Shown here one piece after another: positions 1-39,904 of a stretch of DNA of 39,904 bases. The DNA is from Nitrosospira sp. Lineage in GTDB: Bacteria; Pseudomonadota; Gammaproteobacteria; Burkholderiales; Nitrosomonadaceae. The stretch lies in NCBI GenBank assembly GCA_013450215.1, contig JACDSH010000003.1:1-39904 (forward strand). The letters run 5' to 3'. A program made the translations under genes and the position numbers. Position 1 is the first letter of the stretch. Every line of letters begins with the position of its first letter. The notes below the pieces were generated by a model, which made no database searches, was not told the origin of the DNA, and saw nothing but the letters and a program-made list of their open reading frames with translations.

Positions 1-4
1 GACG

Positions 5-39
5 ACCGGACAGATGTCGCGCTACAGAACCGGACAGAT
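5..39. repeat. Short direct repeat, possible mobile-element end
   Basis: The 11-mer ACCGGACAGAT occurs at 5-15 and again at 29-39, a 24-base period, right at the window edge. Spaced short repeats like this are often transposase-binding sites near the end of an insertion sequence. No transposase gene is visible because the window starts here, so the family cannot be named. Confidence 0.3.
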
Positions 40-143
40 CATGAACTCTCAACACGCTTAAAAAAATACCATGCGACTCCTCAATTAATTTGGCAGAATG
101 TACCCTATCGTTGTAGTTGTTCCTTAATGAGGGGGAGATCAGG

Positions 144-1487
144 ATGAAATATCAGAGCTTTCAAGAGTTCGGCACTTACATCGCAGAGCGTAATCCAGGC
201 CAGCCAGAGTATCTACAAGCGGTAGTTGAAGTGATGGAGAGTCTCTGGCCCTTCATCACCAGTCACCCACGTTATGCCGAGCACGGTCTGCTAGACCGCT
301 TGATCGAGCCAGAACGGATTGTCATGTTCCGCGTATCTTGGGTCGATGACCACGGCGAAGTAAAAGTGAACCGTGGCTACCGGATCCAACACAGCTCTTC
401 AATCGGACCCTACAAGGGCGGCACCCGTTTTCATCCTTCGGTCAATCTGTCCATTCTCAAGTTTCTGGCCTTCGAACAGACCCTCAAGAATTCCCTGACC
501 ACGCTGCCGATGGGCGGCGGCAAGGGCGGCGCTGATTTTGATCCTAAGGGGCGTAGCCCCGGAGAGGTGATGCGTTTCTGCCAGACCTATATGAGCGAGC
601 TATTTCGCCATATCGGTTCTGACACCGATGTACCTGCAGGTGATATCGGTGTCGGTGGTCGGGAGGTCGGGTTCATGGCCGGGATGATGAAGAAACTCTC
701 TAACCGTTCTGATGCCGTCTTTACTGGCAAGGGATTGAGTTTTGGGGGGTCACTCATCCGACCAGAGGCCACAGGCTACGGAACGGTATACTTTGCTGAG
801 GAGATGCTTAAACACACCGGTCGCTCTTTCGATGGTCTACGGGTCTCCGTCTCGGGCTCCGGCAATGTCGCTCAATATGCTGTGGAGAAAGCAATGTCAC
901 TGGGGGCTAAGGTGGTTACAGTCTCCGACTCGAGCGGCACGGTTGTTGACGAACAAGGATTTACTTCAGAGAAGCTGGCCATCCTGATGGAAGTGAAGAA
1001 TCACCTGAGGGGACGTGTCAAAGACTATGCTGAAAGGGCGAAGGTAAATTTTGTTGCAGGTGAACGGCCTTGGCATGTTCCGGTTGATGTGGCCTTACCG
1101 TGTGCGACCCAGAACGAGCTGGATGAGAAGGATGCATCCACCCTGATCAAGAATGGGGTGATCTGCGTAGCCGAAGGGGCCAATATGCCCTCCACAGCAG
1201 AGGCTGTGAAACTATTTGAGCATAGCAAGGTTCTATTCGCTCCGGGCAAGGCCAGCAATGCAGGCGGGGTTGCGACCTCTGGCCTAGAGATGAGTCAGAA
1301 CGCAATGCGACTCTCCTGGTCAAGAGAAGAGGTTGATGAGCGCTTACTAGAAATCATGAAGGCGATACACCGGTCCTGCCTTCAGTACGGACAACGCAAA
1401 GACGGCAGCGTCAGCTATGTGGATGGTGCCAACGTAGCCGGCTTCGTCAAGGTTGCAGATGCGATGCTGGGTCAGGGCGTGATCTAA
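144..1487 (+). CDS. gdhA: NADP-type glutamate dehydrogenase
   Basis: It reversibly aminates 2-oxoglutarate to glutamate in the cytoplasm, linking carbon and ammonium assimilation. The 447-residue length equals that of the E. coli GdhA family. The substrate region KGGTRFHPS starts at about residue 91, and the glycine-rich LPMGGGKGG carries the catalytic lysine at about 127. It is followed by DVPAGDIGVGGREVG, and a Rossmann SGSGNVAQ lies in the second half. I chose the ATG at 144 over a TTG at 117 because a GGGGGAG Shine-Dalgarno sits just upstream and the shorter protein matches family length. The gene stands alone and converges with the dehydrogenase gene on the other strand, sharing 4 bases at the stops. 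Confidence 0.95.
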   Translation: MKYQSFQEFGTYIAERNPGQPEYLQAVVEVMESLWPFITSHPRYAEHGLLDRLIEPERIVMFRVSWVDDHGEVKVNRGYRIQHSSSIGPYKGGTRFHPSVNLSILKFLAFEQTLKNSLTTLPMGGGKGGADFDPKGRSPGEVMRFCQTYMSELFRHIGSDTDVPAGDIGVGGREVGFMAGMMKKLSNRSDAVFTGKGLSFGGSLIRPEATGYGTVYFAEEMLKHTGRSFDGLRVSVSGSGNVAQYAVEKAMSLGAKVVTVSDSSGTVVDEQGFTSEKLAILMEVKNHLRGRVKDYAERAKVNFVAGERPWHVPVDVALPCATQNELDEKDASTLIKNGVICVAEGANMPSTAEAVKLFEHSKVLFAPGKASNAGGVATSGLEMSQNAMRLSWSREEVDERLLEIMKAIHRSCLQYGQRKDGSVSYVDGANVAGFVKVADAMLGQGVI

Positions 1488-2848
1488 CGGATCCAAATCG
1501 ACTTAACATTCACAAATTCGCGAATGCCGTGGGAGGAAAGCTCCCGGCCAAAACCGGATGACTTGATCCCTCCAAAGGGCAGCCTCGGATCGGATCTAAC
1601 TATCCCATTGATGAAACTACTGCCGGCATGTACTTGCCGAGCAATCTTCTCCGCTCGTATCGAGTCACAACTCCAAATACTGGATCCCAATCCAAAACGA
1701 GTGTCATTGGCAATATGTATGGCCTCACTCTCATCTGTAGCTCGGATCACGATCGCCACCGGCCCGAATAACTCTTCATGGTAAGCACGGGTCTTTACCG
1801 TGACTCGGTCGAGTATTGAGGGTGAGTAGAATGCGCCCTCCCCCGAGATGGGTTTGCAACCGAGTAGCGCTTCTGCACCTTGTGCAATCGAGTCACACAC
1901 CTGCAGATGTAGATACTCCCTCAAATCAAGACGCGCAAGAGGACCCATTTGGATATTCTCACTCAACGGATCACCCATCTTAAGATCTCTCGTTTTTTGC
2001 ATAAAAATGGACACGAACTCGTCTGCAATTTCTGCAACGGGGATGATCCTCTTGGCGGCGATACAAGACTGCCCGCAATTCTGAAAACGTGATTTCACTG
2101 CATTGGTCGCAGCCAATTCCAAATCGGCATCTTTCAGAATGATGAATGCATCCGATCCACCCAACTCTAGTACACACTTCTTAAGATGCTGTCCGGCATG
2201 GGCGGCGACTACACGACCCGCAGCCTCAGAACCAGTGATCGTCACCGCATGAACATGACGGCTCGCAATGGCCTCGACCACATCAGCAGACTCAATCATG
2301 AGGGTGGTAAAGAGAGATGCTGGGAATCCCGCATTGAGAAATAATTGTTCTATCGCCAGTCCGCATTGAGGCACATTAGAAGCATGCTTCAGGACACATC
2401 CATTCCCCGCCATCAGAGCAGGTGCGGAGAAACGAATCACCTGCAGGAACGGGAAATTCCACGGCATCACGCCCAGCACCACGCCAAGCGGTTGATATGA
2501 TACATAACTCCTACTGGCCTCAGTCTGGGCCATCTCATCGCGCAAGAAATTCTGGGCATGTACCGCGTAGTAGTCGCAGATAAGTGCGCATTTCTCCACC
2601 TCATCGTAGGCCTCTCGTATCGGCTTACCCATCTCGATCGAGATCATCCTGCCATAATCAGCCGCACGCTCTCGAAGTAGTCTGGCGGCACAATTCATCT
2701 TTACCACACGCTCATCGAAGCTGGTCTGCGACCATTTCTGCTGGGCAATGTCAGTCTGCTGCAGCGCGGTGGCAAGATAATGACTATCCCAACTAGTGTA
2801 TGTCTTAACGATCTTATTGGTCGCCGGGTTCAGACTGATATAAGGCAT
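1484..2848 (-). CDS. sad: Succinate-semialdehyde-type aldehyde dehydrogenase
   Basis: This is an NAD(P)-dependent aldehyde dehydrogenase of the Sad/GabD type, expected to oxidise succinate semialdehyde to succinate. At 454 residues it is close to E. coli Sad (YneI). The PWNFP motif is at residues 129-133, the general-base glutamate is in ELGGSDA (about 228), and the nucleophilic cysteine is in NCGQSC (about 262). An AGAG-GATA stretch upstream may serve as a ribosome site. The gene lies beside gdhA, so a role in the glutamate/GABA branch is plausible, but substrate specificity within this superfamily is hard to assign. The symbol is by family resemblance. Confidence 0.8.
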   Translation of the reverse strand: MPYISLNPATNKIVKTYTSWDSHYLATALQQTDIAQQKWSQTSFDERVVKMNCAARLLRERAADYGRMISIEMGKPIREAYDEVEKCALICDYYAVHAQNFLRDEMAQTEASRSYVSYQPLGVVLGVMPWNFPFLQVIRFSAPALMAGNGCVLKHASNVPQCGLAIEQLFLNAGFPASLFTTLMIESADVVEAIASRHVHAVTITGSEAAGRVVAAHAGQHLKKCVLELGGSDAFIILKDADLELAATNAVKSRFQNCGQSCIAAKRIIPVAEIADEFVSIFMQKTRDLKMGDPLSENIQMGPLARLDLREYLHLQVCDSIAQGAEALLGCKPISGEGAFYSPSILDRVTVKTRAYHEELFGPVAIVIRATDESEAIHIANDTRFGLGSSIWSCDSIRAEKIARQVHAGSSFINGIVRSDPRLPFGGIKSSGFGRELSSHGIREFVNVKSIWIR

Positions 2849-2962
2849 GATGTGCTATCCTCTAGATAAAATTTTAAGGGTAACAAGGGAGCCTGAATTA
2901 ATTAGGGGGTTGCTTGCCGCTCGCCTCCCTCGTTCCACTTTATTATCTTAATATAGCAGTCC

Positions 2963-4909
2963 ATGAAAAAGTCTCTACAAGTAATATTATTACTGGCTTT
3001 GACTGGAGCAGCTTTTGCCAGCCAGGACGAAGATTTCATGGCTGCCCGTCAGGCATTCCAGTCCGGGAACGCTGCCCGCCTGGAGACTCATGCCAAACGT
3101 TTGCAGGGGCATGTGCTGGAGCCGTATGCATCCTACTACCAGTTAAGTCTTTATCTGGAAAATGCCCGCCCTGATTCAATCAAAAAATTTACCTCTCAAT
3201 ACCGGGATAGCTCACTCTCTGATCGGCTACACAGTGAATGGTTAAAGAGCCTGGGTAAGAAACAGCAGTGGGATCTATTCGCCGCAGAGTATCCGGCCCT
3301 AATTAACAAGGATACTGAGCTCATCTGTTATTCCCTGCAGCAGCGCATCTCATCCGGTGATGAGACCGCAATGATTGAAGCTCGCCCTCTGTGGTTTAAC
3401 GCCCACGACCTGCCAAAGAGCTGTACCCCGCTCTTTGAAGCGCTCTCTTCAACCGGTCTAGTCACCACAGAAGATGTATGGACACGTCTAAGGCTGACCC
3501 TTGAGGCAGGCAACGTGAGCGTTGCAAAGCATGTGAATCGCTACCTCCCGAATGGTCAATCGATCAATGACCATAGACTGAATGAGGCCACCAGCAACCC
3601 TCTGCGCTACTTGGACCAACACCGTCACGAGATCAAGACCCGTGCCGATCGTGAGACTGCACTCTATGCACTAATACGTCTACTCCGGAGCGGCCCAGAT
3701 CAGGCCTTTGCATACTGGCCCAAGGTCCGTGACCGTTTCGATCCCTCGGAGCAGTCCTACTTCCTCGGACATCTAGCAAGTCAGGCGTCAAGACGGCTTG
3801 ACCCACGTGCTTTGGGCTGGTTTCAGCGGTCTGCAGAAACCCACCCTGCAGCACCCCTCTCAGACGTCCAACTCGCCTGGCAAGTCCGGGCAGCTCTGCG
3901 TGCTTCTGATTGGAAGACCGTCCTCAGAAGTATCGATACTATGTCCGCCGCAGAACAGCAGTCTGGCGTGTGGCGTTATTGGAAGGCACGTGCGCTCAAG
4001 ACTGCGGGCAAGAATATAGAGGCCAATGCGCTCTTGGCACCCCTCAGCTCTGAACACAATTTTTATGGCCAACTGGCCGAAGAGGAGATCGGGATTGTGA
4101 TCGGTACCGCGGATGAGCCCTATAAAGCAGGGCCCAAGGAGATTACCGCGATCCAGCAGTTGCCTGGAATCCAGAGGGCTCTTGCCCTATATCGTCTTAA
4201 TCTGCGTAACGAAGGGGTGCGAGAATGGAACTGGAGTATCCGAGGCTTCGATGACCGGCGCCTACTCGCTGCAGCAGAGGTAGCTCGTCGCAGCGGGATC
4301 TATGACCGAGCCATCAGCACTGCTGACCGGACCGTGCATCTGCATGACTTTAGTCTGCGCTTTCTCACCCCACACCGCGAAACCATGCAAGGCCACCTTC
4401 AGCAACAGCAATTGGATGAGGCATGGGTATACGGACTCATCCGCCAGGAGAGTCGTTTCATTAATGATGCCAAGTCCAGTGCTGGGGCGATGGGTCTGAT
4501 GCAACTAATGCCCGCCACTGCGGGATGGGTGGCGAAGAGAATGGGTATTAAGAACTACCACCACGGTTTGGCCAACGAAGTGAGTACCAACCTAGCCCTG
4601 GGAACCTACTACCTCAAACACGTCCTAACCTCACTCGATAACCAGCCATTACTGGCCTCGGCAGCTTATAATGCCGGCCCCGGGCGTGCCCGGCGGTGGC
4701 GAGACACAAAACCGCTAGAAGGCGCGATTTATGCTGAGACCATCCCCTTCACCGAGACGCGCGACTACGTTAAAAAGGTCTTAAGTAACTCGATGTATTA
4801 CGCCAGCACACTCGGCCACCGGACCCAGACTCTGCAGTATCGTCTCGGTGTGGTTGCACCCAAATCATCTGCAAATAATTCACCCGAAGGGGGAGACCCA
4901 TCACCATGA
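2963..4909 (+). CDS. slt: Soluble lytic murein transglycosylase (Slt70 type)
   Basis: It cleaves peptidoglycan glycan strands in the periplasm, forming 1,6-anhydromuropeptides. The 648 residues match Slt70. An N-terminal signal peptide ends near residue 20 (ALTGAAFAS). A long alpha-helical superhelical region follows, and the C-terminal SLT domain has the catalytic glutamate in RQESRF (about 496). The GAMGLMQLMPATA motif and the AAYNAGPGR motif follow it. The stop overlaps the next start by 4 bases (ATGA), so it heads an operon with the NDUFA9-like gene and cca. No strong Shine-Dalgarno precedes the ATG. Confidence 0.93.
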   Translation: MKKSLQVILLLALTGAAFASQDEDFMAARQAFQSGNAARLETHAKRLQGHVLEPYASYYQLSLYLENARPDSIKKFTSQYRDSSLSDRLHSEWLKSLGKKQQWDLFAAEYPALINKDTELICYSLQQRISSGDETAMIEARPLWFNAHDLPKSCTPLFEALSSTGLVTTEDVWTRLRLTLEAGNVSVAKHVNRYLPNGQSINDHRLNEATSNPLRYLDQHRHEIKTRADRETALYALIRLLRSGPDQAFAYWPKVRDRFDPSEQSYFLGHLASQASRRLDPRALGWFQRSAETHPAAPLSDVQLAWQVRAALRASDWKTVLRSIDTMSAAEQQSGVWRYWKARALKTAGKNIEANALLAPLSSEHNFYGQLAEEEIGIVIGTADEPYKAGPKEITAIQQLPGIQRALALYRLNLRNEGVREWNWSIRGFDDRRLLAAAEVARRSGIYDRAISTADRTVHLHDFSLRFLTPHRETMQGHLQQQQLDEAWVYGLIRQESRFINDAKSSAGAMGLMQLMPATAGWVAKRMGIKNYHHGLANEVSTNLALGTYYLKHVLTSLDNQPLLASAAYNAGPGRARRWRDTKPLEGAIYAETIPFTETRDYVKKVLSNSMYYASTLGHRTQTLQYRLGVVAPKSSANNSPEGGDPSP

Positions 4910-5847
4910 AAATCAGAAAAGTCTGCATCATAGGTGGCAGCGGTTTTGTTGGTAAACATATCGCTCACTGGTTGACCGCAGAGGAGATCTCTGTACGGAT
5001 TGCCACCCGTCATTACGAGCACGCCCGTGAGATGCTGGTACTTCCGACAGCGAGCGTGATGGAAGCGAATGTACACAATGATGCCGAGCTCGATCGGTTG
5101 CTGACTGGGATGGATGCAGTCATCAACCTGGTTGGAATACTGCATGGTAATTTTACAGAATCGCATATCGACCTGCCACGCAAGATAGTTGCTGCATGTC
5201 ACCGTAATGGCGTCTCACGTCTGGTACATATGAGCGCGCTTCATGCCGATACGAACGGCCCCAGCGATTATCTGCGCTCAAAAGGTGAGGGCGAGAAGAT
5301 TGTACAGTCCTCGGATTTACAGACAACCGTCTTCAGACCATCGGTCATCTTCGGCCCCGGAGACTCCTTTCTCAATCTCTTTGCCGGCCTAGTGAAACAG
5401 ATGCCTCTGATTCCACTGGCATCCCCGAATGCCAAATTCCAACCGGTCTTTGTAGAGAATGTAGCGCAGGCATTTGTTGCAAGCCTCTCTGACCACACGA
5501 CCTTCGGACAGCAATACGACTTATGCGGACCCAAGGTCTACAGTCTGCGTGAACTGGTTGAGTATGTGGCACTGACCACTGGGCGAGATCTCACCGTCAT
5601 CGGGCTGAGTGACAGACTCTCCTATCTGCAGGCACTGTTAATGGAGTGGCTGCCCGGCAAGCTCATGACCCGTGACAACTATTATTCGATGAAGGTAGAC
5701 AGCATCTGCGACTGCGCCGGTAGCGGCAACCTTTCGAACGTATTCGGAATTCGCCCGACCCCATTGGAAGAGATAGCCCCTCTCTATCTGGCATTGCAAC
5801 GACCACGCGATCGGTATACCCGTTTCCGCGATCAGGCGCGACGATAA
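4906..5847 (+). CDS. NDUFA9-like NAD(P)-binding protein (atypical SDR)
   Basis: This 313-residue atypical short-chain dehydrogenase/epimerase has GGSGFVGKHI at residues 9-18 for nucleotide binding. Conserved MSALHAD and Y-L-R-S-K segments follow, as in the complex I NDUFA9-like family. The canonical active site appears reduced, so a binding, chaperone or quinone-related role is as likely as catalysis. It overlaps slt by 4 bases and precedes cca by 11, so the three are probably co-transcribed. The substrate is unknown. Confidence 0.8.
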   Translation: MKIRKVCIIGGSGFVGKHIAHWLTAEEISVRIATRHYEHAREMLVLPTASVMEANVHNDAELDRLLTGMDAVINLVGILHGNFTESHIDLPRKIVAACHRNGVSRLVHMSALHADTNGPSDYLRSKGEGEKIVQSSDLQTTVFRPSVIFGPGDSFLNLFAGLVKQMPLIPLASPNAKFQPVFVENVAQAFVASLSDHTTFGQQYDLCGPKVYSLRELVEYVALTTGRDLTVIGLSDRLSYLQALLMEWLPGKLMTRDNYYSMKVDSICDCAGSGNLSNVFGIRPTPLEEIAPLYLALQRPRDRYTRFRDQARR

Positions 5848-5858
5848 ATAGCTATCCC

Positions 5859-7091
5859 ATGAAGATTTATTTAGTAGGCGGTTCAGTTCGAGACGAGCTG
5901 CTAGGTCTCCCCATCAAGGACCACGATTACGTCGTTGTTGGATCCACTCCGGAGGAGATGACACGCCTCGGCTACCGCCCAGTGGGTAAGGACTTCCCGG
6001 TATTTCTCCACCCCCAAAACCACGAGCAGTACGCTCTGGCCCGCACCGAGCGCAAGATCTCACGCGGCTATAAGGGCTTTGAAGTCTACGCCGCTCCAGA
6101 GGTCACTCTGCAAGAGGATCTGGCACGTCGTGATCTGACCGTCAATGCCATTGCCAAGGATCAGGACGGCAACATCGTCGACCCATTTAACGGCGTCTCT
6201 GACCTCAAGATCGGCATGCTGCGCCACGTCAGCCCAGCCTTCAGTGAGGACCCTGTGAGGGTCCTTCGGACCGCTCGTTTTGCTGCACGATTCGGCTTTC
6301 GCATTGCCCCAGAAACACTCTCTCTGATGAATGAGATGGTACGCAATGGTGAGGTTGATGCGCTGGTGCCGGAGCGGGTGTGGCAAGAGCTTGCGCGCGG
6401 ATTGATGGAGAGTAAGCCCTCACGCATGTTCTATGCATTACGTGAATGTGGTGCTCTCGCACGTATCTTGCCAGAAGTGGATGTCTTGTTCGGCGTACCC
6501 CAACCATTGCAACATCATCCAGAAATTGATACCGGTTTGCACAGTATGATGGTGGTCGATCATGCCGCCTTAAAGAATTATTCCTTACCTGTACGTTTTG
6601 CAGCGCTTACTCATGACCTCGGTAAGGGGGCGACACCACCTCATGAGTGGCCGCAACATACCGGGCACGAGACTCGTAGCGTACAGCTGGTCAAGGATCT
6701 CAGCGATCGTATCCGCACTCCCAACGCCGAGCGTGATCTGGCCCTACTAACTGCTCGGTATCACGGAGATGTGCATCGGGCGGCGGAACTACGTCCTGAT
6801 ACCATTGCAGACATGCTTCAGTCGGTAGATGCTTACCGCAAACCGGACCGCTTCGAAGAATTTATGCAGGCCTGTGAGTGCGACTTCCATGGTCGACCCG
6901 GTTATGCTGAGCGACCCTACCCTCAGTCGGAGCGTTTACGTAGTGCATTCATCGCCGCCCGAAGCGTCGACGCAGGGGCCATTGCCGCTGAACTATCCAG
7001 TACCATTAGCGACCCCAGTCTCCTCTCCCCCGCTATCAACTCACGGATCCGCGAGACCCGCACCGCCGCAATCAAAGCAAGGCTGCTGTGA
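5859..7091 (+). CDS. cca: Multifunctional CCA-adding tRNA nucleotidyltransferase
   Basis: It adds or repairs the 3'-terminal CCA of tRNAs. The head domain has GGSVRD at residues 7-12 and the metal-binding aspartates in KDHDYVV (21 and 23). RRDLTVNAIA follows, and EDPVRVLRTARFAARFGF forms the neck. The C-terminal half carries an HD phosphohydrolase domain (THDLGKG, His252-Asp253). The 410 residues and the HD domain match the gammaproteobacterial/betaproteobacterial multifunctional class. It is the third gene of the slt operon, and no terminator is evident after it. Confidence 0.95.
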   Translation: MKIYLVGGSVRDELLGLPIKDHDYVVVGSTPEEMTRLGYRPVGKDFPVFLHPQNHEQYALARTERKISRGYKGFEVYAAPEVTLQEDLARRDLTVNAIAKDQDGNIVDPFNGVSDLKIGMLRHVSPAFSEDPVRVLRTARFAARFGFRIAPETLSLMNEMVRNGEVDALVPERVWQELARGLMESKPSRMFYALRECGALARILPEVDVLFGVPQPLQHHPEIDTGLHSMMVVDHAALKNYSLPVRFAALTHDLGKGATPPHEWPQHTGHETRSVQLVKDLSDRIRTPNAERDLALLTARYHGDVHRAAELRPDTIADMLQSVDAYRKPDRFEEFMQACECDFHGRPGYAERPYPQSERLRSAFIAARSVDAGAIAAELSSTISDPSLLSPAINSRIRETRTAAIKARLL

Positions 7092-7306
7092 TTCCAGATC
7101 GCCTTAATGAGACCACAAATCATCGCGTTGCCATTGTGTATCTGAGAATGATCATTCAAAGAGATAAAGAATGAAATAATGAAGAGGAAGCGAGTGAATA
7201 CTCCTTTGGTGTCGATCAAGATCCCTGTACATTGATCGTGTGTGACTGCCCCGTTATCCATTGCAAGACAACATAAACCTAAGCGCCCTGTCATAAGTAA
7301 CGATCA

Positions 7307-8305
7307 GTGATAGAAATAAATAGCCCACTCCCACAAGACTTCTCCACACTGCCCCCTGACCGCGTATTGGACGCGGTGGAGAGCGTAGGATTTCGCAGCG
7401 ACGGTCGCCTACTAGCACTCAACAGCTACGAAAACCGCGTCTACCAGATCGGACTTGAAGAGGGCGCTCCACTGATTGCAAAATTCTATCGGCCGAAGCG
7501 ATGGACCGATGCGGCCATACTTGAGGATCATTCCTTCGTGCAAGAACTGGTCGATCACGAGATTCCGGTGGTGCCGGCGATGTTACTGAATGGAAAGACA
7601 CTGCACACTTTTGAGGGGTTCCGGTTCTCTGTTTTCCCAAAACATGGTGGCCGCGCACCCGAACTTGAAGGCCGCTCGACACTTGAATGGATGGGGCGAT
7701 TCTTGGGGCGCATTCACGCGATCGGTTCCCTCAAACCATATCAAGAACGTCCCACTCTAGATATCAAGAGCTTTGGTGAACAACCGCGCGATTATCTGCT
7801 TTCTCATGAGTTCATTCCGGCCGATCTCGATACAGCCTATCGCAGCGCAGTCGACCTGGCACTTGATGGTGTACGGCACTGCTTTACCCGTGCGGGTGAG
7901 GTGGCTAGCCTACGCTTGCACGGAGACTGCCATGTAGGTAACGTGCTATGGACGGATCAGGGTCCTCACTTCGTAGATTTTGATGACAGTCGAATGGGAC
8001 CTGCGGTGCAGGATCTATGGATGCTATTGTCGGGCGACCGCGCCGATATGGTCCGTCAATTAACCGATGTACTGGCCGGGTATGAAGACTTCTGTAATTT
8101 CAATGAAAGAGAACTTCACCTGATCGAGGCACTGCGGACCCTACGACTGATCCATTACGCGGCATGGCTCGCATACCGCTGGGATGACCCCGCCTTCAAG
8201 CAGGCATTCCCCTGGTTTAATACCCAACGGTATTGGCAGGACCGCATTCTCGAATTGCGTGAACAGATTGCACTGATGGATGAGCCGCCTCTATGGCAGG
8301 CATAA
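7307..8305 (+). CDS. srkA: Stress response kinase A (YihE/SrkA)
   Basis: This is a Ser/Thr protein kinase of the aminoglycoside-phosphotransferase fold, known in E. coli for protection against stress-induced death. It is 332 residues long, close to E. coli SrkA. The N-terminal SYENRVYQ is typical of the family, the catalytic loop is HGDCHVGN (His205, Asp207), and the metal-binding motif is VDFDDSRMG (Asp224). The start is a GTG whose position matches the N-terminus of relatives, and only a weak ribosome site is visible. A 7-base inverted repeat lies at 7213-7219/7232-7238 in the gap before it. Confidence 0.88.
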   Translation: MIEINSPLPQDFSTLPPDRVLDAVESVGFRSDGRLLALNSYENRVYQIGLEEGAPLIAKFYRPKRWTDAAILEDHSFVQELVDHEIPVVPAMLLNGKTLHTFEGFRFSVFPKHGGRAPELEGRSTLEWMGRFLGRIHAIGSLKPYQERPTLDIKSFGEQPRDYLLSHEFIPADLDTAYRSAVDLALDGVRHCFTRAGEVASLRLHGDCHVGNVLWTDQGPHFVDFDDSRMGPAVQDLWMLLSGDRADMVRQLTDVLAGYEDFCNFNERELHLIEALRTLRLIHYAAWLAYRWDDPAFKQAFPWFNTQRYWQDRILELREQIALMDEPPLWQA

Positions 8306-8353
8306 ATCATCGACTCTGAAGGGATCCAGAATCTCTCTCAAAATAAAATCGGC

Positions 8354-8758
8354 ATGACTAATCAGCCCATTCTTTGCCCTTGCGGAAACGCCAATAAAGA
8401 ATATACCGACTGCTGTGCCGGCTATCTGAAAGGTTGTAAGGATCCTACTACTGCAGAAGCATTAATGCGTTCTTGATACACCGCATACACGCTCGGGAAT
8501 GAAGATTATCTACTCTCGACCTGGCATCCAAGCACCCGCCCGGATTCACTTAAACTGGCGGATGGCCCTCACAAGAAATGGTTAGGGCTACGCATCAGTC
8601 GTCATGAACAGACCGGGAAAGATCATTCAGTTGTAGAGTTTGTCGCACGCTACAAGGTGGGAGGGCGCGCCCACCGGCTGCATGAGATCAGCCGGTTCGT
8701 TCGTGAGTCTGGGAGGTGGTTCTATGTGGATGGCGTTACACCGACCGAAACAGGTTGA
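8354..8758 (+). pseudogene. ychJ: YchJ/UPF0225-like SEC-C protein gene interrupted by TGA
   Basis: Reading from ATG 8354 gives a YchJ-family protein of 134 codons with one in-frame TGA at 8474-8476 (codon 41). The SEC-C zinc motif CPCGN with a later DCC is intact before it. The reading resumes directly with YTAYTLGNEDYLLSTWHPST, which is typical of the family. Relatives normally have arginine here (MRSRYTAY), so a single CGA-to-TGA transition explains the stop. The rest of the frame is clean to the TGA at 8756, which suggests recent inactivation, a sequencing error or, least likely, readthrough. It abuts the RIO kinase stop with no gap. Confidence 0.85.
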
Positions 8759-9610
8759 CTAGCGCGTCATTGATGCACGATAAAGCTGCCTTGCCTCCTC
8801 CTCCTTGAGAGTGTCGTTAATCTCACGCATCACCCCCTTCATATCGACCGGTTTCTCGACACGCTCGAAGTACCCGGTCAGGACACTCTCCGGGCGGAGT
8901 TGGTTCTTTTGGTAGAGAGACCACATCTCCATACCATAGTTAGTCGTCAACAACTCGGGTGCAAATCGGCCAAAGTAAATAGCCAGATTTTCAACATCCC
9001 GGAGCAGCATCTTGCAGGCCTGGTTGTTGGCAGCTGCATCGATTGCCTGAGGAAGATCGATGATGACGGGTCCTTCGGTATCAACCAGTATGTTGTATTC
9101 TGATAAGTCACCATGCACCACCCCAGCGCAGAGCATACGCACTACCTGAGTGATCAGTATGCGGTGGTACTCACGTGATAGCTCTGGGGTGAGCATCAGG
9201 TCATTCAGCCGCGGCGCAGCGTTCCCCTCGCCATCGGTCACGAACTCCATCAACAGCACGCCCTCATGAAAGTTATACGGTTTAGGAACGCGCACACCTG
9301 CAGCTGCAAGGCGGTACAGGGCATCTACCTCTGCGCTCTGCCAGGCCTCCTCCTGTGCCTTTCGTCCATAACTGGTTCCCTTCTCCATAGCCCGAGCGCG
9401 GCGACTATTCTTCACCTTGCGGCCTTCGGTATAGTCGGTACTTTGGCGGAAGCTACGCTTATTGGCCTCTTTGTAAATCTTTGCGCAGCGTACTTCTTCT
9501 CCGCAGCGGACTACGAAGACTGCAGCCTCTTTTCCGCTCATCAGTTGCCGAATGACCTCGTCAACTAGGCCATCCTGGATTAATGGTTCAATTCTCTTGG
9601 GGGGTTTCAT
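8759..9610 (-). CDS. RIO1-family serine protein kinase
   Basis: This atypical protein kinase has 283 residues. A likely ATP-binding lysine is in CAKIYKE (about 44). The family segment STDYTEGRKVKNSRRA is at about 57-72, the catalytic loop HGDLSEYN is at 166-173, and the metal-binding IDLPQAID has its aspartate at about 185. Archaeal and eukaryotic Rio1 proteins act in small-subunit ribosome maturation. The bacterial members are much less understood, so the target is unknown. The gene is convergent with the broken ychJ and followed upstream by a 532-base gap. Confidence 0.85.
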   Translation of the reverse strand: MKPPKRIEPLIQDGLVDEVIRQLMSGKEAAVFVVRCGEEVRCAKIYKEANKRSFRQSTDYTEGRKVKNSRRARAMEKGTSYGRKAQEEAWQSAEVDALYRLAAAGVRVPKPYNFHEGVLLMEFVTDGEGNAAPRLNDLMLTPELSREYHRILITQVVRMLCAGVVHGDLSEYNILVDTEGPVIIDLPQAIDAAANNQACKMLLRDVENLAIYFGRFAPELLTTNYGMEMWSLYQKNQLRPESVLTGYFERVEKPVDMKGVMREINDTLKEEEARQLYRASMTR

Positions 9611-10025
9611 CAGTGTCGCGTTACTCTCAAATTTTCCTGTTCGCCCTGAAAAAAATCGCTACTAGGCAGAAGCACATGAAATATACAGGAAAGGATAGAG
9701 CCTTTGATCTTCCAGTACATCATCAAGTCCCCGATCTTTGGGCTACAAAACTTGCCCATTGAGCCTACCCATCATTTTCACTCATCCCCACGGCACGAAC
9801 TTCAGCCATCGAATAGGCTCCTACTTCGTTCTGGATGAGCCACCTTTTGAAATAAATAACACGAACCTTGCCAGCGGCCATCTAAATAAGATTAGATATG
9901 CGATATGCATTGCAGCAATGGCCAATAGCCAAAACTGATGCTGCAATTTATATCATAGTACAGTTTAGAGAATGTTGTCGTCATAAAGGCAGTCTTTCTA
10001 CTCACATCATCACAACCGCCCATTA

Positions 10026-10068
10026 CCCTCTCTCCTCCTGCTGGCTCTCATCGTAAGGATGGAGAGGG
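10026..10068 (+). promoter_or_regulatory. Possible Shine-Dalgarno-masking hairpin before psiE
   Basis: CCCTCTC at 10026-10032 is perfectly complementary to GAGAGGG at 10062-10068, which is part of the GGAGAGGG ribosome site of the short leader frame. Pairing would form a 7-base stem with a 29-base loop and hide the ribosome site. This is read directly from sequence; its regulatory meaning is inference. Confidence 0.35.
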
Positions 10069-10074
10069 ATAAAA

Positions 10075-10116
10075 ATGATCTACCTACAGCTTTTTACCTC
10101 TTTCATATTTATGTAA
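10075..10116 (+). CDS. Candidate 13-residue leader peptide upstream of psiE-like gene
   Basis: GGAGAGGG at 10061-10068 is followed after 6 bases by an ATG that opens a 13-codon frame, MIYLQLFTSFIFM, ending in TAA. It has a much better ribosome site than the psiE-like gene, whose likely ATG is 26 bases downstream in another frame. The peptide is strongly hydrophobic. It could be a translational leader or a chance frame. Confidence 0.35.
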   Translation: MIYLQLFTSFIFM

Positions 10117-10142
10117 CAAACCCCGTGTATATTCCTGTCAAT

Positions 10143-10607
10143 ATGATTTTTTCTCCTATTAAAATATTTGATCGTGCGATCAATCTAATATTTGGGGTGT
10201 TGCTGCTTTTTATCACCATCGGGGTTGCTGCCGGTGTCGTTAATTTATTCTTACAGTTGCGCGAACTGGTTACAAATACCGATATCACAGGACACTACGT
10301 CCGCCTTGTTTCCGATGTCTTGACTCTATTTGTATTGATCGAACTCTCTCGCTCTCTTGTCTCCCACTTTGATGAGCACCGCCTACGTCTAACATTCATC
10401 GCAGATGCGGGTATTGTATTTGTTCTGCGTGAGATCATGATCCAGCTATTTGAACATAAGATCTCGGCAGACCAGATTTATGCCTTGAGTGCTTTACTGC
10501 TGGTGTTGGGCTGTCTTCGAACCGCAGCAGTCCTAGTCTATCAACGTGAGAAGCGTCTCTTAGTTAAAAGCAGCAGGGTCAAGCAACCCTTTATGCAAAA
10601 ACCTTGA
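10143..10607 (+). CDS. psiE: Phosphate-starvation-inducible PsiE-like membrane protein
   Basis: This small integral membrane protein of about 154 residues has four predicted hydrophobic helices, at roughly residues 11-35, 50-68, 80-100 and 108-130. The ELSRSL...FDEHRLRL segment and the overall pattern fit the PsiE family, which is named for induction under phosphate starvation and has no known biochemical function. I placed the start at ATG 10143, just before the first helix; in-frame alternatives are GTG 10125 and ATG 10059. None has a clear ribosome site, so translation may depend on the short leader frame upstream. Confidence 0.7.
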   Translation: MIFSPIKIFDRAINLIFGVLLLFITIGVAAGVVNLFLQLRELVTNTDITGHYVRLVSDVLTLFVLIELSRSLVSHFDEHRLRLTFIADAGIVFVLREIMIQLFEHKISADQIYALSALLLVLGCLRTAAVLVYQREKRLLVKSSRVKQPFMQKP

Positions 10608-10682
10608 ATAAGTTTTTTGCGATGATCTACGAGCGAATTTATTAACTACCGTCATTCAGAGGCATCCTCCGCCTTTAATGAA

Positions 10683-10703
10683 GTCTTCATAAAACCTTCA
10701 TCG
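10683..10703 (+). promoter_or_regulatory. Weak Pho-box-like direct repeat
   Basis: CTTCAT occurs at 10685-10690 and 10696-10701, an 11-base period with an AT-rich spacer, the geometry of PhoB sites (CTGTCAT repeats). Each half agrees only partly with the consensus. It lies after the psiE-like gene and upstream of the small membrane protein gene, so a phosphate link is suggestive only. Confidence 0.25.
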
Positions 10704-10768
10704 AAATGCAATCTCTTGTAATTACTCTGAAACTCTCTGAATAACGTCTACTGCCGGAGGGTCTTCAT

Positions 10769-11026
10769 ATGATATCTGCCCGCGTCACTGTCATGACTGC
10801 AATCCTGGTCTCTGTTCTCACCCACTCGTCCCCCGCATTTGCGGGGTATCTTGATACAACTTTAGGTGGGTTTATAATGCTCGTCCATCTGAATCTAGCC
10901 ATCATCTTATTCTTGGGACTCTATGTGTCGGTCACTCTAAAAAAGGCCCAACACAATCTCCCCAGAAAGAATGAACCTAAGAACGTATCCGATCTAGTCA
11001 AGCACAACGGCCAATCAGTAGATTAA
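10769..11026 (+). CDS. Small membrane protein, unknown function
   Basis: This 85-residue protein has an N-terminal signal-like helix ending in SSPAFAG (about residues 8-27), a short linker and a second hydrophobic helix (about 34-57, FIMLVHLNLAIILFLGLYVS). A charged, lysine-rich cytoplasm-like tail follows. A GGAGGG ribosome site about 8 bases before the ATG supports real translation. I do not recognise the family. It follows the psiE-like gene by about 160 bases with a possible Pho-like repeat between them. Confidence 0.65.
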   Translation: MISARVTVMTAILVSVLTHSSPAFAGYLDTTLGGFIMLVHLNLAIILFLGLYVSVTLKKAQHNLPRKNEPKNVSDLVKHNGQSVD

Positions 11027-11041
11027 TCCAGTAGTGCTCTT

Positions 11042-11233
11042 ATCGATGTTCTGAGACTACGCACCAATCAGGAAGGAGGCTCGCATAAAAAGACTAAGGC
11101 TCTGCCGAGGACTTGGCCGGAGAAGCCAGCTCAGTCCAGACTCCACCCGCATAGTATTGATGCGCGCTGGATTAAGACCAGTAAAGAATCCTGCTATGTG
11201 AGGGGTCCCGACAGTCAGAGTATTGGCACATGA
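11042..11233 (+). pseudogene. Remnant of an IS5-type transposase
   Basis: One frame stays open from 11042 to a TGA at 11231-11233 and reads ...LPRTWPEKPAQSRLHPHS followed by IDARWIKTSKESCYV. This resembles the internal segment of IS5-like transposases (W-x-x-KPAQ..., D-ARW-x-K, then Y-G-YK), where the downstream GYKNH part is already lost. There is no start codon context, no terminal inverted repeat and no full catalytic triad. The call rests on motif memory, not alignment. Confidence 0.5.
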
Positions 11234-11492
11234 TTTTCGAGTGGACAGCCTTCCCTATGCGACGACAGGTCTAAAAATATACTTGCTATACCTGGCATAT
11301 CTCTCTCACCCATGCCCTCTTCGGATGCCGCATGAATTGTCCCATGTCAGCAAAGGTTTGTTGAGAGCATAAAAGGGTCACCTCTCACATCTGAAGAAGC
11401 TTCAGTCCACTGACTCTGCTGTGTAGACGCCGGTCAGATGCGTTGAGAAGTTACTAAACTATCGGACTGATTTGATCGAGGTGATCTGTCGG
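11234..11492. other. Non-coding remainder of the gap before the SDR gene
   Basis: With the transposase remnant this makes a 466-base stretch (11027-11492) without an intact gene. I see no further open frame, tRNA or strong hairpin. It may be decayed insertion-sequence DNA. Confidence 0.4.
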
Positions 11493-12245
11493 TCAGCGCG
11501 GTTTGCGAGGAGCGTTGGCAAACAAGCGGTCATAAATAAAGTTAGGAAGTAGTCTTAGTGCCCGTGCAACGATCGCCATTTGCCACGGAATCACGGCGTA
11601 TAGCTTTCTACGATCGACGACACGGATGATTTTATCGGCCATATCTTCAGCCGACATGAGGAAGGGCATGTAAAAAGGGTTACCCGTTGTCATCGGAGTA
11701 ATGATATAGCCCGGGCAGACAGTGATGACGGAGACACCGCTTCCGTGCATCTCTACTCTTAAGCTTTCTAGATAAGCAATGGCAGCCGCCTTGGAAGCGG
11801 AATAAGCGCCGCCCCCGGGCAATCCTCGGTAGCCTGCAACACTGGCGATCCCGACCAAGCGACCGCTCCCAACCGAGCGCATATGGCTGATGAATGGCTG
11901 AAAGATGTGGAGCATGCCATTGACATTGGTGGCAAGAATATCCGCAAAAACCTCACTATCTTCGGCATATTCGGTAAGTACGCCGCGGCTGATGCCGGCA
12001 TTAGCAATAACAATATCCGGTTGGCCGTGGTGTAGTACAAAATCGTGTGCAACCGCTTGCATGGCATCAGAGTCACGCACATCTGCAACATAGATGGCTG
12101 CATTGGGAATCTCTTGCGAGAGATCCTTCAGCAACTCCCTCCGACGCGCTATCAGCCCCAAGGTCGCACCTTGTTTTGCGTACTGCAAGGCAAGGGATCT
12201 ACCCAGACCGCTGGAAGCGCCGCTGATGAGGACTGTTAATGACAC
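11493..12245 (-). CDS. Classical short-chain dehydrogenase/reductase
   Basis: This is an NAD(P)-dependent oxidoreductase of 250 residues. The cofactor motif SGASSGLG is at residues 8-15, NAG at 82-84, the catalytic serine at about 135, and YSASK at 148-152 (Tyr148, Lys152). The C-terminal WQMAIVARALRLLP segment is seen in SDRs that act on membrane-associated or lipid substrates, but the substrate is not deducible. It lies 30 bases after dsbA on the same strand and probably ends that operon. Confidence 0.85.
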   Translation of the reverse strand: MSLTVLISGASSGLGRSLALQYAKQGATLGLIARRRELLKDLSQEIPNAAIYVADVRDSDAMQAVAHDFVLHHGQPDIVIANAGISRGVLTEYAEDSEVFADILATNVNGMLHIFQPFISHMRSVGSGRLVGIASVAGYRGLPGGGAYSASKAAAIAYLESLRVEMHGSGVSVITVCPGYIITPMTTGNPFYMPFLMSAEDMADKIIRVVDRRKLYAVIPWQMAIVARALRLLPNFIYDRLFANAPRKPR

Positions 12246-12275
12246 TCTGGCAGCGTCAGGAGACTGTCTGACATG

Positions 12276-12923
12276 TTACTTCTTCGCCCTCTCCTTGCGC
12301 ACTTTCAGGATCAACTCTTCCAGCGCTCTGATGGTGTCTTGCGGCGTACCACCCATCTTGCCACTGGTCAGGTATCTACCATCCACCACCAATGCAGGCA
12401 CGCCAGAGAGGTTGTAATCCTTGGACATCTGGGCCGACCGAGTTGCCTGGTTCTGAACAGAGAAGGAGTTGTAGGTATCGACGAACTTCTGCCGCTCGAT
12501 ACCCTGCCTTGCCATCCAGTCGAACAGCAGCTCATCCTTGCTCAGGTCGATCTTGTCTAGATGGATGGCATCGTAGACTTTATCGTGTAGCCTCTCCCTA
12601 ATACCAAGGGCTTCCATCGCGTAGAAGGTCTTAGTGCCGGGAATCCAGTTAGCACGAAACACCGCCGGGATATAGCGGAAGCTCACATCCTTAGGCGCTT
12701 TTTTCTGCCAGGCCTGAATCAGTGGATGCAGGTCATAGCAGTGCGGACATCCGTACCAGAAGAATTCGAGTACTTCAATATTCTTGCCGCTCTCAGTCGG
12801 CCGTGGTTCGATCAGGGTCGTATAGTCACGTCCCTCCACAATCTCAGCGCGGACGCTCGCGACTGTTACTAAACCCAAACTAATAAATAACAACAGTGTC
12901 GTAAGAAAACGTATTAGCTTCAT
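12276..12923 (-). CDS. dsbA: Thiol:disulfide interchange protein DsbA
   Basis: This periplasmic oxidase inserts disulfide bonds into exported proteins and is normally reoxidised by DsbB. The signal peptide covers residues 1-26 (cleavage likely after SVRA), and the thioredoxin-fold active site CPHC is at 59-62. The helical insert and the cis-proline segment SGVPALVV follow. I chose the ATG at 12923 over an upstream ATG at 12971 because a GAGG ribosome site precedes it and the signal peptide then starts correctly with MKLIRFL. The protein is 215 residues long. It lies downstream of the SPOR-domain gene, as in many betaproteobacteria. Confidence 0.93.
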   Translation of the reverse strand: MKLIRFLTTLLLFISLGLVTVASVRAEIVEGRDYTTLIEPRPTESGKNIEVLEFFWYGCPHCYDLHPLIQAWQKKAPKDVSFRYIPAVFRANWIPGTKTFYAMEALGIRERLHDKVYDAIHLDKIDLSKDELLFDWMARQGIERQKFVDTYNSFSVQNQATRSAQMSKDYNLSGVPALVVDGRYLTSGKMGGTPQDTIRALEELILKVRKERAKK

Positions 12924-12954
12924 TTTTTTCCTCGCGATAAGAATTGAATGCGAA

Positions 12955-13557
12955 TTACTGTGGCCCTTCATGCACCTTGATTAGACTGGTCTGAATACCA
13001 TTCTGTTGAAGGGAGGCACGTACCCGATTCACCTCACCTATCTCCGCAAAGGGACCCACACGTACCCTGTGCCAGATTCCCCTATCTGCCAGATCAATCG
13101 CCTGTACGCTGGCCTCCAGTCCCGTCATCGCGAGCTTCGCTTTCAAATTCTCGGCATCCTCGGCACTTTGAAATGATCCTGCCTGAATGAAGTAACTATC
13201 ATTAGACGAGAGCTGTGGAACGGCCTGATGTGCCTGCTGCTCGGCGGCCAGTTCCGTAGCGCCGGGTAGGATTTTGTAAAACTCGAACCGGGGCTTTCCG
13301 TCCTCAGTCTGCGCTGATTTGTCATCTTTCCCGGTTACCTGCCCACCCTTTTGAATAATTGGGTTTAGTTCGCTCTTGACTGCACTATCACCAGCCCTCT
13401 CCTGTGTAATGAATGGGCTCTGAGTATGGTTCATATACATCCAGATGCCCATCGCACTGATCAGACCCAATACATAACCAATAAACAGCCCCAGCACCAA
13501 AGAGCTGCCCTTGCCAGAGCTCTTGGAGCTAGATGGATCCTTGTAATCCCGACTCAT
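12955..13557 (-). CDS. SPOR-domain membrane protein (FtsN-like)
   Basis: This 200-residue protein is anchored by a single N-terminal membrane helix (about 19-42, LVLGLFIGYVLGLISAMGIW) after a short charged cytoplasmic tail. A low-complexity linker and a C-terminal SPOR domain (about 120-195, starting SYFIQAGSFQS) follow. SPOR domains bind denuded peptidoglycan at the division septum, so a septal role is likely, although it is shorter than FtsN. An AAGGA ribosome site precedes the ATG. It sits between argS (30 bases upstream) and dsbA. Confidence 0.85.
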   Translation of the reverse strand: MSRDYKDPSSSKSSGKGSSLVLGLFIGYVLGLISAMGIWMYMNHTQSPFITQERAGDSAVKSELNPIIQKGGQVTGKDDKSAQTEDGKPRFEFYKILPGATELAAEQQAHQAVPQLSSNDSYFIQAGSFQSAEDAENLKAKLAMTGLEASVQAIDLADRGIWHRVRVGPFAEIGEVNRVRASLQQNGIQTSLIKVHEGPQ

Positions 13558-13587
13558 GGAAATCCTTCATGGAGTTTATCTGCCCGA

Positions 13588-15339
13588 TCACATCTTGTCG
13601 GGCGCGCTGACGCCCAACAGTGTCAACCCATTCACCAGCACCTGCCTCACCGCCGCAATCAACGCTAGGCGCGCATGCCGCAGCGGCACCTCAGGAACGA
13701 GGAATCGAGTTGCATTATAGTAACTGTGGAATTCGGCTGCCAGTTCTCGCAGATAGAAAGCGATCAGATGTGGAGAGAGCTCTCTTGCTGCCGCATCCAC
13801 CGTCTCGGGATAATCGATCAGCCACTGCAACAGAGCGAGCTCTGCGGGACTGGTAAGAAGGCTGGTATCGACGGTTGCCAGTATCGATGGGTCCTCTCCC
13901 CACTGGGTCAAAACGCTGCAGACACGGGCATGGGCATACTGCACATAATAGACTGGATTCTCATTACTCTGCGATTTAGCCAAGTCCAGATCAAAGTCCA
14001 GATGCTGTTCACTCTTACGCAACACATAAAAGAATCTTGCTGCGTCATTACCCACCTCCTGGCGCAACTCCCTCAGCGTTACAAACTCGCCCGATCGGGT
14101 GGACATGGCCGCCTTCTTTCCGCCTCGATAGAGTACCGCAAACTGCACCAACGCGACCTCGAGTCTCGCAGGGTCGAGCTCCAGTGCCTGTAGGGCTCCC
14201 CTCACACGCGGGATATAACCATGGTGGTCAGCGCCCCACACATCGATGACACGATCAAAGCCACGTTCAAATTTATTAAGGTGATAAGCAATATCTGATG
14301 CAAAGTATGTAAACTCACCATTCGCGCGTCTCACAACACGGGGCTTCTCGTCGCCGAAATCGGATGACCGAAACCACATCGCTCCATCTTCCAGGTATAG
14401 ATAACCTTTCTGTTCGAGTAGCTGAACTACGCGGGCCACTAGTCCGCTATCGAACAATGACCGTTCCGAAAACCAGTTATCAAATACCACACCGAACTCC
14501 ATCAAGTCGTTGCGGCAATCACCCAGCTGCTCGGTCAAGACAAAGTTATGGATGTACGCATAATCCTGTCCCAATAGTTTTTTTGCGCTGGCGATCAAGC
14601 TATCAAGCAGAGCCTCACCAGAGCCCTCCTCTGTTGCAGGAGGCACCTCTGCAAACAGCAATTCTGGCTGGTGTACATATCGATCACCGTGCGCCTCATG
14701 AATCAATCTCGCCATATCGCGCACGTAGTCACCTTGATAGGCATTCCTAGGAAAGGCGATCTCGGCATCCCCTATCTCCAGGTATCGTAGCCAGGTTGAG
14801 AGTGCAAGAATATCCATCTGACGACCCGCGTCGTTGATATAGTACTCACGCTCAACGGTGAATCCCGCGGCCGTCAGCACATTGGCTAGACTCGCACCAA
14901 ATGCTGCACCACGTCCATGGCCGACATGCAGCGGCCCGGTGGGATTAGCTGAAACGAACTCCACCTGAATTTTCTTACCCAACCCAATGTCGGTGTGGCC
15001 AAAATGATCGCCAGCTGTCAGGACGTGGCCTGGAAACTGCTGCTTGGAAGAGGTCTTAAGAAATAAATTGATGAATCCTGCGCCCGCGATTTCGATTTTT
15101 TCTAGGTGAGGTGAGTCTGGCATCGCTTCTATTAACAAGGCGGCAACTTCTCTCGGGCTCTTGCGCAGCGGTTTAGCCAACTGCATCGCAAGATTGCAGG
15201 AATAATCTCCGTAACTGGCTTGTTTGGGCCGTGCAAACTCGATAATGACACCCTGCTCCGCTGGTGCAACTCCATGCAGAGCATGGTGCAAGATTTCACT
15301 TAAGTGAGACTTAAAATTGGGTTTGGGTGACCGGGTCAT
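13588..15339 (-). CDS. argS: Arginyl-tRNA synthetase
   Basis: This class I aminoacyl-tRNA synthetase charges tRNA-Arg. It has 583 residues, with an N-terminal additional domain recognising the tRNA D-loop. The HIGH-like motif is in ANPTGPLHVGHGRG, and GKKAAMSTRSG stands at the KMSKS-equivalent position. The C-terminal helical anticodon-binding domain ends in GLTLLGVSAPDKM, the usual end of bacterial ArgRS. It heads the argS-SPOR-dsbA-SDR run. Confidence 0.96.
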   Translation of the reverse strand: MTRSPKPNFKSHLSEILHHALHGVAPAEQGVIIEFARPKQASYGDYSCNLAMQLAKPLRKSPREVAALLIEAMPDSPHLEKIEIAGAGFINLFLKTSSKQQFPGHVLTAGDHFGHTDIGLGKKIQVEFVSANPTGPLHVGHGRGAAFGASLANVLTAAGFTVEREYYINDAGRQMDILALSTWLRYLEIGDAEIAFPRNAYQGDYVRDMARLIHEAHGDRYVHQPELLFAEVPPATEEGSGEALLDSLIASAKKLLGQDYAYIHNFVLTEQLGDCRNDLMEFGVVFDNWFSERSLFDSGLVARVVQLLEQKGYLYLEDGAMWFRSSDFGDEKPRVVRRANGEFTYFASDIAYHLNKFERGFDRVIDVWGADHHGYIPRVRGALQALELDPARLEVALVQFAVLYRGGKKAAMSTRSGEFVTLRELRQEVGNDAARFFYVLRKSEQHLDFDLDLAKSQSNENPVYYVQYAHARVCSVLTQWGEDPSILATVDTSLLTSPAELALLQWLIDYPETVDAAARELSPHLIAFYLRELAAEFHSYYNATRFLVPEVPLRHARLALIAAVRQVLVNGLTLLGVSAPDKM

Positions 15340-15455
15340 GGTTACGTCATGTCAGCAGATTGTTTATACAACATCTATTATAGCGGGGTTGGTAAGAGTT
15401 ACGTTCACCAGTTTAGTCGGCGCAATCATCAAAATAAGTTACAGCGAAGAACAAG

Positions 15456-16658
15456 ATGAATTCAAAAAAAGATGTGGTCGTAATCGGCGCCGGGGCTGCT
15501 GGCATGATGTGTGCACTGGAAGCTGGTAAGCGGGGTCGCAAGGTGTTGTTACTGGACCATGCGACCAATCTCGCCGAAAAAATTCGCATCTCTGGCGGAG
15601 GTCGTTGCAACTTTACCAACCGTTATGCCGGTCCAGATGGTTTTCTGTCTCACAATCCCCACTTCTGCCGCTCTGCACTGGCACGATTCAGTCCTCAGGA
15701 CTTTATCGTCTTAGTTGAAAAATATGGCATCCATTACCACGAGAAAAAGTTAGGTCAGCTCTTTTGCGACGAGAACTCCCAGCAGATTATCGACCTACTG
15801 CGGAAGGAGTGTTCGGCGGCCGGAGTGGAGTGGAGGATGCCGTGCTTGGTTCAGAGTATCAGTCTGCCTGAGCCCGGTCCTGACAGCGGTGGCAGATTTC
15901 TGCTTAAGACCGATCAAGGTAGCGTGATCACCGATTCACTGGTGATCGCAACCGGAGGACTGTCCATCCCGCAAATCGGCGCCAGTCCATTCGGTTATCG
16001 TGTCGCTGAGCAGTTCGGCATTGCGGTGACTCCGCTACGCCCGGGATTGGTCCCTCTGACATTCGCACCTGAACAGCTCCTCCAGTTTGCCGGACTGACA
16101 GGGGTGACGATTGATGCTGAGGTCAGCTGCAACGGAAAGCATTTCCGTGAGAATGTATTGATCACTCATCGCGGCCTGAGCGGACCCGCAATATTACAAA
16201 TCTCCTCCTATTGGCTGCCTGGCGATGTAATCCATATCAATTTATTACCAGATCTCAATCCGACCGCGTTACTACTCGATCAACAACATAGCTCCACCAT
16301 GCTACCCAATCTTCTCGCGCAATATCTGCCCAGACGGTTCACCCAAGCCTGGTGTGATTCCACCCCCGCAACACAGCCTCTGAGGATGCTACATCACTAC
16401 ACCGAGCGTGAGCTTCAAGAGATCGCGGCACAACTTCAGGACTGGCAGGTTATACCGAGCGGTACTGTGGGTTACAGAAAGGCGGAGGTGACACTCGGTG
16501 GGATCGATACGCGCGAGCTGTCATCCAAGACAATGCAATCAGAAAAAGTGAGTGGGCTATATTTTATCGGGGAGGTGCTCGATGTGACCGGCCACCTAGG
16601 TGGGTTCAACTTTCAGTGGGCATGGTCATCAGGCTACGCGGCCGGACAGTCTGTATAG
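15456..16658 (+). CDS. BaiN/HI0933-family FAD-dependent oxidoreductase
   Basis: This 400-residue flavoprotein has the FAD-binding VVIGAGAAGMMCA at residues 8-20. The family hallmark ISGGGRCNFTN is at about 46-56, and a C-terminal GEVLDVTGHLGGFNFQWAWSSG binds the cofactor. The family (YhiN, HI0933, BaiN) is widespread but its physiological substrate is mostly unknown. It is transcribed alone, divergent from argS and convergent with rhlE, leaving only 8 bases between the two genes. Confidence 0.88.
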   Translation: MNSKKDVVVIGAGAAGMMCALEAGKRGRKVLLLDHATNLAEKIRISGGGRCNFTNRYAGPDGFLSHNPHFCRSALARFSPQDFIVLVEKYGIHYHEKKLGQLFCDENSQQIIDLLRKECSAAGVEWRMPCLVQSISLPEPGPDSGGRFLLKTDQGSVITDSLVIATGGLSIPQIGASPFGYRVAEQFGIAVTPLRPGLVPLTFAPEQLLQFAGLTGVTIDAEVSCNGKHFRENVLITHRGLSGPAILQISSYWLPGDVIHINLLPDLNPTALLLDQQHSSTMLPNLLAQYLPRRFTQAWCDSTPATQPLRMLHHYTERELQEIAAQLQDWQVIPSGTVGYRKAEVTLGGIDTRELSSKTMQSEKVSGLYFIGEVLDVTGHLGGFNFQWAWSSGYAAGQSV

Positions 16659-16666
16659 CCTTACGA

Positions 16667-17995
16667 TTAACGCCCGCGCCCACCAGAACGTTTCACTGCA
16701 GGCGTTTTGCCGGTCGGTGTGCGAGAAAACCCTGCCGTACGTCTCGCTGCCGGCTTAGCACTCGTCCGTCCGCTTGGCTGGCTACGTGTGGATGACCCTC
16801 CCCGAGAACCGCCACTACGCCCATTAACAATCGGTTCGGCCTTGATGCGAGGATCTATCTCGAAACCAGCGATAATTTTACTAGGCAGATCTCGCTTGAT
16901 CAGTCTCTCTATATCGGACAGCAGCTTACGTTCATCCACGCACACCAACGATACCGCATCACCCTCGGCCCCAGCACGGCCAGTGCGACCAATTCGGTGG
17001 ACATAATCCTCTGCCACATTGGGGAGCTCAAAGTTAACCACATGAGGCAGATCGCTGATATCAATACCACGTGCGGCGATATCCGTTGCCACCAGAACGG
17101 GTAACGTACCAGTCTTGAATTCTGCCAATGCCCGGGTACGTGCTGCCTGACTTTTATTGCCATGGATGGCGAGTGATGGAATACCGCTCGCGACCAAGTA
17201 CTCTGCTAACTTATTGGCGCCATGCTTAGTCCGGGTAAATACGAGCACCTGCTGCCAACGACGTAACTTGATCAGATGTGCGAGCAGATCTCGCTTACGT
17301 TCACGGTCTACTGGGTGCACAACATGGGTCACCTTGTCAGCGGTCGCGTTACGACGCGAGACCTCGATCATTACCGGTTTATTGAGCAGATTGTCCGCTA
17401 GTATCTGAATCTCATCCGACAGTGTGGCCGAGAACAGTAAGTTCTGCCGTTGCTTGGGCAGCAGCGCGAGTATCTTTCTGATATCTCGAATGAAACCCAT
17501 ATCGAGCATGCGATCGGCCTCATCTAGCACTAGAATTTCAACATGAGACAGATCGAGTGTCTTTTGTTGTACATGATCCAACAGACGTCCGGGTGTTGAG
17601 ACCAGGATATCCACCCGGCTTTTCAGGCGGGTGATTTGTGGATTGATGTTGACCCCTCCGATCATGATCATCGAACTTAGTTTCAGGTATTTTCCGTAAT
17701 CACGCACACTCTCTTCTACCTGTACTGCGAGCTCACGTGTCGGAACAAGAATCAGCGCTCGTATTGGCGGGCGCCCGCTAGACGGCCCCTTGACGCTCTT
17801 GTCGGAGAGACGGTGCAGTATGGGCAGGGTAAAGCCAGCCGTCTTACCGGTGCCGGTCTGAGCCCCGGCGAGCAGATCGCCGCCGGCTAATACTGCAGGG
17901 ATCGCCTGCAACTGAATCGGGGTTGGAACGGTGTATCCACGTTCAGTGACAGCACGAATGATTTCATCGGATAAACCGAAATTTGCAAAAGACAT
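16667..17995 (-). CDS. rhlE: DEAD-box ATP-dependent RNA helicase RhlE
   Basis: It unwinds RNA duplexes, with roles in ribosome assembly and RNA decay. It has 442 residues. The Q motif ([10 protein letters not shown]) is at the N-terminus, followed by motif I AQTGTGKT, Ia [19 protein letters not shown] and [10 protein letters not shown]. The basic, glycine/serine-rich C-terminal tail, ending in KRSGGRGR, is typical of RhlE and helps bind RNA. A CCCCTTGGAG stretch lies before the ATG. The 224-base region upstream is free of genes and could be a long leader, as is common for helicases. Confidence 0.93.
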
Positions 17996-18219
17996 AAAAC
18001 TCCAAGGGGTGGCATCGGCCTGTCGTTACAGTTACGGAACGCCAGTCTTAGGCAGATGAATGAAGGATGGCCTTATAAATCTGAAATCCTCAGATCAATT
18101 CAGGCACCCTAAAGAGAAAAAGGATGGTCGGTGCGAAGACGTGGAACTAACACCGCAGGCTTGGATTATAACAGGCTAGGCCGTATCACGCTGCCCTATG
18201 GAGTCAGCCGAGATGGAGA

Positions 18220-19545
18220 CTACAACACGTACCGGGCTAGATCTTCACTCTGAGATAAATCCTTGAGACGGGTATCTACATAGGCAGAATCTATTACAAC
18301 GGTATCTCCGCGGTGTCTTGCCGCATCGAATGAAACATCTTCCAGTAACTTCTCCATCACGGTATGGAGGCGTCTTGCACCGATATTCTCAGTCTTCTCG
18401 TTGACCGCAAAAGCGATCTCCGCCAATCGTTTAATCGCATCGGTCATGAACTCGAGCTTGACCCCTTCAGTTTCAAGAAGAGCCTCGTATTGCCGCGTCA
18501 GACAGGCATCGGTATTAGTGAGGATTTGGATAAAATCATCTGCACTGAGACTCGACAGTTCAACGCGAATTGGAAAGCGGCCCTGTAATTCTGGAATCAG
18601 GTCCGAAGGCTTTGCAAGATGAAATGCCCCACTAGCGATGAATAGGATGTGATCGGTCTTGATCATTCCATACTTAGTGGAAACGGTAGTGCCCTCGACC
18701 AGCGGCAGCAAGTCTCGCTGAACCCCCTGGCGCGATACATCGGCACCCGAGGTCTCGGACCGACTGGTAATCTTGTCAATCTCATCTAAGAAAACAATCC
18801 CATTCTGCTCGACATTTTGAACTGCTCGTAACTTCAGCTCTTCATCATTGATAAGTTTAGAGGCCTCTTCATCGGTGATGAGTTTAAGAGCCTCACGGAT
18901 TTTAAGCTTGCGAGTTTTTTTTCTTTCTGCACCCATGTTCTGGAACATTCCCTGAATCTGAGTGGTGAGTTCCTCCATCCCAGGTGGTGCAAAGATCTCC
19001 ATATGAGCCGAATGAGTTGCCGATAGCTCAATCTCTATTTCTTTATCGTCAAGCTCGCCCTCGCGCAGTTTCTTACGAAATTTCTGACGGGTGGCACTAT
19101 CTGGATCCGCATCCTCTGATTGCAGGCCAGACTCCCTCGCAGACGGAAGCAACACGTTGAGGATACGATCCTCCGCAAGATCCTCAGCACGGGCCCGCAT
19201 CTTGGCCGTTTCTTGCTCTCGCAACTGTTTGATAGCGGACTCCACCAGATCACGAATGATCGAGTCCACATCCCGTCCGACATAACCCACCTCGGTGAAC
19301 TTAGTCGCTTCCACCTTAATAAATGGGGCATCGGCAAGTCTTGCCAGCCGTCTCGCAATCTCGGTCTTGCCCACACCGGTGGGTCCGATCATCAGAATAT
19401 TTTTTGGCGTGATCTCCTGCCTCAAGGGTTCTGTTACCTGCTGCCTGCGCCAGCGGTTCCTAAGGGCAATGGCCACAGCTCGCTTGGCCGCTTGCTGACC
19501 GATGATGTGCTTGTCCAGCTCTTGGACGATTTCTTGTGGGGTCAT
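18220..19545 (-). CDS. hslU: HslU ATPase subunit of the HslVU protease
   Basis: This AAA+ unfoldase forms a hexamer that feeds proteins into HslV. It has 441 residues. The family N-terminus [16 protein letters not shown] is followed by Walker A GPTGVGKT at 54-61 and the pore-loop-bearing GYVGRDV. A charged I-domain (about 110-230) and Walker [10 protein letters not shown] come next. The C-terminus [13 protein letters not shown] ends in the conserved extension that docks into HslV. It lies 31 bases after hslV. Confidence 0.96.
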
Positions 19546-19576
19546 TTATATGAGTGTATGAGGGGGCAGCAGTACG

Positions 19577-20113
19577 TTACTCCAGAACCTCAATGATATG
19601 GTTCTGGTTGGTATAGATGCACAGATCACCCGCAATGGTCAGGGCCTTCTTGACGATCTCAGGAGGTGCTTGGTCGGTATTTTCTAACAGAGCACGTGCG
19701 GCAGAGTGCGCATAAGAGCCCCCACTACCGATGGCTGCAAGGCCGAGTTCTGGCTCAATCACATCCCCTGACCCGGTGATGATGAGAGTGGTCTCACGAT
19801 CGGCCACGATCAGCATCGCTTCCAGTCTTCTCAAGATACGGTCGGTACGCCAATCCTTGGCCAGCTCAACTGCGGAGCGCATGAGATGGCCTTGATGCTT
19901 TTCTAGTTTTCCCTCAAACCGTTCAAATAAGGTGAACGCGTCAGCAGTCCCCCCAGCAAATCCGGCAAGAATTTTTTCATGGTACAGTCGACGCACCTTG
20001 CGTGCGCTGGCTTTGGCAATGATTGTGCCTAGAGTCACTTGTCCGTCACCCCCAAGCGCTACCTGAGTGCCACGCCTTGCGGAGAGTATGGTGGTGCCAC
20101 GGTGTTGTTGCAT
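19577..20113 (-). CDS. hslV: HslV proteolytic subunit
   Basis: This is the peptidase ring of the ATP-dependent HslVU complex. The 178-residue precursor begins MQQHRG, and removal of these six residues exposes the catalytic N-terminal threonine of [18 protein letters not shown] and the [15 protein letters not shown] segment follow. Downstream hslU is co-transcribed. The xerC gene is just upstream, an order also seen in Firmicutes (xerC-clpQ-clpY). Confidence 0.96.
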
Positions 20114-20176
20114 AAGTTTATTTCATGATCGTTAGGGAGTTTGAATTATAACGCCGATTCATGTGAAATACGTATT

Positions 20177-21082
20177 TCAGCTCTTCTTCTTCGCTCGCGG
20201 ATGTGATGCATCGTATATCTTTGCCAGATGCTGAAAATCGAGATGCGTATAGACCTGAGTCGTACTGATACTTGCATGTCCCAGCATCTCCTGCACCGCC
20301 CTCAAGTCACCGCTAGATTGTAGTAAATGAGACGCGAATGAATGCCTCAATACATGAGGGTGGACATTGGCGCTGATACCTTGTTGCAATGCACGGGCCT
20401 TAAGCTGTTGACTAATTGATCGCGGGCTGATGCGTTTGCCATGCCGTGACAGAAAGAGCGCATTCTCTCCCAATTTAAGCAATCCCGTTCGAGATCTCAT
20501 CCACGCATCCAAGGCCAGCGCTGCTTGTTTCCCTACTGGCACTACCCGAGTCCTTCCACCCTTGCCGGTAACTCGAACAGTGCCTTCGGAGAGGCTCAGA
20601 TTCTCAGGTTGAAGACTGGCAAGTTCAGCCAACCTCAACCCGGAAGAATAGAACAGCTCAAACATTGCTTTGTCGCGTAATGCCATCAGGTCATCGGTCG
20701 GGAACTGAAGTAGCCTCACAGCTTCGTCGGGTGAGAGCGCATGAGGCAAGACTTTAGGTGTTTTCGGCGCACGCAATCCGGCACAGGGGTTGCTATTGTA
20801 ATGGCGGTTTTTCACTAGATAGTTATACAGCCCGCGCCAGGCCGATAGCATCCTGGCTAAACTTCTGCCAGAAATCCCTTCTGCGTGCCGCTTGGCAATA
20901 AACCGTCGGATATGATGAACTTGCAGCTGATCGAGCGGCGTCGATTCTGCCAACTGCAGCAGAATGCCAATATCATGAGAGTAGCTCGCACATGTCAGCG
21001 CAGACAATCGCCGCTCATTGGAAAGATGGGCCAGATATGAGGCCACAAACGCAGCTGAGTTATCGTCTGTTGCCAAGCTCAT
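20177..21082 (-). CDS. xerC: Tyrosine recombinase XerC
   Basis: It resolves chromosome dimers at dif together with XerD. The 301 residues hold an N-terminal SAM-like DNA-binding domain and a catalytic domain. The active-site residues are Arg150 (SSGLRLAEL), Lys174, His243/Arg246 (HPHVLRHSF), His269 (LGHAS) and the nucleophile Tyr278 (TTQVYTHLD). The DUF484 gene upstream and the dapF-xerC neighbourhood identify it as XerC rather than a phage integrase. Confidence 0.93.
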   Translation of the reverse strand: MSLATDDNSAAFVASYLAHLSNERRLSALTCASYSHDIGILLQLAESTPLDQLQVHHIRRFIAKRHAEGISGRSLARMLSAWRGLYNYLVKNRHYNSNPCAGLRAPKTPKVLPHALSPDEAVRLLQFPTDDLMALRDKAMFELFYSSGLRLAELASLQPENLSLSEGTVRVTGKGGRTRVVPVGKQAALALDAWMRSRTGLLKLGENALFLSRHGKRISPRSISQQLKARALQQGISANVHPHVLRHSFASHLLQSSGDLRAVQEMLGHASISTTQVYTHLDFQHLAKIYDASHPRAKKKS

Positions 21083-21117
21083 CCTCTTTCATCATCATCT
21101 CTTGCCGCCGGCTGCAT

Positions 21118-21771
21118 TTACTCTATATGTGCGATCGCCGTTCCCACCAGATCACCTAACCGTTTCAGATGCATTGTGCCCATTTCCTGGTAGAACCGCT
21201 GCGGATCCTCGCTCGCGAGTGCCATTATCCCGACCGTCTGCTCTGAACGTAGTGGCACCATTGCGAACGAGCGCAATTGAGATGTGTCGCCTCCAAACCA
21301 TTGCTTAATCTCATCGACGACGTGGGGGCCACAATAAGGATGCACCAAGCTCTCCGCAATGATATGGATATCGTCACTGGTCGGTGTAAATTCAGGCAGA
21401 TCGGGAACTGAACTTGGCAAGTTCCATAATCTCAGCACAGTATGCGGAATAGCGAAGTCTTCACGTAGATTGAAGTACAGACCGTTCAGAGAGTTTCCCA
21501 GATGAGTGTATGTGAGTAAGATAACAGCCAGTCGGTGCATCTTTTCACCGATGACGTCATTCTCCTTGCCGTACTTAATCAGTTCGCGCAGCTTTTCCTG
21601 CAGGATATGATTTTTATCCCGTAGTGTGACGATCTGTCGCTCGCTGATAGAGATGGCCCTTCCTCCGTGAGGATGGGAGACAAAAATATCTGCCAGCATG
21701 TCTGCATATTCATCAAAAAACTTTGGGTTTTCCCGCAGATACTTGGCCACCTCTTCTGAACCGAACTCCAT
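21118..21771 (-). CDS. DUF484 family GAF-like protein
   Basis: This 217-residue protein of the DUF484 (YigA-like) family has the N-terminal motif SEEVAKYLRENPKFFDEYADML. A coiled-coil stretch with RQIVTLRDKNHILQEKLREL and a GAF-like C-terminal domain (about 85-215) follow. Its function is unknown. A GGGGGAG ribosome site stands 2 bases before the ATG. It lies between dapF and xerC, exactly as in E. coli, which suggests a conserved but uncharacterised link to that operon. Confidence 0.9.
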   Translation of the reverse strand: MEFGSEEVAKYLRENPKFFDEYADMLADIFVSHPHGGRAISISERQIVTLRDKNHILQEKLRELIKYGKENDVIGEKMHRLAVILLTYTHLGNSLNGLYFNLREDFAIPHTVLRLWNLPSSVPDLPEFTPTSDDIHIIAESLVHPYCGPHVVDEIKQWFGGDTSQLRSFAMVPLRSEQTVGIMALASEDPQRFYQEMGTMHLKRLGDLVGTAIAHIE

Positions 21772-21790
21772 GACTCCCCCTATTTAGATT

Positions 21791-22618
21791 TCATAGTTCA
21801 ATTTCACCATCGAATACCGTCACAGCAGGTCCTGTCATCCAGACCGGCTGATCTTCGCCTTCCCAGCGTACGGTCAAGTCACCGCCGCGCATATTGACTT
21901 GAACTGTTGATTGCAGCAGTCCACGTTCTATTCCAATCACAACCGCGGCACAGGCGCCTGTGCCACAAGCGAGCGTTTCACCCGCACCTCTTTCATACAC
22001 ACGAAGCCTGATATGGGTTCGATCCACCACTTGCATGTATCCGGCATTCACCCGTTTTGGAAAGCTAGGATGATTTTCGATCAGAGCGCCCTCCGTTATG
22101 ACTGGTGCCCCATCTACATCTTCTACCAGCTGCACCGCATGGGGGTTACCCAGAGAAACTGCACTGATTTCGACCTGCCTCCCGCTGATATCGATCGAGT
22201 ACGTCATGGCACGTTTCTCAGCAATAAAGGGAATCTGTTTCGGCTCAAATTTCGGCATCCCCATATTAACGCTCACCTCGCCATTGGCCTCTAGCCTGGG
22301 AATGATCACCCCCCCCGAAGTCTCCACGCGAATCTCATTTTTTTGCGTCATCCCTCTGTCATGCACATACCTAACGAAACAGCGGGCACCATTACCGCAT
22401 TGTTCGACCTCACCACCATCCGCGTTATAAATTCGGTAACGAAAATCAGCATCACCTACAGCCCCCTCCACCAGCAGTATTTGATCGCATCCGACGCCAA
22501 AATGACGGTCGGCCAGCAATCGACGCTGCGCTGGACTGAGGCACACGGATTGATTCACCGCATCAATCACGACGAAGTCATTGCCCAATCCCTGCATTTT
22601 AGTGAACTTAAATCTCAT
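21791..22618 (-). CDS. dapF: Diaminopimelate epimerase
   Basis: It converts LL- to meso-diaminopimelate for lysine and peptidoglycan synthesis. It has 275 residues. The N-terminus is [15 protein letters not shown], the first catalytic cysteine is in EQCGNGARC (Cys74), and the second is in ACGTGACAA (Cys218). I used the ATG at 22618 instead of the TTG one codon earlier. The divergent Fur-family gene starts about 140 bases away, so the two promoters share this interval. Confidence 0.96.
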
Positions 22619-22700
22619 CAATGAACTTTTACTATTTTCGGCTGATGATGCGGATGATTGCTAGTCTTAGCGAGGCTTTAATGTTATCAATAAATACTGC

Positions 22701-22747
22701 TGCACATATAAAATCATTCAGTTACAATAAACGCAACTGTGTTGCAA
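22701..22747 (+). promoter_or_regulatory. Promoter and palindromic operator of the Fur/Zur-family gene
   Basis: TGCACA (22701-22706) and TACAAT (22723-22728) with 16 bases between form a plausible sigma-70 promoter. A palindrome GCAAC-TGT-GTTGC (22733-22745) lies just after the -10 element, over the expected transcription start. The same palindrome recurs before the TonB receptor gene at the same offset from its -10. Only about 24 bases would then separate the RNA start from ATG 22759, with no clear Shine-Dalgarno. Confidence 0.6.
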
Positions 22748-22758
22748 TTATATTATTT

Positions 22759-23181
22759 ATGGCTACTGACCTCCAAGAACAAGCTAAAGAAATCATCCGA
22801 CGGATCGGCGGCCGCGTGACGCCCAGCAGGGTTCAAACGCTTTTCATTCTGTTGGCTGAACAGAGGGCCATCACTCACCATGAGATTGAGACCCGCTTGC
22901 AGGGCAATCGAAAGTTGGACCGAGTTACGCTTTACCGGGTGCTCGAATGGCTGAGTGAAAATGGCCTAGTGCATAAGACAACAAGCGATGACCGGGTGTG
23001 GCGTTTCCGTGCCAGCGGTGATATGCACGCTCACCCGCATGCCCACTTTAAATGCACTGACTGTAACAAGGTAACTTGCCTGGATGAAATCGATACCGCA
23101 CATAACTGGCCTCTACCGACTGGTTACCACTTCCAGATGGCGGAGATAACGGTCAAGGGATTATGCGCTGAGTGCGTGTGA
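22759..23181 (+). CDS. zur: Fur-family metalloregulator, probably Zur
   Basis: This 140-residue repressor has an N-terminal winged helix (about 15-85, with VTLYRVLEWLSENGLV as the recognition region). A histidine-rich metal site HAHPHAHFKCTDC and paired cysteines at 99/102 and 136/139 likely hold structural zinc. An earlier in-frame ATG at 22621 would add 46 residues that overlap the promoter and operator, so ATG 22759 is preferred. The zinc-receptor-like gene downstream argues for Zur. Fur, or a regulator of another metal, remains possible. Confidence 0.75.
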   Translation: MATDLQEQAKEIIRRIGGRVTPSRVQTLFILLAEQRAITHHEIETRLQGNRKLDRVTLYRVLEWLSENGLVHKTTSDDRVWRFRASGDMHAHPHAHFKCTDCNKVTCLDEIDTAHNWPLPTGYHFQMAEITVKGLCAECV

Positions 23182-23236
23182 TCAGGTCTCTCGTCTACAA
23201 AACAAGAACTCTTTGAACATTTAGAAATCTGCTTTG

Positions 23237-23560
23237 ATGATGCTGTTTAGAAGCTTATTTATTTTCCTTGTGCTGGCGCTACTTGCCGTGCCTGTCCTAC
23301 AGACAGCGCATGCGGTTACACACTTCGCGCACATGGATACAGTCGACATCGTCACATCTGATCACTCTCAAGATGATGACGGCTCTGACACCGACCAAAT
23401 CTGCCTAGACTGCCTGGCCTTAACGGCGTTCAATGCCGCACTGTCCTTCCTGACATTCCTCTTCGTTGCCAAGATACTACGCCAACTATCATTGTTGAAC
23501 CATCGCCCCGTCCTACGAGACTTCTCTACCCCCTACCTCACTCGCGCTCCACCACTTTAG
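23237..23560 (+). CDS. DUF2946-like small secreted/membrane metal-associated protein
   Basis: This protein of about 107 residues has an N-terminal signal or anchor helix (about 4-26), a short His/Asp-rich periplasmic part (HFAHMD, then DHSQDDDGSD) and a CxxC pair (CLDC). A second hydrophobic stretch (about 65-88) follows. This layout fits DUF2946 proteins, which often sit beside metal-related TonB receptors. The start is ATG 23237 or 23240, not the TTG before them. It follows the regulator by 55 bases with no operator of its own and is probably co-transcribed. Confidence 0.65.
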   Translation: MMLFRSLFIFLVLALLAVPVLQTAHAVTHFAHMDTVDIVTSDHSQDDDGSDTDQICLDCLALTAFNAALSFLTFLFVAKILRQLSLLNHRPVLRDFSTPYLTRAPPL

Positions 23561-23630
23561 TCTAGTCCTTAGCCGTTCTCAGTTTTTGATCCATCTCTGT
23601 CGGCCATCCGACGGACTCGCCATAATTGAT

Positions 23631-23653
23631 TCTAATACCGCAACTCAGTTGCG
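23631..23653 (+). promoter_or_regulatory. Operator and -10 element before the TonB receptor gene
   Basis: A perfect 15-base palindrome CGCAAC-TCA-GTTGCG is at 23639-23653, preceded by the -10-like TCTAAT at 23631-23636. It matches the palindrome before the Fur-family gene in both half-sites and spacing, and the offset from the -10 element differs by one base. This suggests one repressor controls both. Confidence 0.6.
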
Positions 23654-23689
23654 AATTAATCGGCTAACTCCATCTTTTAAAGAATCTAT

Positions 23690-25846
23690 ATGGTAAAGAA
23701 ATTCGCACTTAATTTGACATCATGCACACGACTCCATGAACCTAGCACCTTGTGGAAGGCCGTCATTACTGCTCTGTTGCTTTCAGTACCAGGCATGTTG
23801 CTCGCTCAAGTAAAAGATAGTGGCAAGATCACTGAGCTGCCCCCTGTCGCCGTGACGACGATCCCCTTCAAAGATCGGGGTGATCTCGAGCTTTCAGTAC
23901 CAGGCATGTTGCTCGCTCAAGTAAAAGATAGTGGCAAGATTGCTGAGTTGCCCCCTGTCGTCGTGACGGCGATCCCCTTCAAGGATCGGAGTGATCTCGA
24001 TATGACGCAGCCTGTCACAGTGCTGCAGGGTGAGGATTTGCGTCGCAAGCGCGAATCAAGTATCGGTGACACGCTCTCACGTGAGCTCGGCGTGGCATCA
24101 ACTGCCTTTGGCCCAGGTGCCGGGCGCCCCGTCATTCGCGGTCTAGATGGTCCGCGGGTCCAGGTATTGGAAAATGGTGTTAGCACACTCGATCTCTCGA
24201 CCACCAGCCCGGACCACGCGGTGGCAGTAGAATCTTTCAATGCTAAACAAATTGAAATCCTCCGCGGTCCGGCAGTTCTGCTTTATGGCGGCGGCGCAAC
24301 CGGCGGAGTAGTTAATGTTGTAACAGACCGCATCCCGAGCCGACTTTTCAAGTCTCCTACTGGCGATGTCGAGGTACGTGGCAATACAGCAACAGAAGAA
24401 CGTAGCGGCGCCTTCAATGCAAAGGGAAGTGCCGGCCAGCATTTCTCATGGAGTGTCGGCGGCTTTAAACGTAAAACTGGCGATTATGATACCCCGGTTG
24501 GACGAGTCGGAAACAGCGCGGTTAACGCAGAAGGAGTATCTATAGGCGGGTCTTTTGTCGGTAGTAGGGGTTTCTTAGGAGGCTCGGTCTCACGCCTCGA
24601 GAATTTGTATGGGGTGCCCGGTCCAGAAGGAGCTAAGATAGATCTCAAACAAACCCGCTACGACCTGTCTGGTGAACTTGACAGGCCCCTTATTGGTTTC
24701 GAAAAACTCAAGGTACGTATGGGTTATAACGACTACAAGCACAATGAGATTGAGAGTAGCGGCGAGGTTGCGACTCGCTTCAATAATCAAGCAATCGACA
24801 GCCGAGCTGAACTCTTACATGCACCAATCGCAAAATGGAAGGGTGTGATCGGCGTGCAAGTCCAGAATCGAAATTTCTCAGCACTCGGCGCCGAAGCCGT
24901 CGTGCCCGTCACGAAATCAGGTTCCGCTGGTATATTCCTACTTGAGGAGCGCAACTGGGACCGCTGGCGACTCGAGTTTGGCGGACGAATTGAGGGGGCT
25001 ACGCAGGACCCACAGAACAACGTTAACCCATCACGCACATTCGGCCTCTTCAGCGGCTCTGTCGGCTCTCTGTGGAAATTCGCCGACGGCTATGGGCTAG
25101 GCTTGACTGGTACACGCGGGCAACGAGCACCAACAACGGAAGAACTATATATGCTTGGTGCACATCACGGCACTGCCACCTACCAGACTGGCAGAAATGA
25201 TCTGAGCAAGGAGACCTCAAGTAATATTGACCTTGCTCTACGCAAGACTACAGGTTCGATACAGTGGAAGGTCAATGGATTTAATAACCAGTTTAATAAC
25301 TACATTTTCGCCCATAGCGCCGACACTAATGCAAACGGGGTAGCAGACCGTTCTGATTCTGACGGAACGCTCAATGAAAGCGATGGGGAATTCCTGATAC
25401 AAAATTTTTCCCAGGCCGGCGCAAGATTTTATGGTGTGGAAGCGGAGACAGTCTTTAAACTGAAGCCAGAGACGCTTGATTTGCGATTGTTTACCGACTA
25501 CGTCCGTGGAAAGTTAGATAGTGGTGGCAATATCCCACGCGCCACACCTCCCAGGTTTGGACTGGAACTCAATCACCGGGTTGGTCCCTGGACGGCCAAC
25601 CTGAGTGCGACCCGCGTGATGCAGCAAACCCGCACGGCAGAGCTCGAAACGGCCACTCCCGGTTACACGCTGATGAACATCGATATGAGTTATCGCATCA
25701 TCAAGACCAAAACGAACGGCATCAGAGTCTTTCTGCAAGGCAAGAATCTGCTAAACGAAGAAATGCGGCTACATAACTCTTTCTTGAAAGATTATGCGCC
25801 GTTGCCAGGACGCGCGCTGGTGGCAGGGTTCAGAGGAGAATTTTAA
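23690..25846 (+). CDS. znuD: TonB-dependent receptor, ZnuD-like (zinc uptake candidate)
   Basis: This outer-membrane receptor of 718 residues has an unusually long N-terminus with a signal peptide near residues 22-39. A plug domain follows (RPVIRGLDGPRVQVLENG, STTSPDHAVAVE and EILRGPAVLLYGG), then a 22-strand barrel ending in the C-terminal phenylalanine of GFRGEF. The SPDHAVAVE segment resembles ZnuD-type receptors. Residues 31-67 are repeated as 68-104, so the putative TonB box (ELPPVVVTA) is present twice. Neighbouring zur-like regulation supports zinc as substrate, but haem or copper cannot be excluded. Confidence 0.8.
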   Translation: MVKKFALNLTSCTRLHEPSTLWKAVITALLLSVPGMLLAQVKDSGKITELPPVAVTTIPFKDRGDLELSVPGMLLAQVKDSGKIAELPPVVVTAIPFKDRSDLDMTQPVTVLQGEDLRRKRESSIGDTLSRELGVASTAFGPGAGRPVIRGLDGPRVQVLENGVSTLDLSTTSPDHAVAVESFNAKQIEILRGPAVLLYGGGATGGVVNVVTDRIPSRLFKSPTGDVEVRGNTATEERSGAFNAKGSAGQHFSWSVGGFKRKTGDYDTPVGRVGNSAVNAEGVSIGGSFVGSRGFLGGSVSRLENLYGVPGPEGAKIDLKQTRYDLSGELDRPLIGFEKLKVRMGYNDYKHNEIESSGEVATRFNNQAIDSRAELLHAPIAKWKGVIGVQVQNRNFSALGAEAVVPVTKSGSAGIFLLEERNWDRWRLEFGGRIEGATQDPQNNVNPSRTFGLFSGSVGSLWKFADGYGLGLTGTRGQRAPTTEELYMLGAHHGTATYQTGRNDLSKETSSNIDLALRKTTGSIQWKVNGFNNQFNNYIFAHSADTNANGVADRSDSDGTLNESDGEFLIQNFSQAGARFYGVEAETVFKLKPETLDLRLFTDYVRGKLDSGGNIPRATPPRFGLELNHRVGPWTANLSATRVMQQTRTAELETATPGYTLMNIDMSYRIIKTKTNGIRVFLQGKNLLNEEMRLHNSFLKDYAPLPGRALVAGFRGEF
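23780..24001 (+). repeat. Tandem 111-base duplication inside the receptor gene
   Basis: Units at 23780-23890 and 23891-24001 are in frame (37 codons each) and differ at about 8 of 111 bases, almost all transitions. Each encodes the end of the signal-peptide-like segment (SVPGMLLAQ) plus ELPPV-VT, a TonB-box-like motif. Confidence 0.95.
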
Positions 25847-25982
25847 GAGTTCTCTGAACTTTAGATCAATCTGCTTGAGAGTGCTAACCTCCTGTGAGTC
25901 CGATCGTCTCTCAACAGCCTGTTAAGCCCTGCCGGAATGTGGCAAACTTCACAATTCCCTCTATATCCGGACGTCTTAATCC

Positions 25983-27230
25983 GTGTCTGCCTACGAACTC
26001 TTCATCGGTCTGCGCTATACCCGTGCCAAGCGCCGTAATCATTTTATCTCATTCATCTCTCTGATCTCTCTGCTGGGTATCACGCTCGGCATGACCGCCC
26101 TGATTACTGTGATGTCCGTCATGAATGGGTTCCAGAAGGAAGTACGAACTCGTATCCTCGGTGTGGCGTCGCATGTCCAGGTGAGCGGCATCGATGGCAC
26201 TCTGACTAACTGGCCCCAAGTCGCTCATGAGACAACCAATCATCCACAGGTAGAATCTGCTGCGCCTTATGTCGGCGCTCAGGGCATGGTTTCGGTCGGA
26301 CAGGTCGTGCGTGGTGTGATGGTTCGCGGGATCCTGCCAGCTCTGGAAGACAAGGTGGCCGATCTTGATCGGATGATGGTGAGTGGAAAGCTTGATGCGC
26401 TTGTGCCAGGTGAGTTTGGTATCGTCGTCGGCACAGAGCTGGCTAGGACCTTGGGAGTGTCTAGAGGCGATAAGATCGTGCTGATTTCACCACAGGGGCA
26501 AGTCACCCCCGCAGGGATTCTGCCTCGTCTCAAACAATTCACCGTCACCGGTATCTTCGAAGCAGGACATTTTGAATACGACTCTTCTCTGGTTCTGATC
26601 CATATCCTAGATGCACAAAAACTCTATCGTATGGAGGATGATCAGGTCTCGGGTGTGCGGCTCAAGCTACTTGACCTCTTCCTAGCGCCACAAGTGGTAA
26701 GAGAATTGGTCCCGTTAATATCCCAAGACACTCACATCACCGACTGGACCCGTCAGCATGCAAATTATTTTCGCGCGATCCAGATTGAAAAACGCATGCT
26801 CTCGTTAATTCTGGCCCTGATCATTGCAGTTGCCGCATTCAATATCGTTTCCACCCTGGTGATGGCAGTCACCGATAAACAGCCCGACATCGCCATTCTA
26901 AGAACGCTAGGAGCTAGCCCTCGCAGCATTATGAAAATTTTTATTGTACAAGGCACGTTAATCGGCGTTTTCGGTACGTTATTGGGGGTCGTCGGGGGAG
27001 TTCTTCTAGCGTACAACGTGAGCGACGTCATCGCACTGGTCGAACGCCTGTTCAGCGTTCAATTTTTATCTCGTGAAGTCTATTACATCAGCGAAATTCC
27101 ATCCGATCCGCAGATGGCCGATATAGTGACAGTGGCGGCTGTGTCATTTTTATTGACACTACTGGCAACGATTTATCCCAGTTATCGCGCTTCCAAAGTC
27201 AATCCAGCAGAGGCGCTGAGGTATGAGTAG
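25983..27230 (+). CDS. lolC: Lipoprotein-releasing ABC system permease LolC/LolE
   Basis: This inner-membrane subunit of the Lol complex extracts outer-membrane lipoproteins and passes them to LolA. It has 415 residues. The N-terminus [23 protein letters not shown] leads into the first helix (about 20-45). A large periplasmic domain (about 50-265) is followed by three C-terminal helices (about 270-300, 315-350 and 375-405) of the FtsX fold. It starts with GTG. Only one permease gene is present, so it may work as a homodimer or have a second copy elsewhere. It overlaps lolD by 8 bases. Confidence 0.92.
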
Positions 27231-27900
27231 ACCGATCATTTCCTGCCGTAACCTGCGCAAGAGTTACTATCAGGGTGAGATGGAAGTCCCGGTGCTGATG
27301 GGTATCGATCTAGAGGTGGCGGCGGGTGAGACACTTGCCATTGTCGGTGCATCTGGCTCCGGCAAGAGCACTCTGTTGCATTTACTGGGCGGGCTGGATG
27401 CCCCCACTGCAGGCGATATTCGTATTATGGGACAGAACATCGCCACCATTAACGAAGAAGAGAGATGCCAGCTGCGTAACCAGTCTCTGGGTTTTATTTA
27501 TCAGTTTCACCACCTATTACCCGAGTTCAGTGCGCTTGAGAATGTTGCCATGCCACTCCTGATCCGACGCATGCTCAGCAGCGAAGCCTATGGCCGTGCA
27601 GAGACCGTGTTGAAACAGGTTGGCCTTGGGCATCGTCTCACTCATACCCCGGGTGAGCTTTCCGGTGGCGAGCGCCAACGTGCTGCAGTGGCTCGCGCGC
27701 TGGTCACACAGCCCGCCTGTGTTCTTGCCGATGAGCCGACTGGCAATCTTGATCGACATACCGCCGGCGGGGTGTTCGAATTAATGCTAGAGCTCAACCG
27801 CAACGTAGGTGCAAGCTTCATCATCGTCACACATGATTCGCAGCTGGCCTCTAGGGCCGGAAAGGTCTTGCAACTAGTTGATGGGGTATTAACCGAATAA
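27223..27900 (+). CDS. lolD: Lipoprotein-releasing ABC system ATPase LolD
   Basis: This 225-residue ATPase powers lipoprotein release. Walker A is GASGSGKS (about 43-50), the signature is LSGGERQR, and Walker B is [17 protein letters not shown] ribosome site lies within the end of lolC, and the 8-base overlap implies translational coupling. It is convergent with the glycosylase gene, with 39 bases between and no clear terminator. Confidence 0.95.
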
Positions 27901-27939
27901 ATATTCTGGCCATTCTCAATCTGACTGGAGATTATGATC

Positions 27940-28557
27940 TTAATACTCTACCGGTATCGGATCATGACCACGCCACAAGTACCATGTCGCAACAGAACAC
28001 CACGGTTGCCAGGGTCTCGCAATTGCAACCATCTGGAGCCGACTCACCGGTTGACTGTCATTGTAGTAAAGGCTGATCGCGCGCTGCAGACCAAGATCAT
28101 CCAGTGGCAGCACATTCGGGCGAAGCATATGAAAAATCAAAAACATTTCTGCAGTCCATCTTCCAATACCCTTCACCTTTGTTAACTCGGCAATGAGAGC
28201 CTCATCCTCTGCATCCTTCCACAGTGCCTCGTTTAGTCTCCCACTGGTAAAGTACTGCGACAAGTCTTGCAGGTAAGTCACCTTCCGCAAGGAAATTCCA
28301 CAGCTCCGCAATATACTGCCGTCCATTCTCAGCAAGATAGTAGGTGAAATCTTGGGGGCTACAGTGGTCAGTCTCTGCCAGACAGTTGCAGCCGCCTTGA
28401 TAGAAATCTGCTGTCCAATTATGGAACGCACCAAGCTAGTGAAGGCATCACCATGCGAGTTCAGGGCGCTCCCTGATGAGTGCTGAATGAGTTTATGTAT
28501 CACCTCATCACGCTCGGCCAGCTCCCGTGTTGCTTGTCGCCAGTATTCTGGGGTCAT
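27940..28557 (-). CDS. AlkA-type DNA-3-methyladenine glycosylase
   Basis: This base-excision repair glycosylase of the HhH-GPD superfamily has 205 residues. RSIIGQQISIKAA at about 44-56 is the family helix, the helix-hairpin-helix VKGIGRWTAEMFL is at 128-140, and the catalytic aspartate is in LPLDDLGLQRA (about 154). It lacks the N-terminal domain of E. coli AlkA and resembles the shorter bacterial form. The DUF2062 gene lies 9 bases upstream on the same strand, so the pair may be co-transcribed. Confidence 0.88.
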   Translation of the reverse strand: MTPEYWRQATRELAERDEVIHKLIQHSSGSALNSHGDAFTSLVRSIIGQQISIKAAATVWQRLTTVAPKISPTILLRMDGSILRSCGISLRKVTYLQDLSQYFTSGRLNEALWKDAEDEALIAELTKVKGIGRWTAEMFLIFHMLRPNVLPLDDLGLQRAISLYYNDSQPVSRLQMVAIARPWQPWCSVATWYLWRGHDPIPVEY

Positions 28558-28566
28558 GGGCTTGCC

Positions 28567-29124
28567 TTACCCTTGGTGACGCCTTCTCGCCCGTGTGCGC
28601 CATTGATAGATCATGTATACCCGCCACGCACCGCGCACGGCTATATAGCTAGTGATTGGCAGAATCAGCGCAAGTAATAGAAGGCCTGCCAGCACCGGCT
28701 TACCAAGGGAAATTACCCAATCTGCCATCGCAGGGACCCACTCGCTGATACTTTTATCCATCAGGTTTAAGTCGACCACGGGCATCGCGCCGTTACCACC
28801 CCCCAAAATAATCTCACCGATAGAATACGCAGCGATATAGATTGGCACGATAGTAAAGGGGTTAGAGTAGAGCGTAGTAAATACCGCTACCGGCAGGTTC
28901 ACCTTGAATATACGGGCAAACAGTGCAGCGAAAAAAAACTGTACCGGGTTGCTGCCCGGAATCAGGCCAGCGAAAAAACCAACCGCAACTCCACCCGCTA
29001 CCGAACGACGATGCAGATACCACAGGTTATGATGTTGCAACGATTCCCCAAACAGCCCGACAAAACGATTCTGCCGGATGCTTTCGTAGGAAGGCAGGTA
29101 TTTCTTGATGTATTTTCGGAGCAC
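28567..29124 (-). CDS. DUF2062 membrane protein
   Basis: This 185-residue membrane protein has the DUF2062 core: GGVAVGFFAGLIPGSNPVQ at about 45-63 and TLYSNPFTIVPIY, followed by two further hydrophobic helices. Its function is unknown. Members are common beside competence or glycosyltransferase genes in Proteobacteria. It is upstream of the glycosylase gene. Confidence 0.85.
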   Translation of the reverse strand: MLRKYIKKYLPSYESIRQNRFVGLFGESLQHHNLWYLHRRSVAGGVAVGFFAGLIPGSNPVQFFFAALFARIFKVNLPVAVFTTLYSNPFTIVPIYIAAYSIGEIILGGGNGAMPVVDLNLMDKSISEWVPAMADWVISLGKPVLAGLLLLALILPITSYIAVRGAWRVYMIYQWRTRARRRHQG

Positions 29125-29130
29125 GAGCTA

Positions 29131-29155
29131 CCAATGTGACCAATGTGACCAATGA
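29131..29155. repeat. Short 9-base tandem repeat
   Basis: CCAATGTGA occurs twice in tandem (29131-29148), followed by CCAATGA. It lies between two minus-strand genes. No role is apparent. Confidence 0.8.
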
Positions 29156-29265
29156 CTACTATACCGCTCTGTGACTTTATTTAGATGAACTGATAAGCCA
29201 TTTACACAGACTGCGGGTTACCGATCTCAGTAGCCAGTCTAGCACCTGCTCTAAAAATATTCTTC

Positions 29266-30984
29266 TTAAGCAGCGACCGAGTCGGTGAGACTGCTGGACT
29301 GAAGGGGTCGTAGCTCCGCCTTACCCTTGGACAGGGTAAATATACGGTCAGCCGCGTTTATCACGGCAGGCTGGTGTGATACTGCGATAATGGTATGGCT
29401 CTGAGCCAGTCTCTGTAGTGTCTCGCAAATTACCTTTTCGCTATCAGGATCTAGGGCGCTCGTTGGCTCATCGAGCAGCAGGAATAACGGCCGATGAGCA
29501 AGCGCTCTAGCGATTGCGATGCGCTGGCGCTGCCCCCCTGAAAGAAGTCCACCACGCTCGCCCACCACTGTCAGCAGCCCTGCCGGAAGACTGCAGACAA
29601 AGTCCCAGGCACCTGCTTGCTGCAATGCCTGCTCTGCATCTGCTTGTGTTAGATCGGGAGCGCCAATAAGAATATTGCTAAGAATTGTGTCGTGCAGCAG
29701 GATCGTGTCTTGCGATACATAACCTATCATGCGTCGCCAGTGGCGAAGATCTATTTCATGTAGCGATATCCCGTCAATAAGAATCTCGCCCGACTGAGGT
29801 TCGGCCAGCCCGCATAATAGATCAAGCAGGGTACTCTTGCCCGCTCCTGACGGCCCCGTGATTGATGTAAATGAGTTCACGGGTATTTCAATGCTCATAT
29901 CTTGAAATATCGACTTCTTGTCATAATTAAAGCTTATGTGACGCAGGCTGATTCCTTGTTGCAGGGTCGGCCGCTGCGTTCCCACGGTTATTTCAGCGGC
30001 ATCCTGCGCATCTTTAATCGCTGTTCGTAATGCCCAGTAGGCGCTCTCCTGCACTACTAGGTGCTGGTAGCGTCGCTGCGCTTTATTCAGCAGACTCTGA
30101 ACACGTGTCAAAAGAAAGACCATCACCATCACCGAAGCTAGTGAGAGTTGCCACGCCACTAGGGCCAGATACAAGCCCCCTGCGATCAGAATGGCGAGCA
30201 TGGGCTCCTGCATCGCCAATAAGGCCTCCCTGCTCATAACCTCGCGGCGAGTGGCTTTCTCCAGTTGCTTGGTCTCATCGCGGAGAATTGCATCAGCGAC
30301 GTCATCACGCGCCATCGCCTTCAACGATTTCACCGATGTAAGCACATCAGCCAGATACGACATCAGGTGTCGCAACAGATGTGTCTGCTTATTCCCTGCC
30401 TTGCCTGCTGCGCGTACAAGATTCTGCAGTACCAGCAACATGGCTGCTCCTAGCACGAGGGAGACGAGAGTTGCCTCCCATGAAATGAACAGAGCAACCG
30501 TGCTATAGACTATGACCTGAATTGACAGTGCCATGACATTAGCAGCATGCTCAAAACCCTGGGCAGCTCGGTATGCTTCCGTGGCGACGGAGTTAGCAAG
30601 AGATCCCGCAGGTTGCCGCAGGTAATACTGCCAGCGACTGGCAATTAGCGCCTCGATCAGTTCCTGTCGCAACTTGCTCGCGACATGTGCTACGGCATAT
30701 CCCACCTGGCGGTTGGCGAGTAGCAGTATCAAGCTCTTGGTAATCATGCCGATCACGATGATTAGCAGCATCGTGCTTATTGTGGGCTCAATCCCGATCC
30801 TCTGCATGGCCTGTAACACAGTCCGTCCAGTTTCAGAACTACTAGCATCCCCTACAGCAACTGATAGTAAAGGGAGTAGAGCGGTCAGGCTGAGCCCCTC
30901 GGCAATACCCGCGGCCAATAGCGCAATCATCACAAGTACGCTACGCCGTGGGAAAACCATGATATAGGTGGCTAGGGTATGCAT
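29266..30984 (-). CDS. Fused half-size ABC exporter (MsbA-like type I)
   Basis: This 572-residue protein has an N-terminal six-helix membrane domain (about 1-320) joined to an ATPase domain. Walker A is GPSGAGKST at about 373-381, the signature is LLSGGQRQRI at about 480, and Walker B is FLLLDEPTSALD. This is the architecture of lipid A, lipid or peptide exporters acting as homodimers. It follows the Spt-like gene by 161 bases on the same strand, so it may flip the lipid made by that operon. Substrate assignment is inference from position only. Confidence 0.85.
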   Translation of the reverse strand: MHTLATYIMVFPRRSVLVMIALLAAGIAEGLSLTALLPLLSVAVGDASSSETGRTVLQAMQRIGIEPTISTMLLIIVIGMITKSLILLLANRQVGYAVAHVASKLRQELIEALIASRWQYYLRQPAGSLANSVATEAYRAAQGFEHAANVMALSIQVIVYSTVALFISWEATLVSLVLGAAMLLVLQNLVRAAGKAGNKQTHLLRHLMSYLADVLTSVKSLKAMARDDVADAILRDETKQLEKATRREVMSREALLAMQEPMLAILIAGGLYLALVAWQLSLASVMVMVFLLTRVQSLLNKAQRRYQHLVVQESAYWALRTAIKDAQDAAEITVGTQRPTLQQGISLRHISFNYDKKSIFQDMSIEIPVNSFTSITGPSGAGKSTLLDLLCGLAEPQSGEILIDGISLHEIDLRHWRRMIGYVSQDTILLHDTILSNILIGAPDLTQADAEQALQQAGAWDFVCSLPAGLLTVVGERGGLLSGGQRQRIAIARALAHRPLFLLLDEPTSALDPDSEKVICETLQRLAQSHTIIAVSHQPAVINAADRIFTLSKGKAELRPLQSSSLTDSVAA

Positions 30985-31145
30985 TGACGTATCTTTTAGA
31001 TCATCACTTTTCTATTTCTGTGGTCTTCATGCTGATACGTCGTGATGCCGAGCAAACGTCCGCCAGGCCGATCATACGTTGACTGGATTAAGAAGCGTAT
31101 GCTCATCCCGTGGAACAGAGATTCTGCCCTCGGTCACTAAGGACT

Positions 31146-32333
31146 TCATTGAAATATGCTCTTTCGCAACTCTGCAAAAACATCTCCAACATGGTCTATC
31201 TGCTCACTGGTGTGAGCAGCACTCACGCTGCACCGCACCAATGCCTTTCCTTCTGGCGCAGCGGGTGGCAGTATTAAGTTGACATAGATGCCGTGATCCA
31301 GCAACCCCTTCCACAGCAACAGAGCTTGCTGAGGGCTATCTAGAATATTCGCGATCACCGGCCCAGGCTGAGGTCCCAATTGATATCCGAGTCCATCAAG
31401 CCGCGCATAAAGTTGCCGCGAATTTTGCCAGAGCTGCCGGCGTAACTCGGTACCATCGCGCAACAGTTTAAGTGCCGCCCGCGTCGATGCGATGGTGGAC
31501 GGCGAGGGTGATGCTGTAAAAATATATGGACGGCTTATATAGCGCAGCTGATCAAGCTGTGGATGATTGCTCACACAATAGCCACCGATACTTCCAAGGC
31601 TCTTACTGAAAGTCCCCGTAATAAAATCAACCCCATCAGTGAGCCCTGTTTCTTCCGCCAGTCCTTGGCCAGTTTTACCCAAGACTCCGAGTGAATGTGC
31701 CTCATCAAGAAGAAGAATGCTGTTGTAAGCATTCTTTACTCTGACAATCTCTGCCAGAGGAGCCTGATCACCCAGCATGCTGTAAATGCCCTCAGCAACG
31801 ATCAGTGTGGACTTCGATCGCTCTCCCAGTCTCTTGAGGCGTTTTTCCATGTCCGATACATCGTTGTGCCGGAACCGAATTATCTCAGCACCGCTCAGAC
31901 GGCACCCATCATAGACACTTGCATGCGAGTCACCATCAATCAGGACCACATCCCCTGCACCCGCCAGACCAGAGATCATGGCAAGATTGGCTTGATAGCC
32001 GGTAGTGAATACAATCCCAGATTGGCAGTGGTAGAACTCTGCGAACTCACGCTCCAGCGCTCGATGACTGCTATAACTACCATTCGCCATGCGTGATCCG
32101 GTCGTGCCGGTTCCCTCTCGGTCGATCGCTTCATGGGCTGCTCGTAGGCACTCTGGTGCGAAAGTAAGCCCGAGATAGTTATTCGTACCTAAAAATAATA
32201 TGCGCCGGTCTCCGATCCTGGCCTCTGTCGCAGAGTAGACCTCTTCTATCGGCGTACCGAACACCTCGAGTCCTTCCGGCAGTAATGCTTTCCGGGCTGC
32301 TGCTACCGCATCTAACTTGTCTAGTAGGCTCAT
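31146..32333 (-). CDS. spt: Serine palmitoyltransferase-like alpha-oxoamine synthase
   Basis: This PLP-dependent enzyme of 395 residues condenses an amino acid with an acyl thioester. The PLP lysine is in GTFSKSLGSIGGY (Lys244), His137 stacks on the cofactor (GDSHASVYDG), and LLLDEAHSLG holds the aspartate (210). GTFSKS with the later SRPYIFTAS is characteristic of bacterial serine palmitoyltransferase, whereas KBL and BioF have GTLGKA. Expected product: 3-ketosphinganine. Its start overlaps the ACP stop by one base (TAATG). The ACP suggests acyl-ACP rather than acyl-CoA as donor. Confidence 0.85.
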   Translation of the reverse strand: MSLLDKLDAVAAARKALLPEGLEVFGTPIEEVYSATEARIGDRRILFLGTNNYLGLTFAPECLRAAHEAIDREGTGTTGSRMANGSYSSHRALEREFAEFYHCQSGIVFTTGYQANLAMISGLAGAGDVVLIDGDSHASVYDGCRLSGAEIIRFRHNDVSDMEKRLKRLGERSKSTLIVAEGIYSMLGDQAPLAEIVRVKNAYNSILLLDEAHSLGVLGKTGQGLAEETGLTDGVDFITGTFSKSLGSIGGYCVSNHPQLDQLRYISRPYIFTASPSPSTIASTRAALKLLRDGTELRRQLWQNSRQLYARLDGLGYQLGPQPGPVIANILDSPQQALLLWKGLLDHGIYVNLILPPAAPEGKALVRCSVSAAHTSEQIDHVGDVFAELRKSIFQ

Positions 32334-32587
32334 TATTTATTCTGTGATTTGATTTTATAAATTAAATTCGCAAGCTCATGCACGGTCTGAATATCTGCAA
32401 GGGCATTCAAGGACACGGAGATGTCGAACTCATCCTCGATCTCCATAACCAGATTCAATAGCTTAACGGAGTCAATGGCCAACTCATTAATCAGGTCTGT
32501 TTCAGGCACAATTACCACGTCAGGACTGGAGAGCTGCTTGAGATGGAAACAGAGCCTAGATAGAATGTTGTTGTAATCAGTTGACAT
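32333..32587 (-). CDS. acp: Dedicated acyl carrier protein for the Spt operon
   Basis: This 84-residue acyl carrier protein has the phosphopantetheine serine in LAIDSVKLLNL (Ser40), surrounded by the usual acidic helix II (VMEIEDEFDI). The real start is ATG 32587; the open frame continues further upstream without a plausible domain. It lies 29 bases after the reductase gene and overlaps the Spt start. It is distinct from housekeeping AcpP in sequence and context and would carry the acyl group from the ligase to Spt. Confidence 0.88.
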   Translation of the reverse strand: MSTDYNNILSRLCFHLKQLSSPDVVIVPETDLINELAIDSVKLLNLVMEIEDEFDISVSLNALADIQTVHELANLIYKIKSQNK

Positions 32588-32616
32588 GGATTGAGTGACT
32601 CTAAAATGTTTGCGAA

Positions 32617-33531
32617 CTATGCCGCTTGTGGCATAGCATCTCGTAGACGCATGGAAGGCTGCCATTCTGGTAGTGCCTTCCTCAGTGGAGCGATATCGCA
32701 TACCCAGTCCGGGTGCTGTAACTCCCTGACTTTTCCTGGCGTTAGCATCGGTGAGTAATGCAGCAGTCGTGCCAGACACAGGTTAATACTAGCAGTCATC
32801 GAGACCAGCGATACTGGCAAAAAGAGACACCGTACCGGCCTCTTCCATACATCCTGAGCAATGGCCGCGACAGACTGTGCGTTATACCCCCCCGGCATCC
32901 CATCATCAAGCTCATAAATGCCACGGATAGGAACTCTAGCACCAACCCAGCCGAGGATCGCCGCGACCAAATCATTAACATGTAATAAACCAAAACGCAT
33001 ATCAGAACCCCCGACCATGGGTAGCACCCCTCGCTGAGTTGCCCTAAAGAGTGGACTCATCTCCTTGTCACCCGGCCCATAGACCGCAGTCGGGCGAAAG
33101 ACTGCACACGGCATGACACCTGAATAGTCTGCCACGATCTGCTCTGCCAGATATTTGCTAGTCGCATACCAAGAGAGCTCCGGCTGCCTTGCTGCGAGTG
33201 AGGATATGAGAAGAAATCGAGGGGCTGAGTCCTGCTCTGTTGAGGCCCTCATCAAATTGGCAGTCCCCTCTACATTGGTGCGGGTGAATTCATCGAGAGA
33301 GCTTCCTCGAACCTGCCCAGCACAATGTACAACAGCCGAAACACCTCGTACCAGATTCTCTAATGAGATGGGATCGTTCAGATCACCGTGAATCCATGTG
33401 ATGGACCCGCTACCAGTTTGTGAACGGCGGGTTAATGCTCGCACCTTCCAACCATCTTTGACTAAAGCCTGCAGAAGTACATGGCCGATAAAACCTGTAG
33501 CGCCAGTAACTGCTACCGTCAATCCAGACAT
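32617..33531 (-). CDS. cerR: NAD(P)-dependent epimerase/reductase, ceramide-reductase-like
   Basis: This extended SDR of about 304 residues has TGATGFIG at 9-16, a catalytic serine at about 110/111 (LLISSLA) and YATSK (Tyr122, Lys126). In Caulobacter the enzyme in the equivalent position reduces the keto group of 3-ketoceramide. I placed the start at ATG 33531; an in-frame TTG at 33558 would give nine more residues and a 20-base overlap with the ligase gene. The assignment comes from family plus operon, so another keto-lipid substrate is possible. Confidence 0.7.
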   Translation of the reverse strand: MSGLTVAVTGATGFIGHVLLQALVKDGWKVRALTRRSQTGSGSITWIHGDLNDPISLENLVRGVSAVVHCAGQVRGSSLDEFTRTNVEGTANLMRASTEQDSAPRFLLISSLAARQPELSWYATSKYLAEQIVADYSGVMPCAVFRPTAVYGPGDKEMSPLFRATQRGVLPMVGGSDMRFGLLHVNDLVAAILGWVGARVPIRGIYELDDGMPGGYNAQSVAAIAQDVWKRPVRCLFLPVSLVSMTASINLCLARLLHYSPMLTPGKVRELQHPDWVCDIAPLRKALPEWQPSMRLRDAMPQAA

Positions 33532-33538
33532 ATAGTGA

Positions 33539-35404
33539 CTACTTGTCTCCGGACTCAACTGATAGCTGATAATCTGTCATGTTTGTCCGTTGTATGAAAC
33601 CCTGGCGTGCAGCAAATCGAGATAACTTCCCGGAAGAAGTACGTGGCAGGGTATGCGGCGGGACCAGCTCAACCAGACAGTTAACGCCAAATGCCATATA
33701 TACTATCCGTTGTAGCCTGTTGATAAGAGACTGCCGATCCGGCACTGAGGTCAAACGACACTCTATAACCAATACGATTGTGGTCGAGTCATTAGCATCT
33801 GTTACCCCAAAGGCCGAGGCCTCCCGGGCTCTGACCTCGGGCTGTTGCTCGGCGAGCTCCTCAATATCCTGAGCCCGTATATTACGCCCGTTGACAATGA
33901 TGACATCTATACGGCGACCCGTAACAAAAAGATCACCTTCAAATAGAAAACCAAGATCGCCCGTATCCAGCCAAGGACCGGGTTGAAGTGTTCTCTGAGT
34001 GTCTTCTGGGTTATTGAAATAGCCCGTCATGATACTGCCGCCACTCACCAACACACTGCCCAACTTTAGATCAGATAATTCTTGACCTTCATCATCAATA
34101 ACCTTGACCGTATGCCCTGGTATGGCGCGTCCGCAATTCACAAATTCATTAAACTTTCTGCCATCTGCCTGGAGCCGAACAGCCATCTTCCTTTCCACCA
34201 GCATCGCTGCATCAATCTGCAGGCTCTTAAATCCTTCTCCAATTTTTGAAAAAGTAACCGCAAGGGTCGACTCTGCCAGTCCATAGCAGGGAAGGAAGGC
34301 ACTCGCGTTAAATCCTGCTGATGCAAACTTCTCCGCAAAGTTTCTGAGGGTCTCTGGGCGTATCATTTCCGCGCCAACCCCCGCCGCACGCCAGCAACTA
34401 AGATCGAGACCTTCCAAGTCAGACTCACGAACCCGCAGTGTGCAGAGCTTGAGGCCGAAGGGCTGACTGAATGCGACTGTAGAGCGGTTGCGACTGATGA
34501 GCTTGAGCCATTGTAATGGCCTAACCGCAAAGTCCCGCGTAGCCAAATAGTCGACCGAGACCTGTGAAGCCATCGGGGCCATCATCATCCCTACCAAACC
34601 CATGTCGTGGTAAAAAGGCAACCAGGATGCGCACCGGTCATTCGGCTGTATCTCTAGCCCACTACGAACAATTCCTTGCAGATTGCTCATCAAGGCTCTT
34701 TCTGTGATGATCACCCCGCGCGGAGCACGGGTGCTACCTGAGGTAAACTGAAGATACGCAATATCATCCGGATGGTTTGGCTTCGGCGTCACATCTAGAG
34801 CCGGCAGTTCTCCTAGCTCACCCGGAGTTCCAATCCATTGCAGTCCCTGTACTCCCTCTGAAGCCTCTCTAAGGAAGTTAATATAATCTGCACTTGACAA
34901 GGCAACGCTTGCTTTACTGCCGTGAAGTATTCCACGAATCTGCTGGACATACACCGCATGACTACCAAGATTGACCGGAATTGGCATCGCGAAAGGAACT
35001 AGCCCAGCATAACGGCAGGCGAAGAATAGCTCAACAAACTCTGGCGTAGTATCAGCGATGAGGGCTACGCGTTCACCACGAGCCAGCCCAAGTCCTGACA
35101 GACGTTGAGCTGCGACTAGCGCATTTTGCCTTAGTGCCTGGTAGGGAAGAACTGAACGCAGCCCCCCCTTGGCATTATAAAAATTAAATCCCTTAGACCC
35201 ACTGGCAGCGTACTCCAATGCCTCTGTTAAGGTATCAAAGTCCGCCAGACGTAGGGCTTGTAGCTCGCATATCGTCGGCGTCGGAGAGGCCGTTAGCGTT
35301 GGCTCACTTGATAATTGAGAACCAAACGCTTGCGTTAACGGAGCGTTCAACTGGGTTATTGTTGAACTCAAAGACTTACCCTCCAGATTAGCGATGCTTG
35401 TCAT
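33539..35404 (-). CDS. Fatty-acyl-AMP ligase / acyl-ACP synthetase
   Basis: This 621-residue adenylate-forming enzyme has the P-loop YLQFTSGSTRAPRG and the FAAL hallmark WLPFYHDMGLVG. SLACYGLAES-type (LPCYGLAES) and LDTGDLGF motifs follow, and a C-terminal domain carries NGRNIRAQDIE. It activates a fatty acid as acyl-AMP and should load the neighbouring ACP. It is the first gene of the operon, and a 533-base AT-rich gap lies upstream. About 45 N-terminal residues precede the usual domain start. Confidence 0.85.
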   Translation of the reverse strand: MTSIANLEGKSLSSTITQLNAPLTQAFGSQLSSEPTLTASPTPTICELQALRLADFDTLTEALEYAASGSKGFNFYNAKGGLRSVLPYQALRQNALVAAQRLSGLGLARGERVALIADTTPEFVELFFACRYAGLVPFAMPIPVNLGSHAVYVQQIRGILHGSKASVALSSADYINFLREASEGVQGLQWIGTPGELGELPALDVTPKPNHPDDIAYLQFTSGSTRAPRGVIITERALMSNLQGIVRSGLEIQPNDRCASWLPFYHDMGLVGMMMAPMASQVSVDYLATRDFAVRPLQWLKLISRNRSTVAFSQPFGLKLCTLRVRESDLEGLDLSCWRAAGVGAEMIRPETLRNFAEKFASAGFNASAFLPCYGLAESTLAVTFSKIGEGFKSLQIDAAMLVERKMAVRLQADGRKFNEFVNCGRAIPGHTVKVIDDEGQELSDLKLGSVLVSGGSIMTGYFNNPEDTQRTLQPGPWLDTGDLGFLFEGDLFVTGRRIDVIIVNGRNIRAQDIEELAEQQPEVRAREASAFGVTDANDSTTIVLVIECRLTSVPDRQSLINRLQRIVYMAFGVNCLVELVPPHTLPRTSSGKLSRFAARQGFIQRTNMTDYQLSVESGDK

Positions 35405-35937
35405 ATTTCTTATACAGAATTCTTGTTTGATACTGCCTTATGATTTGAGATCGACTCGTTACCCGAAGGTTTGCAGATAACAGCCAAGACCATAAATCAT
35501 AAATAAATTAATAAAATTAATTGGTTGCGCAGGGTATATTAAAGTAAATCCCACTGTTAAGACGTCGCGCCGCCCCCTTCCTGCCATCAAGGCCCCACAC
35601 TAACCGCACCCATATTCCATATAACACATTGATAACAAATGTATAATAAATGGGAGCTTAGATAAGATATAGCCGTGAAGATCTCACACTAAGACAGGAA
35701 GCGATTTTGGAGGAATTATGTTGTAATATAAAGGGTTTTTGCAGTTTTAAAGAGGCGTATGTTGCTTTTATGCAACAAAATCTGGGGAGTAACCCTGCGC
35801 TCTTTAATAAAGATTAGCCATATCGACCAACTAGGCTAGTTGATACACTTTGATCCGATTAATTCTCTTTTGAAATCGAGTCATTAGCGACTCTCTTCCC
35901 CACATATCCCCTAGGGAGCCCTAAAATGTCAGCTGCC
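35405..35937. other. 533-base AT-rich gap upstream of the lipid operon
   Basis: No gene is supported. It includes AT-rich runs (about 35490-35530) that probably contain the operon promoter, which I could not place with confidence. A perfect 6-base inverted repeat TGTTGC-TTTTAT-GCAACA lies at 35760-35777. A 26-codon frame at 35759-35839 (MLLLCNKIWGV...) has an AGAGG only 3 bases upstream and is not convincing. Confidence 0.5.
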
Positions 35938-36282
35938 TCAAACTTTCACCCACAACTCAGCCTCGTCGTAATCACCAAAGACTCTGACATCAGCCCCGAT
36001 AAAGAGATTTGATATCCAGACGCTCCAGGCTTGCCATTTGTTATTGACGACCACCGCCACGCGGTTAAATTCACTGCCATGTTCACGCACAAACTTGATC
36101 TCCTCCCACGCAACGTCGAAGGTGTAACTCACCATATCACGCCAATCGAATAGAAGATTAGCCCTGCCATCGAAATGAGACTTGTAAAGCACCTCCTCCT
36201 CGAACTCCTTGTAGTCGGTCAAGGTAAACTCGCCGAGTGCAGCGACAGTGATCAGGTTGCCGGTTTTCTGAATAGTAATCAT
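35938..36282 (-). CDS. SpoIIAA-like STAS-domain protein
   Basis: This 114-residue single-domain protein of the SpoIIAA-like STAS type has LLFDWRDM at about 43-50 and VAVVVNNKWQAW at about 75-86. A final DYDEAELWV helix is typical of this family. The biochemical role is unknown; relatives bind small ligands or regulate partners. It follows the EamA gene by 81 bases on the same strand. Confidence 0.8.
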   Translation of the reverse strand: MITIQKTGNLITVAALGEFTLTDYKEFEEEVLYKSHFDGRANLLFDWRDMVSYTFDVAWEEIKFVREHGSEFNRVAVVVNNKWQAWSVWISNLFIGADVRVFGDYDEAELWVKV

Positions 36283-36363
36283 GGACTCATCCCAAAAAGT
36301 AACCGCCTCATCATAGGCAACTGCCTACCACAACGCAAATCCTGTCTCAATTAATTGCCGCGA

Positions 36364-37239
36364 TTAGTCGCGTACTGACGGTGAGACGCTGAGACACAGT
36401 AACCCACTAACCACGATCATCCCCATACCTAACCATGCCGCCAGTGGCAATACGTCACTCCAGAATAGAATGCCCCACAGACTCGAAAATACCACCGTAC
36501 TATAGGCCAAAGCACCCACCACCAGCGTCTTTCCAGTTCGGTAGGCCCTCGTCATCGCAAGCTGCGCAAGTGTTGCAGTAATGCCAATACCTAACAACAA
36601 CAACACATTATCTAGTGTGACCGGACTGAGGGTGTCGAGCAGCATCCAACCACCAGTGACAAGGCTGCAAATCAAAGTAAAATAAAACACGACCTGCCAA
36701 TCAGACTCGCCCAGACTTGTGAGTTTTTTGACGTTGAGATAAGCGATTCCAGAAAAAAAACCTGAACATAACCCGATCAGGCCAGCGATCCACTGATCCT
36801 CCTGCAGTATTGGACGTAGCAATAAAATCACACCGACAAACCCTAAAATCACAGCCGTGACAAGTGCCCCGTGGAAATGCTCTTTCAGAATGACAGTAGT
36901 AAACAAGGCCAGGAATAGTGGCGAGGTGTAATTGAGCGTTACTGCTGTCGCCAACGGTAGCTGTACAATGCAAAAGAAAAACATCAGCAACGCACCTAGA
37001 CCTGAAAACCCTCGCCAGAAGTGGCTCTTCCAGTGTGTAGTAGCGAGGGGGAGTCTCTGTATCCGGACCACCGCATAAATCAATAGCAGGCCAAATAGCG
37101 ATCGGTAGAATACCAACTCAATACTGGAAAAGTGTGCCGCCCCAAGCTTGACAAATACGCCCATGCAGCTGAACAGAAAACCGGCAACCACCATCCAGAG
37201 AGAGCCCATCAGTTGTTCATAAGCAGGAGTGGTAGGCAT
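36364..37239 (-). CDS. EamA/DMT-family transporter
   Basis: This 291-residue membrane protein has ten predicted helices in two EamA repeats. The first holds WMVVAGFLFSCMGVFVKL and the PLATAVTLNYTSPLFLALF motif, and the second ends WLGMGMIVVSGLL. Members export metabolites, often amino acids, and the substrate cannot be read from sequence. It lies 45 bases after the Rieske gene and is probably co-transcribed with it. Confidence 0.88.
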   Translation of the reverse strand: MPTTPAYEQLMGSLWMVVAGFLFSCMGVFVKLGAAHFSSIELVFYRSLFGLLLIYAVVRIQRLPLATTHWKSHFWRGFSGLGALLMFFFCIVQLPLATAVTLNYTSPLFLALFTTVILKEHFHGALVTAVILGFVGVILLLRPILQEDQWIAGLIGLCSGFFSGIAYLNVKKLTSLGESDWQVVFYFTLICSLVTGGWMLLDTLSPVTLDNVLLLLGIGITATLAQLAMTRAYRTGKTLVVGALAYSTVVFSSLWGILFWSDVLPLAAWLGMGMIVVSGLLCLSVSPSVRD

Positions 37240-37284
37240 GCGGCGGCATGACTCACCACTCCAGTATTCAACCCCACCCGATGA

Positions 37285-38391
37285 TCATGAGATATAGCGT
37301 CCAACTTCCCTCTGCAAAAATTCATGGAAGTGCACCATGCCATCCTCCATCGGTGACTGATACGGGCCAACTTCATTAATGCCCTGCTTATATAGAGCAC
37401 GACGCCCAGCAGTCAGCAGTTTACAAATTTCGTCATCTTCGGCCGCAGTCTCACGATAGGCGGCCTGCTCAGCCTCGACAAACTCCCGCTCAAATAAAGC
37501 GATATCCTCCGGATAGTAGAACTCGACTACATTGGTGCACCGATCTGCCCCTGCCGGCAATAGCGTACTGATAATGAGCACATGGGGATACCACTCCAAC
37601 ATGACATTTGGATAGTAAAGCATCCAGATGGCACCGCGGGCAGGAATCTTACCAGCAGTTTGTCGCAACAATTGCTCATGCCACTTGGCATAAACCGGCG
37701 TACCCGGATGGACCAAGTCGTGATTGATCCCCACTGTCTGTACGCTGTACCAATTACCAAACTCCCACTTCAACTCCCTTGTGTCAACAAAACGACTCAG
37801 CCCAGGATGGTATGGCTCGACATGGTAGTCCTCCAGGTATACCTCGATAAAGGTCTTCCAGTTGCAGGCATACTCCTCTATCTGCACCCGCTCTAGCACA
37901 TGTCCAGAAAAATCAAAATCCTTCAAGACGCTTAGTTTAGCCATATCGCGCATGACATCGCGCCTACCCGAAAAAAGCAGGCCATTCCAACTCTTCAGAT
38001 GAGTCCTTCCAAGATCAAGACATGGGTTGTCAGGAAAGTGCGGCGCTCCTAGTAGCTTTCCCGCTAAATCATAAGTCCATCGGTGCACAGGGCAAACGAT
38101 GTTCTTGGCATTGCCGCGCCCCTTAAGTAGAAGAGATTGCCGGTGACGACAAACATTTGATAACAGCTCAATGCCATTTTTATGGCGTACCAATACCTTG
38201 GCATCCCCCATCCACTCAAGCACCTGATAGTCACCGATGCTCTGCAGCATCGCCTCGTGACCAACGTAGCCGGCCCCTTGGTCAAACAGAATCTGCGTTT
38301 CTAATTCAAGAATATGAGGGTCGAAATACCAGTCGACCGGTAGCTGTACCGGCCTTTGCACGCGTTGCGAGACATTAACAAGATTGGGCAT
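37285..38391 (-). CDS. Rieske non-haem iron oxygenase, alpha-subunit type
   Basis: This 368-residue protein has an N-terminal Rieske [2Fe-2S] domain (CRHRQ, Cys81/His83, and CPVHRW, Cys100/His103). A catalytic domain follows with the iron ligands in YHVEPYHPG (His190-x4-His195). This is the aromatic-ring-hydroxylating family, and the electron-donating reductase is not adjacent. In betaproteobacteria a member of this family commonly sits next to xseB-ispA-dxs, with unknown substrate. It is divergent from xseB. Confidence 0.85.
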   Translation of the reverse strand: MPNLVNVSQRVQRPVQLPVDWYFDPHILELETQILFDQGAGYVGHEAMLQSIGDYQVLEWMGDAKVLVRHKNGIELLSNVCRHRQSLLLKGRGNAKNIVCPVHRWTYDLAGKLLGAPHFPDNPCLDLGRTHLKSWNGLLFSGRRDVMRDMAKLSVLKDFDFSGHVLERVQIEEYACNWKTFIEVYLEDYHVEPYHPGLSRFVDTRELKWEFGNWYSVQTVGINHDLVHPGTPVYAKWHEQLLRQTAGKIPARGAIWMLYYPNVMLEWYPHVLIISTLLPAGADRCTNVVEFYYPEDIALFEREFVEAEQAAYRETAAEDDEICKLLTAGRRALYKQGINEVGPYQSPMEDGMVHFHEFLQREVGRYIS

Positions 38392-38705
38392 GTTATTACT
38401 GTATATCTTCCTGACATGTTAGGAAAGGTAGTTTGAAGCAGGATGTCGCTGCTTAAAATCGATAGCGCCCGACTGGAACTCTAAAGTGCGTTAGAAACCC
38501 ACATGGCTCTTGGGCCCGTCAAAGTATACCTTCATCATAGTAGCTATGGTTAGCCACTAATGTACCAACCCCCTACTCCACAAAAAACTTCCCTGCCCGT
38601 AATAGGTCATTTGAGGAGTAACGTATATAATTGACCTGACCCCTCTTATTGCGTTAAGTTTACAGTTTTCGGCTCGAAAACTGCTCATATAGCCATGAGC
38701 CCATC
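38392..38705. other. 314-base divergent intergenic region
   Basis: It separates the Rieske gene from xseB. A good -10 element and two hairpins near its right end are listed separately. The rest (38392-38620) shows no gene or strong motif. Confidence 0.5.
38626..38700 (+). promoter_or_regulatory. Promoter element and tandem leader hairpins before xseB
   Basis: A consensus TATAAT is at 38626-38631, though the -35 region is weak. Downstream, CAGTTTTCG-GCT-CGAAAACTG (38663-38683) forms a perfect 9-base stem with a 3-base loop. GCTCAT-ATAGCC-ATGAGC (38683-38700) forms a 6-base stem ending 5 bases before the xseB ATG. No T-run follows, so a terminator is unlikely; a structured 5' leader is more plausible. 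Confidence 0.5.
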
Positions 38706-38960
38706 ATGACAAAGCTCACCACACACCTTAAATTGGCGCAACCAGAAAGCTTTGAAGCAGCATTAGCAGAGCTAGAGTGTATTGTAGTTGAAATGGAAAC
38801 AGGACAAATGCCGCTTGAAGCCTCTCTCTCTGCGCACAAACGTGGGACAGAACTTCTACAATACTGTCAATCCAAATTACAAGACGCACAACAGCAGGTA
38901 CGCCTGCTTGAATCTGGTACACTTAAAAATTTCTCGCCAACCAGTACTGATGATCGCTGA
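38706..38960 (+). CDS. xseB: Exodeoxyribonuclease VII small subunit
   Basis: This 84-residue helical protein binds the large subunit XseA. The family pattern SFEAALAELECIVVEMETGQMPLEASL at residues 15-41 is followed by a second helix with KLQDAQQQVRLL. XseA is not in the window. It overlaps ispA by 11 bases, as in many proteobacteria. No strong Shine-Dalgarno is visible, because the leader hairpin occupies that place. Confidence 0.92.
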   Translation: MTKLTTHLKLAQPESFEAALAELECIVVEMETGQMPLEASLSAHKRGTELLQYCQSKLQDAQQQVRLLESGTLKNFSPTSTDDR

Positions 38961-39843
38961 CTTCCAAGAATGGGCAAGAGGCCGCCAAGAATGTATAGAA
39001 ACCTCACTCCAGTCTCTTCTCCCTGCCGCGACGATTGCCCCTGAGCGTCTACACGGGTCAATGCGCTATGCGGTCTTGGGTGGAGGTAAACGAGTACGCC
39101 CACTACTTGCCTTTGCTGCTGGAGAGTTGAGTGGAGCCAGCGAAGAACGTGTAACTATCGTCGCTGCTGCTGTAGAGCTGATCCACGCATACTCTCTGGT
39201 GCATGACGATCTACCCTGTATGGATGATGATATCCTCCGAAGGGGGAAGCCGACATGTCATGTGGAGTACGACGAGGCCACCGCATTGCTGGTGGGCGAC
39301 AGCTTACAAAGCTTAGCTTTTGAATTGCTGACGGGATCCCAGTTAGCGGATACTCCACAAGTTCAGCTGAATATGATTAAAAGACTGGCTCAGGCAGCGG
39401 GTTCACGCGGCATGGCAGGTGGTCAGGCGATTGACCTCGCCAATGTTGGGAAAACATTGAATCTACCAGAGTTAGAGTTCATGCATATACATAAGACCGG
39501 TGCGCTGATCCGTGCTGCAGTAATGCTGGGGGCCCACTGCGGCAATAATCTAAATGATGGGGAATTGGAGAGTCTTGATCACTTTGCTGAGCATATCGGT
39601 CTAGCATTCCAGGTCGTTGATGACGTTCTCGATGCGGAGGCCACCACCGCGACCTTGGGCAAGACTGCCGGTAAAGATGCTGAGCATAACAAACCGACGT
39701 ATGTCAGCATACTCGGTGTCAGTCGAGCACGTGAACTTGCAGAAGAGCTAAGACATGAAGCCTATCAATCGCTGGAGGGTTTTGACGGAACTGCGGTGCG
39801 GTTACGTCAAGTAACTGATTTCATCATTCAGCGAGAGTTTTGA
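38950..39843 (+). CDS. ispA: Farnesyl diphosphate synthase (polyprenyl synthetase)
   Basis: It condenses IPP with DMAPP and GPP to give farnesyl diphosphate. It has 297 residues. The GGGKRVRP segment is at about 44-51, the first aspartate-rich motif DDLPCMDDD is at 86-94, and the second is VVDDVLDAE. I chose ATG 38950, which overlaps xseB, over earlier in-frame starts whose protein does not resemble the family. The dxs gene follows 28 bases downstream. Confidence 0.95.
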   Translation: MIADFQEWARGRQECIETSLQSLLPAATIAPERLHGSMRYAVLGGGKRVRPLLAFAAGELSGASEERVTIVAAAVELIHAYSLVHDDLPCMDDDILRRGKPTCHVEYDEATALLVGDSLQSLAFELLTGSQLADTPQVQLNMIKRLAQAAGSRGMAGGQAIDLANVGKTLNLPELEFMHIHKTGALIRAAVMLGAHCGNNLNDGELESLDHFAEHIGLAFQVVDDVLDAEATTATLGKTAGKDAEHNKPTYVSILGVSRARELAEELRHEAYQSLEGFDGTAVRLRQVTDFIIQREF

Positions 39844-39871
39844 AGCCATATTTTTAATCTTCAGGATTAAG

Positions 39872-39904
39872 ATGTACCCACTGCTTGACACTATCAGCTT
39901 TCCT
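39872..39904 (+). CDS. dxs: 1-deoxy-D-xylulose-5-phosphate synthase, start only
   Basis: The window ends 11 codons into a frame reading MYPLLDTISFP, the usual start of betaproteobacterial Dxs, the first enzyme of the MEP isoprenoid pathway. An AGGA ribosome site precedes the ATG. Position after xseB-ispA supports the identification. Confidence 0.8.
   Translation, partial: MYPLLDTISFP

Follow-up and report, generated by a model that had tools for sequence, protein, structure and literature searches.

A predicted ceramide synthesis operon in Nitrosospira and an ABC exporter gene that accompanies spt

The minus strand of the window, by which we mean the whole stretch of 39,904 nucleotides from Nitrosospira sp. 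analysed here, carries between positions 31146 and 35404 four genes in the order aasR-cerR-acpR-spt, and very probably these constitute a ceramide synthesis operon accompanied by a pathway-linked exporter (Table 1). The assignment of the core pathway, made by homology only, is almost certain; the ABCB-type exporter encoded after spt probably belongs to the sphingolipid pathway, and the chances that it is the sphingolipid flippase are about even or marginally better. As far as could be found, it is new that this exporter tracks spt, a lead worth following that matters more than the operon itself. The passage of bacterial sphingolipids through the inner membrane was described as unsolved in 2024 (PMC11087976), and the exporter provides a named candidate for this step, with a Wzx-type protein as a second, unrelated one. 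A search of openly accessible journal papers returned none that describes an ABC exporter acting on sphingolipids in bacteria.

Table 1. Genes of the predicted ceramide operon and the exporter gene that follows it (window coordinates)
Gene	Position	Strand	Predicted product	Main evidence
aasR	33539..35404	-	fatty acyl-AMP ligase / acyl-AcpR synthetase, 621 aa	NF006624, 840.6 bits (cutoff 600)
cerR	32617..~33531	-	extended-SDR ceramide / 3-oxo-sphinganine reductase	PF01370 (Epimerase/extended SDR), 93 bits
acpR	32333..32587	-	84-aa dedicated acyl carrier protein with IDS serine motif	PP-binding PF00550, 38 bits
spt	31146..32333	-	serine palmitoyltransferase, 395 aa	NF047599, 599.2 bits (cutoff 500)
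ABCB-type exporter	29266..30984	-	572 aa, membrane domain and ATPase; candidate sphingolipid flippase	PF00005 and PF00664, co-occurrence with spt, linkage

At the level of gene organization, the four open reading frames that a previous sequence-only reading had placed in this interval were recovered, each of them matching its expected family far above chance, and both motifs quoted in that reading (GTFSKS and SRPYIFTAS) are present. The interval given there left out a fifth gene of the same strand, the one encoding the ABC exporter. The junctions are operon-like: seven nucleotides separate the stop of aasR from the ATG of cerR, 29 nucleotides lie between cerR and the start of acpR, and a single base is shared by acpR and spt (TAATG). 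The open reading frame caller starts cerR at the TTG at 33558, but the ATG at 33531 is the likelier start, and the caller's versions of acpR (148 aa) and cerR (313 aa) are probably over-extended at the N-terminus. Ahead of the operon and on the same strand lie genes for a Rieske-type oxygenase (37285-38391) and a SpoIIAA-like protein (35938-36282), in an order that is conserved in Nitrosospira loci; that this pair takes part in lipid hydroxylation would be no more than speculation.

The PLP enzyme encoded by spt is of the serine palmitoyltransferase (SPT) type, as indicated by its score against the betaproteobacterial NCBIfam equivalog model for SPT, its position in a tree and its catalytic residues. 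The match to this model covers the full length of the protein, while those to BioF, KBL (glycine C-acetyltransferase) and quorum-signal synthase models remain below their cutoffs, and the top PDB matches are all annotated bacterial serine palmitoyltransferases, the best being 2x8u (3e-123). In a tree of 76 sequences, built by a quick method with SH-aLRT support and without bootstrap, the enzyme falls among the SPTs of Nitrosomonadaceae, and BioF and KBL are placed beyond a long branch (SH-aLRT 99). A quorum-signal, biotin or KBL-type enzyme is ruled out by the NCBIfam scores and the tree. In agreement with this identity, K244, D210/H213 (DEAH), H137 and R367, which we take to be the PLP lysine, the DxAH residues, the stacking histidine and the carboxylate-binding arginine, respectively, are invariant in 85 of 85 aligned SPTs. 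The site equivalent to R378 of the Sphingomonas paucimobilis enzyme (S. paucimobilis) corresponds to codon 355 of spt (31269-31271, minus strand) and holds a hydrophobic residue; among the SPTs aligned, an arginine is found there in the S. paucimobilis enzyme only, all beta-, gamma- and other SPTs being hydrophobic at this site, and BioF shares that arginine.

The layout of FAAL, ACP, oxoamine synthase and SDR also occurs in lipopeptide and signal pathways, and the amino acid used is not fixed by sequence alone, two points that speak for an alpha-oxoamine synthase pathway leading to a signal, a sulfonolipid or a secondary metabolite instead of ceramide. Such another product is very improbable in view of the score of 599 bits against the SPT equivalog compared with 330 for BioF, 318 for KBL and 216 for quorum-signal synthase, of the PDB comparison, in which SPT reaches 415 bits and the cysteate acyltransferase 28eh 193 bits, and of the presence in the same genome of a ceramide synthase homologue and of LptF2/LptG2.

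The ceramide synthase is absent from the window, as had been pointed out before, and a search of the whole genome located a homologue of this enzyme (bCerS) on contig C9 (G000:C9:7292-8401), which rules out a genome devoid of it. The query employed was YghO of E. coli BL21 ('aca' of PMC9386255), to which the protein is 46% identical over 98% of its length; since neither Pfam nor NCBIfam gave it a family name, its identity rests on this similarity. Together with aasR, cerR, acpR and spt in the window, cerS on C9 brings all five ceramide pathway genes into one genome. Its neighbours on C9 include the LptF/LptG paralogues LptF2 and LptG2, a diacylglycerol-kinase-like (DAGK; ceramide-kinase-like) gene beside it, and two nucleotidyltransferases, one Tam41-like and the other an NTP-transferase (CofC/MobA-like) that is CC_1153-like as judged by domain. 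PMC11324152 assigns a ceramide kinase function to CC_1160 and a CDP-DAG-synthase domain to CC_1161, and characterises CC_1153 as CofC-like. The kinase-like and nucleotidyltransferase genes of C9 were matched to these Caulobacter genes by description, and therefore a phosphosphingolipid is likely; thus, the predicted product would likely be a ceramide and probably a phosphosphingolipid.

The genome that contains the window is small (1.6 Mb), has a completeness of 99.8% and includes an amoC-type gene (PF02461); the host is one of the ammonia-oxidising bacteria in the family Nitrosomonadaceae. The nearest relatives of its spt come from records labelled Nitrosomonadaceae, Nitrosospira and Nitrosovibrio. 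Within the genus, spt is found in eight of nine genomes with 94-100% identity, the one lacking it being 89% complete. The main value of the operon is to show that nearly all ammonia-oxidising Nitrosomonadaceae possess the pathway, ceramide synthase homologues being present in 51 of 51 good family genomes, and that it is retained even in small genomes of 1.3-1.6 Mb. Two record labels deserve a comment. A metagenome-assembled genome labelled Moraxellaceae (L014) has an spt 94% identical to that of the window in the same gene order, and its label is probably wrong; a contig labelled Nitrospirales (L049) contains homologues of cerS, aasR, cerR, acpR, spt, lptF2 and lptG2, its spt being 58% identical, which reflects either gene transfer into the Nitrospirota or faulty binning.

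The sequence-only reading had proposed that a betaproteobacterium has a ceramide operon like that of Caulobacter and that the pathway would thereby gain a wider range. The first part holds, on the basis of the scores, the tree, the catalytic residues, the gene order and the bCerS homologue, whereas the novelty does not. PMC9386255 already lists the set of the betaproteobacterium Nitrosomonas eutropha (Neut_0458, aasR; 0459, epi; 0460, acpR; 0461, spt; 1100, aca), and PMC11324152 lists it again together with phosphosphingolipid genes. Because of these lists, the operon represents a known type, in a family for which the pathway had already been predicted. Likewise, both the existing betaproteobacterial SPT model of NCBIfam and the near-universal presence of the pathway in the family speak against a widened range.

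According to PMC9386255, AasR loads AcpR and Spt prefers acyl-AcpR. The four genes of the operon would provide the long-chain base of a sphingolipid. AasR of the window would load a free fatty acid onto AcpR, and Spt would join the acyl group to serine, giving 3-oxo-sphinganine; the second acyl chain would be added by the ceramide synthase homologue of C9, and CerR would perform the reduction step. The C9 genes (ceramide-kinase-like, Tam41-like, CofC/MobA-like, LptF2 and LptG2) would then probably convert the ceramide into a phosphosphingolipid and deliver it to the outer membrane. Work on Caulobacter published in 2024 placed Spt and bCerS in the cytoplasm and CerR in the periplasm, and its authors had identified no flippase (PMC11087976). 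The exporter may flip oxidised ceramide, ceramide or phosphosphingolipid to the periplasmic leaflet, from which LptF2/LptG2 would take the flipped lipid to the outer membrane. A counterpoint to this scheme is found in CerR, whose sequence shows no clear signal peptide when judged by eye, in contrast to the periplasmic location of its Caulobacter counterpart.

The exporter gene starts 161 nucleotides downstream of spt on the same strand, and no terminator-like site was found on the minus strand of the gap between them. Its product contains the ABC_membrane (PF00664) and ABC_tran (PF00005) domains, both above their cutoffs, and is therefore of the ABCB type, an architecture that it has in common with the lipid-flipping exporters MsbA, PglK and ABCB4; PglK and ABCB4 are also among its PDB relatives. 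Because these ABCB exporters flip lipids, lipid flipping by the window's protein is plausible, and unlike them it is linked to spt and separate from the MsbA-like proteins of its genome. ABC exporters constitute a large family, the substrates of which are not readable from sequence. A transporter of LPS, a glycolipid or a polysaccharide, that is, a second MsbA or a HepA-like pump whose co-occurrence with spt would merely mark a special outer membrane, could account for the best NCBIfam match, which is HepA-type ABC (309 bits, below the cutoff of 725), for the next, MsbA (TIGR02203, about 241-242 bits, below the curated cutoff of 602), and for the presence of PglK among the PDB matches. This possibility is doubtful, as two other proteins of the genome fit MsbA better (420 and 407 bits, also below cutoff) and as the exporter is clustered with spt, cerS or LptF2/LptG2 in many lineages. 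The exporter is likewise not favoured as the MsbA of this genome; it shares 34% and 22% identity with the two better matches over part of the length, and both are placed far from it in the exporter tree. Beyond the exporter, a locus of the same genus (L009) has an 817-aa gene (13089-15542), presumably ComEC-like, between the exporter and a DUF2062 gene, a space that in the window amounts to only about 140 bases (29125-29265). This gene is lost or moved in the small genome of the window, and the spacing suggests its presence in other relatives as well.

The assignment of the exporter to the sphingolipid pathway comes from its distribution. In a sample of 300 genomes of the order, spt and the exporter were found in the same 11, two of them in another family. 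In a sample of 369 genomes of the class, 17 have both, four have spt only, 347 have neither and a single one, with a fragment in a 75%-complete genome, has the exporter only; the Fisher p is 1.3e-24 by genome and 1.4e-18 by genus, values that ignore deeper phylogeny. Exporter absences are a little uncertain because only the best three or four candidates per genome were scored. Physical linkage takes several forms. The exporter gene follows spt within 300 nucleotides in the window's genus, in some Nitrosospira (L017, L020 and L112) and in L038 (4 nucleotides), G504/L085, G616/L091 and G633/L093; it lies a few kilobases from spt beside lptF2/lptG2 in L052, G451/L082, G575/L090, G497/L084 and G705/L097, within about 10 kb of spt in G490 and G648, and, in G158 and G197, less than 6 kb away on the opposite strand. 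The exporter gene of G011 is found near two members of the cerS locus, the ceramide-kinase-like and the Tam41-like gene. In addition, two similar proteins in L052 (3280-4464 and 8488-9717), which presumably resemble the ELM1 family, lie on either side of LptF2, LptG2 and the exporter, adjacent to acpR-spt, and may belong to the sphingolipid cluster. Concerning phylogeny, the exporter tree strongly supports a group of Nitrosomonadaceae, L038 and L091; in the spt tree Nitrosomonadaceae join L038 first and the position of L091 is left open, so that both trees agree for the group of Nitrosomonadaceae and L038.

It could be argued that the exporter is a bystander downstream of spt, given the 161-nucleotide gap without translational coupling in the window and the fact that it is unlinked to spt in Nitrosomonas, G520, G631, G384, G415, G555 and G711. 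The weak unlinked matches of G415 and G555 may be paralogues. A bystander is nonetheless quite unlikely, since the two genes co-occur genome-wide even where they are unlinked, and since a chance origin is hard to reconcile with repeated linkage beside lptF2/lptG2 or spt in separate lineages. The exporter as a component of the pathway has, on the other side, its own counterpoint in these unlinked genomes and in the four spt genomes of the class sample that lack it.

Some of the remaining variation involves the Wzx-type membrane protein (PF01943). This protein occupies the slot after spt in L041 and L043-L047, the start of its gene overlapping the spt stop in L044, and a relative is encoded in the E. 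coli BL21 cluster. Among the 369 genomes of the class, the Wzx-type profile gave a single match, in G572, a genome with spt but no exporter, in which the Wzx gene is located next to lptF2/lptG2. No Wzx-type flippase was detected in the window's genome at E 1e-30, and in G526, G636 and G701, where spt is present, neither the exporter nor the Wzx-type protein was found and no flippase was detected near spt. This pattern suggests that two unrelated proteins may do one job, as seen in one genome of the unbiased sample (G572) and in L041 and L043-L047, compared as loci only. The chances are evenly balanced that the exporter, inherited together with spt, serves beta- and gammaproteobacteria as the dedicated sphingolipid flippase of the inner membrane, and that in E. 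coli BL21, several Gammaproteobacteria and G572 the unrelated Wzx-type protein takes its place within the same gene cluster.

Regarding known systems, Caulobacter crescentus shares the ceramide enzymes (CC_1162-1165 and CC_1154) with the window's genome, which also has LptF2/LptG2 and genes resembling the ceramide kinase, CC_1153 and CC_1161 of the phosphosphingolipid set CC_1152-1161. The Caulobacter genes lie in one region together with the putative flippase CC_1166, whereas those of the window's genome are distributed over two loci and accompanied by the ABC exporter. In N. eutropha C91, which belongs to the same bacterial family, aasR, epi/cerR, acpR and spt are arranged as in the window and the ceramide synthase (aca) is likewise at a distant locus; the accessible parts of PMC9386255 and PMC11324152 report no orthologue of the CC_1166 flippase and name no ABC exporter for the pathway in this species. 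The exporter gene directly follows spt in the window's genus and is away from it in Nitrosomonas. Finally, the yghO-aasR-epi-acpR-spt island of E. coli BL21(DE3) shows the gene order of the window, with homologues that are 56% (Spt), 46% (AasR), 47% (CerR) and 41% (AcpR) identical, and has the Wzx-type membrane protein in place of the ABC exporter.
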